Positions 1 through 64,000 of a DNA stretch of 64,000 bases are shown one piece after another. The stretch lies in contig NZ_PYWB01000002.1 of assembly GCF_003056345.1 (NCBI RefSeq), positions 124,001 to 188,000 on the forward strand, given 5' to 3'. The stretch's first letter is position 1. Each line of letters starts with the position of its first letter. Below the pieces are notes generated by a model that worked only from the letters and a program-made list of their open reading frames with translations, was not told the origin of the DNA and searched no databases. The position numbers were made by a program, and so were the translations under genes. This DNA comes from Devosia submarina (GTDB taxonomy: Bacteria > Pseudomonadota > Alphaproteobacteria > Rhizobiales > Devosiaceae).

Positions 1-13
1 AGAGCGCAGACAT
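1..13 (-). CDS. 5' end of a minus-strand gene cut by the window edge
   Basis: The minus strand has an ATG at 13 preceded by AAAAGGAACTGCC, a good ribosome binding site, and reads Met-Ser-Ala-Leu before the window ends. Only four codons are visible, so the product cannot be read. As I recall the Sinorhizobium meliloti gene order, argD lies divergently next to gcrA, so acetylornithine transaminase is a reasonable but unproven guess from synteny. Confidence 0.4.
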
Positions 14-168
14 GGCAGTTCCTTTTAGGGTGTGCGAGAACAGGTGGGACAGCGTGGCAATCCGGCCACAATCGGGAGAAACGCGCTTCTTGCGCAACGC
101 GTTCCAGCGCGGAAATAAGGCCCAATTTCGCTAGATAAGTCAATGATCAGCCGCCAAGTGCCTGAAAT

Positions 169-381
169 GACTCAAAGATCGTTAGCGAAGTTTTAACCAG
201 TTAATATGCGGGGAAAGTCTTGGGCGACTCTTGATCCCGATTCCTTGGCTGTCGTAAACTGCCTGTCATTGGGAACACGATATCTCGTGTGGCGGACCCA
301 CCTAGCATACGACGCCTAGCGTTTATGGCTGCCATGGCCATTTGGCGGCACAATGAAGGATTCTGTTTTGACGATGGATTC
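169..381. promoter_or_regulatory. Cluster of five GANTC (CcrM) sites around the gcrA promoter and start
   Basis: GANTC pentamers lie at 169-173 (GACTC), 226-230 (GACTC), 239-243 (GATTC), 359-363 (GATTC) and 377-381 (GATTC). At this GC content about one per 300 bases is expected. CcrM methylates GANTC in Alphaproteobacteria, and GcrA acts on promoters carrying such sites, so the density suggests methylation-linked control of gcrA itself. The link is inferred; the sites are read directly. Confidence 0.55.
182..196. promoter_or_regulatory. CtrA-like box upstream of gcrA (TTAG-N7-TTAA)
   Basis: TTAG-N7-TTAA followed by C matches the CtrA consensus TTAA-N7-TTAAC with one mismatch. It lies about 160 bases upstream of gcrA. 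In Caulobacter CtrA represses gcrA. A second TTAA lies at 201-204. The functional assignment is inference. Confidence 0.45.
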
Positions 382-967
382 GGGAGCACAATCGGCGGGC
401 TGGACTGACGAGCGCGTCGAGACCTTGAAAAAGCTTTGGATGGAGGGCCTGAGCGCCAGCCAGATCGCGGGCGAACTGGGTCAGGGCGTCACGCGCAACG
501 CGGTGATTGGCAAGGTGCACCGGCTCAAGCTTTCGGCGCGCGCCAAGCCAACCAATACCGCACCGCGCGCCCGTCCAGCGGCGCCACGCCCCGCGCCACG
601 CCGTCCAACCGGGCCTTCGGCCGGCATGGCACCCAATATGGGTGGTGGCAGTGCGGCTGCTGCGGCAAGCGCCGCCAAGATGCGGCCTGCGATGGCGCGT
701 CCACAATCGGTCGGCGCCACGGCACTGGCGCATAATCCGGAAATGGAAACCGAACTCTATGTTGCCCCCATGGCGGCCGAGATCTTTATCCCCGAAGACA
801 AGCGCCTGAGCCTGCTGCAGCTGAGCGAAAGCACCTGCAAATGGCCGATCGGGGACCCGCTCTCGAAAGATTTTTATTTCTGCGGCCAACACAGCCTGGA
901 AACCGGCCCCTATTGCGACTTCCACTCCCGCCGCGCTTACCACCAGGTCGACAAAAAGCGCCGTTAG
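353..967 (+). CDS. gcrA: GcrA cell cycle regulator
   Basis: GcrA is a sigma70-associated regulator that binds DNA at promoters carrying CcrM-methylated GANTC sites and drives S-phase genes. The N-terminal helix-turn-helix is clear: WTDERVETLKKLW, then SASQIAGELG and TRNAVIGKVHRL (about residues 17-61). The C-terminal RNA-polymerase-binding part has CKWPIGDP, FYFCGQ and YCDFHSRRAY. Between them is an Ala/Pro-rich linker, making this 204-residue copy somewhat longer than the Caulobacter protein. The start is uncertain: ATG at 353 has a weak ribosome binding site and ATG at 374 is also possible, since family members usually begin just before the WTDERVE motif. The upstream region holds GANTC sites and a CtrA-like box. 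A terminator follows. Confidence 0.95.
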   Translation: MKDSVLTMDSGAQSAGWTDERVETLKKLWMEGLSASQIAGELGQGVTRNAVIGKVHRLKLSARAKPTNTAPRARPAAPRPAPRRPTGPSAGMAPNMGGGSAAAAASAAKMRPAMARPQSVGATALAHNPEMETELYVAPMAAEIFIPEDKRLSLLQLSESTCKWPIGDPLSKDFYFCGQHSLETGPYCDFHSRRAYHQVDKKRR

Positions 968-990
968 GCGAATCGACTGAAATAAAAGAA

Positions 991-1015
991 GGCGCCACCG
1001 GCGCCTTTTTTGTTT
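991..1015 (+). terminator. Rho-independent terminator of gcrA
   Basis: GGCGCC-ACC-GGCGCC (991-1006 region) forms a short GC stem followed by TTTTTTGTTTTT, 23 bases after the gcrA stop codon. Confidence 0.8.
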
Positions 1016-1074
1016 TTGCCGGCCACTCCCCGCCCCCGCCCTGCACCAAGCCCCTCGCCTTTGGTGCCCCCAAA

Positions 1075-1166
1075 GCCCTCATGGTGAGCTTGTCGAAACA
1101 CGAGGGCGAGCGAGTGGAGGCCTCGAGTGCCACGACCTCATCCTTCGACAGGCTCAGGATGAGGTC
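1075..1166. repeat. Composite palindromic repeat, family A (two hairpins)
   Basis: Two palindromes lie side by side. 1075-1107 is bounded by GCCCTC/GAGGGC around a TGGTGAGCTTGTCGAA core. 1134-1166 has perfect 10-base arms GACCTCATCC/GGATGAGGTC around TTCGACAGGCTCA. The same pair occurs inverted at 55578-55663, and single or variant copies occur at 30668-30753 and 51689-51721. It lies between the 3' ends of gcrA and the convergent phoR. Confidence 0.8.
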
Positions 1167-1182
1167 TACTGAAGCCATTCCC

Positions 1183-2466
1183 TCACGGCAAAAACACATC
1201 CACCCGCATGCCCTCGCCCGGCTTGCTCTTGATGCTCAACTGCCCCCGGTGCCGGTGCACGATGTGCTTGACGATCGCCAAGCCCAGCCCCGTCCCCTTT
1301 TTCTTGCGGCTCACATCGGCATCGATGCGGTAAAAGCGCTCCGTCAGCCGCGGCACATGCTCGGCCTCCACGCCCGGGCCATGGTCGATCACCGTCACCT
1401 GATGGGCAAAGCCCGGCCGGCTCGATGGCGCCAGGCTCATCTCGACGAACTTGCCTTCGGCCCCGTACTTGACCGCGTTCTCCAGCAGGTTCTCGAACAC
1501 CTCATAAAGCTGCCCGCGGTCGCCAATCGTGGTGCTTGGCCCTTCAAACAAGGACAGCCGGATTTCAAGATCCGCCGCCTTGGCCTGCATCATCAAGCCC
1601 TCGCGCACTTCACGCAGCAACCCTCTCAGCTCGATCGTGCCGGATGGGCGCACATGCTGGTGCATTTCGATGCGCGACAGGCTCAGCATATCGTCGATCA
1701 GCTTGCTCATGCGCTCGGCCTGCCCGCGCATGATGCCCAGGAATTTCTCGCGTGCCACCGCGTCCTTGGCGGCCGGGCCCAGCAGCGTATCGATAAAGCC
1801 CAAGAGCGAAGCCAGGGGCGTGCGCAGTTCATGGCTGGCATTGGCGATGAAATCCGACCGCAGGGCATCAACGCGCTTGAGTTCGGTCAGGCTCTGGAAG
1901 GTGATGATGAGTTGGCGCTGATCATCCTCGAACCAGTCCACACCGGGTCGCAAGAGAGGCGAAACAACCACTTTCTCCCAGGTTTCGGAGGGAATTGTTT
2001 CATGCAGTTCAACGCTCCGGCTGGTGCCGGTGCGATTGGCGTTGTCGATCGCCTGGACCAGTTCGGGATTGCGCATGGACAAGGTCAGCGGATTGCCATT
2101 GCCGAGCGCCGGAAACTGCCGTTGCGCTGCCCCATTGGCATGCACGACAACCCCGCGCCGGTCCAGCACAAGACAGGGATCAACCAGCGCATCGGCAAAG
2201 ATATTGACTGACGGCGGCGCCGCTGCCGGCACCGGCTGGGCTGCCTCGACAGCCTGCGTCACCGTCACGACACGTGCCGGCAGCATGGCTACGGCCGCAG
2301 CAACGGCCACAAAGCCAATCAGACCGCCGATAAGGCTCAGATGCCCAAACAGCACCAGTGCCCCGAACACGCCCAAAACTGCGGCAAGGAGGCTGCCTTG
2401 CGCAACCAGCCGCGCCCTGGCCGATTGCAGATGCGATGGAGAAAGTTCGGTGTTTGGCTGGTCCAT
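1183..2466 (-). CDS. phoR: PhoR-type membrane sensor histidine kinase
   Basis: This membrane histidine kinase resembles the phosphate-starvation sensor PhoR. Two hydrophobic segments (about residues 22-40 and 43-62) are followed by a PAS-like region, a HisKA dimerisation domain with phospho-acceptor His near 212 in NASHELRTPL, and a HATPase domain with an N box (ENLLENAVKYG), a DHGPGV G1 box and a GTGLGLAIVK G2 box. The start chosen is the ATG at 2466; an in-frame TTG at 2508 would add 14 residues. No response regulator or pst gene is adjacent, so its partner PhoB must be elsewhere. The nearby polyphosphate kinase and gcrA agree with a phosphate neighbourhood seen in related genomes. The specific ligand is inferred. 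Confidence 0.8.
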   Translation of the reverse strand: MDQPNTELSPSHLQSARARLVAQGSLLAAVLGVFGALVLFGHLSLIGGLIGFVAVAAAVAMLPARVVTVTQAVEAAQPVPAAAPPSVNIFADALVDPCLVLDRRGVVVHANGAAQRQFPALGNGNPLTLSMRNPELVQAIDNANRTGTSRSVELHETIPSETWEKVVVSPLLRPGVDWFEDDQRQLIITFQSLTELKRVDALRSDFIANASHELRTPLASLLGFIDTLLGPAAKDAVAREKFLGIMRGQAERMSKLIDDMLSLSRIEMHQHVRPSGTIELRGLLREVREGLMMQAKAADLEIRLSLFEGPSTTIGDRGQLYEVFENLLENAVKYGAEGKFVEMSLAPSSRPGFAHQVTVIDHGPGVEAEHVPRLTERFYRIDADVSRKKKGTGLGLAIVKHIVHRHRGQLSIKSKPGEGMRVDVFLP

Positions 2467-2553
2467 GCTCTTTTGCCGATCAGGAGGTCCTGGCCCCTCT
2501 TGTGCCAAAGGGCGAGCCTATAGCACGATGCTGATGACAATGGAGCGACACCT

Positions 2554-3411
2554 GTGAGCGACCCTTTCGAGCAGTTCCACATCGAGAATCCCGAGCTTCC
2601 CAAATCCATCAAGAAACACGCCATGCGCTCGGGCGGCTACCCCTATGACGATAAGCTCGATGGCGCGCTATACCAAGCGCAGATGTATGAGCTGCAAAAG
2701 CAGCTGGTCCTCTTGCAGGCCCATCTGGCGGCCAGTGGCGAGCGGGTGATGATCATTTTCGAGGGCCGCGACGCTGCCGGCAAGGGGGGCACGATCAAGA
2801 CCTATCTCGAGAACCTCAATCCCCGCTACAACATCATCGCCGCCCTGCCCAAGCCGAACAGCCGGGAAGCTTCGCAATGGTATTTCCAGCGCTATATCGA
2901 CTGGTTCCCGGCGGCTGGCGAAACCGTTCTGTTTGACCGATCCTGGTATAATCGCGCCGGCGTCGAGCGCGTCATGGGCTTTGCCACGCCCGAGCAAACC
3001 GAGAATTTCCTTGAAGAAGTCCCCGAAGTTGAAAAGCGCATCACGCGCGATGGCATCCACTTCTTTAAATTCTGGCTTTCCATTGGCCGCGAGATGCAGC
3101 TCAAGCGCTTCCACGATCGCCGCCACGATCCGCTCAAGGTCTGGAAACTCTCACCCATCGACCTCGAGGCCCTGGGCCAATGGGACGCTTATTCTGCAGC
3201 CCGCGACGAAATGCTCAAGCGCACCGACAGCCCCCACGCCCCCTGGACCGTGATCCGCGCCAACGACAAGCGCCGCGGCCGCATCAACGTCATCCAGCAT
3301 GTGCTCCACCACCTGCCTTTTGCGGGGCGAGACAAGAAAGCCATCGGCGAAATCGACCCCAAGATCACGATGAAGGCGAAGGACTTTCTGGCATTGCATA
3401 AAGCCGACTGA
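2554..3411 (+). CDS. ppk2: Polyphosphate kinase 2 (PPK2)
   Basis: PPK2 enzymes use polyphosphate to phosphorylate nucleoside diphosphates or monophosphates, or run in reverse. The 285-residue protein is a single-domain PPK2: Walker A GRDAAGKGG at residues 71-79, Walker B-like LFDRSWYNRAG around 126-136, and the lid/helix region FHDRRHDPLKVWKLS. The length fits the one-domain class I type. The GTG start at 2554 fits the conserved N-terminus and overlaps no neighbour. It is divergent from phoR with only about 90 bases between the starts, so the two may share a regulatory region. Whether it makes ATP/GTP or polyphosphate cannot be told from sequence. Confidence 0.93.
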   Translation: MSDPFEQFHIENPELPKSIKKHAMRSGGYPYDDKLDGALYQAQMYELQKQLVLLQAHLAASGERVMIIFEGRDAAGKGGTIKTYLENLNPRYNIIAALPKPNSREASQWYFQRYIDWFPAAGETVLFDRSWYNRAGVERVMGFATPEQTENFLEEVPEVEKRITRDGIHFFKFWLSIGREMQLKRFHDRRHDPLKVWKLSPIDLEALGQWDAYSAARDEMLKRTDSPHAPWTVIRANDKRRGRINVIQHVLHHLPFAGRDKKAIGEIDPKITMKAKDFLALHKAD

Positions 3412-3484
3412 TCGAGCTGCCGCCCGCACATCCCATTGACACCACGCTATTTCCCCTCCCTACTGCCCCCATTCCAAACGACAT

Positions 3485-4267
3485 GTGAGCAAGACTTTGG
3501 TCGCAAGCAGGGCGAAATCGGTTGTGGTGTCCAATGCGCGCGGAAGCTCGCCCTTCGTGCTGGTCTGCGATCACGCCTCCAACCGCATTCCCGATCAATA
3601 TGGGGACCTGGGCCTTACCCCGGTCGAGCGCGTCAGCCACATAGCGTGGGACCCGGGCGCCCTATCGGTTAGCCGGCTCCTTGCGGACAAGCTCGATGCG
3701 CCCTTGGTGCAGTCCACCGTGTCGCGCCTCATCATTGATTGCAATCGGGACCTCGATGCACCAGACCTGATCTGGACCCTGTCGGAAAAAACCCGGATCG
3801 CCGCCAACGAGAATTTGCATCCTGGCGAGCGTGCCTTCCGGATCGACCACTATCATCGCCCCTACCATGCTTCCATTGGAACGCTTCTTGAGGCGCGGCG
3901 CCATGCAGGGCAGGAAACGATCCTGGTCTGCATGCACTCCTTTACGCCGGTCTTTCATGGCGTGCCCCGTCCCTGGCCCATCGGGCTCATTCACGGCCGC
4001 GACCAGCGCTTCACCCGCGCCGTCTATGACGCGCTCAAGGCTGATGATCCCGCGCTCAATGTCGGCTGGAACGAACCATATGCCGCGCTCAAGGGCGTCA
4101 CGCTGACCCTGGAAAAGCATGGCGACGCCCGCGGGCTTGAAGCCGTGATGATCGAGATCCGCCACGACGAAATTCTTGAGCCCACCGGCGTCGCCCAATG
4201 GTCCGATCGCCTCGCCCAGAGCCTGCACACGGCACGGCTGGCGAGGCGAGAAGCGATGGCGGTTTAG
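3485..4267 (+). CDS. N-formylglutamate amidohydrolase family protein
   Basis: The 260-residue protein belongs to the N-formylglutamate amidohydrolase (HutG2-like) family of zinc hydrolases. Visible marks are VLVCDHASNRIP near residue 26, RLIIDCNRD near 80, and a C-terminal GVTLTLEKHGDARGLEAVMIEIR segment typical of the family. The classical role is the last step of histidine degradation, but no hut gene is nearby, so the substrate is unknown. The GTG start at 3485 is used. It lies 73 bases downstream of ppk2 on the same strand and ends near the convergent mannitol dehydrogenase-family gene. Confidence 0.85.
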   Translation: MSKTLVASRAKSVVVSNARGSSPFVLVCDHASNRIPDQYGDLGLTPVERVSHIAWDPGALSVSRLLADKLDAPLVQSTVSRLIIDCNRDLDAPDLIWTLSEKTRIAANENLHPGERAFRIDHYHRPYHASIGTLLEARRHAGQETILVCMHSFTPVFHGVPRPWPIGLIHGRDQRFTRAVYDALKADDPALNVGWNEPYAALKGVTLTLEKHGDARGLEAVMIEIRHDEILEPTGVAQWSDRLAQSLHTARLARREAMAV

Positions 4268-4292
4268 CGGCGCCAAGCTCTTGGGGGAGCTA

Positions 4293-5768
4293 TCAGGGCT
4301 CCCCTTCCACGACATCCCTGACCGTTTCCTTCACGCCGATATCGAACAAGCTATCGAGATGCGTGGCGACAGTCTCGCCGAACACCTGGTTCCCCGCCAC
4401 ATCGGACCCAAACACCTCAGCCAGCCCCACCAGCCCTTCATAGAGCGTCTCGGCATCGTCCCCAGCATCGGCCGCAATCGCCATCATGCGCATGGCTAGG
4501 GGATCGCGCACGTCGATATTCTCGCCCTTCTCGTCGATCCCCACCACATAGCGCATCCAGGCCGCGACACCGAGCCCCAGCCGCTCAAACGGCTCCCCGG
4601 CGGCGATCCGGTCCCGGATGGTGCCTAGGAGGCGCTGCGGCAATTTTTGCGAGCCATCCATGGCAATCTGCCAGGTGCGGTGCTTGAGCGCCGGATTGCG
4701 GAAGCGCTCCAGCAGCTGGTCGCGATAGGCGCCAAGGTCGACGCCTGGCATGTCGAGCGTGGGCATGACTTCTTCCGTCATAAGGCCATGGATGAGCCGG
4801 ACGAAATCCTCGTCGCCCATCACGTCCGAAATATATTCATACCCTGCAAGGTAACCGAGATAGGCCATTGTCGAGTGGCTGCCATTCAGCATGCGCAGCT
4901 TCATGCGCTCGAACGGCTCCACATCCCCAACCATCTGCGCACCGGCACGCTCAAAGGGCGGTCGCCCATCGGGGAAATGGTCCTCGATCACCCATTGGGT
5001 GAACGGCTCGGTCATGATCGGCCAGGCGTCTTCTGCCCCGATCAGTTCTCCAATCATGGCGCGGTCGGCATCGGTGGTGGACGGCACGATGCGATCCACC
5101 ATGGTGCCGGGGAAAGCCACCTGGCCAACCCACTCGCCCAAAGCGGGGTCACGCAGCTGGGCAAACTTGCTTACGATGCGCTTCACCGTTTCGCCATTGC
5201 TGGGCAGATTATCGCAGCTCATCACCGCAAAAGGCGCGATCCCGGCCGCCTTCCGTCGCGCCAGGGCCTCCACCAATATGCCGGGCGCCGATTTGGGCGC
5301 CGTTGGATTGCTTAAGTCATGCACGATATCGGGGTGCCGCTGATCCAGCTCGCCCGTGGCCGGGTCATGGCAATAGCCCTTTTCCGTCACCGTTATTGAG
5401 ACAATGCGGATTTGTGGGCTCGCCATCAAAGCTAGCAGATCCTCGCGCTCGGCATTGGCATCGAGAACCTTGAGAATGGAGCCGATCACACGCGGATGGG
5501 TGCCCTCAGCATCCCTGACCGCTACGGTGAACAGGCCGTCCTGTGGCTCCAGCGCCTCCTTGGTGTCCGGCCGGCGCAAGCTCGCGCCCACAATCGCCCA
5601 GTCAGGATGATCCTTGAGCAGGTCATCCACATAAACCGCCATATGCGCCCGGTGAAACGCCCCGATACCTAAATGGACGATGCCCGGCGTGATCTGGGTC
5701 CGGTCATAATCAGGCACGCGGACCCCCGAGGGAACAGAGCTCAGGGTTTGGGCGCTCAGGCGCGTCAT
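4293..5768 (-). CDS. Mannitol dehydrogenase / fructuronate reductase family protein
   Basis: This long-chain NAD(P)-dependent polyol/hexuronate dehydrogenase has 491 residues. The N-terminal Rossmann motif GIVHLGIGAFHRAH and the C-terminal catalytic signature KLRMLNGSHS (Lys...Asn..His) are both intact. Family members are mannitol 2-dehydrogenase, D-arabinitol dehydrogenase and UxuB (D-fructuronate to D-mannonate). The start is ATG 5768, preceded by CGGAGACTGCC; upstream in-frame codons lack this support. It is divergent from a KDG-type kinase whose start is about 125 bases away. That pairing favours the hexuronate pathway and a UxuB-like role, but sequence alone does not exclude mannitol. 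Confidence 0.85.
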   Translation of the reverse strand: MTRLSAQTLSSVPSGVRVPDYDRTQITPGIVHLGIGAFHRAHMAVYVDDLLKDHPDWAIVGASLRRPDTKEALEPQDGLFTVAVRDAEGTHPRVIGSILKVLDANAEREDLLALMASPQIRIVSITVTEKGYCHDPATGELDQRHPDIVHDLSNPTAPKSAPGILVEALARRKAAGIAPFAVMSCDNLPSNGETVKRIVSKFAQLRDPALGEWVGQVAFPGTMVDRIVPSTTDADRAMIGELIGAEDAWPIMTEPFTQWVIEDHFPDGRPPFERAGAQMVGDVEPFERMKLRMLNGSHSTMAYLGYLAGYEYISDVMGDEDFVRLIHGLMTEEVMPTLDMPGVDLGAYRDQLLERFRNPALKHRTWQIAMDGSQKLPQRLLGTIRDRIAAGEPFERLGLGVAAWMRYVVGIDEKGENIDVRDPLAMRMMAIAADAGDDAETLYEGLVGLAEVFGSDVAGNQVFGETVATHLDSLFDIGVKETVRDVVEGEP

Positions 5769-5892
5769 GGCAGTCTCCGAGATCAAATCGTGCGTCACCA
5801 TAGTCGCTTCCGATCTTGTATGGAAGAAGGTGACTTGCGGGTGCGAAGGCTTTACCGGCATAAGCTTCGCCAACGCAAGGGAGGGGCATCAA

Positions 5893-6804
5893 TTGGCACA
5901 GCAGCGCTTCGTCAGCATCGGGGAATGCATGATCGAGATGAGCGGCGGCGAGGACCGGCAATATCGGCTGGGCTATGCCGGCGACACGCTCAACACCGCC
6001 TGGTACATGCGCGCGCTTTTGGGTGACGACTGGTCGGTAGATTATTTCACCGGCCTGGGCGAAGACCGCTATTCCACCGATATCAAGGCGTTTCTTCAAG
6101 CTCACAATATCGGCACGAGCCACATCCGTACCATCCCCAATCGCCGCCCCGGCCTTTACATGATCCACCAGGAAGCGGGCGATCGTCATTTCACCTATTG
6201 GCGCGACACTTCGGCCGCAAAGCTCCTGGCCGACAGCAAGGACGATCTTGCCGATGCCGTGCGCGACGCCAAGGTCGTTTACTTCTCGGGCATCACCCTT
6301 GCCATCCTCGCGCCGCGCGCCCGTGGCCGGCTCCTTGGCGCCATCGTGCGGGCCCGCGATTCCGGCGCGCGTATCGTCTTCGACACCAATATCCGCCCCG
6401 CCCTCTGGACCAGCCCGCGCGTGATGATGTCGGTGCTTACCGCCGCCGCCACCCTCTGCGATGTGGTCCTGCCCACCCACAGCGACGAGGCACCGCTGTT
6501 TGGCGATAGATCCATTGAGGACACGGCCGATCGATATCTGGAACTCGGTGTCGAGGAAGTCGTAGTCAAGGACGGCGCTAACGAGGCCCTGGTCGCTACA
6601 TCAACCGAACGCTTCCGCATCGCCCCTCCACCCGCTGCCAATGTGGTTGACGCTACCGGCGCCGGCGACAGCTTCAACGGCGCCTACCTCTCGGCTCGCC
6701 TCGCCGGCAAATCTTATCAAGAGGCCGCCCAAGCCGCCCACCGCATCGCCGGCATCGTCATTGGCCAAAAAGGCGCATTGGTGGACCCAAAGCTCTTGGC
6801 CTAG
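5893..6804 (+). CDS. kdgK: PfkB-family sugar kinase, likely 2-keto-3-deoxygluconate kinase
   Basis: This ribokinase/PfkB-family kinase probably phosphorylates 2-keto-3-deoxygluconate to KDPG for Entner-Doudoroff cleavage. The N-terminus FVSIGECMIEMSGG and the GDTLNTAWY segment are typical of KdgK, and the catalytic DATGAGDSFNGAY motif places the base Asp at about 259. The start is taken as TTG 5893 because AAGGGAGGGG lies just upstream and the homologous N-terminus begins there. An ATG at 5767 would add 42 unrelated residues that overlap the divergent gene. It is paired with a fructuronate reductase-family gene, which agrees with hexuronate catabolism. Substrate specificity is inferred. Confidence 0.82.
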   Translation: MAQQRFVSIGECMIEMSGGEDRQYRLGYAGDTLNTAWYMRALLGDDWSVDYFTGLGEDRYSTDIKAFLQAHNIGTSHIRTIPNRRPGLYMIHQEAGDRHFTYWRDTSAAKLLADSKDDLADAVRDAKVVYFSGITLAILAPRARGRLLGAIVRARDSGARIVFDTNIRPALWTSPRVMMSVLTAAATLCDVVLPTHSDEAPLFGDRSIEDTADRYLELGVEEVVVKDGANEALVATSTERFRIAPPPAANVVDATGAGDSFNGAYLSARLAGKSYQEAAQAAHRIAGIVIGQKGALVDPKLLA

Positions 6805-6825
6805 GCACTCCCCTCTCCCACCCTC

Positions 6826-6933
6826 GATGTCATCCCGGCCTTGAGCCGGGATCCATCTCGAGATCGCGCCGCAGCCGCGAGGTGGATCGTCCTGATCGCC
6901 TCAGGATGGGCTTCGGGTCACGCCCGAGGTGAA
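6826..6933. repeat. Palindromic repeat, family B
   Basis: A GATGTCATCCCGGCCTTGAG-type arm (6826-6857) pairs with GGCTTCGGGTCACGCCCGAGGTGA-type sequence (6901-6933). Related copies lie at 9618-9750, 12018-12264, 30475-30599 and 50724-50814. Confidence 0.75.
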
Positions 6934-6958
6934 ACCGCGTTTGGGGAAGCAACGGAGG

Positions 6959-7507
6959 TCAAAACCCTCGATCCCCCGCCTCCGCCATATACGCCAACTC
7001 CTCCGCCGTACTCTGGCGCCCCAGGGCCTTGTTGCGGAATGGGAAGCGTCCAAACCGCGCAATGGCCTCGCGGTGCTTTTCCATATAATCGAGCTGTTCC
7101 GCATCTCCCAACTCGCGGTAGAGCCGCACGCCCTCATCTTGCATCGCCAGTGATTCCGCATGCATGAAGGGCAGGTAGAAAAACGGCCGCCGCACCGGGT
7201 CCACTGCCTGGTCAACGCCCGCGCTGATCGCCTCCTGCGCCAGAACCAGCGCCATCTTGTCCTGTGCGAAGGCCTCGGGCGCGCCGCGATGCAGCTGGCG
7301 GGAAAACTGGTCGAGCACGATGATCTCGGCGAGCCGCCCCTCGGCCGTCGTCCGCCAGCTCCACGCCTCGCCCCGGGCAACAGGGGGATGGGTGTCGCCA
7401 AAGGCTGCCGCCAGTTCGGCATCGAACTCCGGCTTGCCGCCGAACCAATCCTCTTTTCCGTGCTCCACGAACCAGAACCGGATCACATCTTCGCTCGTGC
7501 GCATCAT
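6959..7507 (-). CDS. DUF924 family protein
   Basis: The 182-residue protein matches the DUF924 family of small, mainly helical cytosolic proteins with a TPR-like fold. Marks are an N-terminal VIRFWFVEHGKEDWFG, the core IVLDQFSRQLHRG, and FFYLPFMHAESLAMQDEGV. Biochemical function is not established. GGGGGAG at the upstream gene's stop codon serves as its ribosome binding site, so it is probably translated with the alcohol dehydrogenase in one operon (gap 6 bases). Two adjacent ATGs (7507, 7504) are possible starts. Confidence 0.85.
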   Translation of the reverse strand: MMRTSEDVIRFWFVEHGKEDWFGGKPEFDAELAAAFGDTHPPVARGEAWSWRTTAEGRLAEIIVLDQFSRQLHRGAPEAFAQDKMALVLAQEAISAGVDQAVDPVRRPFFYLPFMHAESLAMQDEGVRLYRELGDAEQLDYMEKHREAIARFGRFPFRNKALGRQSTAEELAYMAEAGDRGF

Positions 7508-7513
7508 CTCCCC

Positions 7514-8515
7514 CTAAACCGTGATGATCGCCTTGATCAGCCCGCTCCGCTCATGCGCCCAGCGCGGCAGATTGGCGGGCACATCATCAAGGCTCGTTGC
7601 GTGCGTTGCCAGCCGATCAGTCGGCACATCGCCATTGCGAATGGAGTCCATCACATGGTCGAAATCCTCCCGCGTGGCATTGCGCGAAGCCCGGATGGTC
7701 AGCTCGCGCCGGTGGATTTCCGGATCTTCCCAGCTGAGCGTTCCCTTGACCACGCCCACCAGCGTCAGCGCACCGCCATTGCGGCAATAGCCCACCGCCT
7801 GGTTCATGGCAGGAATCGCCCCCGTGGCATCAAGCACAGCATCAAAGCCCGAACCCATCTTCCCCCTGAACGCCTCGCCCTCGCGCTCATCGAGCCCCAC
7901 TGCACCAAAGCCAAAGCCGCGCGCCGCCTCGAGCTTGTCGGGTGCTGCATCCATGATTGTGACATCCGCCCCGGCAATCCGGGCAAAGAACGCCGTGCCT
8001 AGCCCGATCGGCCCGCCGCCGACCACCAGCACGCGCCAGCCCGGCTTGATCTCCGTGCGGCGCACCGCATGGGCGCCAATAGCGAGGAATTCCACCATGG
8101 CCGCATCGCGCAGGCTCAGCCCCTCGGCGCGATAAAGATTGGCCGCCGGAAGGACGATCTCCTCGGCCATGCCTCCATCGCCATGCACGCCCAGAACGGT
8201 CAGCGTTTCGCAGCAATTGGTCTTGCCCTCGCGGCAGGCGGGGCATTGGTAGCAGGGCAGATAAGGGTTGATGACAACGGGGTCACCATCGGCCAAGTCT
8301 TCCGCGCCATTGCTGTCCAGCACGACGCCGCTGAGCTCATGGCCCATGATGCGCGGGTACTGCAGGAACGGGTGCTTGCCTTCGAAGATATGGTAGTCCG
8401 TGCCGCAAATGCCGATATGGCGGATGCCGACGCGCACCCAGCCCGCTTGCAATTTCGGCTTCTCGATCTCGATCAGCGCCAGTTCACCCGGCGCGGCACA
8501 GCTGATGGCGCGCAT
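7514..8515 (-). CDS. Zinc-dependent alcohol (polyol/sugar) dehydrogenase
   Basis: This medium-chain dehydrogenase of 333 residues resembles L-galactonate/L-idonate/sorbitol-type enzymes. Catalytic zinc ligands are C37 (GICGTD), H59 and E60 (GHE). The structural zinc loop CYQCPACREGKTNCC supplies cysteines 88, 91, 94 and 101 or 102. The NAD-binding VVGGGPIGLG motif follows. The start codon ATG 8515 has GGGAGGA five bases upstream, and that element is one arm of a perfect hairpin (8521-8545). It sits between a VOC-family gene and DUF924 in a minus-strand operon. The substrate is unknown; a sugar or sugar acid is likely. Confidence 0.87.
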   Translation of the reverse strand: MRAISCAAPGELALIEIEKPKLQAGWVRVGIRHIGICGTDYHIFEGKHPFLQYPRIMGHELSGVVLDSNGAEDLADGDPVVINPYLPCYQCPACREGKTNCCETLTVLGVHGDGGMAEEIVLPAANLYRAEGLSLRDAAMVEFLAIGAHAVRRTEIKPGWRVLVVGGGPIGLGTAFFARIAGADVTIMDAAPDKLEAARGFGFGAVGLDEREGEAFRGKMGSGFDAVLDATGAIPAMNQAVGYCRNGGALTLVGVVKGTLSWEDPEIHRRELTIRASRNATREDFDHVMDSIRNGDVPTDRLATHATSLDDVPANLPRWAHERSGLIKAIITV

Positions 8516-8520
8516 GAAAA

Positions 8521-8545
8521 TCCTCCCGATCTGTTATCGGGAGGA
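8521..8545 (-). terminator. Hairpin between VOC gene and alcohol dehydrogenase, overlapping the SD
   Basis: Perfect 10-base arms TCCTCCCGAT/ATCGGGAGGA enclose a 5-base loop. On the minus strand the hairpin is followed by TTTTC and then the dehydrogenase ATG. It can act as a weak terminator for the upstream gene, and its 3' arm contains the GGGAGGA ribosome binding site. Confidence 0.6.
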
Positions 8546-8557
8546 CTAACATGTCAG

Positions 8558-9481
8558 TTACGGCTTGACCATGATCCTGATCCGGTTGCCCGAAGGATCC
8601 TGCGTATCAAAGCCATTCTCGAGCGGTTCGATTGGCGCTTGAGCCTTCGTCAGTCGCTCGCGAACGCCATCCAGGGCGGTCGCATCGGGCACTACGATGG
8701 TGAACCAGCGCAGCCCTGCGGCACCTGAGGGGGGCAGGCTTGCTTGTGAACCGGACCAGATGTTGAACGCCAGCGTGTGCGGCATGTAATCGAGCCCCAC
8801 ATCGCCCATGCCAAAGGAATGGATCAGCATGAACCCCGCAAAGCCGAGGACATCACGATAGAAATCCATCGCTTCGTTGAGTTTCCGCACATGCACATGC
8901 ACGTGCCCGATCCGCGTGCCCTCGAGCATGCGCGGCTCAAGGACGGGGGACGGTCCCAGTTCTGCCAGCAAGCCATCAAGGTCGATCGGATCGCGCCCGG
9001 AATGCGGCCGTCCATCGGCCGTCACGGCATAGCTTTCGCCCTTGTCCGGATCACCCAGCGTGCCGCGCCAGGGCGTTTCAAATGTGATCTCGATGCCATT
9101 GCCATCCAGATCCCAGAGGTAAATGGCTTCGCTCACCAGATGGTCGGTCGGGGAAATGCGCACATTGCGCTGCAAAGCCCGAACGGCCAGTTGCGCCAGG
9201 GCCGCGCGGGTCGGCACATGGAGCGCCACATGGTAGAGCCCGATCGTGCGCGGCACGGATGGCTGCGTGGCGCCGGTCTCGAGCACAAGCAGCGGCTTGT
9301 CCGCCACCCCGAGCGTCAGCACATTGCCGGCTTCCGCCAGGATATCGAGCCCCGCGACGTCCTGCCATATGGCAAGCGCCTTGGCGCGGTCGGTTACGGC
9401 AAGATGCACCGGTCCCAGCGTCGTGGTCAGCGGCAGGATGGGCTCGGAGCGAACATTGGTCTGCACGGATGCATCAATCAC
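8558..9481 (-). CDS. VOC (glyoxalase/extradiol dioxygenase) family protein, CatE-like
   Basis: This two-module vicinal-oxygen-chelate protein of 307 residues has the length and layout of type I extradiol ring-cleavage dioxygenases such as Bacillus CatE. Module one (about residues 17-135) contains GPVHLAV and LYHVALHVP. Module two contains IGHVHVHV, FYRDVLGF and a C-terminal DPSGNRIRI. Metal ligands are probably the His in GHVHVHV, a central His and a Glu/Asp, which I cannot assign securely. The start is GTG 9481 with AAGGAGGTCATC directly upstream. It is the first gene of the operon with the dehydrogenase and DUF924. Whether it cleaves a catechol is unproven. Confidence 0.8.
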   Translation of the reverse strand: MIDASVQTNVRSEPILPLTTTLGPVHLAVTDRAKALAIWQDVAGLDILAEAGNVLTLGVADKPLLVLETGATQPSVPRTIGLYHVALHVPTRAALAQLAVRALQRNVRISPTDHLVSEAIYLWDLDGNGIEITFETPWRGTLGDPDKGESYAVTADGRPHSGRDPIDLDGLLAELGPSPVLEPRMLEGTRIGHVHVHVRKLNEAMDFYRDVLGFAGFMLIHSFGMGDVGLDYMPHTLAFNIWSGSQASLPPSGAAGLRWFTIVVPDATALDGVRERLTKAQAPIEPLENGFDTQDPSGNRIRIMVKP

Positions 9482-9617
9482 GATGACCTCCTTTTGTGTG
9501 TGACCCAGATATAATCCTCACCCGTCGGTCACACCATCGAGCCAATGGCGAAGGCATCGTTCGCTAAAGCCGGGGCAATACTTTTGGTTTGTTTGCACCG
9601 GAGCCCTCCACACCCCC

Positions 9618-9750
9618 GATGTCATCCCGGGCTCGACCTGGGATCCATCTCGAGATCACTGAACAGCCGCAAGGTAGCCAGCTCGCTACACAATCAATAA
9701 TGCGGCGTCATCTCAGGATGGGCCCCGGGTCGAGCCCGGGGTGACATCGA
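9618..9750. repeat. Palindromic repeat, family B
   Basis: GATGTCATCCCGGGCTCGAC at 9618 is matched inversely by CCCCGGGTCGAGCCCGGGGTGAC ending near 9746. The 350-base gap around it (9482-9831) shows no gene. Confidence 0.8.
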
Positions 9751-9791
9751 AAATGCGGCACAGTCGGCGGCGTAGCACCGAGCAGTCCCTC

Positions 9792-9813
9792 CCTCCCCCT
9801 CGTGAGGGGGAGG
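9792..9813. repeat. Short perfect palindrome, CCTCCCCCTC-GT-GAGGGGGAGG
   Basis: The 10-base arms are separated by two bases, just downstream of the ABC exporter stop. No T-run follows on either strand, so it is listed as a repeat rather than a terminator. Confidence 0.6.
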
Positions 9814-9831
9814 AAAGGTGGGGGTCTCGCC

Positions 9832-11637
9832 CTAAGCCACCAACCCCTTGGTCAGCTCCAGCGCCTGCCGTTCGAACAGTCGCCGGTAGATCCCGCCCTG
9901 GAGCCGGATCAGAGCATTGTGGTCGCCCTCTTCCACGATCCGGCCCTTGTCGAACACCAGAAGCCGGTCCAGCGCGACAACCGTCGACAGCCGGTGTGCG
10001 ATCACCAGCGTCGTGCGCCCCACCATCAACCGTTCCATCGCCTGCTGGATCTGCACTTCGCTTTCGCTATCAAGGCTCGAGGTCGCTTCATCCAGGATCA
10101 AGACGCGCGCATCGGCCAAAAACGCCCGGGCAATGGCCACGCGCTGCCGCTCGCCGCCCGAAAGCTTGACGCCGCGCTCGCCCACCATGGTTTCATAGCC
10201 CTTGGGCAAACCAGCGATAAAATCATGCGCATTGGCCTGCCGTGCCGCCTCCTCGATCTCGGCGCGTGATGCGCCGGGGCGGGCATAGGCGATGTTTTCG
10301 GCAAGCGTCCGGTGAAACAGGATCGGCTCCTGCTGCACAATGGCGATCTGCGCACGCAGGCTCGATTGCTGCACATCGGCAATGTTCTGACCATCGATGA
10401 TAATCGCACCATCGTTGATGTCGTAGAGCCGCTGGATCAGCTTGACGAAGGTCGTCTTGCCCGAACCCGAATGCCCCACCAGCCCCACGCGCTCGCCTGG
10501 CGCGATCCGGACCGAAAAGTCCCGGTAGAGCGGGCTTTCATGCGAACCATACTGGAAGGTCACGTGGTCGAACGCGATGGCGCCCTCCTTGATGCGGATC
10601 GGCTTGGCACCCGGCTTGTCCTGAATGCCATAGGGCTGCCGGTCGAGCTCCACCAGCTCTTCCATGTCGTTGACCGAGCGCTGCAGATTGCGGATGTGCT
10701 GGCCCACATCGCGCAGATGGCCCTGCAACACAAAGAACATGGTGAGCACGAAGGTGATGTCGCCCGGCGTCGCGGCACCCGCACGCCACAGCAGCAGCGC
10801 CGTCCCAAGGATCGCCGCCTGCATCAGGGCCATCATCAGGCCCTGCGCACCGCCATTAAGCGTGCCGCGCTGCCAGACCCGCCGCGTCCGCTTGCGCCAC
10901 TTGCCCACGACGTGCTCGAGGATGGACTCCTCGCGCGTTTCAGCGCCAAAGGCCTTGACCACGGCATTGCAGCTCACCGCATCGGCCAGCGCCCCGCCCA
11001 TTTTGGTGTCCCATGTATTGGCTAGTGCGCCGGCAGGCGCGACAAAGGCCATGGAGAGCCAGGCCGTCACACCCACATAGATCAGCGATCCCAACCCAAC
11101 CACGAGGCCCATGACCGGCCAGGCCAGGCCCAGGATCACCGTTGCGCCCACCAGCATGACGAGCGAGGGCAAAAGCGCGATCAGCAGCGTGTCGTTGAGC
11201 AGGTCGAGCGCGCTCGAGCCGCGCGTGATCTTGCGCACGGTGGATCCAGCAAAGCTATTGGCGTGCCAATCGGTTGAAAAGCGCTGCACGCGCTGGAAAG
11301 CGGTGCTGATCACGTCGTTCATGATCTGGAGCGTGAAGGTGATCAGATTAAAGAACACGAACTGACGCAGCACGACGGCGCTTACATAAAGCGCGACCAT
11401 GGTCAGGAAGGCGGTAATTGCCGGCGCCCAGAACGCGTCGTCCGAGCCGCTGCCGGATGCCACAGCATCCACCAGCCGTCCGGCAAAGATCGGGCTGAGT
11501 GCATCGGCCAGCGTTGCCGCCAGCACAAGCAGGCCGATCAGCGTGGCGCGCCAGGGTTGCCTGGCCCAGTGGCGAAAGGTGAAGCCGAGCACCTTGGCAA
11601 AGGCGTCGGCACGAAACAGTGTCTTGAAGCGACTCAT
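9832..11637 (-). CDS. ABC exporter half-transporter (permease fused to ATPase)
   Basis: The 601-residue protein has an N-terminal six-helix exporter domain and a C-terminal nucleotide-binding domain. The ATPase motifs are intact: Walker A GHSGSGKTTF, signature LSGGERQRVAIARAF, Walker B LILDEATSSLD and the H-loop in VIAHRLSTV. Such half-transporters work as dimers at the inner membrane, exporting lipids, drugs or peptides. The substrate cannot be read. The start is ATG 11637 (MSRFKT); the in-frame upstream extension has no homologous look. It is alone, flanked on both sides by repeat-filled gaps. Confidence 0.9.
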   Translation of the reverse strand: MSRFKTLFRADAFAKVLGFTFRHWARQPWRATLIGLLVLAATLADALSPIFAGRLVDAVASGSGSDDAFWAPAITAFLTMVALYVSAVVLRQFVFFNLITFTLQIMNDVISTAFQRVQRFSTDWHANSFAGSTVRKITRGSSALDLLNDTLLIALLPSLVMLVGATVILGLAWPVMGLVVGLGSLIYVGVTAWLSMAFVAPAGALANTWDTKMGGALADAVSCNAVVKAFGAETREESILEHVVGKWRKRTRRVWQRGTLNGGAQGLMMALMQAAILGTALLLWRAGAATPGDITFVLTMFFVLQGHLRDVGQHIRNLQRSVNDMEELVELDRQPYGIQDKPGAKPIRIKEGAIAFDHVTFQYGSHESPLYRDFSVRIAPGERVGLVGHSGSGKTTFVKLIQRLYDINDGAIIIDGQNIADVQQSSLRAQIAIVQQEPILFHRTLAENIAYARPGASRAEIEEAARQANAHDFIAGLPKGYETMVGERGVKLSGGERQRVAIARAFLADARVLILDEATSSLDSESEVQIQQAMERLMVGRTTLVIAHRLSTVVALDRLLVFDKGRIVEEGDHNALIRLQGGIYRRLFERQALELTKGLVA

Positions 11638-12017
11638 GTAGCCTAGCCCGATCCCGTTTTCCGGCGATCGGTCCTCGCGTGAGGGGAAATGGAGGCACAG
11701 CCGCAACGGAATCGGCGAAAAAGCTGTTCCGTCGGATCTGGTGGGCTGTGGTGGAAAACCGCTGCGGCGCCCCGAAGGCGGGCCGCGAGGGGCGAAAACC
11801 TAAGCTCGGTTTTTACCCATGTTGGGAAGCTCGACGAATGCTGCCATACAACGCCTCCCTTGCTGGTCATCTCAGGCGGTAGACGGTTTGTAGCCAAACC
11901 GTTTGCACTTGCCAAGCCCGCTGTTGGACGCCCTCGTGCGTTTATTCATGGCGCCACCCCGCTCGGATCAAGTCCGAGGGAGGCGATTGTGGCTGGACAC
12001 AAATTTCTCCCACCCTC
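11638..12017. other. Intergenic stretch without a supported gene
   Basis: About 380 bases upstream of the ABC exporter, probably holding its promoter. Several open frames cross it but none shows family features or a good start. A family B repeat array begins at 12018. Confidence 0.5.
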
Positions 12018-12264
12018 GATGTCATCCCGGGCTCGACCCGGGATCCATCCTGAGATTTCTCCCCAGCCGCAAGGTGTGTCGTCCGCGTGGGCCAACCCCA
12101 ACACCTCAGGCTGGACCCCGGCTCAAGGCCGGGGTGACACCGAGTTTAGTCTCGCAATGTTGCCCCACCCTCCCCGATCGTCACCCTTGGGCTCGACCCA
12201 AGGGCACTTCACTTAACGAACCACCCGCAAGTACAGAGCCCTCGGGTCAAGCCCGAGGGTGACG
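12018..12264. repeat. Tandem pair of family B palindromic repeats
   Basis: Copy one spans 12018-12140 (CATCCCGGGCTCGACCCGGGATCC type, then GACCCCGGCTCAAGGCCGGGG). Copy two spans 12176-12264 (GTCACCCTTGGGCTCGACCC, then CCCTCGGGTCAAGCCCGAGGGTGAC). Copy two has changed bases with matching changes in its opposite arm, which argues that the hairpin is kept. Confidence 0.8.
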
Positions 12265-12295
12265 TCTGGTGTGTGTGATTGATTGCAGATCACCC

Positions 12296-13177
12296 TCACG
12301 GCGCAAATACCCTCACCGCGCCCGGCATTATCCGAAAATGCGCCGGCGTCTGGGTTACAATATCCCCGTCCGTATTGATCGCCTTGGGCTCTCGCGTCCG
12401 GATATCGAACTCCGTGCTCTTGGCCGTGCGCACTTCGTCCCAGGCCCCATGCTGCCCGCGCCGAAACGCACCAAGCATCAAGCCAAACTTCCAGACGTTT
12501 TTGAGTTCCAGGCTATAAAGATCGAGATGGGCATCATCGATGCTGGCGTTCTCATGGATCACCGTTCCCCCACCATAATGAACGCCATTGCCCACCGCGA
12601 TCTGCAATGTCCGCACCGTCACCGTCCCCGCATCGCTGACGATCTCGGCGCGAAACGGCCTCGCGGCCGCAACGACGCGCATAGCGGCGAGGGCATAGCC
12701 GAGCTTGCCCCAACGTCGCTTGGCTTCCCGCGTCAGCCCGCGCGCCAGATCGGCGCTCAGTCCAAGGCTCGCCACATTGAAAAAGGGATGGCCATTCACC
12801 TCCCCCAGATCGATCCGCCGCTGCTTGCCGGCTAGAATAATATCGGCTGCCCCAAGCAGATCATCGGGAATGCCGAGCGTGCGCGCCAGATCGTTGGCCG
12901 TGCCCAGGGGGATAACCCCCATGGGCAGTCCCGTTTCCAGAACACCCCTGGCCGCGGAATTGATGGTGCCATCGCCGCCGCAAACGATCACCAGATCCGC
13001 CTCGTGGCGCCGTCGCGCGATATCAGCGGAAACCTCATCGGGCGTGTGAAAACGCTCCACCACCACATGGATCCCGCCCGCCTCCAGCCGCTTGATCACT
13101 GGCTCTAGCGCTTCGGTGCCCCGGCGCGCATTGGGGTTGACCAGCATCAGGCCACGTCGCTTGCTCGGCATGCTCAT
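12296..13177 (-). CDS. Diacylglycerol kinase-family lipid kinase (YegS/BmrU-like)
   Basis: The 293-residue protein belongs to the DAGK_cat/YegS family that phosphorylates diacylglycerol, sphingoid or phosphatidylglycerol-type lipids. The family signature VIVCGGDGTINSAARG (about residues 62-77), the following GVIPLGTANDLARTLGIP, and the C-terminal GDIVTQTPAHFRI segment are all present. The start is ATG 13177 (MSMPSKRR), with a second ATG two codons later. It stands alone, divergent from the M29 peptidase. Lipid substrate is not predictable from sequence. Confidence 0.88.
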   Translation of the reverse strand: MSMPSKRRGLMLVNPNARRGTEALEPVIKRLEAGGIHVVVERFHTPDEVSADIARRRHEADLVIVCGGDGTINSAARGVLETGLPMGVIPLGTANDLARTLGIPDDLLGAADIILAGKQRRIDLGEVNGHPFFNVASLGLSADLARGLTREAKRRWGKLGYALAAMRVVAAARPFRAEIVSDAGTVTVRTLQIAVGNGVHYGGGTVIHENASIDDAHLDLYSLELKNVWKFGLMLGAFRRGQHGAWDEVRTAKSTEFDIRTREPKAINTDGDIVTQTPAHFRIMPGAVRVFAP

Positions 13178-13358
13178 GGAATTGCTTCAACTCCGCTCCA
13201 GGCGCTGTAGATGGATCGCGCTGGGCATGGCGGCAAGACGGACCAACATTACCATTTGGTAGCCTGGTGCCCGCCGCATATTTTTTGTGGGACGGCTGAC
13301 AATAGTCGCAAAGCAAGTTTAGGTTCCGCCGAAGCGATTCAAACCCAAGGTTTATCTC

Positions 13359-14597
13359 ATGACCAATTCCCTCATCGATCCTGTGAAGCTCGACAAGCTC
13401 GCCGAAGTGGCGATCAAGGTGGGCCTCCAGCTGGCCGAAGGGCAGGATCTGGTGATGACCGCGCCGATGACGGCAGCGCCCCTGGTGCGCCGCATCACCG
13501 AACACGCCTACAAGGCCGGCGCGGGCCTGGTCACCACGATTTATTCGGACGAGGAAACCACTCTTGCCCGCTACAAATACGCCAATGAGGCAAGCTTCGA
13601 CAAAGCGGCAGGCTGGCTTTATTCGGGCATGGCCGAAGCCTTCCGCAACAATGCCGCGCGCCTTGCGATTTCGGGCGACAATCCCATGATGCTGGCCGGC
13701 CAGGACCCTGAAAAGACCTCGCGCGCCATGCGCGCCAATTCGGCGGCCTACAAGCCGGCGCTGCAGCTGATCACGGGTTTCGACATCAACTGGAACATCG
13801 TGTCCTACCCAACCCCCGCCTGGGCCAAGCTCGTCTTCCCCAATGACAGCGAGGACGTTGCCGTGGGCAAGCTGGCCGACGCCATCTTCAAGGCCTCGCG
13901 CGTCGACCAGGAGGATCCGATCGCGGCCTGGAAGGAGCACAATGCAAACCTCAAGGCGCGCTGGACCTGGCTCAATGGCAAGTCTTTCTCGGCGCTCCAT
14001 TATACCGGGCCCGGCACGGACCTCACCGTCGGCCTTGCCGATGGGCATCGCTGGAAGGGCGGCGCTTCGGAAGCCAAGAACGGCATCACCTGCAATCCCA
14101 ATATTCCGACGGAAGAAGTGTTCACCACGCCGCATCGCATGCGCGTCGATGGTTATGTCGCCGCCACCAAGCCCCTCTCGCATAATGGCGCCTTGATCGA
14201 GGACATGCAGGCCCGCTTCGAAGGTGGTCGCCTTGTGGAGCTCAAGGCGTCCAAGGGCCAGGACATCTTCAACAAGGTGCTCGACACAGACGAAGGCGCC
14301 CGGCGCCTGGGCGAAGTCGCCCTTGTGCCCCATTCCTCGCCGATTTCGGCTTCCGGCATCTTGTTCTTCAACACACTCTACGATGAAAACGCGTCCTGCC
14401 ATATTGCGCAGGGCCAGTGCTATTCGGACTGCTTTGTGGGCGGTAAGGATTTGACGCAGGAGCAGATCAACGCCCAGGGCGGCAACAGCTCCAACATCCA
14501 CATCGACTGGATGATCGGCTCGGACAAGATCGATATTGACGGCGTTCACGCCGATGGCTCGACCGAGCCGGTGATGCGCGGGGGCGAATGGGCCTAG
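13359..14597 (+). CDS. Aminopeptidase, M29 family (AmpS/PepS type)
   Basis: The 412-residue metallo-aminopeptidase is of the thermophilic aminopeptidase family M29, which removes N-terminal residues using two metal ions. Conserved blocks visible are EGQDLVMTAPM near the N-terminus, FTTPHRMRVDGYV in the middle, the SFDKAAGWLY region, and the C-terminal NSSNIHIDWMIGS with metal-binding His and Asp. Length is normal for the family. AAGG lies ten bases before ATG 13359. The stop codon overlaps the start of the YdcF-like gene by ten bases, so the two are translationally coupled. Confidence 0.92.
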   Translation: MTNSLIDPVKLDKLAEVAIKVGLQLAEGQDLVMTAPMTAAPLVRRITEHAYKAGAGLVTTIYSDEETTLARYKYANEASFDKAAGWLYSGMAEAFRNNAARLAISGDNPMMLAGQDPEKTSRAMRANSAAYKPALQLITGFDINWNIVSYPTPAWAKLVFPNDSEDVAVGKLADAIFKASRVDQEDPIAAWKEHNANLKARWTWLNGKSFSALHYTGPGTDLTVGLADGHRWKGGASEAKNGITCNPNIPTEEVFTTPHRMRVDGYVAATKPLSHNGALIEDMQARFEGGRLVELKASKGQDIFNKVLDTDEGARRLGEVALVPHSSPISASGILFFNTLYDENASCHIAQGQCYSDCFVGGKDLTQEQINAQGGNSSNIHIDWMIGSDKIDIDGVHADGSTEPVMRGGEWA

Positions 14598-15181
14598 CGC
14601 GCCGCTCCTACCGCGCCATTCTTGCCCTGACGCTTGCAGCGGTGCTGCTGTGCGCAGGCCTGGCCTGGGATATCTGGCGCTTTGCCGGCTATTCCGCGCC
14701 AGGCCCTGCGGGCGCAGCATTGGTGCTGGGTGCGGCGGTGCTAGGGGACGAGCCCAGCCCCGTCCTGATCGAGCGGTTGCGCCACGCCGAGCAACTCTAT
14801 CGCGCCGGCAATGTCGGCAAGATCGTCGTCACCGGTGGCCTCAGCCCCGAGGATGACCTCACCGAAGCCGAAGCCAGCCGCAATTGGCTTCAGGCCGAGG
14901 GCATCCCCGAGACGGACATCGTGCTTGAGGATCGCTCGCGCACGACCTTTGAGAATTTTGCGCTCGCCAAGCCGATCCTGGAACAGGCTGGTATTGAAGA
15001 TGTGCTGATCGTTTCGGACCCTCTGCACATGCGCCGGGCCAAGCTCATCGCTGACCGCACCGGCATAACAGCGGACACCTCCCCTACCCGCACCAGCCTT
15101 TATCGCTCCTGGGATACGGTGCTCCCGTTTCTCGCCCGGGAGGTCTGGTTCATGGGCCAATATCTCCTGTTTGGCCTTTAG
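14588..15181 (+). CDS. YdcF/ElyC-family (DUF218) membrane-anchored protein
   Basis: The 197-residue protein has one N-terminal hydrophobic segment (about residues 9-25) followed by a DUF218 domain: ALVLGAAVLGDEPSP, KIVVTGGLSPEDDLTEAEAS, and RTTFENFALAK with VLIVSDPLHMRRAKLIA. DUF218 proteins such as SanA, ElyC and YdcF are linked to envelope integrity, but the reaction is not known. GGGGGCG precedes the ATG, which lies inside the 3' end of the M29 peptidase gene. Confidence 0.85.
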   Translation: MGLARRSYRAILALTLAAVLLCAGLAWDIWRFAGYSAPGPAGAALVLGAAVLGDEPSPVLIERLRHAEQLYRAGNVGKIVVTGGLSPEDDLTEAEASRNWLQAEGIPETDIVLEDRSRTTFENFALAKPILEQAGIEDVLIVSDPLHMRRAKLIADRTGITADTSPTRTSLYRSWDTVLPFLAREVWFMGQYLLFGL

Positions 15182-15459
15182 GCGCTTTCACCAGCTGTCA
15201 CACTCAAGGGGAACAGTCTGCTAACCTTTTCGAGCGTGATGCTACACCGTGCGGCGGACCCAAACCCTTGGCAAAAGCCGGTTTGCCGCTTCCTTTTAGC
15301 ATCAAGGCACGGAAATAAGCCTTGGGGCAGCGGGGGCAAATCGAAAACCCGCCAAACTTCTCCACCAAGATGCCCGGCAGGCTATAAGCTTTGGGCAAGG
15401 TTCGAGTCGGACAAAAAAGCGGAAGGGTTTTTCTGTCCTCCGAGGAAAACGGGAATAAC

Positions 15460-16284
15460 ATGAGCATCTCAGCCGATCGTATCGCCGTCTCCACCTGGTC
15501 GCTGCACCGCCTCCTGGGCACCACCTATCCGCATGATCTGTCCACTCACGAAGTGGGACCCATGCAGGAGACCTTTGGCGAAGGCAGCGAATCCCTCCTT
15601 GGCCTCCCATCTGTCCTTGCCAACCACGGCTACCATCGGCTCGAGATTGTCTCCTTTCACATGCGCAGCCGGGATCCCATCTATCTTGGCGAACTGCGCG
15701 ACCAGCTGCGCATGGCCAAGGTGCGCCTGCAGACGCTCCTGATCGATGCCGGCGACATAACCGATCCTGTCCATGGCGCGCGCGACCAGCGCTGGATTGC
15801 TGGTTGGATCGAAACCGCCAATGAGCTGGGTGCCGAAAACGCGCGCATCATTGCCGGCAAGCAGTTGCCGACACCCGAAGCGCTGGAACGATCAGTCACG
15901 GCCCTGCGGCAGCTGGCGGATGGTAATAGCGGCTCGTCCGTTCGTCTGGTGACGGAAAACTGGTTCGACCTCTTGTCCGAACCCGCGCATGTCAATTATG
16001 TGCTCGATCGCCTTGAGGGCCGCATCGGGCTTCTTGGCGATTTCGGCAATTGGCGCGGACCCGATAAGTACAGCAATCTCGAGGCGATCTTTGGCCGCGC
16101 CGAACTCTGCCACGCCAAGGCGAGCTTCACAGATGGCGAGCTGGACACAACCGATTACGCCCAATGCGTGAGTTTGGCCGAGTCGGCAGGCTATACCGGT
16201 CCCTATACGCTGATCTTCGACAATGACACGCCCAGCGAATGGCATGGGCTTGCCGCCGAGCGCGATTTCATCCTGTCCCACTAG
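15460..16284 (+). CDS. Sugar phosphate isomerase/epimerase-like TIM-barrel protein
   Basis: The 274-residue protein looks like an AP endonuclease 2/xylose isomerase-like TIM barrel: ISADRIAVSTWSLHRLLG at the start, HGYHRLEIVSFHM, LIDAGDITDP, ENAR-IIAGKQLP, VRLVTENWFDL, IGLLGDFGNWRG and YTLIFDN. Metal-binding Glu, Asp and His candidates are E in TENW, D in LGDFG and H in CHAKA. The start is ATG 15460 after GAGGAAAACGGGAATA; upstream in-frame sequence is not protein-like. The upstream 278 bases hold no gene. Substrate is unknown. Confidence 0.78.
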   Translation: MSISADRIAVSTWSLHRLLGTTYPHDLSTHEVGPMQETFGEGSESLLGLPSVLANHGYHRLEIVSFHMRSRDPIYLGELRDQLRMAKVRLQTLLIDAGDITDPVHGARDQRWIAGWIETANELGAENARIIAGKQLPTPEALERSVTALRQLADGNSGSSVRLVTENWFDLLSEPAHVNYVLDRLEGRIGLLGDFGNWRGPDKYSNLEAIFGRAELCHAKASFTDGELDTTDYAQCVSLAESAGYTGPYTLIFDNDTPSEWHGLAAERDFILSH

Positions 16285-16296
16285 CGAGGGGCAGGC

Positions 16297-17712
16297 TTAC
16301 TCGATATTGGCCACCGGCACATTGTGGGGCATGCGGTTCCAGGCATCCAGCGCCGCGATCTTGTAGGCTTCAGCAAGGGTTGGATAGTTGAAGGCATTCT
16401 CGACGAAATAGTCGAGCGTGCCGCCCAGATTGAGCACGGCCTGCCCGATATGGATCAGCTCGGTCGCCCCCTCGCCAACAATGTGGACGCCCAGCAATTT
16501 GCGGGTCTCGAGCGAGAAGATCATCTTCATCATGCCGGACTCAAGGCCCATGATGTGACCGCGCGAGGTCTCCCGGAAACGGGCTATGCCGTTTTCATAG
16601 GGAATGCCCTGGTTGCGAACCTCCTGCTCGGTTAACCCGACTGTGGAGATCTCGGGGACGGCATAGATGCCATAGGGAAAGAACTGAGGTGCCGGCGGCA
16701 TGGGTGCGCCACAGGCATGCAGCGCCGCTATGCGGCCCTGTTCCATGGAGGTCGAGGCGAGCGATGGAAAGCCGATCACGTCGCCCGCCGCATAGATATT
16801 TCGCACATTGGTCTGGAAGGTCACCGGATCGACCTTGAGCCGGCCGCGATCGCTTGGAACAATCCCGCAATTTTCCAGGCCCAGCCCTTCGGTCGCGCCC
16901 GATCGCCCGGCGGCATAAAGCAGCATGTCTGTGCGGATGCGGCGGCCATCAGCCAGCGTCGATACGGCCCAGCCCTGCTCGTCCACCTCAACCTTTTCCA
17001 CCTTGGCGCCGAAGCGGATGGTCATGCCGCGCTGGCGCAGCTCGTGGGTGAATTCCTCCACGATCTCGCGATCGATGAAGTCCAGGATGGTCTCCTTGGG
17101 CTCGATGATCGTGACGGGCACGTCCAGCGCCGAAAAGATGGTGGCGTATTCGATCCCGATCACCCCAGCACCCACCACAGTCAGGCTGCGCGGCACACGC
17201 GGCTCGCTCACAAGGCTGTCGCTATCGAGCACCGAATGGTCGTTGAACGGAATATGGGGCGGCCGGTATGGCGTTGTGCCCACTGCAATCACGGCATGGT
17301 CGAACCCGAAAACGGTCTCGTCGCCATCATGGGCCGTTACGCAGACCCGGTTGGTGTCGAGAAACCGCGCCATGCCACCAAAGGTGCGCACGCCATTGCG
17401 CGCGAACTGGTGCTCCAGCACCTCGATCTCATGGTTCAGCGTCATGCGCAGCCGGGCGCCCAGATCCTTGCCCTCGATGTCCTTCTTGACCCGGTAGGAC
17501 AACCCATAGAAGCCGCGCTCACGCCAGCCGGACAGGTTCAGCACAGTTTCGCGCAGGGTCTTGGAGGGAATGGTTCCAGTATGGACGGACACGCCGCCCA
17601 GGCGCAGCCGGTTCTCGATGACCATCACCGACTTGCCCAGCTTTGCGCCCTGCACGGCGGCACGACGGCCCGCCGGGCCGCTGCCGATCACCAAAAGATC
17701 GAAATGTTCCAA
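16297..17712 (-). CDS. sthA: Soluble (Si-specific) pyridine nucleotide transhydrogenase
   Basis: The 471-residue flavoprotein of the disulfide-oxidoreductase superfamily transfers hydride between NADPH and NAD+. FAD-binding GSGPAGRRAA (residues 10-19), the NAD-binding VVGAGVIGIEYA, and the second FAD motif NIYAAGDVIGFPSLAS are visible. The redox-active site reads GGVSVHTGTIPSKTL: neither cysteine is present, which excludes lipoamide or glutathione reductase and fits SthA. The C-terminal dimer domain ends with a GVHIVGEGATELIHIGQ segment. It is convergent with the TIM-barrel gene (12-base gap). It has its own promoter region of about 100 bases shared with no other gene. Confidence 0.92.
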   Translation of the reverse strand: MEHFDLLVIGSGPAGRRAAVQGAKLGKSVMVIENRLRLGGVSVHTGTIPSKTLRETVLNLSGWRERGFYGLSYRVKKDIEGKDLGARLRMTLNHEIEVLEHQFARNGVRTFGGMARFLDTNRVCVTAHDGDETVFGFDHAVIAVGTTPYRPPHIPFNDHSVLDSDSLVSEPRVPRSLTVVGAGVIGIEYATIFSALDVPVTIIEPKETILDFIDREIVEEFTHELRQRGMTIRFGAKVEKVEVDEQGWAVSTLADGRRIRTDMLLYAAGRSGATEGLGLENCGIVPSDRGRLKVDPVTFQTNVRNIYAAGDVIGFPSLASTSMEQGRIAALHACGAPMPPAPQFFPYGIYAVPEISTVGLTEQEVRNQGIPYENGIARFRETSRGHIMGLESGMMKMIFSLETRKLLGVHIVGEGATELIHIGQAVLNLGGTLDYFVENAFNYPTLAEAYKIAALDAWNRMPHNVPVANIE

Positions 17713-17813
17713 GCTCTAAGCTCCCAATTCGGCATCAAAACGCCTGGCAAACAAGTGTGGCACCACCCTTGCGCGCCCGGCAATGGCGCGGGGGGCAACG
17801 CTGCCCTGCGGCC

Positions 17814-18674
17814 CTATTGTGGCGCCACCACATGGCTGCTGGCCGGCAGGTCATAGAATTGACGGATGATCTCCCAGCCCTCTTCAGCGCTGTCAACGAT
17901 ATGGAACAGCTGCGGATCAGTGGGCGCGATCGTGCCAGCTTCGGCGAGCGCCTCGAAATTGATGACATTGCTCCAAAATTCTGCGCCAAACAGCAAAAGC
18001 GGTACCTTGGCCATGCGGCCGGTCTGCACCAGGGTCAGCGTTTCAAAGAATTCGTCCAGCGTACCGAACCCGCCGGGAAACACCGCAACAGCCTTGGCCC
18101 GCATCAGGAAATGGATCTTGCGGGTCGCGAAATAGTGGAAGTTGAAGCTGAACTCAGGGGTCACAAAGGCATTGGGCGCCTGCTCATGCGGCAGGACGAT
18201 GTTGAGCCCGATCGATGGGGCCCCCACATCGGCGGCACCGCGATTGCCCGCCTCCATTACACCAGGGCCACCGCCCGTTACCACCACGAACTCCTTGAAA
18301 TCCAAAGCTCGCGAGGTTTCCGACGCAAGCTGGGCGAAGCGACGCGCTTCATCATAATAGCGTGACGCTTTTTCCAGATTGGCCTTTTGCGTATCGTTCA
18401 TCGCCGCCCAGGCCGGCTTGCCGGGCTCTGGAATGCGCGCGCCACCAAACAGCACCACGGTGGAAGCGATCCCAGCTTCACGCATCCGCGCTTCGGGCTT
18501 TTGGTATTCGAGCTGGAACCGTATACCGCGCGTTTCCTCGGCGGTCATGAACTCGTCGTCGGCGAAAGCCAGGCGGAAAGCAGATGATTCAGTTTGGGGC
18601 GTAGAGGGCGCGCGCTTGGCGGCTGCTACGTCCTGTTCGGACGTGCGCAAAGGTGTCTGGCGGCGCTTGGCCAT
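17814..18674 (-). CDS. LOG family protein (TIGR00730-like)
   Basis: The 286-residue protein is of the LOG/lysine-decarboxylase-like Rossmann family. The motifs GGGPGVMEAGNRGA and PGGFGTLDEFFE are intact; in plant and bacterial LOG enzymes these bind nucleotide 5'-monophosphate cytokinins or nucleotides. It has an N-terminal extension of about 90 residues before the Rossmann core, seen in larger members of the family. The start is ATG 18674 with GGAGAGCTCACAT upstream. Its true substrate in this organism is unknown; nucleotide 5'-monophosphate nucleosidase is a common guess. Confidence 0.87.
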   Translation of the reverse strand: MAKRRQTPLRTSEQDVAAAKRAPSTPQTESSAFRLAFADDEFMTAEETRGIRFQLEYQKPEARMREAGIASTVVLFGGARIPEPGKPAWAAMNDTQKANLEKASRYYDEARRFAQLASETSRALDFKEFVVVTGGGPGVMEAGNRGAADVGAPSIGLNIVLPHEQAPNAFVTPEFSFNFHYFATRKIHFLMRAKAVAVFPGGFGTLDEFFETLTLVQTGRMAKVPLLLFGAEFWSNVINFEALAEAGTIAPTDPQLFHIVDSAEEGWEIIRQFYDLPASSHVVAPQ

Positions 18675-18956
18675 TATGTGAGCTCTCCAATATAGGGCCG
18701 CTTGTCCGGCGCTTCGGTTTTGAATTCCTTGGCAGGGCATAGCCAGCCGAGCAGGTGGGGGCAAGGGTGAGCGAGGCCGATCTTCCATGGGGCGGGCATG
18801 GAGATGGAACTGTTCAGGACTGCGGGCGGTTCCGGAGCCTACCTTCAGGCGGCAGTCTTGGGGCTCTACTGCTGCTTATGCCCATGCATCTGCCACAAGC
18901 GTATAAACAAGCTCGTGGAGGGCCTTGCCAATGTCGCATTTTGTTTCCATATAGGC

Positions 18957-19054
18957 CGCGGGAGGTTGGCGCGGACGTGTTCCTCGCCAACCGGGTCAGG
19001 TCCGGAAGGAAGCAGCCCCAACGAGACCTTCACGGGTCGTTGCCAGCCTCCTAC
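18957..19054 (+). ncRNA. ffs: Signal recognition particle RNA, small bacterial type (4.5S)
   Basis: The conserved SRP domain IV is present as GTCAGGTCCGGAAGGAAGC at about 18995-19013. The terminal stem pairs GGAGGTTGGC (18961-18970) with GCCAGCCTCC (19042-19051). Length near 100 nt, no Alu domain, and its position directly upstream of dnaX are usual for Alphaproteobacteria. Exact ends are approximate. Confidence 0.93.
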
Positions 19055-19117
19055 TTCAGCTTATGATGCCTATGGCTCTAGGCAGACTCCCCAAGGTACA
19101 CGATATGGAAGGGCTGG

Positions 19118-20851
19118 ATGGCTGACGCTGCGACATCGCCCTATCTTGTGCTTGCCCGCAAGTACCGGCCGCGCGACTTCACCACCCTGGTTGGCCAGGA
19201 TGCCATGGTGCAGACGCTGGGCAACGCGTTCGCGCAAAAGCGCATCCACCATGCCTTCATCCTGACCGGCGTACGCGGCGTGGGCAAGACCACGACCGCC
19301 CGCATCCTGGCGCGTGCTTTCAACTACGAAGATGCCAATGGCCCTCGTCCGACGCTCGATCTGAGCGTGGAAGGCGAGCATTGCCGCGCCATCATCGAGG
19401 GTCGGCATGTCGACGTCATCGAGATGGACGCCGCCAGCAATACCGGCATCAACGACATTCGCGAGATCATTGACTCGGTCAAGTATGCGCCGGCTTCAGC
19501 GCCCTACAAGGTTTATGTGATCGACGAAGTGCACATGCTCTCGACGGCCGCCTTCAACGGCTTGCTCAAGACCCTGGAAGAGCCACCGCCCTACGTAAAA
19601 TTCATCTTCGCGACAACCGAAATCCGCAAGGTTCCGGTGACGATCCTGAGCCGCTGCATGCGGTTCGACCTGCGCCGCATCACCCCCGAGATCATGTCGG
19701 GTTATCTCCAAACCATCCTGAACCAGGAAGGCATCAGCTTCGAGCCCGAAGCCTTGGCCATGATCGTGCGGGCGGGCGAAGGCTCGGCGCGTGATAATCT
19801 GAGCCTCCTCGATCAGGCTATCGCCCATGGCAACGGCACGGTGACGGCCGCGACAGTCAAGGCCATGCTGGGTCTTGGCGATCGGGCCCGGATCATAGAC
19901 CTGTTCGAAGATCTGATGGGCGGACGCATCGGCGATGCGCTTGAAACAATGCGCGCCCTCTATGACATGGGTGCCGATCCGCAGACGCTTGTGGCAGACC
20001 TCGCCGATTTCACTCACCTCGTAACGCGCATCAAGGTCGTTCCGGCCGCTGCTGACGATGTCTCCTTGACCCCTGACGAGCGAACGCGCGGTGCGGAATT
20101 GGCGGGCAAGCTTCCCATGCGCGCCCTGACGCGTGCCTGGCAGATCCTGTTCAAGGGCCATGACGAAATCGCGCGGGCCAACCATGCGCTCCAAGCTGCG
20201 GAGATGGTCCTGATCCGGCTCGCCTATGCGGCTGATCTGCCGAGCCCAGACGACCTTATCGCCAAGCTGGCGAACCAGCCGGCTCCCGCCCCTGCCCTTC
20301 AGCCAGTTGAGTCGGCGCCGCGTAGCCTGCCCAATGGCTCGTCGGCTATGCGCCGGGAATTGCCGCAGCCTGTGGCCACCGAGGCAGTCGCCCAGCAGCA
20401 GGCAGTTACACAGGTAGCGCCTGCTTTAGCTACAGTGTCGAGCTACAAAGAGCTTATTGCCCTGGCGGGGGCCAAGCGAGACGTTCTCGTGCGGCTGGCG
20501 CTAGAAGGGCAAATGCGACCGATATCCTTTGAGCAAGGCCGGATCGAAGTTGCTTTAGCAGAAGGTACCGACCCCGGCATCATTGCTACGCTATCTGCGC
20601 GCCTGCAGACCTGGACTGGTCAGCGCTGGCTCGTCAATGTGTCGAGCAAGCCACCCGAAGGGCTGACCCTGCGCCAGGAGCAGGAGCAGCGCAAGGAAGC
20701 GGCCCATGCTGCCGCGCATGAAGATCCGCTGGTCAAAGCCATTCTTGAAACCTTTCCCGGTGCCAAGGTCGTCAATGTGACCGTCCGCGACGAGGCCACT
20801 GCCGCGACCAGTGAAGTGCCACCGCCCCCAATCGAGGAGGAAGACGAATGA
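19118..20851 (+). CDS. dnaX: DNA polymerase III subunit gamma/tau
   Basis: DnaX is the clamp-loader ATPase of the replicative polymerase. The 577-residue protein has the AAA+ core: [11 protein letters not shown], Walker [13 protein letters not shown], Walker [11 protein letters not shown] and the sensor region [13 protein letters not shown]. Domain III and a long Ala/Pro/Gln linker (about residues 395-440) follow, then a tau-like C-terminus ending in an acidic tail. The usual four-cysteine zinc module is reduced to a single Cys (EHCRAI), as I recall for other rhizobial DnaX proteins. GGAAGGGCTGG precedes ATG 19118. It overlaps ybaB by ATGA and lies behind the SRP RNA. Confidence 0.96.
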
Positions 20852-21171
20852 AAGACATCATGAACATGATGAAGGCAGCCAGCGAAATGAAAGGCAAGAT
20901 GGAGGCCATGCAGGCCGAACTTGCCGAGCTGGTGGTGGAAGGCCGTTCCGGCGGCGGCATGGTCACCGTGTCGCTCTCGGGCAAGGGCGACCTCAAGGGC
21001 GTCAAGATCGACCCGAGCCTCTTCAAGGAAGACGATGTCGAGGTTCTCGAGGATCTGATCGTTGCGGCCCATGGCGATGCCAAGGCCAAGAGCGAAGCCG
21101 AAATGCAGCGGCGCATGAGCGAAATGACGGCGGGCCTACCGATCCCTCCGGGCATGAAGTTCCCGTTCTAG
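20848..21171 (+). CDS. ybaB: Nucleoid-associated protein, YbaB/EbfC family
   Basis: The 107-residue YbaB/EbfC protein is a small DNA-binding dimer that coats the nucleoid. The Met- and Lys-rich N-terminal helix ([19 protein letters not shown]), the [22 protein letters not shown] strand region and the C-terminal helix with [12 protein letters not shown] are typical. It starts within dnaX (ATGA overlap) with GAGGAGGAAGACGA as a strong ribosome binding site, and precedes recR by six bases. This dnaX-ybaB-recR order is widespread. Confidence 0.95.
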
Positions 21172-21177
21172 CATTTC

Positions 21178-21774
21178 ATGGCGTCTGGTGGTCCCGAGAT
21201 CGAGCAGTTGATCCAGCTCCTAGCGCGCCTGCCGGGGCTTGGGCCGCGTTCGGCACGCCGGGCCGTGCTGCAGCTCGTCAAGAAAAAGGAGCAGCTGATG
21301 ATTCCGCTCTCCGCAGCGCTGGACCGGGCGGTGGCGACGGTGCGGACCTGCGAAGTCTGCGGCAATATTGATACGAAGAGCCCGTGCTCTATCTGCTCCG
21401 ACCCACGCCGCAGCGAAAGCGGCATGCTGATTGTGGTAGAGGATGTGGCCGACCTTTGGGCGCTGGAGCGTGCAGGGGTGGGGCTGGTCAAGTATCACGT
21501 GCTGGGCGGCGTTTTGTCGCCGCTCGACGGGATCGGGCCGGACGACATCTCGGTCGATGCTCTTTTGGGCCGGGCGCATGAGTTCAGCGAGATCGTGCTG
21601 GCCGTTAATGCCACGGTCGAGGGGCAGACGACAGCACACTACATCACGGACCGGCTAGGGGAATCCGCGCCCAAGGTGACCCGCCTCGCCCATGGTGTGC
21701 CGGTGGGCGGTGAACTCGACTATCTGGATGAGGGCACGCTCAGCCAGGCCTTGCGTGCCCGTACCCAGATCTAG
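21178..21774 (+). CDS. recR: Recombination mediator RecR
   Basis: RecR (198 residues) acts with RecO and RecF to load RecA on single-stranded gaps. It has the N-terminal helix-hairpin-helix [14 protein letters not shown], a C4 zinc finger ([16 protein letters not shown]), and a Toprim domain beginning [15 protein letters not shown]. The start ATG 21178 has no clear ribosome binding site, so translation is probably coupled to ybaB six bases upstream. The gene ends next to a convergent acidic-protein gene. Confidence 0.96.
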
Positions 21775-21777
21775 GGC

Positions 21778-22296
21778 CTAGTGGACGCCCTTGGCGGGAT
21801 CGAAATCATCGCCGTCTTCCCACTCGGTTTCATCCAGCGGTTCGAGGTCGTCTTCGTCCTCTTCATCATCTTCGTCGTCGGCAGCATCAACATCGACGCC
21901 AGCTATGGCGCTGATGGCGTCGACGTCATCAGGGGAAAGGCTGTCGAGCTTGTCTGACGGGTCGGTGACCAGCGCCGGCTCCAGCAGCATGTAGTCGTCC
22001 TCGTCCTCATCATCGGCATTGGCGATTTCGGCACTAAGCTCGTCGATGGCGCGGTCAAGTTCGTCGATCATGGAGGCGGGATCCTGATCGCCCCAATCGC
22101 CACTTTCGCGGACGGCCATTTGATCGCGGATTTCACGCAACCTTGCCAGGCGTTCGCTGGCGGAGCGATCAACGCCATAAAGCAGCTCGTCAACTTCATC
22201 CTGCGTGTAGGGGAAGGCGATGCCGGGCTGGTCGGCGGCGTCGTAGATGGCGTCTTGCGGTACTATAGAGCCGTGCTGGTTGTTAGGCCGAGCCAT
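21778..22296 (-). CDS. Highly acidic hypothetical protein
   Basis: I do not recognise this 172-residue protein. It has a mixed N-terminal half with FPYTQDEVDELLYG, then helical Asp/Glu/Ala-rich segments (MIDELDRAIDELSAEIANA), and a C-terminal tail with runs such as ADDEDDEEDEDD and EWEDGDDFDP. No Cys, signal peptide or membrane segment is seen. The start is ATG 22296 with GGAGACAAG upstream. It is divergent from a DUF2945 gene, with about 110 bases between. The composition suggests an intrinsically disordered, nucleic-acid-mimic or chaperone-like tail, which is speculation. Confidence 0.7.
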   Translation of the reverse strand: MARPNNQHGSIVPQDAIYDAADQPGIAFPYTQDEVDELLYGVDRSASERLARLREIRDQMAVRESGDWGDQDPASMIDELDRAIDELSAEIANADDEDEDDYMLLEPALVTDPSDKLDSLSPDDVDAISAIAGVDVDAADDEDDEEDEDDLEPLDETEWEDGDDFDPAKGVH

Positions 22297-22408
22297 TCTT
22301 GTCTCCAATGCTTGTTGCTGATGCGCTAACGCTTGCATGGCAAAGCGGTTCGAAAAGCAGGAACAATCGTGATCGCAAGCGTGTTCTCCCCCGCAAAAGG
22401 AGATCGCC

Positions 22409-22624
22409 ATGGCCGGACTGCGCAAGGGTTCGAAGGTGAACTGGAACTGGGGCGGCAATGTCGCTCATGGGAAGATCGTGGAACGGTTCACCAAAAAGGT
22501 CACGCGGACCATCAAGGGAACCGAGGTGACACGCGATGCCACCACCAAGGAGCCGGCGTTCCTGATCGAGCAGGAAGACGGCGATCGCGTGCTCAAGAGC
22601 GCGAGCGAACTTAAGCGGGACTAG
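22409..22624 (+). CDS. DUF2945 (hypervirulence-associated, TUDOR-like) small protein
   Basis: The 71-residue protein fits the DUF2945/HVA1 family: GSKVNWNWGGNVAHGKIVERF, a Lys/Thr-rich centre, PAFLIEQEDGDRVLKSASEL at the end. The family adopts a small SH3/Tudor-like barrel; no molecular function is settled. AAAAGGAGATCGCC gives a near-perfect ribosome binding site. It ends three bases before the convergent rmuC stop. Confidence 0.85.
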   Translation: MAGLRKGSKVNWNWGGNVAHGKIVERFTKKVTRTIKGTEVTRDATTKEPAFLIEQEDGDRVLKSASELKRD

Positions 22625-22627
22625 ACC

Positions 22628-24043
22628 TTAGGCGAGATCGCCCGGTTCTTCGCCAACCAACCGGAGAATGCGCGGCTCCTCGCTGCCACTCTCCCAGCCG
22701 GACGGCAATTGCTTGGCTGATTTGGCGCCGAGTTCGCGCAGCATTTCCACTTGCCGCACGACGCTGCCTTTGCCCGTCGCCAATTGGCTGCGCGCATCGC
22801 TGAAGCTTTGCTGCGCCTTGTCGATATGGCCACCCATCTTGTCCATGGTTGCGAGAAATCCCACGACCTTGTCGTAAAGGGCGCCAGCGCGCGCGGCGAT
22901 CTCCTCGGCGTTCTGGTGCCGTTTCTCGATGTCCCAGACATTGCGCACTGTGCGCAGCACAGTCAGCAAAGTTGTTGGCGTCGTCAGCATCACGCCTTTG
23001 CTCATCCCAAATTCCACCAGCTTGGTGTCGTTCTGGATGGCAGTGGCCAGGGCTGACTCGATCGGCACGAACATCATGACGTAGTCGACGCTAGACTTGG
23101 CGGCCCGATGATAGGTCTTTTCACCAAGGGTCGTAATGTGTGTACGCACCGATGTGATGTGGGCTCGCAGATGACGTTCGCGTTCCATTTCCTCGGCATT
23201 GACGAAGGCTTCAAATGCGGTGAGCGAGACCTTGGAGTCGATCACCAGCCGGTCGTTGTTCGGCATGATGATTTCAACGTCGGTGCGCAGGCGCTGCCCG
23301 TCTTCGCCGGTATGGCTCTGCTGAATGAAGTACTGCTCACCCTCGCGCAGACCCGACTGCTCGAGAATGGTCGAGAGGATCATTTCACCCCAGGCGCCCT
23401 GTGTCTGCGAAGATCCCTTAAGAGCGCGCGTCAAGTTACTGGCTTCGGTGGTGATCTGGACATTGCTTTCGAGCAAGGCCCGAATCTGCTCGCCCATGGC
23501 AGCACGATCCTTGATGAGCCCGGTGTGAAACTCACCGATCTTTTCCTGCAAGGGCTTGAGGAGCGTGTCGACCTGCTCGCGATTTTGCCGCGAGAAGGTT
23601 TCGCTGTGACTCTTGAGGACATCGCCGGCTATCGCCTTGAACTCATCCGTCATCTGCTGGCGTGCCTGCTCGAAGCGAGCCAGATTGGCCTCGGCCTGCT
23701 TGGCTTGTTCGCTCATGCGGGCGCGCAATGCCGAAACTTCGGCCAGAAGCTCGCCACGTCGTTCACGTTCGCTCTCAAGCAGTTCGGCACTTCGCTCGCG
23801 CTCGTTGGAAAGCTCCAGATCGAGTTCGCGGATACGCGTATCGCGTTCTGCAATCTGCGCGAGAAAGCTCGCCTTGAGCTGTTCGGCCGCCTGCTGTGCA
23901 AGGGTTTCAACCCGTTCCGTGCTGGCGCGCATGGCGCCTACCAGAACAAATAGAACGATCGCCAGGCCCGCGAGGACACAAGCAGAAGCGGCGACAGGAA
24001 CGGTAACGGGGAAATCCCCCAGGGCAAACAGAACAATATCCAT
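22628..24043 (-). CDS. rmuC: DNA recombination protein RmuC homologue
   Basis: The 471-residue RmuC-family protein limits inversion between short inverted repeats in E. coli and has a nuclease-like core. It has one N-terminal membrane segment (about residues 15-38), a long coiled coil (about 45-170) rich in Glu, Arg and Gln, then the conserved core: GAWGEMILSTILEQSGL, DVEIIMPNNDRLVIDSKVSLTAFEAF and YVMMFVPIESAL. The family catalytic-looking Asp/Lys residues (DSK) are present. Given the many palindromes in this genome its role may matter here, but that is conjecture. Confidence 0.92.
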   Translation of the reverse strand: MDIVLFALGDFPVTVPVAASACVLAGLAIVLFVLVGAMRASTERVETLAQQAAEQLKASFLAQIAERDTRIRELDLELSNERERSAELLESERERRGELLAEVSALRARMSEQAKQAEANLARFEQARQQMTDEFKAIAGDVLKSHSETFSRQNREQVDTLLKPLQEKIGEFHTGLIKDRAAMGEQIRALLESNVQITTEASNLTRALKGSSQTQGAWGEMILSTILEQSGLREGEQYFIQQSHTGEDGQRLRTDVEIIMPNNDRLVIDSKVSLTAFEAFVNAEEMERERHLRAHITSVRTHITTLGEKTYHRAAKSSVDYVMMFVPIESALATAIQNDTKLVEFGMSKGVMLTTPTTLLTVLRTVRNVWDIEKRHQNAEEIAARAGALYDKVVGFLATMDKMGGHIDKAQQSFSDARSQLATGKGSVVRQVEMLRELGAKSAKQLPSGWESGSEEPRILRLVGEEPGDLA

Positions 24044-24082
24044 TCGCCAAGCTTAACGCGATTCGCCTGTTCGCGGAATGTT

Positions 24083-24463
24083 CTAGGCGGGAGGGTCTTC
24101 GCGGAACTGTCCCGCGCCCGCAACGCCGACCATCCAAGGTTCGCGCCGCTTGATCCATCCTTCCGTCTCAGGCACGAGCCCAACCGGGGCTTCATCGAGC
24201 GAGCCCAGCGCTATTTCGACGTGATCACCGCTGAGGTGGAACAGGGCACTCACGCAATTGGGACAAAAGCTGCGGCCCTCGAAGGTCTTGTATTCGCCGG
24301 TGACGGTGAAGGCGCCTCGTGTCCAATCGGCATAGTACAGGAAGGGCGAGCCAGTTTCCTTGCGGCAGTCGGTGCAGTGGCAAAGGCCCGTCTTGAAGGG
24401 CTCTCCGGAAAGCCTGTAGCGCACGGCGTGGCAGCGACACCCGCCTTCGAAGAGCTTGTCCAT
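24083..24463 (-). CDS. GFA (glutathione-dependent formaldehyde-activating/CENP-V) family protein
   Basis: The 126-residue zinc protein of the GFA/CENP-V family has the ligand set CRCHAVRY, GLCHCTDCRKETGSPF and FCPNCVSALF; these cysteines bind two zinc ions. Most family members have no known substrate despite the name. The start is ATG 24463 with AAAGGAGGCTGGC directly upstream. It is divergent from def, with starts 120 bases apart. Confidence 0.88.
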   Translation of the reverse strand: MDKLFEGGCRCHAVRYRLSGEPFKTGLCHCTDCRKETGSPFLYYADWTRGAFTVTGEYKTFEGRSFCPNCVSALFHLSGDHVEIALGSLDEAPVGLVPETEGWIKRREPWMVGVAGAGQFREDPPA

Positions 24464-24583
24464 GCCAGCCTCCTTTGCGTCTGGAAACGCGTGCCAAAGT
24501 CCCAAGTTCCGCCGGCGGAGTTGACCGCACGTCGGGAAATACCATATCGGAAGGGAAATCCCTTTTTTGCCGGACCTCTTGCC

Positions 24584-25099
24584 ATGGCTGTACGCCCCAT
24601 TCTCGTTATTCCCGATGCGCGCTTGCGCGCAGTTGCCGATCCCATCGTCGAGGTGGATGACGAGATCAAGACGCTCGCCCAGGACATGCTGGACACCATG
24701 TATGACGCGCCCGGGATCGGCCTGGCTGCACCACAGATCGGCGTCATGAAGCGCATCGTGGTCATGGATTTGGCACCTGAAGGGGAGACGCCCGACCCGA
24801 TGGTGTTGATCAATCCCGAGATCACCCATTTCGGCGAGCAGATGCAGATAACCGAGGAAGGTTGCCTGTCCATCCCCGAACTTTACTATGAGGTCGAGCG
24901 GCCCAATGAAGTGACGGTGAGCTATACCGACCTCGATGGTAACCAGGTGACCAAGGAAGCAGAAGGCAAGCTGGCCGTTTGCATCCAGCACGAAATCGAT
25001 CACCTTGATGGTGTGCTCTACATTGATTACCTCAGCCGGCTGAAGCGCGACCGCGTGATCAAGAAGTTCGACAAGGCAGCCAAGCGCGCGGCTGGCTGA
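24584..25099 (+). CDS. def: Peptide deformylase
   Basis: Def removes the formyl group from nascent N-termini. All three motifs are present in 171 residues: GIGLAAPQ (44-51), EGCLS with metal ligand C94, and QHEIDHLDG with H136 and H140 as ligands and E137 catalytic. The start ATG 24584 matches the family N-terminus (MAVRPILVIPD). It heads def-fmt-truA; a family C palindrome lies in the 140-base gap before fmt. Confidence 0.97.
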   Translation: MAVRPILVIPDARLRAVADPIVEVDDEIKTLAQDMLDTMYDAPGIGLAAPQIGVMKRIVVMDLAPEGETPDPMVLINPEITHFGEQMQITEEGCLSIPELYYEVERPNEVTVSYTDLDGNQVTKEAEGKLAVCIQHEIDHLDGVLYIDYLSRLKRDRVIKKFDKAAKRAAG

Positions 25100-25124
25100 C
25101 GCCTTCCCAGTAGTAGCTTGATCG

Positions 25125-25206
25125 ACGTCATCACCGGGCCTGTCGCGGTGATGCAATTTTTGGGCTGCGAGGTAGATTGCCCGGACTAGCCGGGCAATGA
25201 CGGCGA
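25125..25206. repeat. Palindromic repeat, family C
   Basis: GTCATCACCGGGCCTGTCGC (from 25125) and ATTGCCCGGACTAGCCGGGC (from 25176, ending CAATGACGGCG) form two hairpins between def and fmt. Related copies lie at 49320-49350 and 53243-53334. Confidence 0.75.
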
Positions 25207-25240
25207 CGGTTAGAACCTGCCCAAGGATGGAGCGGCGAGC

Positions 25241-26161
25241 ATGCGGATCATTTTCATGGGCACGCCGGAATTTTCCGTGCCGACACTGACCGAGATCGTC
25301 TCGTCCGGGCACGAGGTCGTGGCGGTTTATACCCGTGCGCCCAAGCCGGCGGGGCGTGGCCAGGAAGAGCGCAAGACGCCCGTGCATCTGGCGGCAGAGG
25401 GGTTCGGCATCCCTGTTTTCACGCCCAAATCGCTGCGCGGGGAAGCCGAACAGCTGCTTTTTGCCAGCCATGGCGCCGAACTCGCCGTGGTGGTGGCCTA
25501 TGGCCTGCTGCTGCCCAAGCCGATCCTCCAAGCGCCCGAACTTGGATGCCTCAATCTGCACGGTTCGCTCCTGCCCCGCTGGCGCGGAGCGGCGCCGATC
25601 CAGCGCGCCGTGATGGCCGGTGATGCTCAAACCGGCGTCATGGTGATGCAGATGGATGAAGGGCTCGATACCGGGCCTGTTGCGCTGGGGGAGGTTATTC
25701 CCATTGGTCCCGACATGACTGCCGGCGAGTTGCATGATGCCATGATGCGCGTCGGCGCCGATCTGATGGGCCGGGCTCTGGCCGCTCTGGAGCGGGGCAG
25801 CCTCGACTTTGTTCCGCAGCCGGAAGAAGGCGCGGTCTACGCCAAGAAGATCGAAAAGGCCGAAGCGCGGATCGATTGGAACCGGCCGGCGCAGGAGGTC
25901 CATAACCATATTCGGGGCCTCTCGCCCTTTCCCGGCGCCTGGTTCGAGATCACCCTTGGGGGCAAGCCGGTGCGGGTAAAGGCACTGCGCTCCACCATGG
26001 CGAGCGGAGCGGGTGCGCCCGGAACCCTGCTGGACGGGCTGACCATAGCTTGTGGGGATGGCGCGGTGCGGCTGACCCAGGTGCAGCGCGAGGGCAAGGG
26101 CGCCATGGATGCCGCGACGTTCCTGCGCGGCGCCGGTCCCCTGCCCCTCCTTGTTAGCTAA
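25241..26161 (+). CDS. fmt: Methionyl-tRNA formyltransferase
   Basis: Fmt (306 residues) formylates initiator Met-tRNA using 10-formyltetrahydrofolate. The N-terminal [16 protein letters not shown], catalytic region [20 protein letters not shown] with its conserved Asn, His and later Asp ([10 protein letters not shown]), and a C-terminal OB-fold domain ([15 protein letters not shown] onward) are complete. It is followed directly by truA: the stop codon abuts the truA ATG. Confidence 0.97.
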
Positions 26162-26899
26162 ATGCATCGTTTCAAGCTGACGCTCGAATACGACGGCACG
26201 CCTTTTTCTGGCTGGCAGCGGCAAAGCGATCGCCCATCGGTGCAGCAGGCGCTGGAGCAGGCGATTTTTCGCATGTCGGGCGAAACCGTCGCGACGCAGG
26301 CTGCGGGGCGCACCGATGCCGGCGTGCATGCCCTGGGACAGGTCGCGCATTTCGAGCTGAGCAAGCCTTGGGACCCGTTCCGGGTGCGTGAAGCGCTCAA
26401 CTACCATCTGCGGCCAGACCCGGTCGCCGTTGTCGCCGCGGAAGCGGTCGGGCCGGCATTCGAGGCCCGGTTCTCTGCCAAGGCGCGGCACTATGAATAT
26501 CGTATACTGAATCGGCGGGCACCGGCCGTTATCGAGCGTAACTATGTGTGGCATGTTCCCATGCCGCTCGATGCCGAGGCTATGAACAAGGCTGCAGGCA
26601 CGATCCTGGGGTTGCACGACTTCACAACGTTCCGCTCATCCGAATGCCAGGCGAACTCGCCTTTGCGCACTCTAGACGTGTTTTCGGTCCGGCGGGAAAA
26701 CGAGCATATCCTGGTGACGGCAAGCGCCAGGAGCTTCCTGCACCATCAGGTCCGCTCGATGGTTGGCTCGCTGAAACTCGTTGGCGAGGGTAAGTGGGCG
26801 CCTGAAAAGCTGCGTGCCGTGCTGGATGCGCGCGACCGCAGCAAATGCGGGGCCATGGCGCCGGCCAGCGGGCTCTTTTTTACCATGGTTGACTACTAG
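26162..26899 (+). CDS. truA: tRNA pseudouridine(38-40) synthase TruA
   Basis: TruA (245 residues) makes pseudouridine at tRNA positions 38-40. It has LEYDGTPFSGWQRQ at the start, the catalytic Asp in AAGRTDAGVHALGQVAHF, and RSFLHHQVRSMVG near the C-terminus. It begins immediately after the fmt stop with no spacer. Its stop overlaps by three bases the stop of the convergent membrane-protein gene. Confidence 0.97.
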   Translation: MHRFKLTLEYDGTPFSGWQRQSDRPSVQQALEQAIFRMSGETVATQAAGRTDAGVHALGQVAHFELSKPWDPFRVREALNYHLRPDPVAVVAAEAVGPAFEARFSAKARHYEYRILNRRAPAVIERNYVWHVPMPLDAEAMNKAAGTILGLHDFTTFRSSECQANSPLRTLDVFSVRRENEHILVTASARSFLHHQVRSMVGSLKLVGEGKWAPEKLRAVLDARDRSKCGAMAPASGLFFTMVDY

Positions 26900-27465
26900 C
26901 CGGCGGCCGTTGCGGATGGGCCCAGAAGAACGGCCACGATGCCCAGCGCGAGGAACACGCCGACGGCCTGGGACACGAACAGGATGCCGATCTGCACTGG
27001 CGTCAGGGTGACGATCAGGCGGCCGATATTGATGAAGGTCGCTATGGCGACGATCACCACGCCCAGCAGCACGATCATGCCCAGAGGGCCCAGCATGAAC
27101 GAGAGCAGCAGCAGAATGGCCGAAACCAGCGTCACCCAATTGGATGCCACAAAATAGGGCAGGAAGCCATCCTGCCGGCTCATTTGGCGCAGGGCGACAT
27201 AAGCCGTTCCGGCCTGGGCGAGGAACAGCACCGCATTGACAATGATCGACTGGGTAGCCGCGCCCTGTGGCAGGGGGACCCCGACCAGCAAGGGGCCAAA
27301 GCCGGCGATCGCAATGCCGAGCACAACGGCAATGAGGCTGCCCAGGAGACCCCGCTGGGAAAAATCAAAATAGGATGGCGCATCACGCTTGCCGGTGACC
27401 AGGGCGATGCAGCCTTGCACGGCCGACGTCAGTTCTTCGAGGAAAGTTGCATTCGGTTTGGCCAA
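26896..27465 (-). CDS. Multi-pass membrane protein of unknown function (dap cluster, second copy)
   Basis: I do not recognise a named family. With a TTG start at 27465 the product has 189 residues and about five hydrophobic helices (roughly 39-60, 72-93, 109-128, 130-149, 158-182). An amphipathic N-terminal stretch has LVTGKRDAPSYFDFSQRGL. This pattern resembles the N-terminus of the next gene upstream (LVMRGKPEWQEHFSLSAPGL), so the two look like diverged tandem copies, perhaps Yip1-like. The start is uncertain because no ATG fits and the ribosome binding site is weak. It lies in the dapD-dapE operon and is convergent with truA. Confidence 0.7.
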   Translation of the reverse strand: MAKPNATFLEELTSAVQGCIALVTGKRDAPSYFDFSQRGLLGSLIAVVLGIAIAGFGPLLVGVPLPQGAATQSIIVNAVLFLAQAGTAYVALRQMSRQDGFLPYFVASNWVTLVSAILLLLSFMLGPLGMIVLLGVVIVAIATFINIGRLIVTLTPVQIGILFVSQAVGVFLALGIVAVLLGPSATAAG

Positions 27466-27481
27466 GGGTTGGTCTCGAAGG

Positions 27482-28024
27482 TTAGATGGTGATGCCGGCG
27501 GAACTGGAGAGCATGTAAAGCGCCAAGCGCAGGGCAACAAGCAGGAGAACGGTGAAAACGGCAAAGCAGGAGGCTACGCCGACATTCCAGCCAGTTGCGG
27601 CGCGAGCAAGGCGGAACAAGACAAAGCCCAGAGCAATCCAGGAAAGCACGACAATCGGCCCGCCCAGCATAGCGAGAAGCCCTTCGATCAGCAGAAAGGC
27701 GGTCAGGGCATAAATGCCGGGCACCATCAGCGGCAGGATGGGTTGATTTGTCTTGAGCATGGACCGCGTTGTCAGCAGCGAAAGCCAGAAGGCCAGGATC
27801 GGCAGAGCAAGGACGAACATGGCGGCGATGAAGCCAGGCAGGCTGGGCACGCCTATGCTCATGGAGGCAAAGATTAGCGCGATGAAGGCGGCAAGGGCAA
27901 AGACCAGGAATGCGGTGACAAGGCCTGGGGCCGACAAGGAGAAATGCTCCTGCCATTCAGGTTTGCCGCGCATAACCAGCAGCCAGCCCTTGGTTGCGTC
28001 GCTGAGGACGCCCCAGAGTTTCAC
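27482..28024 (-). CDS. Multi-pass membrane protein of unknown function (dap cluster, first copy)
   Basis: This is a 180-residue hydrophobic protein with about five membrane helices (34-54, 62-82, 97-120, 122-140, 148-171) and a short N-terminal part containing a Gly-Lys-Pro turn before Phe-Ser. The GTG start at 28024 overlaps the dapE stop (GTGA), so translation is coupled to dapE. It resembles its downstream neighbour in length, topology and N-terminal pattern. No function can be assigned; a Yip1-type membrane domain is possible. Confidence 0.75.
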   Translation of the reverse strand: MKLWGVLSDATKGWLLVMRGKPEWQEHFSLSAPGLVTAFLVFALAAFIALIFASMSIGVPSLPGFIAAMFVLALPILAFWLSLLTTRSMLKTNQPILPLMVPGIYALTAFLLIEGLLAMLGGPIVVLSWIALGFVLFRLARAATGWNVGVASCFAVFTVLLLVALRLALYMLSSSAGITI

Positions 28025-29169
28025 GCGGCACCCGCAAAAAAGCGCTGCATGAAGCGGCGGTAGAGATCGGTAAGTTGGGTTAGGTCTTGGAGGCGGATGT
28101 GTTCGTCCGCCTTGTGCATGGATGGGCCGGGTAGGCCGCATTCGACGACCGGGCCATAGGGCGCAATGAAGCGGGCATCGGATGTGCCGCCACCGGTGAA
28201 CATTTGCGGGCGGTTCCCGGTCAGCTCCGCGATCGTCGTGGCAAGAGTTTCGACATCGTCGCTGAGGGGCGACAGGAAGGAGCGGGAGGGAACGCCAGAA
28301 ACGGTGAATTCGATTTTGCTGCCGGCGGGATCAACGCCCGCGATGCGCTCTCGGACCCAGGCATTGAGGGTTTCGGGGGTCCAAAGGTCATTGTAGCGGA
28401 TGTTGAACCGGATGGTGCCGGAGGCTGGAATGACGTTGCCAATAGGATTGCCAACATCGATCGAGGTAACTTCGAGATTGCTGGGCGGGAAGTGGTCGGT
28501 GCCGGTGTCGATCGTCGTGTTGAGTGCGGTGACGATGCGGGCAAGGGTTGGCAGGGGATTGTTGGCGCGCTCGGGATAGGCGACGTGGCCCTGCGTGCCG
28601 GTGACGGTGATGAGGCCAGAAAAGGAGCCGCGGCGACCGATCTTGATGCTGTCGCCGGTCTGTGCGGTGGCGCTGGGCTCGCCGACGATGGCAAAATCGA
28701 AATGATGCTGTTGCGCCTGCGCCCACTCCATCAGCTTCTCGGTGCCGTTCACGGCGTCAGCTTCCTCGTCATTGGTGATGGCCAGCATAACAGTGCCACT
28801 TTCGAGGGGGATATCCGAAACAGCCGCAATGAAGGCTGCAATGCCGGACTTCATGTCGGCGGCGCCACGGCCAAAGAGCTTGCCTTCGGCTTCACGCGGG
28901 GTGAAGGGGTCGGCACTCCATTGGGCGAGATCACCGGGAGGGACGACGTCGGTATGGCCGGCAAACAGAAGGCGGCGGCCCCCTTTGCCGCGAATGGCAA
29001 AGAGATTGTCCACGGGATAGGAGCCATCGCCTTCAAAGCGCAGCCGAGTAACGGTGAAGCCAATGCCGGCCAGTTGGGCCTCGAGCAGGTCGAGCACGCC
29101 GGCCTCATCGGGGGTGACCGACGGGCAGGCGATCATGCGCTTGAGCAGGTCGAGGGCTTCAACGCTCAT
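28021..29169 (-). CDS. dapE: Succinyl-diaminopimelate desuccinylase
   Basis: DapE (382 residues) hydrolyses N-succinyl-LL-diaminopimelate in lysine and peptidoglycan precursor synthesis, using two zinc ions. The M20 motifs are present: LLFAGHTDVVPPGD with metal-binding His and Asp, GRGAADMKSGIAAF, and TNDEEADAVNGT with catalytic Glu. C-terminal GGGTSDARF and the metal-binding His in MHKADEHI are also seen. The start is ATG 29169 (MSVEALDL), four bases after the dapD stop. It sits between dapD and the membrane-protein pair. Confidence 0.96.
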   Translation of the reverse strand: MSVEALDLLKRMIACPSVTPDEAGVLDLLEAQLAGIGFTVTRLRFEGDGSYPVDNLFAIRGKGGRRLLFAGHTDVVPPGDLAQWSADPFTPREAEGKLFGRGAADMKSGIAAFIAAVSDIPLESGTVMLAITNDEEADAVNGTEKLMEWAQAQQHHFDFAIVGEPSATAQTGDSIKIGRRGSFSGLITVTGTQGHVAYPERANNPLPTLARIVTALNTTIDTGTDHFPPSNLEVTSIDVGNPIGNVIPASGTIRFNIRYNDLWTPETLNAWVRERIAGVDPAGSKIEFTVSGVPSRSFLSPLSDDVETLATTIAELTGNRPQMFTGGGTSDARFIAPYGPVVECGLPGPSMHKADEHIRLQDLTQLTDLYRRFMQRFFAGAA

Positions 29170-29173
29170 GGGT

Positions 29174-30016
<843 letters not shown>

Positions 30017-30137
30017 GGCGGGAGTTTCCGTAAACAGATGAGCGCGCGGACCATAGCCGTGGAGGGCGCGGTGTCAATCGGTTCAGGATAGTGCAGGCGT
30101 GCCAAAGCGCCGCCCCGGGTGCGGTGATGAGCAGCGT

Positions 30138-30199
30138 TGATGTGGCGAGGCCTTGCCCCGGAGTAGTTTAGTGTAGTGAGACAAAGCCTCGCCACATCA
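30138..30199. repeat. Long perfect inverted repeat / stem-loop
   Basis: TGATGTGGCGAGGC (30138-30151) is the exact reverse complement of GCCTCGCCACATCA (30186-30199), enclosing 34 bases. It lies 120 bases upstream of dapD. It does not belong to repeat families A-C, and I see no second copy in the window. No T-run follows on either strand. Confidence 0.6.
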
Positions 30200-30474
30200 G
30201 ATGGGATTTTAGGCTGATCCCGGCGCGACTCTGGACGAGAGGCGTCAATAGCCCCCACAATCACTTCCGCCGTCCTACGGGGATCGCGACATCCCCGCCC
30301 CATCTGCCCCTTCACAAGCCGGTTCGCGCGACCCGCTGGTTAGTGAAGGCAGTGGGGAGAGATTAGTGGATGTTGAGGGTGGGGGGAGAAGGGGGATAAC
30401 TATAGGTGAAGGAACACCACCTAGCTTCCCCTGGAGGGAGGAACTTTAGTTTACCGGATCAGCCACAAGCGCGG

Positions 30475-30599
30475 TGTCATCCCGGGCTCGACCCGGGATC
30501 CATCCTGAGATGGTTAGGTTAGAGATGGGCTTTTCGAACCACCTTGCGGCTGGGGTGGGATCTCGGGATCGGCCCCGGGTCGAGCCCGGGGTGACATTG
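30475..30599. repeat. Palindromic repeat, family B
   Basis: TGTCATCCCGGGCTCGACCC at 30475 is mirrored by CCCCGGGTCGAGCCCGGGGT ending near 30594. The region 30017-30782 otherwise shows only the stem-loop at 30138 and a family A pair; no gene is supported there. Confidence 0.8.
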
Positions 30600-30667
30600 T
30601 GGGTGGGTGGGATGGTGCCACTGGCCGCTCTTCTTAAGCAGAGCGGCGGCCGCAGTCGCTCAGTAGT

Positions 30668-30753
30668 CCTCATGGTGAGCCTATCGAGCCATGGCGACTT
30701 GGCACCTAGCCTCCACCCGCGCAGCCTCCTGGTTCGACAGGCTCACCATGAGG
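30668..30753. repeat. Palindromic repeat, family A, inverted pair
   Basis: CCTCATGGTGAGCCTATCGA (30668 onward) and its near-exact inverse CGACAGGCTCACCATGAGG (ending 30753) face each other across 38 bases. Confidence 0.75.
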
Positions 30754-30782
30754 CCTTTGGGGCATTGTGTATTAGGTGGCGG

Positions 30783-31613
30783 CTATTTGTTTTCGCTGGC
30801 TGGGTAGACGCCTAGAATCCTGAACTGGTCGGTGAAGAAGCCCAGTTCCTCGAATGCGTGCTGGACGCCGATGTCGTTGGGGTGACCTTCGATGTCGGCG
30901 TAGAACTGGGTGGCGGTGAAGGCGCCGCCGACCATGTAGCTTTCTAGCTTGGTCATGTTGACGCCGTTGGTGGCAAAGCCGCCCATGGCCTTGTAGAGGG
31001 CGGCGGGGACGTTGCGGACGCGGAAGACGAAGGTGGTCTTGACCTTGCCGGCAGCCTGGGGCGCCTCCTGCTTGTCGCGGGAGAGGACGAGGAAGCGGGT
31101 CGTGTTGTGCGCGGCGTCCTCGATGTTGGAGGCGAGGACGTTGAGGCCATAGATCTCCGCGGCAAAGCGGGACGCAATGGCGGCGACAGCCTTGTCTGCT
31201 TTCTGGGCCACTTCGCGGGCAGAGCCGGCTGTATCGACGGCGTTGATGGTACGCAGGCCGCGTTCGGAAATAAAGCGGCGGCACTGGCCAAGCGCGACAG
31301 AAAGCGACTGGACCGCCTTGATGTCATCCAGCGTGGCGCCGGGAACGCCAAGCAGGTTCATTTCGACCCGAAGGTATGTTTCCCCGATAATGAAGAGGCC
31401 ACTTTCGGGCAGGAGATGGTGGATATCGGTGATGCGGCCATAAAGGGAATTTTCAACCGGCACGACGGCGAAATCGGCCTTGCCCGATTGCACGGCACCA
31501 ATGGTTTCCTCGAATGTGACGCAGCCGATCGCTTCTTCGCCGGGGAAAACATTGTTGGCGGCGGCATGGCTGAAGGCGCCCGGCTCACCCTGAAAAGCGA
31601 TCTTCTTGGTCAT
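30783..31613 (-). CDS. pheA: Prephenate dehydratase
   Basis: This monofunctional prephenate dehydratase of 276 residues converts prephenate to phenylpyruvate for phenylalanine synthesis. The N-terminal part has KIAFQGEPGAFSHAA and the FAVVPVENSLYGRI and NTTRFLVL motifs; the Thr of TTRF is catalytic. A C-terminal ACT domain starts at FRVRNVPAALYKAMGGFA and contains LESYMVGGAF, the feedback site for phenylalanine. There is no chorismate mutase part. It stands alone, divergent from the cytochrome gene. Confidence 0.95.
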   Translation of the reverse strand: MTKKIAFQGEPGAFSHAAANNVFPGEEAIGCVTFEETIGAVQSGKADFAVVPVENSLYGRITDIHHLLPESGLFIIGETYLRVEMNLLGVPGATLDDIKAVQSLSVALGQCRRFISERGLRTINAVDTAGSAREVAQKADKAVAAIASRFAAEIYGLNVLASNIEDAAHNTTRFLVLSRDKQEAPQAAGKVKTTFVFRVRNVPAALYKAMGGFATNGVNMTKLESYMVGGAFTATQFYADIEGHPNDIGVQHAFEELGFFTDQFRILGVYPASENK

Positions 31614-31868
31614 TGAATAATTCCATTGCTGGTCGGCACCGGGTTTTGCCCCCCGGCGGAACCGGAGTCAATCAAGCTGCATTGCCTCGAGGGAAGCGCA
31701 GCGTGGAGGAATTGTCGCAAGGCGGTTTTGCACTGTTGCGCAGCCAAGGGCTTGCGACTATCTTCCGGCCGCGTTTGGCCCGCCGTTGAGGCGATTTCCT
31801 TTGGACAATCGGGGGTTGTGGCCGATACGAATAGATGTCCATGCGGATGGACGGGCAGAGAAGGTCAA

Positions 31869-32774
31869 ATGGATTCGTTCGAGCTAAACAAAATCATGGG
31901 CGCCGTGCTGGGCACGCTGTTGTTCGTCATGGGTGTCGGCTTTGTCGCCGAGGCGATCTACCATCCCATCGAAAATAGTGGACCTGGCTATCCCCTGCCC
32001 GAGCCTGAAGTTGCTGATGCTGCTGCACCCGAGGAGGCCGCACCGGCCGTTCCGCTGGGCGTGCTGCTGGCCAGCGCCAGTGCCGAGCGTGGCGCCAACG
32101 CCGTCAAGAAGTGCCAGTCGTGCCACAATTTTGGTGAAGGCGAGCCCAACAAGCAGGGTCCGCATCTTTATGACGTTGTGATGCGCCCAGAAGCCAGCGT
32201 TCCCGATTTTGCTTATTCCGAAGCTCTTTTGGCCCACAACGCGGCAGGCGATGTCTGGACCTATGAGAACCTCGACGCGTTCCTGCTTAAGCCGAGCGAT
32301 TATGCGCCTGGCACCAAGATGAATTTTGCCGGTGTGCGTTCGCCAGAAGAGCGCGCCGACATCCTTGCGTATCTGCAGACTCTGTCGGCTGAACCCAAGC
32401 CATTCCCTGCGCCAGAAGCTGAACCCGCTCCTGCGCCGGCAGAAGGGGAAGCACCAGCGCCTGCACCTGTGGATGGCGCCGGCGCCGTTGAAGGCGATCC
32501 CGAAGAGCCCTTCGAGGACATCGCTGCGCCTGAAGAAGTTGTTGCGCCGCAGGAAGATCCAGTTGCTGCACCGGCAGCGCCAGCCGCCGTTACCGATTCG
32601 CCTGTGACGACGCAGCAGGAAACGCAAGTGGAAGGCACGCCGACGACGAGCGGCACTGGCGGCTCGCCTGCCCCGCAGGATCAGGTGGATGCACCGCCGC
32701 CTGCTGCTCCCGCAGCTTCCCCGGGAACCTCGTTCCCGCAGAGCACGACACCGGCTCCGGCGCAAACGCCTTAA
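31869..32774 (+). CDS. Membrane-anchored cytochrome c with long Pro/Ala-rich acidic tail
   Basis: This 301-residue class I cytochrome c resembles CycM/cytochrome c552. An uncleaved N-terminal anchor (about residues 9-30) precedes a short Pro/Ala linker. The haem motif CQSCH is at 82-86 and the axial Met is probably M151 in GTKMNF. It should carry electrons between the bc1 complex and the terminal oxidase at the periplasmic face. The haem domain ends near 175; the remaining 125 residues are low-complexity Pro/Ala/Glu, not seen in the roughly 180-residue classical proteins. The start is ATG 31869. A terminator follows at 32801. Confidence 0.87.
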   Translation: MDSFELNKIMGAVLGTLLFVMGVGFVAEAIYHPIENSGPGYPLPEPEVADAAAPEEAAPAVPLGVLLASASAERGANAVKKCQSCHNFGEGEPNKQGPHLYDVVMRPEASVPDFAYSEALLAHNAAGDVWTYENLDAFLLKPSDYAPGTKMNFAGVRSPEERADILAYLQTLSAEPKPFPAPEAEPAPAPAEGEAPAPAPVDGAGAVEGDPEEPFEDIAAPEEVVAPQEDPVAAPAAPAAVTDSPVTTQQETQVEGTPTTSGTGGSPAPQDQVDAPPPAAPAASPGTSFPQSTTPAPAQTP

Positions 32775-32800
32775 GGCTTCCGCCCGATTGTGATTTGTTT

Positions 32801-32829
32801 AAGCCGCGTCCCCTGGATGCGGCTTTTTC
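32801..32829 (+). terminator. Rho-independent terminator after cytochrome c gene
   Basis: AAGCCGC and GCGGCTT pair around an 11-base loop, followed by TTTTCTT. It precedes the ribosome binding region of the next gene. Confidence 0.75.
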
Positions 32830-32844
32830 TTGAGGGTTTTACCA

Positions 32845-33783
32845 ATGTTGCTCCTGCACCTGTCCGATGTCGATGAAGCCAGCTGGGCAAAGCGCTTTGC
32901 CGAAGCGCTGGCCCCCTACCCCGTTGTGCGGCGGGGCGACCAATTCGACCCAGCGGAGGTGCGCTACATTTTCGTATGGAAGCCTAAGCCGGACGCCTTT
33001 GAGGGGCTGACGGGTTTGCGTGCTGTGCTTTCACTGGGTGCGGGCGTTGATGCACTGCTCAAGCACCCCAAGCTGCCGGACGCCCCTATCGTGCGTTTTG
33101 TAGACGAGGATCTGAGCCAGCGCATGAGCGATTATGTGGTGGCTCATGTCACCATGCATCATCGTGGGTTCAGCAAGTTCCAGGCTGACCAGAAGGCACG
33201 GCGCTGGGATCAGTACTATCCACCGGCGGCGTCGGAAACCGCCGTGGGCATCATGGGAATGGGTGTGCTCGGCCAGGACGCGGCGCGGCGGCTCAAGCCG
33301 CTGGGATTTGCCGTGCGTAGCTGGAGCCGGACGCCCAAATCAATCGATGGCGTGGAGGCGTTCACCGGGCCCGAGCAGTTCGATGAATTCCTCTCAGGCA
33401 CCGATGTCCTGGTTTGCCTTTTACCGCTGACGCCGGAGACCACGGGAATTCTCAACCGCGAAACCTTTGGCAAGCTCAGGCGCGGCCGCTTGCTGGGCGG
33501 GCCGGTTATCATCAATGCGGCGCGCGGGGGCCACCAGCGCGAAGCCGAAATTGTCGCGGCGCTAGCAGACGGAACGCTGGGGGCTGCGAGCCTTGACGTA
33601 TTCGAGACCGAGCCCCTGCCCCAGGACAGCCCGCTTTGGAACATTCCCAATTGCTTTATCACGCCGCATGTGGCGGCGATTTCCAACGAAGCTTCGGGCG
33701 TGCGCTATTTCTCGGGGATCATCAAGGGCCACGAAGCGGGCGAGCCCTTGATCAATGTGGTCGATCGTGGGCGGGGCTATTAG
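32845..33783 (+). CDS. ghrA: Glyoxylate/hydroxypyruvate reductase A-type dehydrogenase
   Basis: This D-2-hydroxyacid dehydrogenase of 312 residues is most like GhrA, which reduces glyoxylate and hydroxypyruvate with NADPH. The Rossmann motif VGIMGMGVLGQDAARRL, the LVCLLPLTPETTGIL segment, the NAARGGHQ catalytic Arg region and the C-terminal ITPHVAAIS with catalytic His are present. The start is ATG 32845 with GAGGG upstream. The stop overlaps the convergent aminopeptidase stop. Confidence 0.9.
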   Translation: MLLLHLSDVDEASWAKRFAEALAPYPVVRRGDQFDPAEVRYIFVWKPKPDAFEGLTGLRAVLSLGAGVDALLKHPKLPDAPIVRFVDEDLSQRMSDYVVAHVTMHHRGFSKFQADQKARRWDQYYPPAASETAVGIMGMGVLGQDAARRLKPLGFAVRSWSRTPKSIDGVEAFTGPEQFDEFLSGTDVLVCLLPLTPETTGILNRETFGKLRRGRLLGGPVIINAARGGHQREAEIVAALADGTLGAASLDVFETEPLPQDSPLWNIPNCFITPHVAAISNEASGVRYFSGIIKGHEAGEPLINVVDRGRGY

Positions 33784-35132
33784 CCCTGCCCGTAGCGCTG
33801 CTTGAGCACGCTGTAGACGGCGCGGATGCCCTGGTCGGTGCCGCCAACAGGGCGGCCGGGACGCGCCTCCGGCGCCCAGGCCATGATGTCCAGATGGACC
33901 CAGGCGCGGGCATTGCCGACGAAGCGGCGCATGAACAGGGCTGCCGTTATGGATCCGGCAAAACCGCCGGAGCCGGCATTGTTGACGTCGGCAATCTTGC
34001 TTTTCATCATCGCGTCATAGGGCGACCAGAGCGGCATTTGCCAGAGCGGGTCGTCTGCTGATTGTCCGGCGTTCATGAGGTCCCGCGCCAGCGTGTCGTT
34101 GGTGGCGTAAAGGGCTGGGAGTTCCGGGCCCAGCGCCACACGGGCGGCTCCGGTCAGGGTTGCCATATCGAGGAGGAGCTCGGGAGCTTCTTCATCGGCA
34201 AGGGCCAGGGCATCGGCCAGGATCAGCCGCCCCTCGGCGTCGGTATTGCCGATTTCCACAGTCAATCCTTTGCGCGAAGTAAGGACATCCCCCGGGCGGA
34301 AGCTGTTGCCGCTGATGGCATTTTCAACGATCGGGATAAGGACGCGCAGGCGCAGCTTGAGCCCGGCCGAAACAATGGCGCTGGCCAGCCCCAGGACGTT
34401 GGCAGCGCCGCCCATGTCCTTTTTCATGAGGAGCATGCCAGTGGCGTTCTTGATGTCGAGGCCACCAGTATCGAAGGTGACGCCCTTGCCCACGAGGGTG
34501 ATCCTGGGGTGGGATTCGTCGCCCCAGGTGAGATCAAGCAGGCGGGGCGGCTGGGGCGCGGCGCGGCCCACGGCGTGGATCATGGGGAAATTGGCGGCGA
34601 GGAGTTCGTCGCCCACAATGGCCCGAAGGTGCATGCCGCGCTTTTGGGCGAAGTCAGCGATAGCGGCATGGAGGGCGTCGGGGCCCAGATCATTGGTGGG
34701 TGTGTTGATCAGGTCGCGGGCCAGAAAGGCGGCTTCAACGAGGCGGTCGATTTCGGCACTATCAGCCTGCCTTGGCGCAGCAAGGCGCGCGGCAGGCTTG
34801 CCCTTGCGGTACCGGTCAAAGCTGTAGGTGCCCAGGCGAAACGCTGTTGCGGCCAGGGTCGGATCGCCATAGGCGCCCTCAAGATGGTAGTCGCCCTCGG
34901 GCAGGGATGCGCCCGCAAGGCCCAGCACCAAGCCGGAGCGGTCTTCGGGCTTGCCCATGCCGAAAAGATATCCCGTTACTGCCCCCTCATTGTCAGGGAG
35001 CGCCAGGATGCGGCCGCGCTGCCCGGTGAAATCATTGGCCGCTGCCCAGTTCGCATGGGTGCCGGAGAGGCCGGCTTGCGCGAGCCCATTTTCCTCGACG
35101 GCAATGATGGGCAGGGAAGAAGAATTTGGCAT
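33780..35132 (-). CDS. Leucyl aminopeptidase family protein (M17)
   Basis: The 450-residue cytosolic metallo-aminopeptidase is of family M17. The C-terminal catalytic domain has VGKGVTFDTGGLDIK with metal-binding Lys and Asp, the NTDAEGRL signature with catalytic Arg, and MATLTGAARVALG. The N-terminal domain is divergent, as in PepA/PepB relatives. The protein probably forms a hexamer and degrades short peptides. It is divergent from the TadD-like gene, with the CtrA-like box at 35209 between them. Confidence 0.93.
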   Translation of the reverse strand: MPNSSSLPIIAVEENGLAQAGLSGTHANWAAANDFTGQRGRILALPDNEGAVTGYLFGMGKPEDRSGLVLGLAGASLPEGDYHLEGAYGDPTLAATAFRLGTYSFDRYRKGKPAARLAAPRQADSAEIDRLVEAAFLARDLINTPTNDLGPDALHAAIADFAQKRGMHLRAIVGDELLAANFPMIHAVGRAAPQPPRLLDLTWGDESHPRITLVGKGVTFDTGGLDIKNATGMLLMKKDMGGAANVLGLASAIVSAGLKLRLRVLIPIVENAISGNSFRPGDVLTSRKGLTVEIGNTDAEGRLILADALALADEEAPELLLDMATLTGAARVALGPELPALYATNDTLARDLMNAGQSADDPLWQMPLWSPYDAMMKSKIADVNNAGSGGFAGSITAALFMRRFVGNARAWVHLDIMAWAPEARPGRPVGGTDQGIRAVYSVLKQRYGQG

Positions 35133-35208
35133 GGCGCGCTCCGAAGCAGGGACTTGCCGGGCAAACTAGCGGTGGCGGGCAGCGCTCACAACACACCAAA
35201 ATCTCCTT

Positions 35209-35223
35209 TTAACACAGCGTTAG
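35209..35223. promoter_or_regulatory. CtrA-like box upstream of tadD (TTAA-N7-TTAG)
   Basis: TTAA-N7-TTAG is one mismatch from the CtrA consensus, 49 bases before the tadD start. A further TTAA lies at 35226-35229. Functional assignment is inferred. Confidence 0.4.
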
Positions 35224-35271
35224 GGTTAATGAATTACTTCTAGGGATGCACTGTGCCACAGGAGTTGCCCC

Positions 35272-36036
35272 GTGACGTCCCTCCATCGCTTTTCCCGCAC
35301 TATGCGCCGCTTGCTGATGGTTGGAGTGGCGGCCGTGGCGCTAGGCGCCTGTGCATCAAATCGCACGGCTTCGCCCGATTATTCCGGCCGGCCGCTCGCC
35401 GAAAGCCAGCAGACACTGGCGGAGCTGACGGCGCGCTACAGAAAGAACCCCAAGGACAAGAACGTCATCATCCATTACGCGGCGGCCTTGCGGGCGGCCG
35501 GGCAAAGCCAGCAGGCGGTTGCGGCGCTCGAAGTGGGCGTTGCGGCGCATCCAAGGGATGTCGATATCACCGTTGCCTATGCCAAGGCGCTGACAGCGCA
35601 GGGGCGGTTCGACCAGTCGCTAACCCTGCTGGATGGGGTGATCCGGCCCGATGCGCCGGATTGGAATGCGCTGCTGGTCAAGGGCGCGACGCTGGACCAG
35701 TTGGGGCGTAACCAGGAGGCGCGGCAGATCTACAAGCAGGCGCTTGTAGCGGCGCCGGGGGAAGCCTCGATCGAGGCCAATCTGGGGCTTTCCTATGCCA
35801 TGACAGGCGATCTGCAGGTGGCCGAGCAACATTTGCGGCGCGCGGTGCAGATGCGGGGGGCATCGAGCCAGATCCGGCAAAATCTGGCGCTGGTCGTGGG
35901 CCTGCAGGGGCGGTTCGAGGAATGCCGGGCCATCTATGCGGCGGAACTGCCACCCGAGCAGGTGGAAAGCAACATGAACTATGTGCGGGCCTTGCTGACG
36001 CAGCAGAACCGCTGGGAGGCGATTGCCGCTGGGTAA
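35272..36036 (+). CDS. tadD: Tad pilus assembly lipoprotein TadD (TPR protein)
   Basis: This 254-residue lipoprotein has a signal peptide ending in LGAC (lipobox near residue 26) and tetratricopeptide-like repeats from about 60 to 235, for example AAALRAAGQSQQAVAALEVG and LGLSYAMTGDLQVAEQHLRRAV. TadD is thought to act as an outer-membrane pilotin-type factor for the Tad secretin. The GTG at 35272 gives a Lys/Arg-containing signal peptide. It faces tadC; a shared hairpin between them ends both transcripts. Confidence 0.87.
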   Translation: MTSLHRFSRTMRRLLMVGVAAVALGACASNRTASPDYSGRPLAESQQTLAELTARYRKNPKDKNVIIHYAAALRAAGQSQQAVAALEVGVAAHPRDVDITVAYAKALTAQGRFDQSLTLLDGVIRPDAPDWNALLVKGATLDQLGRNQEARQIYKQALVAAPGEASIEANLGLSYAMTGDLQVAEQHLRRAVQMRGASSQIRQNLALVVGLQGRFEECRAIYAAELPPEQVESNMNYVRALLTQQNRWEAIAAG

Positions 36037-36052
36037 AGCGAGCTGGTGTTGA

Positions 36053-36086
36053 AAAGGCCCTGCTTTGCAGGGCCTTTGTTTTTGCG
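36053..36086. terminator. Bidirectional terminator between tadD and tadC
   Basis: AAAGGCCCTGC-TT-TGCAGGGCCTTT (36053-36078) is followed by GTTTTTG on the plus strand. On the minus strand the hairpin ends in CCTTTTC. It lies between convergent stops. Confidence 0.8.
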
Positions 36087-36088
36087 CG

Positions 36089-37099
36089 TTAGCCGACGCC
36101 CCCGGCAGCCGCGCCACCAGGGCCGAAGATCTTGATCATGGCGGGGGCGATGATGACGATGAACAGGACGGGCAAGAAGAACAGGATCAGGGGGACGGTG
36201 AGCTTGGGCGGCAGGGAAGCGGCTTTCTTTTCAGCTTCCATCATGCGCATTTCGCGGCCTTCTTCGGCCATGACACGCAGGGCCTGGCCAACAGAGGTGC
36301 CGTAGCGATCGGCCTGGATCAGGGCGGTCATGACGGATTTGACGCCATCGAGGCCGGTGCGGCGACCCAGGTTTTCATAGGCGCGGCCACGGTCTTCGAG
36401 AAAGGCGAGTTCGGCCGTGGTCAGGGTCAGCTCTTCGGCGAGCTCGGGGCTCTGGTGGCCGATTTCCTTGGCGACGCGCTTGAAGGCATGTTCCATGGAC
36501 ATGCCCGATTCTACGCAGAGCAGAAGCAGATCGAGGCAGTCAGGCCAGGCGCGCTTGATGGAGAACTGGCGCTTGGTGGTGGTGTTTTTCAGCAGAACCA
36601 TGGGCAGATAGCTGCCCACGATGCCCCCGCCAATAGCGTAGACCAGGTTCAGGTAGAGTGGGCGATCGCCAGGGTTGAGGAAGAGAAGATAAACGGCGAG
36701 CGCTGCAAAGAAGCCGATCGGGGTCGCAAAGCGCATAAACAGGAACGTCGTCAAATGCCCCGGGCCGCGGAAGCCGGCCATGGCGAGCTTGTCGACGGTG
36801 GCATCGTCCTGGAACGCCTTTTTTAGGTCGAACCGCTCGACGATCTTTTTCATGTAGGTCTTGGTTTCGGCGTTGCGGCGAATGCCGCGGCCGTCCGTTA
36901 CGGCCGAACCGCCGCGAAGACGTGCCATTTCCTCGGCCCGCATCTTTTCGCGCTCAAGGGCCACGCGCTTGATGCGCTCGCGCATCTCGGACTTGACGAT
37001 GAAGCTCGAGCCAAAGGTGAACACCACGGCCGCGGCCGAAATGGCGGCTAGAACGGAGATCAGGAATTCGCGGTTGCTGAGTAGCGCAACGATGTTCAC
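36089..37099 (-). CDS. tadC: Tad pilus inner-membrane protein TadC
   Basis: This 336-residue type II secretion F-domain protein forms the inner-membrane platform of the pilus with TadB. The N-terminal helix, a pair of helices around residues 120-175, the F domain with CLDLLLLCVESGMSMEHAFKRVA and ALIQADRYGTSVGQALRVMAEE, and C-terminal helices are visible. The start is GTG 37099; AGGAGAT, which overlaps the tadB stop region, is six bases upstream. It is the last gene of the minus-strand tad operon. Confidence 0.93.
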   Translation of the reverse strand: MNIVALLSNREFLISVLAAISAAAVVFTFGSSFIVKSEMRERIKRVALEREKMRAEEMARLRGGSAVTDGRGIRRNAETKTYMKKIVERFDLKKAFQDDATVDKLAMAGFRGPGHLTTFLFMRFATPIGFFAALAVYLLFLNPGDRPLYLNLVYAIGGGIVGSYLPMVLLKNTTTKRQFSIKRAWPDCLDLLLLCVESGMSMEHAFKRVAKEIGHQSPELAEELTLTTAELAFLEDRGRAYENLGRRTGLDGVKSVMTALIQADRYGTSVGQALRVMAEEGREMRMMEAEKKAASLPPKLTVPLILFFLPVLFIVIIAPAMIKIFGPGGAAAGGVG

Positions 37100-37109
37100 C
37101 GGCTATCTC

Positions 37110-38084
37110 CTAGTACTCGAACTTGACCATCTTGCTCATGACGAACACACCGGCCGAGAGCATGATGATGCCGATGCCGAGCCAGATATGGCCCAGCGTG
37201 CTGCTGACCAGCGGCAGCAGATAGGTCGGGGAGGTCAGGGAGACCAGGATACCCACGACAAAGGGAAGCGAGCCGATGATTCCAGCGGAGGCCTTGGCTT
37301 CGGAGGACATGGCCTTGATCTTTTGCTTCATCTTCTTGCGGTTGCGCAGCACCTTGGCAAGGTTGCCCAGCGCTTCGCTGAGATTGCCGCCGGCCTGCTG
37401 CTGAACGGTGATCACGACCACAAAGAAATTGACCTCCGGGAGCGGCACGCGGTCGAGCAGGACACCAACGGCCTCGGTCATGGACATGCCAAAAGCCTGC
37501 TGGTCGAGGACACGGCCGAACTCGGATTTGACCGGCTCCTTGGCGTCCTTGGCAACGACGCGGATGGAGTCGTTGAGGGGCAGGCCCGTCTTGACGCCGC
37601 GCACGATGGCTTCAACGGCGTTGGGCAGCTCGTCCAGGAACAGGCTCTGGTATTTCTTGCGCTTGCGGCCGACCCACCAGCGCGGGCCCAGATAAGCGGC
37701 GGCGGCGCCAAAGATGGGCGCAAGGAAAATCGGTACCTGCACCAGAACCAGCACGAGGGTGAGCACCACACCGAAGATGATGCTGTTGCGGATAAAGGTA
37801 GCAGGCTTGATGGTCATGCCGGCCTGGAACAGCAGGCGTGCCAGCGTCAGCCGCTTTCGCGCCATCAGCGAGTCGTTCTGCTGCTTGAGAACGCGCTGCA
37901 CGTCCTTGCGGCGCTGATCGCGATTGCGAGCCGCGGCCGTTTCCACGCGCTTGGCACGCAGATCGCCTTGCAGGGCCTTGCGGCGTTGCTCGGCGCGCCC
38001 CCCGCCCAGGGCGGAAGGCACAAGGGCCAGGCCCAGCGCTCCGATGCAGATCGTTCCCAGCAGGGCGAGAAGAAGCATGTTCAT
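37110..38084 (-). CDS. tadB: Tad pilus inner-membrane protein TadB
   Basis: This 324-residue partner of TadC has an N-terminal helix, two central helices (IIFGVVLTLVLVLVQVPIFL), a T2SS F domain (FLDELPNAVEAIVRGVKTGLPLNDSIRVVAKD; GGNLSEALGNLAKVLRNR) and C-terminal helices. The start is ATG 38084, five bases after the cpaF stop; an ATG two codons later is equally possible. It lies between cpaF and tadC. Confidence 0.93.
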   Translation of the reverse strand: MNMLLLALLGTICIGALGLALVPSALGGGRAEQRRKALQGDLRAKRVETAAARNRDQRRKDVQRVLKQQNDSLMARKRLTLARLLFQAGMTIKPATFIRNSIIFGVVLTLVLVLVQVPIFLAPIFGAAAAYLGPRWWVGRKRKKYQSLFLDELPNAVEAIVRGVKTGLPLNDSIRVVAKDAKEPVKSEFGRVLDQQAFGMSMTEAVGVLLDRVPLPEVNFFVVVITVQQQAGGNLSEALGNLAKVLRNRKKMKQKIKAMSSEAKASAGIIGSLPFVVGILVSLTSPTYLLPLVSSTLGHIWLGIGIIMLSAGVFVMSKMVKFEY

Positions 38085-38088
38085 GGGA

Positions 38089-39582
38089 TCAGGAATCCAG
38101 CAATTCGCGCTGCTCGGTGTTGGACTTTTCGAGCGCTTCGATGAGGTTAGCTTCCTCGTTGAAATAGCGCGCGCGCTCGGCAAATTGCGGCTTGGTGATG
38201 CCGGTAGAACGGTGACGGCCGATCAGCATGCCATTGCTGTCTTCACCCAGGATATCGTAGAGGAAGATGTCCTGCGTGACGATCACATCGCCTTCCATCC
38301 CGAGGATTTCGGTAATGTGGGTTATGCGGCGCGAACCATCGCGCAGGCGGGCAGCCTGGACGACCACGTCGATGGACGAGGTGATCATTTCGCGAATGGT
38401 GCGGCTGGGCAGCGAATAGCCGCCCATGGTGATCATGGATTCAAGACGGGACAGGGCTTCGCGCGGAGAGTTGGCGTGGAGCGTTCCCATGGAGCCGTCA
38501 TGGCCCGTGTTCATGGCCTGGAGCAGGTCAAAGCTCTCGGGGCCACGCACTTCGCCCACGATGATGCGTTCGGGGCGCATACGCAGGCAGTTCTTGATGA
38601 GATCGCGCATGGTGATCTCCCCCTCCCCTTCCAGATTGGGCGGGCGAGTTTCAAGGCGTACAACGTGCGGCTGCTGCAGCTGCAATTCAGCCGAGTCTTC
38701 GCAGGTGATGACGCGTTCGTCTTTTTCGATAAAGGCGGTAAGGCAGTTGAGCAGCGTGGTCTTGCCCGAACCGGTACCTCCCGAGATCAGGACATTGGCG
38801 CGCACACGCCCCAGAATGCGCAGAACCTCGGCGCCTTCGGGGGAGATGGAATTGTATTTTACCAGCTGCTGAAGGGTCAGCTTGTCCTTTTTGAACTTAC
38901 GAATGGTGAGGGCTGCGCCATCGATCGCAAGTGGCGGCGCGATAACGTTGACGCGCGACCCATCAGGCAGGCGGGCGTCGCAAATGGGGGAGCTTTCATC
39001 GACGCGGCGGCCCACCTGGGACACGATGCGCTGGCATACGTTCATCAGATGGGCATCATCACGGAAGCGCACATTGGTGAGGCGCACCTTACCGGCCACT
39101 TCGATGTAGCATTTCTGCGAGCCGTTCACCATGATATCGGCGATGTCGTCCCGCGCCAGCAGGGGCTCGAGGGGCCCGTAGCCAAGGACGTCGTTGCAGA
39201 TGTCCTCGAGCAGGTCTTCCTGCTCGGAAATGGACATGATGATCGACTTGAGCGCGATGATCTCGGCAACAATGTCGCGGATTTCCTCGCGGGCCGCTTC
39301 GGACTCCATGGTCGCAAGCTGGCTGAGGTCAATGGAGTCGATCAGGGCGTTGAAAATCGCGGACTTGGTCTGGAAATATTCCTTGTCGCGCGCAGCTTCG
39401 GCCGGAGCGCGGACATCCACGACCTCTTCATGGGGCCGCATGCGGGAGCCCATGGAATCGGTGTCGGTCGACCGCCGAGTGGGTGGAGAGACTTCGGCGC
39501 GCGGTGGAGCGCTGGGGATTGGCCGCGCGACTTCGCTGACGCCGGGCGTGTTGCCGCCAAAAGTGGTGCGCTTACCAAACAT
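38089..39582 (-). CDS. cpaF: Tad pilus assembly ATPase CpaF/TadA
   Basis: This 497-residue secretion ATPase powers both extension and retraction of Tad pili. A Pro/Ser-rich N-terminus of about 70 residues precedes the catalytic region: Walker [14 protein letters not shown], the Asp box [12 protein letters not shown], the [20 protein letters not shown] segment, and Walker [12 protein letters not shown] with the His box following. All catalytic residues appear intact. It sits between cpaE and tadB. Confidence 0.96.
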
Positions 39583-39608
39583 TGTAGTCCTACCGTTTCA
39601 GCGGGCGC

Positions 39609-40880
39609 TCAGGCCCGCTTCTTGAGGAACGAGGGCAGCTTCATCCGGCTCGATGACTTGCCCGCGCTGTGGGCTGCGTTGCGCCCCGTGACATGCATGC
39701 CGATGGAGCGGAACACGTCGTTGATCTTGTTGTTGGCCGACACCTCGGCGATCATCTGCCCGTTGTTGGCAGCGGTGCCGAACAGGGCCGCATCAAACGG
39801 AATCTGGCCGATCAACTCGCATTCAACCGACAGGGCAAACTCGCCGGGATTGATTTCGGGGCGCCGTGGCATCCCAACTTGGTTAAGAACCAGTGAAGGT
39901 GCGTTTTCCGTAGGGCGCAGCGCCTTGATGGTATCGGCCAAATTCTTGGCGTTTCGCAGATTGGCCAAATCTGGCTCGGCAACAATCACCAGCTCGTCAA
40001 TGGTTGCAAGGGTGTGGCGCACCCAAGCGTTCCAGGCATGGGGGATGTCGAGCACCACGATAGGCATGGTGTTCTGGCACATTTCGATGATCGGCTCGAA
40101 CTCGCGTTCTTCGAAGTCGAAGGTTCGGTCCAGCGTGACCGGCGCCGTCAGGAGGTTGATGTGGTTGGCCGCCTTGCTCATGAGGCGGTCCAGCATGGTC
40201 TGGTCGACCTTCTGGTTGGCCAGAACCGCATCGGCAAGGCCATGGGGCGGATCCTGGTTGAAGTTCAGGCCGGCCGTGCCGAATGGCAAATCCATGTCGA
40301 GGATCAGGCTGTCCTGCCGCAAGATTGTCGCGATGGCCCAGCACACATTGTGCGCCACCGTCGAGCCGCCAGCGCCGCCCTTGGCCGAGATGAAGCCAAT
40401 GGTGCGCCCGATGGGCGCGGCGTTCTCAGCAGCGAACAGTTCGGTAATGGCCAGAACGATCTGCGCCGCAGTCGCGGGCAGCACGATGTATTCGGAAATG
40501 CCTGAGCGGATCAGGTCGCGATAGAGCACCACGTCATTGACATGGCCCAGGACCACGACGCGGGTGGATGCGTCGCAGACTTCGGCCAACCGCTCCAGCG
40601 CCATCGGAATTTCAGCGGGCGAGAGGGTGGTTTCAACGATGATGAGGTTGGGCGTCGGGTTGGACTTGTAGGTCTCGATTGCCCCGTCGATGCCGCCATT
40701 ATGGGTGGTCAGCGCAACCTTGGACATGCGCCGATCATGGATCGCGCTTTCCACCAGCTGCGCCGTTTGCGAATTTTCGCAAAAGGCCTGGATGGTGATA
40801 CGCGGGATCAGCCGGGCACCCTGCGCGATTTCCGTCGCGGGTTCTTCTTTGATTTTTGCGTCAGGGGTGAGGAAACTCAT
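39609..40880 (-). CDS. cpaE: Tad pilus assembly protein CpaE/TadZ
   Basis: The 423-residue ParA/MinD-like protein localises Tad pilus machinery. An N-terminal receiver-like domain (about residues 25-150) is followed by an ATPase-like domain with FISAKGGAGGSTVAHN (deviant Walker A) and LILDMDLPFGTAGLNF. AAGGAGTG precedes the start ATG 40880. It directly follows cpaC; the lipoprotein gene cpaD, usually between them in related loci, is absent. Confidence 0.92.
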   Translation of the reverse strand: MSFLTPDAKIKEEPATEIAQGARLIPRITIQAFCENSQTAQLVESAIHDRRMSKVALTTHNGGIDGAIETYKSNPTPNLIIVETTLSPAEIPMALERLAEVCDASTRVVVLGHVNDVVLYRDLIRSGISEYIVLPATAAQIVLAITELFAAENAAPIGRTIGFISAKGGAGGSTVAHNVCWAIATILRQDSLILDMDLPFGTAGLNFNQDPPHGLADAVLANQKVDQTMLDRLMSKAANHINLLTAPVTLDRTFDFEEREFEPIIEMCQNTMPIVVLDIPHAWNAWVRHTLATIDELVIVAEPDLANLRNAKNLADTIKALRPTENAPSLVLNQVGMPRRPEINPGEFALSVECELIGQIPFDAALFGTAANNGQMIAEVSANNKINDVFRSIGMHVTGRNAAHSAGKSSSRMKLPSFLKKRA

Positions 40881-40916
40881 GAAACAAACACTCCTTCGCC
40901 AGGGACCATGGCTTCC

Positions 40917-42314
40917 CTAGTCGAGAATAAAACCCACCGAACCCGAGATGCTGCCGCGGATTTCGCCGGTCTTGCCCACGCCGTACATGGTCTCCAGCTT
41001 GCCCAGGAAAATCGCCTCGGCGTCGCTGGCTGGCATTGTGCGGTCGGTGGGAACGGCGATGGCGTTGAGCGGGCTGGGCGCAACCAGATAGGGCGTGACA
41101 AGGATCACCAGCTCGGTCTGCTGGGACTGGTAGTCGCGCGAGCGGAACAGGGCGCCCAAGATCGGGATATTGCCCAGGCCCGGCAATTGCTGGATCTGCT
41201 GGCTGGTGCGCTCCTGAAGCAGGCCGCCGATCGCCAGCGTCGTGCCGGGCTGGAGCTCGACCGCGGTTTTGGCAGAGCGGCTGGTCAGGGCGAAGGTGCC
41301 GGCCTGGACTTCGGAAACGCCGGTGTCGATGGTGAGTGCAACAAAGCCGTTTGACTTAACCACGGGGGTGAAGTTGAGGGTGATGCCGTAATCCTTGTAG
41401 GTGATGACAGTGTTGCCATTGTCATCCAGCACAGGGATCGGGAACTCGCCACCCACCTGGAATTCTGCGGGCTGGCCCGAGATAGCCGTCAGGGTTGGCT
41501 GGGCCAGGACGCGGAGCCCCCCGCGGGTTTCGAGCGCACGAATGGCGGCGTCGAGCTGCAGGTTGCCAATGCTGAAATCGCCAGTGCCAGCGTAAGTCGG
41601 CGTAGCGGCGGGTGCGGGTGCATTGAGGCCGAGATTGACGCTGCCGACGCTGAGGGAGCCGGAAAGATTGACGCCGAACTGCTTGGCGAGGTCGCGGTTC
41701 ACTTCCGACACGGTGACCTGCAGCATGACCTGCTGATGGCCGGTGATATCGATGATGTTGGCGACGTTTTCTGGATCGCCGGCAAACTGCACGGCAATGG
41801 CCGTGGCGCGCTCCCGGTCTTCGCCGGAGAGCACGGTTCCAGTCAGCACGACGCGATTGGTGTCGTCGCCCAGAGTGACGGATTCCACCGAGATGCGCGA
41901 GCCTGGGATGACGCGGGCAAGAGCAGATTCCAGGGCGTTGCCAACTTGCGAAGGCTGTTCAATGACTTTGACGTCGAGCACCGCAATGGTGCGGCCCTGC
42001 GCATCGATGAACAGCACATTGGTGTCGCCGCCGGTTATACCCTGCAGGATCGCCCGGCTCTGGGTGCGCATGATGGCTGCGGCCACATCAGGCTGGGAGA
42101 CGATCACTTCGGCCGCGCCCGCCGGCAGATCGACCAGCATGGTCTTGTTGAGTTCGATCTCGACCTTGCGCGTTGCGCCATAAGCGTTGGGCGAAACGGT
42201 GATGTGGGCTTCCTGGGCCTGCACAGCAGGGGCGCCGATCGCCGTTGCGGCCAGAAAGGCAGCAAGGGCCGTGGTCCGGAACAGGCGGGGGAGACTGTTG
42301 GTGGTCTTGGACAT
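40917..42314 (-). CDS. cpaC: Tad pilus secretin CpaC/RcpA
   Basis: This 465-residue outer-membrane secretin of the Tad system has a cleavable signal peptide, an N-terminal pilus-assembly domain (YGATRKVEIELNKTMLVDLPAGAAEVIVSQPDVA), a BON-like part (ISVESVTLGDDTNRVVLTGTV) and the secretin domain with VQAGTFALTSRSAKTAVELQPGTTLAIGGLL. The start is ATG 42314 with GGTGGAGACC upstream; an in-frame GTG at 42326 is the alternative. Two bases of spacing after cpaB indicate one operon. Confidence 0.94.
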   Translation of the reverse strand: MSKTTNSLPRLFRTTALAAFLAATAIGAPAVQAQEAHITVSPNAYGATRKVEIELNKTMLVDLPAGAAEVIVSQPDVAAAIMRTQSRAILQGITGGDTNVLFIDAQGRTIAVLDVKVIEQPSQVGNALESALARVIPGSRISVESVTLGDDTNRVVLTGTVLSGEDRERATAIAVQFAGDPENVANIIDITGHQQVMLQVTVSEVNRDLAKQFGVNLSGSLSVGSVNLGLNAPAPAATPTYAGTGDFSIGNLQLDAAIRALETRGGLRVLAQPTLTAISGQPAEFQVGGEFPIPVLDDNGNTVITYKDYGITLNFTPVVKSNGFVALTIDTGVSEVQAGTFALTSRSAKTAVELQPGTTLAIGGLLQERTSQQIQQLPGLGNIPILGALFRSRDYQSQQTELVILVTPYLVAPSPLNAIAVPTDRTMPASDAEAIFLGKLETMYGVGKTGEIRGSISGSVGFILD

Positions 42315-42327
42315 TGTGGTCTCCACC

Positions 42328-43236
42328 CTATTGGGCTTGCTGGCTGGACGCGGTGTCAGCGTCTTCGGTGGCGAGTTCCATCGGCGGGACAGGCGTCACG
42401 ACAGCCTGGGGCGTGACACTGCTCACGGTGGTGCCGGCATTGATGCTCTGCTCGCGGCCGAAGCGGATCAGGCGCACGGTTTGGGTTGAATTGGTGGTGT
42501 GAGGCGCGCTTTCGGTGAAATCGGCAACCGAGCGCAGGGTGAGCGAGAGCTGGCCTTGCGTTGCGGCCGTCACCAAGGTTTCGGCCTGGGCGGGGTCCAG
42601 CTCAAGAGTGGCGATCGTCGCGTCATCAAAGGTGATGGGGGTGGGTGACGAGGCTGCGGGATCTTCCTGGCCGCCGCTCGTGCCCACTTCTCCCAGCCGC
42701 TTGCCAATGGCCATGATGCGCACATTGGACAGGACAACTTCGGAGAACTGGCCGGCATCGGTGCTGCGCGTGAGGAGGACGTCCACGCGATCGTTCGGCA
42801 GGATAAAGCCGCCGGCGCTGGAGGCGGCCGTTACGGGGACGGACACGCCGCGCTTGCCTTCAGCCAGCACGGCCGAAAGATAGCCCTGGTCGGTGTGGGC
42901 AAGCTTGGCCTCGCGGATCGGCTCGCCGGGGAAGAATTCGAAACGCGCAACGGCGCCGGTGAGATCGGTGGTGGCCTCGGGCATGGCAGCGATGGTGACA
43001 TATTCGGGGCGCACGGCGCCTTCGGGCCAGTCTTGCCATTGCAGGTTCGTTTGGGATAGCCGCTCGCCAACGCCGATAGGCAGGCTCGCGACTAGAACTT
43101 GCGTCTTGGCTTCCTCGATCACTTCGGTGGTGACGATCTGTTCCGGCGTGGAACCGCCACCGCGCGTCACCAGAAAGGCCGCGAGACCACCAGCAACAAT
43201 GGCCACGAGCAGCAATATCAATCGGGCCGGCTTCAT
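42328..43236 (-). CDS. cpaB: Tad pilus assembly protein CpaB/RcpC
   Basis: This 302-residue periplasmic protein is anchored by an N-terminal helix (about residues 4-24). Its SAF domain reads VLVASLPIGVGERLSQTNLQWQDWP, followed by EFFPGEPIREAKL, GKRGVSVPVTAASSAGGFILPNDRVDVLLT and a C-terminal segment with Pro/Thr-rich end. It links secretin and pilus in Tad machines. CCGGAGTGACAG precedes the start. A CtrA-like box lies 68 bases upstream, so cpaB may be transcribed separately from flp-cpaA. Confidence 0.92.
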   Translation of the reverse strand: MKPARLILLLVAIVAGGLAAFLVTRGGGSTPEQIVTTEVIEEAKTQVLVASLPIGVGERLSQTNLQWQDWPEGAVRPEYVTIAAMPEATTDLTGAVARFEFFPGEPIREAKLAHTDQGYLSAVLAEGKRGVSVPVTAASSAGGFILPNDRVDVLLTRSTDAGQFSEVVLSNVRIMAIGKRLGEVGTSGGQEDPAASSPTPITFDDATIATLELDPAQAETLVTAATQGQLSLTLRSVADFTESAPHTTNSTQTVRLIRFGREQSINAGTTVSSVTPQAVVTPVPPMELATEDADTASSQQAQ

Positions 43237-43303
43237 CTGTCACTCCGGTTACAGGCAGGACGGAGACGTCCTTATCCACCGGGTGAAGTGTGAACCCAAA
43301 GGG

Positions 43304-43318
43304 TCAAAGTTTGGTTAA
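43304..43318. promoter_or_regulatory. CtrA-like box upstream of cpaB (TCAA-N7-TTAA)
   Basis: TCAA-N7-TTAA has one mismatch from the CtrA consensus and lies in the 159-base gap between cpaA and cpaB. Another TTAAC is at 43339-43343. Inferred function. Confidence 0.35.
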
Positions 43319-43395
43319 TCGAAACTTTGCCGGGAGAGTTAACGCGGCGTTGATTCTATGAAAGTGCAAGTCTGATACGGCTTGGAGTTTCCTGA

Positions 43396-43896
43396 CTAAG
43401 CGGTGAGGCGCTCAAATATGGCCGAATTGGAATAGACCAGCAGGCCTGCGGCGGCGAGCGCGACGCCGTAGGGCACGCCGGACTTGCGGTCATGGAGGCG
43501 CTCGATCCAGCGGAAGCGGGCGATAAACGGGGTGAGCGGCAGACGACGGAAGGAAAGGATCAGGAGGGTCAAAGCGCCGCCCAGCAGACCGGCATAGACG
43601 ATAAAGGGAAGCGCGAGCCCGAAGCCAAGCCAGAGCGAGGTGGCAGCTGCAAGTTTGGCGTCGCCGCCGCCGATCCAGCCAAAGGCGAAAAAGGCAAAGC
43701 CGACGACGAGCACCACAAGGGCGCAGGTCAGGTGCATGGCAAATTCTGCGAGCGGCAGGCCGGTTGCTAGGGCCACGATCAGGAAAGCGCCGACTAGAAG
43801 CATCACCAGCTTGTTGGAAATGCGCATGGTCAGGAGGTCCGAGGTGGCGGCAAAGGCCATCGCGAAGGGAAATATCAGCAGCGCTAGGGAGGACAT
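43396..43896 (-). CDS. cpaA: Tad prepilin peptidase CpaA/TadV
   Basis: This 166-residue type IV prepilin-like peptidase (A24 family) cleaves Flp and the TadE/F pseudopilins. Its first catalytic Asp is in ATSDLLTMRISN and the second in GGGDAKLAAA, the family's GxGD-type motif; about six membrane helices are visible. The start is ATG 43896 with CCGGAGTCC upstream. A hairpin with a T-run separates it from the pilin gene, which probably lowers its expression relative to the pilin. Confidence 0.93.
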   Translation of the reverse strand: MSSLALLIFPFAMAFAATSDLLTMRISNKLVMLLVGAFLIVALATGLPLAEFAMHLTCALVVLVVGFAFFAFGWIGGGDAKLAAATSLWLGFGLALPFIVYAGLLGGALTLLILSFRRLPLTPFIARFRWIERLHDRKSGVPYGVALAAAGLLVYSNSAIFERLTA

Positions 43897-43950
43897 GGCG
43901 GACTCCGGATCGGTTTGCCGGAAGGATAAAGCGCCAGGGTTAAGGAAAAC

Positions 43951-43977
43951 GAAAAAGGAGGGCATGATGCCCCCCTT
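43951..43977 (-). terminator. Terminator between flp pilin gene and cpaA
   Basis: On the minus strand AAGGGGGGCAT pairs with ATGCCCTCCTT (one G-U pair), followed by TTTC. It probably ends most pilin transcripts and lets a fraction read into cpaA. Confidence 0.7.
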
Positions 43978-43997
43978 AGACGCGCTAAAAAGTTCGG

Positions 43998-44207
43998 TCA
44001 GCCACCAGTGCCAGCGCTAGCGCCAGCTGTGGTCTTTGCGGTCTCGCCCGCCAAACGGGTGGCGATACCGCCAAAAAGACCCGAAAGGTTGCCACCAAGG
44101 GTGGTTGCTGCTGCGATGATACCGACAGCGATAAGGGCGGCGATCAGGCCGTATTCAATTGCGGTTGCGCCAGACTCGTCCTGCGCGAAGCGTGCGAAGA
44201 TGTTCAT
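43998..44207 (-). CDS. flp: Flp/PilA family type IVb pilin
   Basis: This 69-residue major pilin has a short leader with cleavage after Gly in DESG/ATAIEYGLIAALIAVGII, the Flp-family motif with Glu at +5 and Tyr at +6, a single hydrophobic helix, and a Gly/Thr/Ala-rich tail. The mature form is about 56 residues. It is the first gene of the minus-strand tad operon, after a 393-base intergenic region with a CtrA-like box. Confidence 0.95.
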   Translation of the reverse strand: MNIFARFAQDESGATAIEYGLIAALIAVGIIAAATTLGGNLSGLFGGIATRLAGETAKTTAGASAGTGG

Positions 44208-44600
44208 TACCAGGCTCCAGTTTCTACGTCATCCAGTGACGCTCATCGTTCGACACGTCACACATCGAACACTGGCGAAATTATTGGTCACATCTTGAGA
44301 TAGTGTTAAACGGAGCGCTCGCTGATCGAAGCAAATCAAGCAGATTTCCGCATGTTTATCAGCAGGTTAATGGAACACTTCTCATTTTATCCAATGGGCA
44401 CCGTTTGCAGCTCTACATGCGGGAAGGAGGCACAATACTTCCGCAGATAGTACGCCTCAAGTTTATCTGGCGCAGAATGCAGTGCGCGTCAGCACTATAC
44501 AAGGGCCACGGAAACTTTCACCACTGGTGCTGTTTGCAAAATGTTCACCATTCCGGTGGAAACTGGTTGGCGTTGTAGTTGAGTAGCCGGACCAGTCCCC
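44208..44600. promoter_or_regulatory. Divergent promoter region of the tad locus
   Basis: This 393-base AT-richer stretch lies between flp (minus) and the secretin-like gene (plus); no gene is supported in it. Notable elements are a CtrA-like TTAT-N7-TTAA at 44356-44370 and inverted pairs in the flp leader: CCAGTG (44233-44238) with CACTGG (44270-44275), and GTGACG (44236) with CGTCAC (44256). These could form a leader hairpin. Confidence 0.5.
44356..44370. promoter_or_regulatory. CtrA-like box between flp and the pilus gene at 44601
   Basis: TTAT-N7-TTAA has one mismatch from TTAA-N7-TTAA, 149 bases before flp and about 230 before the divergent gene. Inferred function; CtrA activates pilA in Caulobacter. 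Confidence 0.35.
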
Positions 44601-45053
44601 ATGCGTAAAAACCTTACCCTTGTTCTTGCCGTGGCTCTGTTCGGCTCCGCCTTGACGCCGCTTGCAGCTCTTGCGGCCGACGCGCCCATCAATGTCAATG
44701 TGAACATGGCGCGTATCCTGCGCATCAATGCGTCGGCTGCAACGGTGATCGTGGGCAATCCTGGCATTGCGGACGTCTTGATCCAGGATCCACAGACGCT
44801 GGTGCTGACCGGCAAGAGCTATGGGCAGACAAATCTGATCGTACTCGACAGCCAGGGTCAGCCGATTGCCGACACGATCGTTGAGGTGGTGCAGATGCAG
44901 GCGGGAACGCTGACCGTGTACCAGGGTCAGGCACGCACCAGCCTTGCTTGTGCGCCGATCTGCCAGAGCACAGTCACCATGGGTGACGATCCCGGCTTCT
45001 CCGGGCAGGCGGTTGCCTCAGCGCAGCTGATCCAGACCATTGGGCAAAACTAG
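44601..45053 (+). CDS. Secretin N-terminal-like periplasmic pilus assembly protein
   Basis: This 150-residue secreted protein has a signal peptide cut near ALAA/DAPIN. One domain matches the N-terminal part of CpaC secretins: INVNVNMARILRINASAATVIVGNPGIADVLIQDPQTLVLTGKSYGQTNLIVLD. A C-terminal stretch has two cysteines (CAPIC). It lacks the secretin barrel, so it is not a second CpaC. It may be an accessory periplasmic ring component, perhaps in place of the missing CpaD. The last point is conjecture. It is the first gene of the plus-strand tad branch. Confidence 0.83.
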   Translation: MRKNLTLVLAVALFGSALTPLAALAADAPINVNVNMARILRINASAATVIVGNPGIADVLIQDPQTLVLTGKSYGQTNLIVLDSQGQPIADTIVEVVQMQAGTLTVYQGQARTSLACAPICQSTVTMGDDPGFSGQAVASAQLIQTIGQN

Positions 45054-45061
45054 ACCGGCTG

Positions 45062-45076
45062 TTAGTGCTTCATTAA
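45062..45076. promoter_or_regulatory. CtrA-like box upstream of tadE (TTAG-N7-TTAAC)
   Basis: TTAG-N7-TTAA followed by C, the same variant as in front of gcrA, 93 bases before the tadE start. Inferred function. Confidence 0.4.
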
Positions 45077-45168
45077 CGCCGTTGGGACTCCGCCGCGCCG
45101 TATGCGGCGTCGTAAATATCCGATTAGTGACATGCTCCTAGACTAGACCCGCAAGGAGAGCGTGGCCT

Positions 45169-45753
45169 TTGTCCAGCAGGATCGCATCGAAGATTGCCAG
45201 AGCGCTGTTGGGCAACCGACGGGGCAAGTTCACGCGTGATGAACACGGCGCTGTTGCAGTCGAGTTTGGCCTCCTCGCCCTGCCTTTTTTCGCCATTGTT
45301 GCGGCAATCCTGGAAACGGCGGTTGTCTTCCTTTCCGGGCAGATTCTTGACGCTGCAGTGCAGGATGTCAGCCGTTTGATCCGCACGGGCCAGGTTCACC
45401 AGATGGGAATCAACAGCCCTGCCAAGTTCAAGGAACGCGTTTGCGATCGGCTTTATGGATTGTTCCGGGACTGCGATGCCTTGCACGTCGAGGTTAAGAA
45501 GCAGAATTCGGATCGTTTTGCTGACGTCACAATCACTGCCCCATTAGACCTTGCCAACTGCAAAGTGGACGCTTGCGACTGGACCCGCCCCGAGACTTTC
45601 AATGCCGGCGAAGGCTCGAGCCTCATTGTGGTGCAAGTCTATTACAAATGGCCCACGATCATTGACATCGGCGGCGCTCACCTCGGCAATCTGGGCGATG
45701 GCACGCGGCTGATGAGTGGCACCACGGTTCTGCGCAATGAGCCATACACATGA
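45169..45753 (+). CDS. tadE: TadE-family pseudopilin
   Basis: This 194-residue minor pilin-like protein has a basic N-terminus, then DEHGAVAVEFGLLALPFFAIVAAILETAV with a prepilin-peptidase site after Gly, and a periplasmic domain with paired cysteines (CDRLYGLFRDC, CKVDAC). AAGGAG lies ten bases before the TTG start at 45169, the only start that keeps the whole leader. It overlaps the next gene by ATGA. Confidence 0.87.
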   Translation: MSSRIASKIARALLGNRRGKFTRDEHGAVAVEFGLLALPFFAIVAAILETAVVFLSGQILDAAVQDVSRLIRTGQVHQMGINSPAKFKERVCDRLYGLFRDCDALHVEVKKQNSDRFADVTITAPLDLANCKVDACDWTRPETFNAGEGSSLIVVQVYYKWPTIIDIGGAHLGNLGDGTRLMSGTTVLRNEPYT

Positions 45754-46325
45754 GATTGGCCAAGTGTTTCGCAGCAAAGCTCCGGTCGTTCAGAATTGCG
45801 GAGAACGGTGCTGCGGCGGTGGAATTTGCCTTGATCCTGCCAGCCATGCTGATCCTCTATGTAGGAGCCAATGAAGCTAGCATGTTGATCAGCATGGACC
45901 GCAAGGTGCAGCTGATATCGGGCGCGGTGGGGGATCTGGTGGCGCGTACGGACACGGATATCAGTTCGGGCGACCTTCAGAACTATGTCAATGTCGCGGG
46001 GGGGATCATCTCTCCCTATGTGGTCGACGGCATGGTGCAGATCGTGAGCCAGGTAAAAGTCGAGAACGGAAAAGCGAAGGTCGTCTGGTCGCGCGGCTTT
46101 GACGACCAGGAACCCGACCCCAAGCTCGATCGGGCTGATGGCGCGGAATATGTCCTGCCACAGGCCGTGCTCGATATTGCGGAGGGCGATCACGTCATCG
46201 TTGCGGAAACCCGCCTGCCCTATACCCCGCTTTACGGAATCGTCTACACCAGTCCGGTGACGCTTTACCGCGAAAACTTCTTCATGCCCCGCTTCGGTGG
46301 ACGGATAAGACTCGACGGGCGCTGA
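45750..46325 (+). CDS. TadE/TadF-like pseudopilin
   Basis: This 191-residue second pseudopilin has a leader with AENGAAAVEFALILPAMLILYVGANEAS: cleavage after Gly, Glu at +5, one hydrophobic helix. The periplasmic part is acidic and cysteine-free. It is coupled to tadE by ATGA. No TadG-type large protein with a von Willebrand domain follows, so this pair is the full set here. Confidence 0.85.
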   Translation: MRLAKCFAAKLRSFRIAENGAAAVEFALILPAMLILYVGANEASMLISMDRKVQLISGAVGDLVARTDTDISSGDLQNYVNVAGGIISPYVVDGMVQIVSQVKVENGKAKVVWSRGFDDQEPDPKLDRADGAEYVLPQAVLDIAEGDHVIVAETRLPYTPLYGIVYTSPVTLYRENFFMPRFGGRIRLDGR

Positions 46326-46392
46326 CGCGCTTGCGCCGTGCGGAGCCACGTGCCACAAACCGGCATATTCTCCCACCCGCCAGAGTTTTCCC

Positions 46393-47013
46393 ATGACCGA
46401 TACGCTTATTCCCGTTTTTGATCTTGGCGGCGTGTTCGTCGACTGGAACCCGATGTACCTCTTCCGCAAGCTCTTCGAGAGCGAGGAAGACGCTTTGTGG
46501 TTTCACCAGAGCGTTTGCACGCTGAACTGGAATCTGGAATTCGACGCGGGTGAAATCTATTCCGAAGGCGTTGCCAAGCTCATCACGCGCTTTCCGAAGT
46601 ATTGGCGCGAAATCCAGGCGTTTGATTTGCGCTGGAAAGAAACGTTGGGCGACTTCATCCAGGGCACGATCGAGATCCACGATGAACTGGTTGATCAGGA
46701 AATACCCACCTTCGCCATCACCAATTTCTCCTGGGAAAAGTGGGTAAGTTGCCTGCCGGAATGGCCATTCCTCGAAAAGTTCGATGGCGTGATTGTTTCA
46801 GGGCTTGAGGGCCTGGTTAAACCGGATCCGCGCATCTACCGCGTTTTCTGTGAACGCTACGGCGTGGCGCCAGAGAATTGCGTGTTCATCGACGACAGCG
46901 AGCCCAATATTTCTTCGGCACGCAAGTTCGGGATGCATGGGATTCACTTCACCGATCCGGTTGCGTTGCGGCGCGAACTGATCGGCCTGGGATTGCCACT
47001 CAAGGCGAAGTGA
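46393..47013 (+). CDS. HAD-superfamily phosphatase (HAD-IA, YihX-like)
   Basis: This 206-residue hydrolase has motif I FDLGGVFVDWN (nucleophile Asp, but Gly in place of the usual second Asp, as in some HAD-IA members), motif II FAITNFS, motif III Lys in LVKPDPRIY, and motif IV FIDDSEPN. The cap region between 20 and 95 is helical. Likely substrates are small sugar phosphates or haloacids; unknown. Convergent with the glyoxalase-like gene. Confidence 0.87.
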   Translation: MTDTLIPVFDLGGVFVDWNPMYLFRKLFESEEDALWFHQSVCTLNWNLEFDAGEIYSEGVAKLITRFPKYWREIQAFDLRWKETLGDFIQGTIEIHDELVDQEIPTFAITNFSWEKWVSCLPEWPFLEKFDGVIVSGLEGLVKPDPRIYRVFCERYGVAPENCVFIDDSEPNISSARKFGMHGIHFTDPVALRRELIGLGLPLKAK

Positions 47014-47018
47014 GGCGT

Positions 47019-47414
47019 TCAGCCGAAGCGGCCGCCCTTCCCGATGACTTCGATCTGATATCCGTCGGGATCGGCGATGAAGAAAAAGCGGGCGACGGGC
47101 ACGTCACCGTTCTTGAAATCGACGAGCTTGCGCGGACCATAGCCCAGTTCGCTTAGGCGCGCGTGCTCGGCGTCCACATCGTCTACGACGAATGCCAGAT
47201 GCCCATAGCCATCGCCGAGATCATAGGGCTCGGTGCGGCCGAAATTGACGGTAAGTTCCAGCTCGAAGCTGCCCGTCTCTGTCGCTAGATAGATCAGCGC
47301 GAACTCGGGAAATTCGATGCGCTCCTGCACCTTCAACCCGAAGGCCTGTTCGTAGAAATCAACCGAACGAGCCTCATCAAGGACCCGGATCATTGAATGG
47401 ACAATCTTGGCCAT
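47019..47414 (-). CDS. Glyoxalase I-like VOC protein
   Basis: The 131-residue protein resembles lactoylglutathione lyase: IVHSMIRVLDEARSVDFYEQAFGLKV at the start, a central Glu in ETGSFELELT, GYGHLAFVVDDV with His, and a C-terminal DPDGYQIEVIGKG with metal-binding Glu. These four residues fit the GloA metal site. The start is ATG 47414, one base after the upp stop (TGAGATG), so it is the last gene of the nucleoside operon. It may detoxify methylglyoxal arising from triose phosphate made by DeoC; this is inference. Confidence 0.87.
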   Translation of the reverse strand: MAKIVHSMIRVLDEARSVDFYEQAFGLKVQERIEFPEFALIYLATETGSFELELTVNFGRTEPYDLGDGYGHLAFVVDDVDAEHARLSELGYGPRKLVDFKNGDVPVARFFFIADPDGYQIEVIGKGGRFG

Positions 47415-47415
47415 C

Positions 47416-48057
47416 TCAGCGGGTCCCGTACATGCGGTCGCCGGCGTCGCCGAGGCCTGGGATAATATAGCCCTGCTCGTTGAGGTGGCTGTCAATGGCA
47501 GCGGTAAAAACCGGCACGTCGGGATGGTGCTCGGTGAACCGTTTGACGCCTTCAGGCGCCGCCAGAAGGCAGAGGAACCGGATGTCGTTTGCGCCGAGCT
47601 GCTTGAGCTTGTCGATGGCTACGGTGGCGGAATTGGCGGTCGCCAACATCGGGTCCACTACGATGATCAGGCGATCCTCAAGGTTGGACGGGGCCTTGAA
47701 ATAATATTCAACCGGCTCCAGCGTCTCATGGTCACGATACATGCCGATATGGGCAACGCGAGCTGCCGGGACGAGGTCCAGCATGCCATCAAGCAGGCCA
47801 TTGCCGGCGCGCAGGATCGAGGCAAAGACGAGCTTCTTGCCCTTGATGGCAGGTGACTTCATGGGCGACATCGGCGTTTCGATATCAATCATCTCGAGTT
47901 CGAGATCGCGAGTGACCTCGTAGCACATGAGATGCGCGATTTCGCGCAGAAGGCGCCGGAAACCGGCGATGGAGGTCTCCTTGTTGCGCATGATGGTCAG
48001 CTTGTGCTGGATCAGCGGATGATCGATCACCGTCACATTGCCGACTTTGTTGCTCAT
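47416..48057 (-). CDS. upp: Uracil phosphoribosyltransferase
   Basis: Upp (213 residues) converts uracil and PRPP to UMP. The PRPP-binding motif [12 protein letters not shown] and the uracil-binding C-terminus with [22 protein letters not shown] are present, as are [15 protein letters not shown] and the N-terminal [12 protein letters not shown]. It salvages the uracil released by pyrimidine phosphorolysis. It is 17 bases after deoB in the operon. Confidence 0.96.
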
Positions 48058-48074
48058 GAAACCAACCTGGTGTT

Positions 48075-49292
48075 TTAAAGAAAACTTCTGCCATGACGGC
48101 CGGGCGGGAGGCCAAGCCAATGGGCAATACTCTCGCCAATATCTGCGAAGGTGGAGCGAATGCCAAGTTCGCCTTGCGACAGGCTTGGGGAAAAGAGCAG
48201 GATCGGCACTTGTTCGCGGGTGTGATCAGTCCCCGTCCAGGTGGGATCGTTGCCGTGATCGGCGGTGAGGATCAGCAAATCGTCCTGGAGGAGCTTTGAG
48301 ATGATCTCAGGCAGGCGGCTGTCGAAGAGCTCAAGTGCCGCGGCATAGCCCGGCACGTCGCGGCGATGGCCGTATTCGCTGTCGAAATCTACGAAGTTGG
48401 TCATGATCAACGCCCGATCAGCGGCCATTTCCATGGCATCGAGCGTTTTGTCGAAGAGCTGCGGGATGCCGGTGCCCTTGATCTTGTGGGTGACGCCATG
48501 GCCGGCATAGATGTCCGAAATCTTGCCGATGGCATAGACCTGGTTGCCGGCGGCCTGGTTGCGATCGAGCAGGGTTGGCTCGGGCGGCGCGATGGCAAAG
48601 TCGCGACGGTTGCCGGTGCGCCTGAAGCTGGTGGCATCCTCCCCGATAAAGGGGCGGGCGATCACGCGTCCGATCATCATTGGCGCGGTGAGCTCGAAGG
48701 CGATCTGGCAAATGTCGTATAGCCGGTCGAGGCCGAAATGGGTTTCGTGGGCCGCGATCTGGAAGACGCTGTCGATGGAGGTGTAGCAGATGGGCTTGCC
48801 GGTGCGGATATGTTCCTCGCCCATCGCGGCAATAATGTCGGTGCCGGAGGCATGCTTGTCGCCGAGGATGCCGGGCAGTTTGGCGCGCTCCACGAACTCG
48901 GCAATGAGATGGGGCGAGAAGGCAGGCTCGCTTTCAGCGAAATAGCCCCATTCGAAGGGAACAGGAACGCCGGCGATTTCCCAATGCCCGGAAGGTGTGT
49001 CCTTGCCCTTGCTCACTTCGCGGCCAACGCCGAAGCGACCGCCCTTGGCTGTTGGGGAAAGACCCGGCGGGAGCGTGCCAGTGGAGAGCTGAATGGCAGC
49101 GCCAATACCCAAGGCATCGAGGTTGGGGACATGGAGGGGGCCGGAGCGGAGCCCGTCGCGATCAGCACGACCGGAGGCAGCCCACTCGGAGATATGGCCG
49201 AAGGTGTTGGATCCCACATCGCCGTATTTGTCGGCGTCGGGCGCGCCGCCAATGCCGACGCTATCAAGAATGCAGAGGATGGCGCGCGGCAT
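48075..49292 (-). CDS. deoB: Phosphopentomutase
   Basis: DeoB (405 residues) interconverts (deoxy)ribose 1- and 5-phosphate. This alkaline-phosphatase-fold enzyme has [18 protein letters not shown] near the start, [13 protein letters not shown] in the middle with the conserved Thr, and the metal-binding [24 protein letters not shown] near the end. The start is ATG 49292. The deoA-deoB gap holds a perfect family C hairpin. Confidence 0.96.
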
Positions 49293-49319
49293 GGATCTAC
49301 TCCTAAGGTCTTGGTTCAT

Positions 49320-49350
49320 CGTCATTGCCCGGCTTGTCCGGGCAATGACG
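49320..49350. repeat. Perfect palindrome, family C, between deoA and deoB
   Basis: CGTCATTGCCCGG-CTTGT-CCGGGCAATGACG is a 13-base perfect stem with a 5-base loop, inside the 75-base gap. Confidence 0.85.
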
Positions 49351-49367
49351 ATAGGAGGCGAAGTCTT

Positions 49368-50687
49368 TTATGCGCCGGAAATCCTTGCGGCAATGAGCGG
49401 GGCGCCTGGTGCAGCGTCGCTCAGCTTATACGCGGCCCGAAGACGTGCGGTTGCATCGGCGGCGGAGGCTTCGTCGCGGGCGTGGATGCGGGCGATAGGG
49501 GTAGTTCGGTCTATCCTGGCGCCAAGCGGAGCCAGGCGATCGAAGCCGACAGTGTAGTCGATGGGGTCCGTGGGCGTGGTGCGGCCGCCGCCGAGGGCGA
49601 CAACGGCCATGCCGACGCCGCGCGTGTCGATCTCCGTGATCTCCCCCTCCGTGTCGGCCAAGACATCGCGAATGATGGGTGCGGCTTGAAGATGGTGGTC
49701 CATGCGTTCGATGAAATCGGTAGGGCCGCCCAGTTCAGCGACCATGCGCGCGAAGCGCTCGGCCGCCGCTCCGCTGTCGAGCGCTTTTTGGACCATCGTC
49801 CGGGCGGAAGCGGTGTCCTCGGCTTTGCCGGCCATGAGGGCGAGTTCAGCACAAAGGGCGAGCGTAACCTCGCGCAGGCGCGGGTCCTGGTGCTTGCCGG
49901 AAAGGAACTCAACGGCATTGCGGACCTCGAGGCCATTGCCGGCGGCGCTGGCGAGGGGCTCGTTCATGTCGGTGATAAGAGCGGAAGTCTTGAGCCCTGC
50001 CCCATTAGCGACGGACACAAGGCTTTGGGCGAGCTCGCGGGATTTTTCCAGCGTCGGCATGAAGGCGCCCGAACCGGTTTTGACGTCGAGCACCAGGGCA
50101 CCAAGGCCGGCGGCGAGTTTCTTGGAAAGGATGGACGCCGTGATGAGGGGAATGGATTCCACCGTACCTGTCACGTCGCGGATGGCGTAGAGCGTCTTGT
50201 CGGCGGGGGCGAGGTCGGCGGTCTGGCCGATAATGGCGCAGCCGGCTGACTGGACCACCTTGCGGAACTGGGCGTTGTCGGGGCTGGTGGCGTAGCCGGG
50301 GATGGCATCGAACTTGTCGAGCGTGCCGCCGGTATGGCCAAGGCCCCGGCCCGAGATCATGGGCACGTAGATGCTGATGGCGGCAAGGATCGGCGCGAGC
50401 ATAAGCGAGACATTGTCCCCGACGCCGCCGGTCGAATGCTTATCGGCCACGGGGCCGTCGAGATCGGACCAATCGAGCACCGTGCCGCTGTCGCGCATGG
50501 AGAGGGTCAGCGCTACCCGTTCGGGCATGGACATGTCCTGGAAGTACACGGCCATGGCGAAGGCAGCGGCTTGGGCGTGGGAGACGGTGCCTTGGGCGAA
50601 ACCGGCGATGAAATCAGAGATCTCGGTAGGCGTCAGAGCCTTGCCGTTGCGCTTTTTGATGATGACTTCTTGGGGGAGGAAGACCAT
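49368..50687 (-). CDS. deoA: Thymidine phosphorylase
   Basis: DeoA (439 residues) phosphorolyses thymidine and deoxyuridine. It has an N-terminal helical domain ([24 protein letters not shown]), phosphate-binding [20 protein letters not shown] with catalytic His, [28 protein letters not shown], and the C-terminal barrel-sandwich domain. It lies between the aldehyde dehydrogenase and deoB. A family B repeat fills the gap upstream. Confidence 0.96.
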
Positions 50688-50723
50688 GGGACTTTCTGCT
50701 TTCCCGAACTCAGTACACCCACA

Positions 50724-50814
50724 TTGTCACCCCGCGAAGGCTGGGGTCCATCCTGAGACGTGTGTTCGCTGTGGTATCTCAGGATGGATCCCGGCCTTCG
50801 CCGGGATGACATCG
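50724..50814. repeat. Palindromic repeat, family B, between aldehyde dehydrogenase and deoA
   Basis: TTGTCACCCCGCGAAGGCTG and GATCCCGGCCTTCGCCGGGA with TGACATCG form paired hairpins joined by CCATCCTGAGA/TCTCAGGATGG. Confidence 0.8.
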
Positions 50815-50828
50815 CGTTTGTTGAGTAT

Positions 50829-53213
50829 TTAAGCTCCGTACGGAACCCAGACGTTCTTGACCTGCGTAGCCTTGCTCAGGAAGTAGTCGCCTTCAAAGCG
50901 CCGGTCGGCGAGGTCGTAGTAGAGGCCGCGGCTGGTCCAGGTTTGCTTGAGGTTGCCCGCGGAGGCCTTTTCGACCATCGCAGAGGTTTGCGCGTCGCCG
51001 GCAAACCAGAGGCCATCCACGCCGTCATGTTCGGCTAGCGTCTTGGCGAGCGTGGCGCTGTCGCCGGTGACGATGTTGACCACGCCTGAGGGGATGTCCG
51101 AGGTTTCGATGACCTGGTAGAGGTCGGTGATGCTGAGGGGCGAGCGCGCGGAGGGAACAAGGACCACCGTGTTACCCATCGCCAATGCCGGGGCAAGCAG
51201 GGCAATTGAGCCCAGGAGCGGGCGCGAGGGTGGCGCGACGATGCCTAGGACGCCGAGGGGTTCGATCATGGAGGCGGCAATCGCGCGCATAGGTGGATTG
51301 TGGACGGCGCCATCATATTTGTCGGCCCAGCCGGCAAAGGCAAAAAGCCGCTCGACAGAGAGGGCAACTTCTTCAGCGCCGTCTTCGCCGGTTTGAGCCT
51401 TGATGCGCCTGGCGAACTCGTCGCGGCGGTAGTCGAGGTTTTCGGCAAGGAAATAGAGGATCTGCGCGCGGGAATGCGCGGATGTGGTGGACCAGCCAAG
51501 GGCAGCGCGCGCGCCTTCCACGGCATTGCGGATGTCCTTGCGGTTGCCGTCACCGACTTCGCCGATAGTTTCGCCGTTGGGTGCTAGGACAGCGCGGCTG
51601 TAACCGCTGTCAGGCCGCGCCTGCTTGCCGCCGATATACATCTTGGCAGTTTGGTCGAGATGGTCACGATCCAGAGGGTTCGTGCCACGCCCTCGTGGTT
51701 CGACAGGCTCACCATGAGGGCTACTGGTCGTTGGCGCGAGGTGCTTTTCCCAAGCGGGCTTCAAATAGGCGCTCACGCCCTCGCGGCCGCCTTCGCGACC
51801 GAAGCCGGATTCCTTGTAGCCGCCGAAGCCCACTGCCGCGTCGAAATTGTTGGTGCCGTTGATCCAGACAACGCCTGCCTTGATCTTGGGGGCGATGTCG
51901 AGGGCGAGATTGATGTTCTCGCTCCAGATGGTGGCGGCAAGGCCGTATTTGGTGTTGTTGGCGAGGGCGACGGCTTCCTCGGGCGTGCGGAAGCTCATGG
52001 CGACGAGGACGGGGCCAAAGATTTCCTCGGCGACAAGGGTGTTGGCCGGGGAGACATTGGTGACGAGAGCGGGCTTAAGGAAGCAGCCGGCGTCGGGCAA
52101 CGTCATGTTGTCGGGCTCATAGATCATCGCGCCTTCGGCAGCGCCGCGCGTCATAAGATCACGGATACGCTCGACCTGGACGGGTGCGACCATGGCGCCG
52201 ATATCCACGGATTTATCGAGCGGGTCTCCGACGCGCAGGGTTGCCATGCGCTTCTTGAGCTTGGTGATGAAGCGCTCTTCGATGCTTTCCTGCACCAGGA
52301 GGCGGGAGCCGGCGCAGCAGACCTGGCCCTGGTTGAACCAGATGGCGTCGACCAGGCCCTCGATGGCGGAGTCGATGTCAGCGTCTTCAAAGACGATGTA
52401 GGGTGACTTGCCGCCCAGCTCGAGCGAGAGGCCCTTGCCGGTACCGGCGGTCGCCATGCGGATGGCCTTGCCGACTTCGGTCGAGCCGGTGAAGGCGATC
52501 TTGTCGATGCCTTGGTGGGCAACAATGGCCTGGCCGGTTTCGCCCTGGCCGGTGACGATGTTGACGACGCCCTTGGGCAGGCTGATGCGCTGGCAGATTT
52601 CGGCGAAGAGGAGCGCGGTGAGCGAGGTGAACTCGGCGGGTTTCAAGATCACCGTATTGCCGGCGGCAAGCGCCGGGGCGATCTTCCAGGCGAGCATCAG
52701 CAGCGGGAAGTTCCACGGGATAATCTGGCCGCAGACGCCGTAGGGCACGTGGTCGGGAAACACGCGCTGGAGGTGCTGGGCCCAGCCGGCGTGGTGGTAA
52801 AAATGGCGCGCGACCAGGGGAATGTCGATGTCGCGGGATTCGCGGATGGGCTTGCCGTTGTCGAGGGTTTCCAGAACCGAAAACAGGCGGGCGTGCTTTT
52901 GGACCGCGCGGGCTATGGCGTAGAGGTATTTGCCGCGTTCGTAGCCGCTGAGAGAGCTCCAAGGGCCGAAGGCGGCGCGGGCGGCGCTGACGGCGAGGTC
53001 GATGTCGGCTTGTGTACCTTCGGTGAGGTCAGCCAGTTTCTCGCCGGTAGCGGGATTCTCGGTGTTGAAAATCGTGCCGGGTTCGGTCCACTCGCCATCG
53101 ATGAAGTGGCCGAAGCGGCGCTCGTGCCCATCCAGCCATGCGATCGCCTGGTCGGCGGCTTCGGGAGCGGGACCATATTCGAGCGTTTCGAAAATTTGTG
53201 CGATCTTGTTCAT
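50829..53213 (-). CDS. Two-domain aldehyde dehydrogenase, ALDH16 type
   Basis: The 794-residue protein has a complete N-terminal ALDH unit (about 1-495): IIPWNFPLLMLAWKIAPALA, FTGSTEVGKAI, LELGGKSPYIVFEDAD with the general-base Glu, catalytic C299 in GQVCCAGSR, and EEIFGPVLVAMSF. A C-terminal ALDH-like unit follows (about 520-794) that lacks the Cys and Glu, the layout of the ALDH16 family. The linker around 498-508 is encoded by a palindromic repeat. The start is ATG 53213. Lying between deoC and deoA, it probably oxidises the acetaldehyde released by DeoC. That role is inferred from context. Confidence 0.9.
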   Translation of the reverse strand: MNKIAQIFETLEYGPAPEAADQAIAWLDGHERRFGHFIDGEWTEPGTIFNTENPATGEKLADLTEGTQADIDLAVSAARAAFGPWSSLSGYERGKYLYAIARAVQKHARLFSVLETLDNGKPIRESRDIDIPLVARHFYHHAGWAQHLQRVFPDHVPYGVCGQIIPWNFPLLMLAWKIAPALAAGNTVILKPAEFTSLTALLFAEICQRISLPKGVVNIVTGQGETGQAIVAHQGIDKIAFTGSTEVGKAIRMATAGTGKGLSLELGGKSPYIVFEDADIDSAIEGLVDAIWFNQGQVCCAGSRLLVQESIEERFITKLKKRMATLRVGDPLDKSVDIGAMVAPVQVERIRDLMTRGAAEGAMIYEPDNMTLPDAGCFLKPALVTNVSPANTLVAEEIFGPVLVAMSFRTPEEAVALANNTKYGLAATIWSENINLALDIAPKIKAGVVWINGTNNFDAAVGFGGYKESGFGREGGREGVSAYLKPAWEKHLAPTTSSPHGEPVEPRGRGTNPLDRDHLDQTAKMYIGGKQARPDSGYSRAVLAPNGETIGEVGDGNRKDIRNAVEGARAALGWSTTSAHSRAQILYFLAENLDYRRDEFARRIKAQTGEDGAEEVALSVERLFAFAGWADKYDGAVHNPPMRAIAASMIEPLGVLGIVAPPSRPLLGSIALLAPALAMGNTVVLVPSARSPLSITDLYQVIETSDIPSGVVNIVTGDSATLAKTLAEHDGVDGLWFAGDAQTSAMVEKASAGNLKQTWTSRGLYYDLADRRFEGDYFLSKATQVKNVWVPYGA
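51689..51721. repeat. Family A palindrome inserted in frame in the aldehyde dehydrogenase gene
   Basis: GCCCTCGTGGTTCGACAGGC to GAGGGC, nearly identical to the intergenic copy at 55631-55663 (one base differs in the core). In the ALDH reading frame it encodes SPHGEPVEPRG, between the two ALDH units. Confidence 0.85.
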
Positions 53214-53242
53214 TTGGTTTCCTTCCAACCGAACCCCATGAT

Positions 53243-53334
53243 CGTCATCACCGGCTTGTCCCGGTGATCCATCTGCGCGCATCAAGCATGCGAACTTCAG
53301 GATGGATTGCCGGGACAAGCCCGACAATGACGGC
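53243..53334. repeat. Palindromic repeat, family C, between deoC and aldehyde dehydrogenase
   Basis: CGTCATCACCGGCTTGTCCC with GGTGAT (53243-53268) and GATTGCCGGGACAAGCCCGA with CAATGACGGCG form two hairpins in the 160-base gap. Confidence 0.8.
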
Positions 53335-53373
53335 GGTGTGGGATCGAGGCCTCCTCCTTGATTGCGCTGGCGC

Positions 53374-54363
53374 CTAGACCAAGGGTTGGCGGTAGTCCGC
53401 CGCGTAGTGGCCGGTGAGGCCGTGCTCTAGCTGACGCTCGATATCTGTTAACAGACTGCTAGCACCGAAGCGGAACAGATGCGGTTGCAGCCAGTGCGTT
53501 CCGAGCTCTTCCTTCATCAGCGCCATGTACTTGAGTGCATCGCCCGCAGTCGCAATGCCGCCAGCAGGCTTGTAGCCGATTTCGATGCCGGTTTCCTCGG
53601 CGAACCAGCGGATCATCCGGATCATAGTCAGCGAGGTCACAAGGTTCGCATTGACCTTTTCCTTGCCGGTCGAGGTCTTGATGAAATCGGCGCCGGCCAG
53701 CATGCAGACGAGCGAAGCCTTTGCGATGTTGGTTTGGGTGGCGAGTTCGCCTGTGCCCAAAATGGTCTTGATGTGGGCGTCGCCACAGGCCTTGCGGAAG
53801 GTGCGGACCTGATCGTAGAGCGCCTGCCAGTCGCCGCGCAGAACCATGCCGCGCTCGATGACGATATCGATTTCCTCGGCGCCATCGGCAACCGAAAGCT
53901 CGATCTCGCGCAGCTTGGTTTCAACGGGTGCCAGACCATGGGGGAAGGCGGTGGACACGGCGGCAACGGGGATACCGGTGCCCTTGAGGGCATGGACAGC
54001 TGTCTTGACGAAAGAATGGTAGACGCAGACGGCGCCGGGCAGGATGCGCAGATTGCCGATGTCGAGCTGCTCGAGAATGTCCTGGCGGAGGGGATGACGG
54101 GCCTTGGCGCAGAGGCGTTCGACGCGACCGGCGGTATCGTCGGCGTTGAGCGTCGTGAGGTCGATCAGCGTGATGGCCCTGAGCAACCAGGCGAGCTGAT
54201 AGTCCTTCTTGACGGTGCGGCGGGTGCCAATAGTCGAGGCGCGGCGCTCGAGGGCGGAGCGGTTCATGCGGACGCGCCCGACCCAATCGAGATCCAGGGG
54301 AAAGCCCGGATTGCGCTTGTGGGTGGTTTCAGAGCGAAGCTTGTCGACGATCTTGAGGCTCAT
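53374..54363 (-). CDS. deoC: Deoxyribose-phosphate aldolase
   Basis: DeoC (329 residues) splits deoxyribose 5-phosphate into acetaldehyde and glyceraldehyde 3-phosphate by a Schiff base. The catalytic Lys is in ADFIKTSTGKEKVNA, the second Lys in IGYKPAGGI, with VAAVSTAFPHGLA and EIDIVIERGMV also typical. It is longer than the E. coli enzyme (about 260), like the eukaryotic/actinobacterial long form, with an extra N-terminal 70 residues. It overlaps the phosphorylase stop by ATGA. Confidence 0.95.
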   Translation of the reverse strand: MSLKIVDKLRSETTHKRNPGFPLDLDWVGRVRMNRSALERRASTIGTRRTVKKDYQLAWLLRAITLIDLTTLNADDTAGRVERLCAKARHPLRQDILEQLDIGNLRILPGAVCVYHSFVKTAVHALKGTGIPVAAVSTAFPHGLAPVETKLREIELSVADGAEEIDIVIERGMVLRGDWQALYDQVRTFRKACGDAHIKTILGTGELATQTNIAKASLVCMLAGADFIKTSTGKEKVNANLVTSLTMIRMIRWFAEETGIEIGYKPAGGIATAGDALKYMALMKEELGTHWLQPHLFRFGASSLLTDIERQLEHGLTGHYAADYRQPLV

Positions 54364-55154
54364 AGTTCCTCCACCAGCAAGGGGATCAGCCGCTTGAGTT
54401 TGTCGGCGCCCTGCACTGCCATGGTCTTGGTGTGCTCATGGCTGATGTTTTCAGCCGAGAGCCCTGCCCCCATATTGGTGATGGAGGAGCAGGCCCAGAC
54501 CTTCATTCCCAGGAAACGCCCTAGGATCACTTCTGGTGCCGTGGACATGCCCACGGCATTGGCGCCCAAGCGGATGGCCATCTGGATTTCAGCCACCGTT
54601 TCAAAGCTCGGGCCGGAATACCAGAGATAGATGCCTTCGCCCAAGCGGATGTCGAGCCGCTCGGCCAGACCTTGCGCCTTGGCACGCAGATCCGGAGCAT
54701 AGCAATCGACCATGTTCACAAAACGGCGGTCGGTCGCTTCCCCGATAAGTGGGTTCATGCCGGCATAATTGATGTGGTCGGAGATCAGCATCAGATCGCC
54801 GGGGCGGAAGCGTTCATCGACCGAGCCGGCGGAGTTGGTGAGCAAGAGGGTTTGCGCACCAAGGTCAGCCAGTGCTTCGAGCGCGGGGCGCATGGCGGCG
54901 GCGTTACCGTGTTCGTAGTAGTGTTCGCGGCCGGATAGGATTGCAACGCGCTTGCCACCAAGGATGCCGATCAGGAGGTCGCGGCCATGGCCGGACACCC
55001 CAGCGCCGGGGAAGCCCTTGAGCTCGGTATAGGGGATGGCGATCCTGTCGGCGAGGAGATCACCTATGGCGGACAGGCCGGAGCCTAGGACGATGGCCGC
55101 CGCGATAGGTTCCTTGCCGGCGATTTTCTGGATGGTCTTGGCGGCTTTGCTCAT
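54360..55154 (-). CDS. Purine nucleoside phosphorylase (trimeric type, XapA/PunA-like)
   Basis: The 264-residue trimeric purine nucleoside phosphorylase has AIVLGSGLSAIGDLL with phosphate-binding Ser, SGREHYYEHG with catalytic His, LLTNSAGSVDERFRPGDLMLISDHINYAG, YSGPSFETVAEIQM with conserved Glu, and GANAVGMSTAPEVILGRFLG. It breaks (deoxy)inosine and guanosine to base and pentose 1-phosphate. It is coupled to cdd and deoC by ATGA overlaps at both ends. Confidence 0.93.
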   Translation of the reverse strand: MSKAAKTIQKIAGKEPIAAAIVLGSGLSAIGDLLADRIAIPYTELKGFPGAGVSGHGRDLLIGILGGKRVAILSGREHYYEHGNAAAMRPALEALADLGAQTLLLTNSAGSVDERFRPGDLMLISDHINYAGMNPLIGEATDRRFVNMVDCYAPDLRAKAQGLAERLDIRLGEGIYLWYSGPSFETVAEIQMAIRLGANAVGMSTAPEVILGRFLGMKVWACSSITNMGAGLSAENISHEHTKTMAVQGADKLKRLIPLLVEEL

Positions 55155-55561
55155 TTGGGCAGGTACTCCGGACCGAAGGAGTGGGGCAGCAATTGCTCCA
55201 AGGTTTGCGCCAGAGGGGTGCCCTCTACGCCATGGGAGATCACGGTAACATCGAGATCGGCGAATTCGCGAATACGCTGGCGACAGCCGCCGCAGGGCGT
55301 CACGGGTGCAGCACCGGGGCCGGTGACATAGATGCGCCTGATGCGGCGGGCACCGCCCGCAATCATCGCAGCGATGGCCGAGGTTTCGGCGCAGTTCCCT
55401 TGTGGGTAGGCAGCGTTCTCGATGTTGCAGCCAGAATAGATCTTGCCGTCGTCGGCGAGGATGGCGGCGCCCACGGAGAAGCGGGAATAAGGTGCGTAGG
55501 CCTTGGCACGAATGGCTTCGGCGGCTTCAAAAAGCCCTTGATCAATCGTATTCTCGGACAT
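55151..55561 (-). CDS. cdd: Cytidine deaminase
   Basis: Cdd (136 residues) deaminates cytidine and deoxycytidine. Zinc ligands and catalytic Glu lie in CAETSAI and PCGGCRQ; AYAPYSRFSVGAAI and GCNIENAAYPQG bind substrate. The size fits the tetrameric small form. The start is ATG 55561 (GATAGGATGCCG upstream) or ATG 55567 two codons before. A longer in-frame version would read through a palindromic repeat and is rejected. It overlaps the phosphorylase by ATGA. Confidence 0.95.
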   Translation of the reverse strand: MSENTIDQGLFEAAEAIRAKAYAPYSRFSVGAAILADDGKIYSGCNIENAAYPQGNCAETSAIAAMIAGGARRIRRIYVTGPGAAPVTPCGGCRQRIREFADLDVTVISHGVEGTPLAQTLEQLLPHSFGPEYLPK

Positions 55562-55577
55562 CGGCATCCTATCATTA

Positions 55578-55663
55578 GACCTCATCCTGAGCCTGTCGAA
55601 GGACGAGGTCGTGGCAATCTCTGGGGACCCGCCCTCGTGGTTCGACAAGCTCACCATGAGGGC
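55578..55663. repeat. Composite palindromic repeat, family A, between permease and cdd
   Basis: Hairpin one is 55578-55610 (GACCTCATCCTGAGCCTGTC to GAGGTC); hairpin two is 55631-55663 (GCCCTCGTGGTTCGACAAGC to GAGGGC). It is the same two-hairpin unit as at 1075-1166 in the other orientation. Confidence 0.85.
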
Positions 55664-55683
55664 CTAGTTGCATCGAAGGCGCG

Positions 55684-56649
55684 CTAGCGCTCCTTGGTGT
55701 AGGGCACACCGCCTGCCTTGGGGCCAACGGCTTTGCCGATGAAGCCGGCCAGCAGGATCACGGTCAGCACATAGGGCAGCGCCTGGATGGCCTGTACGGG
55801 GATTTCGATGCCGCCCAGGCGCGCGCTCTGCAGGCGAATCTGGAGGGCGTCGAGGAAACCGAAAAGGAGGCAGGTGAACATGGCGGGCACCGGCTTCCAC
55901 TTGGCAAAGATCAGGGCGGCCAGAGCGATGTAGCCCTTGCCGGCTGTCATGTTGTTGCCAAAGCCGGAACCCTGCGCGATGGAGAAATAGGCGCCAGCAA
56001 GGCCGCAGAGGAGACCGGTTATGATCACGGCCTGGTAGCGCAGGGCGACCACGGAAATGCCTGCCGTATCCACCGCCTTGGGGTTTTCGCCCACAGCGCG
56101 CAGGCGCAGGCCGAAGCGGGTACGGTAGAGCACATAGGCAGTGACGGCCACCATGATGAAGCCGATGTAAACAAGCAGATAATGCCCGGAAATCAGGTCC
56201 GCATAAATGGGTCCGATGATTGGCACGCCGGAGAGTTCGCTGGCGAATGGCAGGGTGATGACGGAGAAGCGCCCGCCCTCATTGAGCGGCGGAGTACGCC
56301 CGCCCTGACCGAACCAGGTCTGGCCGAGGAATGTCGTCATGCCGGCGGCCAGCATGTTGATGGCGACGCCGGCAATAAGCTGGTTGCCCTTGAGGGTGAT
56401 GGCGGCAACGCCTTGCAAAAGCGCCGTGCCCAGGGACACGGCCATGCCGGCAAGAAGGCCCATCCAGGCCGAGCCCGTGACAGCGGCGACCGCGCCAGCG
56501 GCGAATGCCGCTGCCAGCATCTTGCCTTCAAGGCCGATGTCGAAAATCCCGGCACGTTCGGAGTAAAGACCGGCAAGGCAGGCCAGAAGCAGCGGCGTGG
56601 ACAGGCGGATCGTGGCGTCCAGAATGGAGAGGATGGTGGCGATATCCAT
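55684..56649 (-). CDS. Nucleoside ABC transporter permease 2 (NupQ/BmpC type)
   Basis: The 321-residue inner-membrane permease is of the BPD_transp_2 family with about eight to nine helices. It has LACLAGLYSERAGIFDIGLEGKMLAAAFAAG near the start and TAGKGYIALAALIFAKWKPVPAM near the end, typical of the second permease in BMP-type nucleoside importers. Its ATG comes one base after the first permease's stop (TGAGATG). Confidence 0.92.
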   Translation of the reverse strand: MDIATILSILDATIRLSTPLLLACLAGLYSERAGIFDIGLEGKMLAAAFAAGAVAAVTGSAWMGLLAGMAVSLGTALLQGVAAITLKGNQLIAGVAINMLAAGMTTFLGQTWFGQGGRTPPLNEGGRFSVITLPFASELSGVPIIGPIYADLISGHYLLVYIGFIMVAVTAYVLYRTRFGLRLRAVGENPKAVDTAGISVVALRYQAVIITGLLCGLAGAYFSIAQGSGFGNNMTAGKGYIALAALIFAKWKPVPAMFTCLLFGFLDALQIRLQSARLGGIEIPVQAIQALPYVLTVILLAGFIGKAVGPKAGGVPYTKER

Positions 56650-56650
56650 C

Positions 56651-57781
56651 TCAGCTCTCCGTCTTGGCGGTGGACACGGCCACGGCTTCGGTCTTGTGCT
56701 CGGGCGTGTAGAGCATGAAAGCGCGCTCCAGCGTTGGCCGGAACAGCCCTTCCATGGCGCCGGTGAAGAGGATCACCAAGGCCTGAATGACGACGATCAT
56801 CTCGCGGGTGATGCCGGGAATGACGAATTGAAGTTCTTGCCCGCCTTGGTAGAGCGCGCCGAAAAGGAGCGATGCGAGGAGGATGCCGATGGGGTGGTTG
56901 CGGCCCATCAGCGCCACGGCGATGCCAACAAAACCGGCGCCGGCGACAAAATCGAGCACGAGGCGGTTCTGCACGCCCATGACTTCGTTGATGGCCACCA
57001 TGCCGGCGAGAGCGCCGGAAATGGTCATGGTGATCATGATCATCTTGCTGTTGGAAATACCGGCATAGCGCGAGGCGGTGGGATTGGCGCCCAGCACGCG
57101 CATGGCATAGCCGAACTTGGTGCGCCAGACGAGGAAGTAGACCCCAATCAGCGCGGCAATGGCGATGACGATGGAAAGGTTGACCGGCGAATAGCCGAAG
57201 AAGGAGAAGAATTGGCGCAGCTGCGGCACGCGCCCGGGGACTGCAATAGTGGCGGATTCAGGAGCCATGGTGGTAGCGGGCTTGAGCACACGGTTGACCA
57301 TGTAGACCATCAGCGCCGCAGCGATGAAGTTGAACATGATAGTGGTAATAACCACATGGCTGCCGCGCTTGGCCTGCAGGTAACCGGGTATAAAGGCCCA
57401 AAAACCGCCGACGGCGCCTGCAGCGATGATGGCGAGCGGCATGGCAAGGAGCCAATGGGTCTGGTCGAGCGCCAGGGCAACGACGATGGCGCCCAGCCCT
57501 GCGACATAGGCCTGTCCATCGCCGCCAATATTGAAGAGCCCGGCATGGGCGGCTACTGCCACGGCAAGGCCGGTGAAGATGAAATTGGTGGCGTAGTACA
57601 GCGTGTAGCCAAAGCCATCGCCATAGCCGAAGGCGCCGTAGATGATGACCTGGATGGCGTGGAACGGGTTTTCCCCGACCAGCAGCACGACGAGGCCCGA
57701 CACGAGGAAAGCCAGGATCAGGTTGATGGCGGGAAGCAGGGCGATATCGGCCCAGCGGGGAATAGGTCTGCGGGCGCTCAT
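56651..57781 (-). CDS. Nucleoside ABC transporter permease 1 (NupP/BmpB type)
   Basis: The 376-residue permease of the BPD_transp_2 family has about ten helices, with TGLAVAVAAHAGLFNIGGDGQAYVAGLGA and FWAFIPGYLQAKRGSHVVITTIMFNFIA as signatures. It forms the channel with permease 2. Its ATG overlaps (ATGA) the stop of the GIY-YIG gene, and ATGAGCGCCC at its start is repeated exactly at the start of that gene. Confidence 0.92.
   Translation of the reverse strand: MSARRPIPRWADIALLPAINLILAFLVSGLVVLLVGENPFHAIQVIIYGAFGYGDGFGYTLYYATNFIFTGLAVAVAAHAGLFNIGGDGQAYVAGLGAIVVALALDQTHWLLAMPLAIIAAGAVGGFWAFIPGYLQAKRGSHVVITTIMFNFIAAALMVYMVNRVLKPATTMAPESATIAVPGRVPQLRQFFSFFGYSPVNLSIVIAIAALIGVYFLVWRTKFGYAMRVLGANPTASRYAGISNSKMIMITMTISGALAGMVAINEVMGVQNRLVLDFVAGAGFVGIAVALMGRNHPIGILLASLLFGALYQGGQELQFVIPGITREMIVVIQALVILFTGAMEGLFRPTLERAFMLYTPEHKTEAVAVSTAKTES
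57772..57781. repeat. 10-base direct repeat, copy 1, flanking the GIY-YIG gene
   Basis: GGGCGCTCAT, identical to 58719-58728. On the minus strand it reads ATGAGCGCCC, the start of permease 1. Confidence 0.85.
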
Positions 57782-58728
57782 TCAGCTGCCTCGATGTTTG
57801 CGCTTGCCGCTTCAACCATCGCGTCTTGGTATTCCTTCAAAGTCTGATCACTCTCTTTGACCAGCCACGACGTCCTACCATTTGCATTGCGGCCGTAAAT
57901 TACGGCTGCGGCTGCGCTTGGACTGGAGAATGGCACGTCTCTGGTGAAAGCAAGCATAGTCTGATCACTGCTCAACGAGAGTGAACCGTCGGCTATTAGT
58001 TGATCCCGAAGACCGCTGTATTGATTCATAGCATAATCGGGATCCTTGCGGGCGAGACTACCTTCCCGAACTATAGTCTCATCGCCGATCTGAACCGCAG
58101 CCGCAGAAAGCCCTTCTCGGCTGTTTCGTAGTATCAGTTCCAGTCGATCCACATCTGAATGAATGGGAGTAGCGGCGTTCCGAAAGACGGGCTGAACAAC
58201 TCTAGAGATCGGCTCACGCAGTATGTCAAAACCAAGTACCGGAAGTACAGTCTTCAGCTGTTCAAGAAAGAACTCCATGTCTGCCAGATCTGATTCCGGC
58301 ATGGCTCCCGGCGGAGGATCGTTGGCATTTAACACGTGAGCCCTGCCAGACTCGCGCGCGATCTGAGTAATACGGCTCTCTAGATATCTGACATGCGCTT
58401 TCGTTATATTCTGATCCGAGCTTGTAATCAGACAAACGCGTTCAAAAAAGTCCTTCTGCTCGTCTTTAGAATGCTGGACTATCCGCCGGCCTACGATGTC
58501 GCTTTCTCCAACATAAATTGTTCTTCTGACACTTGGATCCGGAGCATCTCCCAGCAGTATATAGACACCCGTTTTGTCTGCCTCCGGCCTGCGGACGAGC
58601 TCTGCCAGCCTTTCCCGAGGAGCGACCAAGACCCTGCCTGTCCAATTGATGATCTCAGCTGTTATCAAACCCGCCTGAGCGTTGCCGTCGACCAAGAAAA
58701 GTCTGACGGTACGGCCTAGGGCGCTCAT
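57778..58728 (-). CDS. GIY-YIG nuclease-domain protein with C-terminal DUF4357
   Basis: The 316-residue protein has GVY (54-56) and YVG (72-74) as the GIY-YIG pair, R82 and H86, and E117 in YLESRI as probable catalytic Glu. The C-terminus (about 265-305: SPSAAAAVIYGRNANGRTSWLVKESDQTLKEY) fits DUF4357, a domain seen with restriction-modification genes. GC content is visibly lower than in the neighbours. It sits between ATPase and permease genes of a nucleoside importer, with ATGA overlaps at both ends and a 10-base direct repeat (57772-57781 and 58719-58728) flanking it. A transport role is unlikely; a late insertion is inferred. Confidence 0.87.
   Translation of the reverse strand: MSALGRTVRLFLVDGNAQAGLITAEIINWTGRVLVAPRERLAELVRRPEADKTGVYILLGDAPDPSVRRTIYVGESDIVGRRIVQHSKDEQKDFFERVCLITSSDQNITKAHVRYLESRITQIARESGRAHVLNANDPPPGAMPESDLADMEFFLEQLKTVLPVLGFDILREPISRVVQPVFRNAATPIHSDVDRLELILRNSREGLSAAAVQIGDETIVREGSLARKDPDYAMNQYSGLRDQLIADGSLSLSSDQTMLAFTRDVPFSSPSAAAAVIYGRNANGRTSWLVKESDQTLKEYQDAMVEAASANIEAAE
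58719..58728. repeat. 10-base direct repeat, copy 2, flanking the GIY-YIG gene
   Basis: GGGCGCTCAT; on the minus strand ATGAGCGCCC is the start of the GIY-YIG gene and contains the stop codon of the ABC ATPase. Confidence 0.85.
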
Positions 58729-60353
58729 GGCAGGGGTCCCTGTTCGGCAATGCCGAGGCCGCGGGGGGCCGCTTTGCTGTTGATGCCGGCCATCATAAGG
58801 CCGAGTTCGCCTTCGGTGGCGGTGGCGGGGTCGGCTTCGCCTACAATGACCCCGTCGAACATCACGAGGATGCGGTCGGCAAGGGAGCGAATTTCGTCGA
58901 GCTCGACCGAGACGAGGAGGATGGCCTTGCCCTCGTCGCGCATCTTGATGATCTCGTTGTGGATGAACTCGATGGCGCCGATATCGACGCCGCGGGTGGG
59001 CTGCCCGATCACCAGCACGTCGGGGTCCTGCTCCATTTCGCGGGCAAGGACGATCTTTTGCTGGTTGCCGCCGGAAAACAGCGAGGATTTGAGATTGATG
59101 TTGGCGGGCCGCACGTCAAAGAGCTTGATGTGGTCGGCAGCGGCTTTCTTGGCGGCGGCAATATCGAGGAACGGGCCCGCGCCATAGGCGGGTGTATCCT
59201 GGTAGCCCAGGATGGCGTTTTCCCATTCGGCGAAATTGGTGACAAGGCCCATGCGCTGGCGGTCTTCCGGGACATGGGCAAGGCCGGCCTGGCGGGCGCG
59301 GGCGGCGCCGTCATCGCCATCCAACGAGAGCGGCTCGCCCTTGACGAGGACATGTCCGGATTTCTGGTCGCGCATGCCGGAAATGGATTCCAGCAATTCC
59401 GACTGACCATTGCCGGAGACGCCGGCTATGCCGACGATCTCGCCGGCCCGCACGGCAAAGCTCACATCCTTGACGCGAGTGACACCCATGTCGTCGGCAA
59501 CGACGAGGTTTTGCACTTCAAGGAGGGTTTTGCCAGGGGTGGCGGGCTTCTTGTCGACGCGCAGGAGGACGCGGCGCCCGACCATGAGTTCGGCGATCTG
59601 CTCGGGATTGGTTTCGGCGGTCTTGAGCGTGGCAACCATCTGGCCCTGGCGCATGATCGATACGCTATCGGTGATGGCCATTATCTCGCGCAGCTTGTGG
59701 GTGATCAGGATCACCGTCTTGCCCTGCTTGCGCAGGGTTTCCAGCACGCGGAAGAGGTCGTCGGCTTCCTTGGGGGTCAGAACGCCCGTGGGTTCGTCCA
59801 GGATCAGGGTTTCGGCGCCGCGATAAAGCGCCTTGAGGATTTCGACGCGCTGCTGCTGGCCTACCGAGATATCCTCGATGATGGCATCGGGATTGACCTC
59901 GAGGTCGTATTCCTGTTCGAGCCGATTGAGCTCCTTGCGGGCGCGGTCAAGGCTGGGCTTGATCAGGCCGGAATCCTCGGCGCCAAGCACGATGTTTTCA
60001 AGGACAGTGAAATTGTCGACCAGCATGAAATGCTGGTGCACCATGCCGATGCCCAGCTTGAGGGCATGGCGGCTGTCGGTGATGGCCTGAGGGGTGCCGT
60101 TGACGCGGATGGTGCCGCTGTCGGCGGTGTAGAAGCCATATAGGATGGACATCAAGGTGGACTTGCCCGCGCCGTTTTCCCCCACGATGCCATGGATGGT
60201 GCCGCGTGCGATCTTGAGATCGATGTCCTTGTTGGCGTGAACGTCGCCAAAGCGCCTGTTGATCTTTTCAAGCTCGATCGCCCAGCCATTTGCCGGGACA
60301 AAAGCAGCGGCCGTTTCCGGCCGCTGCGGGTTCATGGGGCCATTCTGGCTCAT
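58725..60353 (-). CDS. Nucleoside ABC transporter ATPase with two nucleotide-binding domains (NupO/BmpD type)
   Basis: The 542-residue duplicated ATPase has an N-terminal domain with Walker A GENGAGKSTL, signature ISVGQQQRVEIL and Walker B LILDEPTGVLT. The C-terminal domain has the usual degenerate P-loop GVSGNGQSEL, FSGGNQQKIVLARE and VLVIGQPTRGVD. This is the layout of sugar/nucleoside importers. The start is ATG 60353; TTG 60356 is adjacent and ATG 60335 possible. It lies ten bases after the binding-protein gene. Confidence 0.93.
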   Translation of the reverse strand: MSQNGPMNPQRPETAAAFVPANGWAIELEKINRRFGDVHANKDIDLKIARGTIHGIVGENGAGKSTLMSILYGFYTADSGTIRVNGTPQAITDSRHALKLGIGMVHQHFMLVDNFTVLENIVLGAEDSGLIKPSLDRARKELNRLEQEYDLEVNPDAIIEDISVGQQQRVEILKALYRGAETLILDEPTGVLTPKEADDLFRVLETLRKQGKTVILITHKLREIMAITDSVSIMRQGQMVATLKTAETNPEQIAELMVGRRVLLRVDKKPATPGKTLLEVQNLVVADDMGVTRVKDVSFAVRAGEIVGIAGVSGNGQSELLESISGMRDQKSGHVLVKGEPLSLDGDDGAARARQAGLAHVPEDRQRMGLVTNFAEWENAILGYQDTPAYGAGPFLDIAAAKKAAADHIKLFDVRPANINLKSSLFSGGNQQKIVLAREMEQDPDVLVIGQPTRGVDIGAIEFIHNEIIKMRDEGKAILLVSVELDEIRSLADRILVMFDGVIVGEADPATATEGELGLMMAGINSKAAPRGLGIAEQGPLP

Positions 60354-60363
60354 CAATTCTCGC

Positions 60364-61368
60364 TTAGAGAGGGCAGGACGAGTCGGTGAAGTAGTCGTGG
60401 ACCTCGATATCGCCAGCGATGATCTGGTTCTTGATTTCCTCGACCTGGGTCTGCATCTCGGGGGTGATCAGTTCCTGGTTGTGTTCGTCCAGCGAATAGC
60501 CAACGCCATCTTCGGCAAGGCCGAGAACGGTGGTGCCGGGCTTGAAGGTGGCGTCGTCGGCCGCTTCGGTCAGGGCATTCTTCACGGCAAGATCAACGCG
60601 CTTGATCATGGAGGTCAGGACCGAGCCGGGCTGGAGGTAGTTTTGGTTGCTGTCCACGCCGATGGAGTATTTGCCGGCGTCCTTGGCAGCCTGCAGCACG
60701 CCAAGGCCCGAGCCACCGGCCGCGGCGAAAATCACGTCGGCACCAGCGTCGATTGCAGCCTTGGTCAATTCACCGGCGGTGACCGGATCGTTCCAGGCGG
60801 CCGGGGTGGTGCCGGTGTAGTTTTCGATCAGGGTTGCATCGGGGTTCACGTGCTTGGCGCCCTGGGCATAGCCGCAATAGAAGCGGTGGATCAGGGGAAC
60901 GTCCATGCCGCCGACGAAGGCCACGGTGCCGGTTTCGCTCTTGAGCCCCGCCAGGGCGCCAACGAGGAATGAGCCGGTGTGCTCATCAAACAGGATGGAC
61001 TGCACGTTTGGCGCTTCAACAACGGTGTCGATCACGACGAAATTGGTGTCAGGGAATTCAGGAGCAACGGCTTCAAGCGCCGCAGTCCAGGAGAAGCCGG
61101 CCATGACGATGGGGTTTGCACCCTGACCTGCAAAGCGGCGCAGGGCCTGCTCGCGCTGGGCATCGTTCTGCAGTTCCAGATCCAGGAAGTTGCCGCCCGT
61201 TTCTTCTTTCCAGGCCACGCCGCCATTATAGGCCGCTTCGTTGAACGACTTGTCGAACTTGCCGCCAAGATCATAGATCAGCGCGGGATCGGCGAAGGCT
61301 GCACCGGTCAGGACCGCGCTCAGCGCGATGCCGCCAGCGATAGCCTTGGTGAAGGTGGAAAATTTCAT
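60364..61368 (-). CDS. BMP-family nucleoside-binding protein (BmpA/PnrA type)
   Basis: This 334-residue periplasmic binding protein has a signal peptide cut near AFA/DPALIYD. No lipobox Cys is present, so it is free in the periplasm, unlike Gram-positive and spirochaete lipoproteins. Family marks are GGKFDKSFNEAAYNG, NPIVMAGFSW, FVGGMDVPLIHRFYCGYAQGAKH and IGVDSNQNYL. The family binds purine or other nucleosides. It heads the operon; a promoter-like sequence lies at 61477-61505. Confidence 0.93.
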   Translation of the reverse strand: MKFSTFTKAIAGGIALSAVLTGAAFADPALIYDLGGKFDKSFNEAAYNGGVAWKEETGGNFLDLELQNDAQREQALRRFAGQGANPIVMAGFSWTAALEAVAPEFPDTNFVVIDTVVEAPNVQSILFDEHTGSFLVGALAGLKSETGTVAFVGGMDVPLIHRFYCGYAQGAKHVNPDATLIENYTGTTPAAWNDPVTAGELTKAAIDAGADVIFAAAGGSGLGVLQAAKDAGKYSIGVDSNQNYLQPGSVLTSMIKRVDLAVKNALTEAADDATFKPGTTVLGLAEDGVGYSLDEHNQELITPEMQTQVEEIKNQIIAGDIEVHDYFTDSSCPL

Positions 61369-61476
61369 TGCTTAGTCTCCCTGTCTGGCACCTGAGCACC
61401 AGGTCTTTGCCCGATGGTTCAGCTTTGCGTGCGCTAGCAGGCGATACAATCGTGCAAATGCCGCGCCCGCAAGAGG

Positions 61477-61505
61477 GGATAATGCAAATTTTTCCGGTTG
61501 GTCAA
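61477..61505 (-). promoter_or_regulatory. Possible sigma70-type promoter of the nucleoside operon
   Basis: On the minus strand TTGACC, 17 bases, then TTATCC lie about 110 bases before the binding-protein start. The -10 match is poor, so this is only a candidate. Confidence 0.35.
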
Positions 61506-61542
61506 AATTCAAGCGCCTCGGCTGGGCCGCTTTTCGGCAGGG

Positions 61543-61665
61543 CTAGAGGCGCGCCAGTATGCTCATGAACAGCCCCGGCAAATCGGCGTCGGCATACAGG
61601 ACGCCAAGCACGGCAAGTGCCGCCAGTGAAAAAAGGGCGAGTGTGTCACGGGTCTGGGTGGACAT
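61543..61665 (-). CDS. Possible 40-residue membrane peptide
   Basis: A 40-codon frame begins MSTQTRDTLALFSLAALAVL, followed by GVLYADADLPGLFMSILARL. One hydrophobic helix covers about residues 8-24, with a polar N-terminus and a second hydrophobic patch. No clear ribosome binding site is visible, so it may be spurious. It lies in the 425-base gap between the nucleoside operon and the CoxG-like gene, a region with no other supported gene. Confidence 0.35.
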   Translation of the reverse strand: MSTQTRDTLALFSLAALAVLGVLYADADLPGLFMSILARL

Positions 61666-61793
61666 GATTCAATTTGTTTCAAATGCGCTGGATTGCCGGC
61701 GACAGATAACCCGGGAACGCTGTGCTGATTATGATCCTTTCAAGGCAGAGAGCGGCATGGTTAGCGCCTGATTAATCCGGTCTGGAGGACCGT

Positions 61794-62258
61794 TCAGGGG
61801 GGCGGCAGAGGGGTGACCTGGGCGCCCATGGCAGCGCCGAAGCGCTCGAAAAAGCCGTCGATGATCTTTTGGGCCGAGTTGCCGATCACGGCCTTGCCCA
61901 GCTTCATTATCTGCCCGGATGCACCGCCTTCGGCCGTGAACACCAGCAGCGTTTGTTCGCCATGGTCGGACAGGGCAATGTCGGCGGCACCTTCGGCAAG
62001 GCCAAAGAGCCCGCCCTTGCCGCGGCCCGCAAGGGTGTAGCGTTCGGCCGGGATGATGTTGCTTAACATCAGCTCGCCCTTAAAGGATGGCTTGGCGACG
62101 CCCAGATTGACCTTGATCTCCATGTCCAGCGTGTTTTGGCCGGACCATTCTATGGAATGGCAGCCCGGAATGGCGGCTTTCAGCGTTTCGGCATCGTTGA
62201 GTGCCGCCCAAACCGCCACACGCGGCGCAGCGATTATATAACGCCCGCCAAAATCCAT
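61794..62258 (-). CDS. CoxG-like SRPBCC-family protein
   Basis: The 154-residue START/SRPBCC-fold protein resembles carbon monoxide dehydrogenase subunit G: GRYIIAAPRVAVWAALND, LKAAIPGCHSIEW, YTLAGRGKGGLFGLAEGAADIAL and a C-terminal helix KIIDGFFERFG. CoxG helps anchor or mature CODH, but no cox gene is nearby, and the C-terminal membrane anchor found in true CoxG is missing. Function here is unknown. Confidence 0.85.
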   Translation of the reverse strand: MDFGGRYIIAAPRVAVWAALNDAETLKAAIPGCHSIEWSGQNTLDMEIKVNLGVAKPSFKGELMLSNIIPAERYTLAGRGKGGLFGLAEGAADIALSDHGEQTLLVFTAEGGASGQIMKLGKAVIGNSAQKIIDGFFERFGAAMGAQVTPLPPP

Positions 62259-62486
62259 CAGCAGCCCTCCCCTGCACTGGCCCTATTGTGGCCGGAATGC
62301 CCCACGAAACAATTGCTTGCCATGCTTGGTCGGCCCCACTCTTTACGTGCGGCCTTTTCGCACCAATATGGCCTAAATAGTTGGCCCGGCAAGCAGTTGC
62401 AATTGCCACGCCCGGGTTCAGCAGCAATCTATGACGCGCACAAGCGCACACAATCGGCCCTGTGCCGGATACGGGAGCGAACAATA

Positions 62487-63713
62487 ATGGCCACTGAAAT
62501 GACCACCGCACCGAAACTCGAGACGGCCCCGGCGAGCGATATCGCCGAGCGTCCGCTGCAGTATCTGGACAAGGCCGTCAACGCCATTCGCGATCTTGGA
62601 ATCTGGCCCGAGAGCCAAGGCGAGCAGCCGATCACCGGGCTTCTGAGCCAGATCACGGAACTCGATGAAACGCGCGTGATCCTGATCGGGCGCACGCTGT
62701 CGCAGGCCAGCGCCTTCAACGAAGTGGTGCGCGAGCAGATCGCGGCCATGAAGATCGGGGAGCGCTACGAGGAAATTACCAAGGGCTTCGATTCCATCCG
62801 CGACGATGCCAAGGGCATGGTTGACCAGCTATCGGACAACAAGATCGATCTGCTGGAGCGCGCGTCCAATGTGTGGATGAAGGTGAGCCGGGGCGATATT
62901 GCCACGCGGTTCAACCGGATTCGGGACACTTATCTTTCCGTGACCCGCGACACCAAGGACCAGATCGACCGCGAGCATGTCATCCTCGAAGCCTATCGCG
63001 ATTTCCGAGGTGCGCTCAAGCAGGCCGAGGTGATGGCGCTTGAAGTGCTGGCGGTGGCCGAAGGCAAGCTCGCCGAAAAGAAGAGCATCCTCGAAGCGGC
63101 ATCGGCGGCGGTTGCGGGCTATACCGGCACTGTGCCGGCCGATCGGGCACGCCTTGAAATGGAGCGTGACGAGAAGCTGCGCGACATGCAGAACGAAGAA
63201 AAGCGCTACCAGATCGCCAAGGACCTCTCGGACAATCTGACCATTTCCTACAATACTTCGGAAGTGGTGATGGCGCGGCTGATGCAGACCACCAATGCCA
63301 AGGAGCGGGTGTATCAGCAATCGATCTCGTTCTTTTCCACCAATGAGACCGTGCTGACGGCGCTGTCGGCCTCCTTCACCGGCATGTTCGGGCTGCATGA
63401 ATCGACCGAAACTCTCAATGCCATGAAAGAGGGCATGAGCAAGAGCCTGGAAACGTTGAGCGAGATCGGCAGCCAGGTGCAGGAAGAAGCCGTACGTGCC
63501 GGCTATGGTCCAACGGTGCGGGCGGATGCGGTCAAGAAGCTCGTCGATTCCGTGATCAATTTCCAGGAAAAGAGCCGCACCATCATCAACGAGATGCGGG
63601 TTGCCTCCACCAAGAACTCGGCTGAAATCCGCGATGCGGTGGAAGACGGCAAGCGGCGCCTGGCGACTCTTGCAGCAGAGGGTAATGCTCTTTTGCTGGA
63701 AACCAGGCAGTAG
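62487..63713 (+). CDS. Coiled-coil cytosolic protein, possibly TelA-like
   Basis: The 408-residue protein, which I do not recognise with certainty, is almost wholly helical, with long coiled-coil runs (about 75-150, 170-260, 300-400) and no signal peptide or membrane segment. Features include VILIGRTLSQASAFNEVVREQIAAM, a Lys/Glu-rich middle, and SISFFSTNETVLTALSASFTGMFGLHE. The overall look recalls tellurite-resistance TelA/KlaA-type proteins or the cell-surface-protein annotation used in related genomes. The start is ATG 62487 with CGGGAGCG upstream. It is followed 29 bases later by a DUF6384-like gene, probably one operon. Confidence 0.72.
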   Translation: MATEMTTAPKLETAPASDIAERPLQYLDKAVNAIRDLGIWPESQGEQPITGLLSQITELDETRVILIGRTLSQASAFNEVVREQIAAMKIGERYEEITKGFDSIRDDAKGMVDQLSDNKIDLLERASNVWMKVSRGDIATRFNRIRDTYLSVTRDTKDQIDREHVILEAYRDFRGALKQAEVMALEVLAVAEGKLAEKKSILEAASAAVAGYTGTVPADRARLEMERDEKLRDMQNEEKRYQIAKDLSDNLTISYNTSEVVMARLMQTTNAKERVYQQSISFFSTNETVLTALSASFTGMFGLHESTETLNAMKEGMSKSLETLSEIGSQVQEEAVRAGYGPTVRADAVKKLVDSVINFQEKSRTIINEMRVASTKNSAEIRDAVEDGKRRLATLAAEGNALLLETRQ

Positions 63714-63742
63714 AGAGCGGCTTACCCGGGTGAACGCCAATA

Positions 63743-64000
63743 ATGAGTGACGTTTCGGCCAAGCCGGTCGCGCCCCTGGACGAAGTGATGCTGGCGATGG
63801 ACGTGGTCGACACGCTCCGTCACCGGCAGGATCTGGCCACGCGTGAGCTTGCGGGGGTGGCACGCGAGCAGCAATTGATCGACAAGCTGCGCGAGATCTA
63901 CCACCAGCAGGGGATCGAGGTACCCGACCACATCCTTAGGGAAGGCGTGGCGGCGCTGGCCGAGAGCCGCTTCGTTTATGATCCGCCAAAGCCTGGTCTT
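63743..64000 (+). CDS. DUF6384-like protein, 5' part (cut by window end)
   Basis: Eighty-six codons from ATG 63743 to the window edge remain open. The visible N-terminus has LDEVMLAMDVVDTLRHRQDLATRELAGVAREQQLIDKLREIYHQQGIEVPDHILREGVAALAESRF, a pattern I associate with the DUF6384 family; a downstream membrane region cannot be seen. It follows the coiled-coil gene by 29 bases. Function unknown. Confidence 0.72.
   Translation, partial: MSDVSAKPVAPLDEVMLAMDVVDTLRHRQDLATRELAGVAREQQLIDKLREIYHQQGIEVPDHILREGVAALAESRFVYDPPKPGL

Follow-up and report, generated by a model that had tools for sequence, protein, structure and literature searches.

We describe here a nuclease-like gene of Devosia submarina that sits precisely in the stop-start overlap joining the ATPase and first permease genes of an ABC transporter operon, with a copy of that overlap at each of its ends. 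Our tentative proposal, in which we have a little less than even confidence, is that this predicted-nuclease gene is a homing-type mobile gene that has inserted twice independently, its own nuclease being predicted to cut the empty junction. In the window, by which we mean the whole 64,000-nucleotide stretch analysed (contig NZ_PYWB01000002.1), the Bmp-type operon lies on the minus strand and runs through a Bmp/PnrA-like substrate-binding protein (60364..61368), an ABC transporter ATPase with two ABC_tran stretches (58725..60356), the 316-residue GIY-YIG/DUF4357 nuclease-like gene (57778..58728), a first permease (BPD_transp_2; 56651..57781) whose 5' end is the target, and a second permease (BPD_transp_2; 55684..56649), the four transporter genes being assigned by family profile matches. 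Salvage-like genes follow 3' of permease 2; we take them, by sequence reading and not by a family search, to be nucleoside salvage enzyme look-alikes. A perfect 10 bp direct repeat, GGGCGCTCAT, is present at 57772-57781 and 58719-58728 with a spacing of 947, and reads on the minus strand as ATGAGCGCCC. The upstream (left) copy (58719..58728) contains the ATPase stop (the TGA of ATGA) and the nuclease gene start codon, the downstream (right) copy (57772..57781) contains the nuclease gene stop (TGA) and the permease start codon, and the 937 bp core between them (57782..58718) holds neither the ATG nor the TGA of the gene. ATGA overlaps are thereby seen at both joints (58725-58728 and 57778-57781), and the first-pass annotation was right both in placing the gene between ATPase and first permease with perfect 10-base flanking repeats and in describing coupling on its two sides. 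Translation could also begin further on, at an in-frame TTG (codon 12).

The composition of the insert differs from that of its surroundings, with GC in 500-base windows dropping from about 0.61 to 0.51-0.53 and a GC3 of 0.51 in the nuclease gene versus 0.70-0.80 in six neighbouring operon genes, in agreement with the earlier suggestion that lower GC content points to import. The nuclease gene is the only coding-strand open reading frame of at least 100 residues within the insert, which makes its own product the likely inserting agent, and it stands alone between conserved genes. A transposon or insertion sequence was considered and set aside, as there is no transposase reading frame (coding strand, at least 100 residues) and no inverted pair joining the insert ends. 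An intron was likewise set aside, an Rfam search of 56600-60400 yielding no intron family and, as its sole listed match, a sub-threshold H19. A phage or plasmid source was also rejected, the best phage match being 41% identical, the best plasmid match 50%, and the one viral-contig locus 41%.

The encoded protein matches the PADLOC profile PDC-S14 (PDLC04923) over nearly its full length (E 1.3e-108, residues 2-307, profile positions 22-316 of 320), and has a C-terminal DUF4357 domain (PF14267; 59.2 bits against a cut-off of 38.4, residues 241-296). In the predicted model of the window protein, residues ~24-137 adopt a GIY-YIG fold, and the catalytic fold with its conserved residues is predicted to be present. 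No match to the window protein was found among solved structures with plain Foldseek at E 0.001, in a profile search of solved-structure sequences at E 1, or in an NCBIfam search, and a literature search for GIY-YIG with DUF4357 returned nothing beyond work on GmrSD enzymes.

The normal state of this junction is a direct connection between ATPase and permease. We located the permease in 128 of 136 host-family genomes and read the junction in 126 of these, one of the other two lying at a contig edge and one being a stretch without the ATPase. The junction is empty in 124 and occupied in two, the window genome and Devosia epidermidihirudinis E84 (G018, NZ_LANJ01000016.1), with ATPase-permease gaps of 943 and 940 in the occupied pair and an overlap of exactly 4 bases at 80 of the 126. 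One empty allele (G075) has a single ATGAGCGCCC with left and right flanks near-identical to those of the window. Comparison of exact empty and occupied alleles, with ATGA at both joints of the latter, bears out the earlier claims that a direct junction is the normal state and that the insertion is clean and keeps coupling on both sides; the gene is neither present in all relatives nor is the direct junction missing from them, the two outcomes named beforehand as contrary to that reading. The ten repeat bases of the window are the commonest permease start in the host family and are present at 22 of the 124 empty junctions, and a well conserved stretch, GCGCTGGGCCGA, lies within the first 35 bases of the permease gene. 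The empty junctions hold no other cargo, the largest gap being 251 bp (L119), too short for the nuclease gene, and the genome concerned (G131) has no match to the gene. The next best match in the 136 host-family genomes is 48% identical and lies outside the ABC operon.

By itself the window repeat is weak evidence. Shuffled windows contained at least two copies of it in 64 kb in 7 of 100 cases, and 21 of 10,440 coupled-start pairs on the window's contig share at least 10 bases in register. The repeats are significant because G018, which belongs to a different clade from that of the window genome, has its own version of the gene (81% identical) at this junction, with a different and longer repeat, the 16 bp CATCGTGAGTGCGCTG, at both ends. 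The window and G018 repeats differ at the start-codon base and at the third positions of codons 2 and 3; within codons 1-3 each nuclease gene has the same three bases as the permease of its own genome, and none of the three is common to the two nuclease genes. The repeat copies are identical within each genome and different between genomes, and the 16-base repeat reaches 4 bases upstream of the start codon, beyond the coding sequence of the gene. An insertion sequence or transposon would be expected to leave a target duplication of constant length; the lengths here, 10 and 16 bp, come from two cases and may have been altered by later decay. The sequence flanking the insert in G018 is similar to that of its empty sister, G010, almost as far as the repeat. 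The start of the G018 gene also matches permease codons 8-12 over 11 bases (GCGCTGGGCCG); since residues G5 and R6 hardly vary in a 30-row alignment, we left this match out of account. Occupied and empty alleles thus coexist at one precise site in two clades, as separate gains would leave them.

Several other accounts of this arrangement have to be considered. That the repeats are a coincidence between two M-S-A starts draws some support from the 21 pairs noted above and from the four coupled starts on the window's contig that read M-S-A, the observed pair being one of six such pairs; however, the 16-base G018 pair is the only one sharing at least 16 bases among 9,870 in the G018 stretch examined, and each nuclease gene agrees with its own permease at the three variable bases, so that G018 makes coincidence unlikely and we judge it very improbable overall. 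A different account is that of one ancient insertion in an ancestor of the genus, followed by vertical descent and by precise loss between the repeats in nearly all descendants, conversion or re-excision having kept the repeat copies identical. The protein identity of 81% for the nuclease gene, against 75-88% for the flanking genes, is what vertical descent would produce, precise loss is possible between direct repeats, and the gaps at the 124 empty junctions are all too small for the gene. A tree of ATPase and permease from 50 of the 126 genomes, in which some forks are weak and the window ATPase row is partial, nevertheless places the window genome inside a clade of 25 rows whose other 24 are empty, and G018 as sister to the empty G010 in another clade, and requires either two gains or one gain with about 14-15 losses (counted by hand). 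The silent sites also speak against an ancient insertion. The two nuclease genes are 68% identical in nucleotides, less than any other pair among the 43 shared genes whose proteins are 76-86% identical, and differ at 0.73 of four-fold sites versus 0.39-0.50 in seven flanking genes. Divided by the saturation value (p/b), the four-fold difference is 0.97 (95% 0.86-1.07) for the nuclease genes and 0.69-0.82 for six flanking operon genes, the seventh, a cytidine-deaminase-like gene, having a raw difference of 0.50. The genome-wide p/b for 125 pairs has a median of 0.79 and a 95% quantile of 0.94, with one gene at 1.00, and since silent sites are near saturation genome-wide, the excess in the nuclease gene is suggestive and not proof. 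Its GC3, 0.51 in the window and 0.56 in G018, is the lowest in both genomes among 107 shared genes (those retained after 18 of the 125 pairs were dropped), the next lowest being 0.63 and 0.64, and because this persists despite near-saturated silent sites, an ancient insertion must assume long residence without amelioration. Repeats of 10-16 bp are moreover short for conversion, and we regard a single ancient insertion as unlikely. The repeats look young whereas the genes look old and unadjusted to the host, and for this reason we consider the simplest reading to be that the gene inserted twice, separately, at one target.

It is also conceivable that a PDC-S14-type defence gene, whose start shared short ATGAGC-type homology with that of the permease, was captured through illegitimate recombination there, and that it spread or recurred at this spot by homologous recombination of the flanks with no nuclease-driven mobility. 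PDC systems are phage defence candidates found by 'guilt-by-embedding', and PDC-S14 is said to share some overlap with GAO_29 (PMC10855318). Since PDC-S14 is described as a phage-defence candidate, a defence role remains the main rival to homing. The window protein matches this profile nearly end to end, but its gene lies in a Bmp-type transporter operon and not in a defence locus, and has target-matched repeats. Among 7,998 scored candidates, 2110 proteins passed E 0.001. Of the best 120 of the 2110, 21 besides the window's own (P0002-P0022, P0008 being that of G018) are 62-90% identical, and all three with a named organism are from Devosia. Seventeen of the 21 begin MSAxGRT, P0019 and P0022 begin MTA, P0021 begins MGA and P0020 is short, and 13 end in EAA plus one residue; the two occupied loci were read as DNA, and the 20 other close relatives (P0002-P0007, P0009-P0022) were compared as proteins alone. 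In favour of capture, some more distant relatives (P0025 and P0036) also begin MS..GR, so that the likeness between gene start and permease start may be intrinsic to the gene.

The neighbourhoods of the more distant relatives point the same way. Neighbours were tested against Pfam at 16 of 38 such loci, and restriction, BREX or integrase neighbours are present at 9 of the 16, and type I restriction or BrxL at 7, although the 16 are not a random sample because seven were chosen for tight coupling or restriction-like neighbours. Type I restriction neighbours are found at six of those seven, several with coupled starts: HsdM and HsdS lie on the two sides of the relative at L079 and L102, HsdS precedes it at L085 and L105, an EcoEI-type R C-terminal protein precedes it at L104, and HsdR follows it at L095. 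BrxL is a neighbour at L092 and an integrase at L083 and L098; at L077, L088, L089, L096, L099, L100 and L110 the neighbours are of other kinds or unassigned. Together with the PDC-S14 match, the restriction neighbours at six of seven chosen loci uphold the link to restriction or defence drawn in the first-pass annotation, and they fit a defence role and count against homing. No ABC operon genes are present within the stretch examined at any of the 38 loci. Against capture, as far as the nearest relatives allow judgement, each of the two genomes has its native flanks almost up to the repeat, so that transfer driven by the flanks would have required, on two occasions, crossovers in the immediate vicinity of the repeat. 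The 16-base repeat of G018 moreover includes 4 bases that precede the start codon and are not part of the gene's own coding sequence. We consider capture somewhat unlikely.

Short flanking repeats, which the first-pass annotation proposed to look for at other GIY-YIG/DUF4357 genes, are not a general habit of the relatives, as none of at least 12 bases is present at the 38 loci (compared from 150 bases ahead of the match to 100 beyond the stop), the longest string common to both gene ends being 11 bases (L104 and L105). At L110 (reverse strand, 1476 and 2389) the 9-base GGCGCTGCG abuts both ends of the relative, at about chance level, and at L104 (reverse strand, 1406 and 2479) the 11-base TTCGGCGGTCG flanks it; these may be due to chance or may be the trace of a similar duplication. 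At four loci in two genera (L081-L084) the stretch ATTATCCCAAATAGGGATTT(A/G)TTCA lies just upstream of the nuclease gene, is intergenic and faces a putative divergent small regulator, with a tyrosine integrase downstream at L083, and looks like a private operator on islands.

A homing-type mechanism would proceed as follows. The encoded nuclease, as predicted, would cut the conserved empty junction, and repair of the break would copy the gene in, the stop-start overlap being duplicated at insertion and supplying the start, the stop and the coupling. The gene would then ride the translational coupling of the operon while the permease keeps its own, and with both couplings preserved the host operon should lose little. 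The conserved GCGCTGGGCCGA stretch of the permease could be the recognition sequence, although this is speculation. GIY-YIG enzymes make short staggered cuts, which would not directly give a duplication of 10-16 bp. The duplication at insertion, the separateness of the two events and the nuclease-made break are all steps that we infer. That the gene belongs to a new kind of minimal mobile gene whose core lacks start and stop, and which seeks and duplicates the stop-start overlap of an operon so as to gain start, stop and coupling with the operon intact, seems to us possible but doubtful.

There are precedents for parts of this arrangement. Mosaic operons arise when genes are inserted into existing operons by horizontal transfer, and the Devosia gene is likewise a foreign gene inside a conserved operon, but in Devosia the insertion recurs at a single nucleotide position and the stop-start overlap is duplicated. 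Phage T4 has twelve free-standing homing nuclease genes between other genes, one of which, mobE, separates nrdA from nrdB and shares a UAAUGA overlap with the stop that precedes it (PMC2988022); the first-pass annotation's statement that it knew of no described mechanism for such precise insertion therefore overlooked a close parallel. As in mobE, a stand-alone nuclease gene in Devosia lies between two subunit genes with its start overlapping the upstream stop, although mobE is of the HNH class, and it is the T4 seg genes that have the GIY-YIG class in common with it. Unlike mobE and the seg genes as described there, the Devosia gene is in a bacterial chromosome, is coupled on both sides, has target-matched repeats and a C-terminal DUF4357, and its homing is only predicted. 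Phage loci rich in homing endonuclease genes, such as those of ICP1, contain nuclease genes that for the most part stand free and lie inside essential genes or close to them, including the GIY-YIG-related T5orf172 class (PMC10448857), but these are in phage genomes and of another nuclease subfamily. A literature search on gene insertion at coupled junctions found no paper, and one combining free-standing homing endonucleases with bacterial chromosomes and operons found phage work only. If the homing proposal is correct, selfish nuclease genes of the T4 mobE/seg type also live in bacterial chromosomal operons, a stop-start overlap serves as both landing site and expression signal, and foreign genes have one way of entering tight operons without breaking them; it would also hint that a phage-defence candidate family includes self-moving members.

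Some further features of the operon and window deserve mention. The ATPase C-terminal tail before the junction is hypervariable (L027-L076 and others), with recurring forms such as ...GIAEQGPLP and ...KEAAE in both main clades, as if a short tail stretch had been exchanged between genomes. In G022 and G062 the match to the permease falls into two pieces on a single contig, reflecting a frameshift or an assembly error. The window also contains a REP-like palindromic repeat core, GTTCGACARGCTCACCATGAG, in seven copies (at most 3 mismatches; 0.01 expected) at 1078, 1143, 30669, 30732, 51698, 55581 and 55640, six of which form three inverted pairs about 60 bp apart. The copy at 51698-51718 lies inside a single 832-residue open frame (50829-53327, minus strand) with two aldehyde dehydrogenase stretches, just after the first of them (residues 85-523), and the palindromic repeat may have fused two aldehyde dehydrogenase genes.
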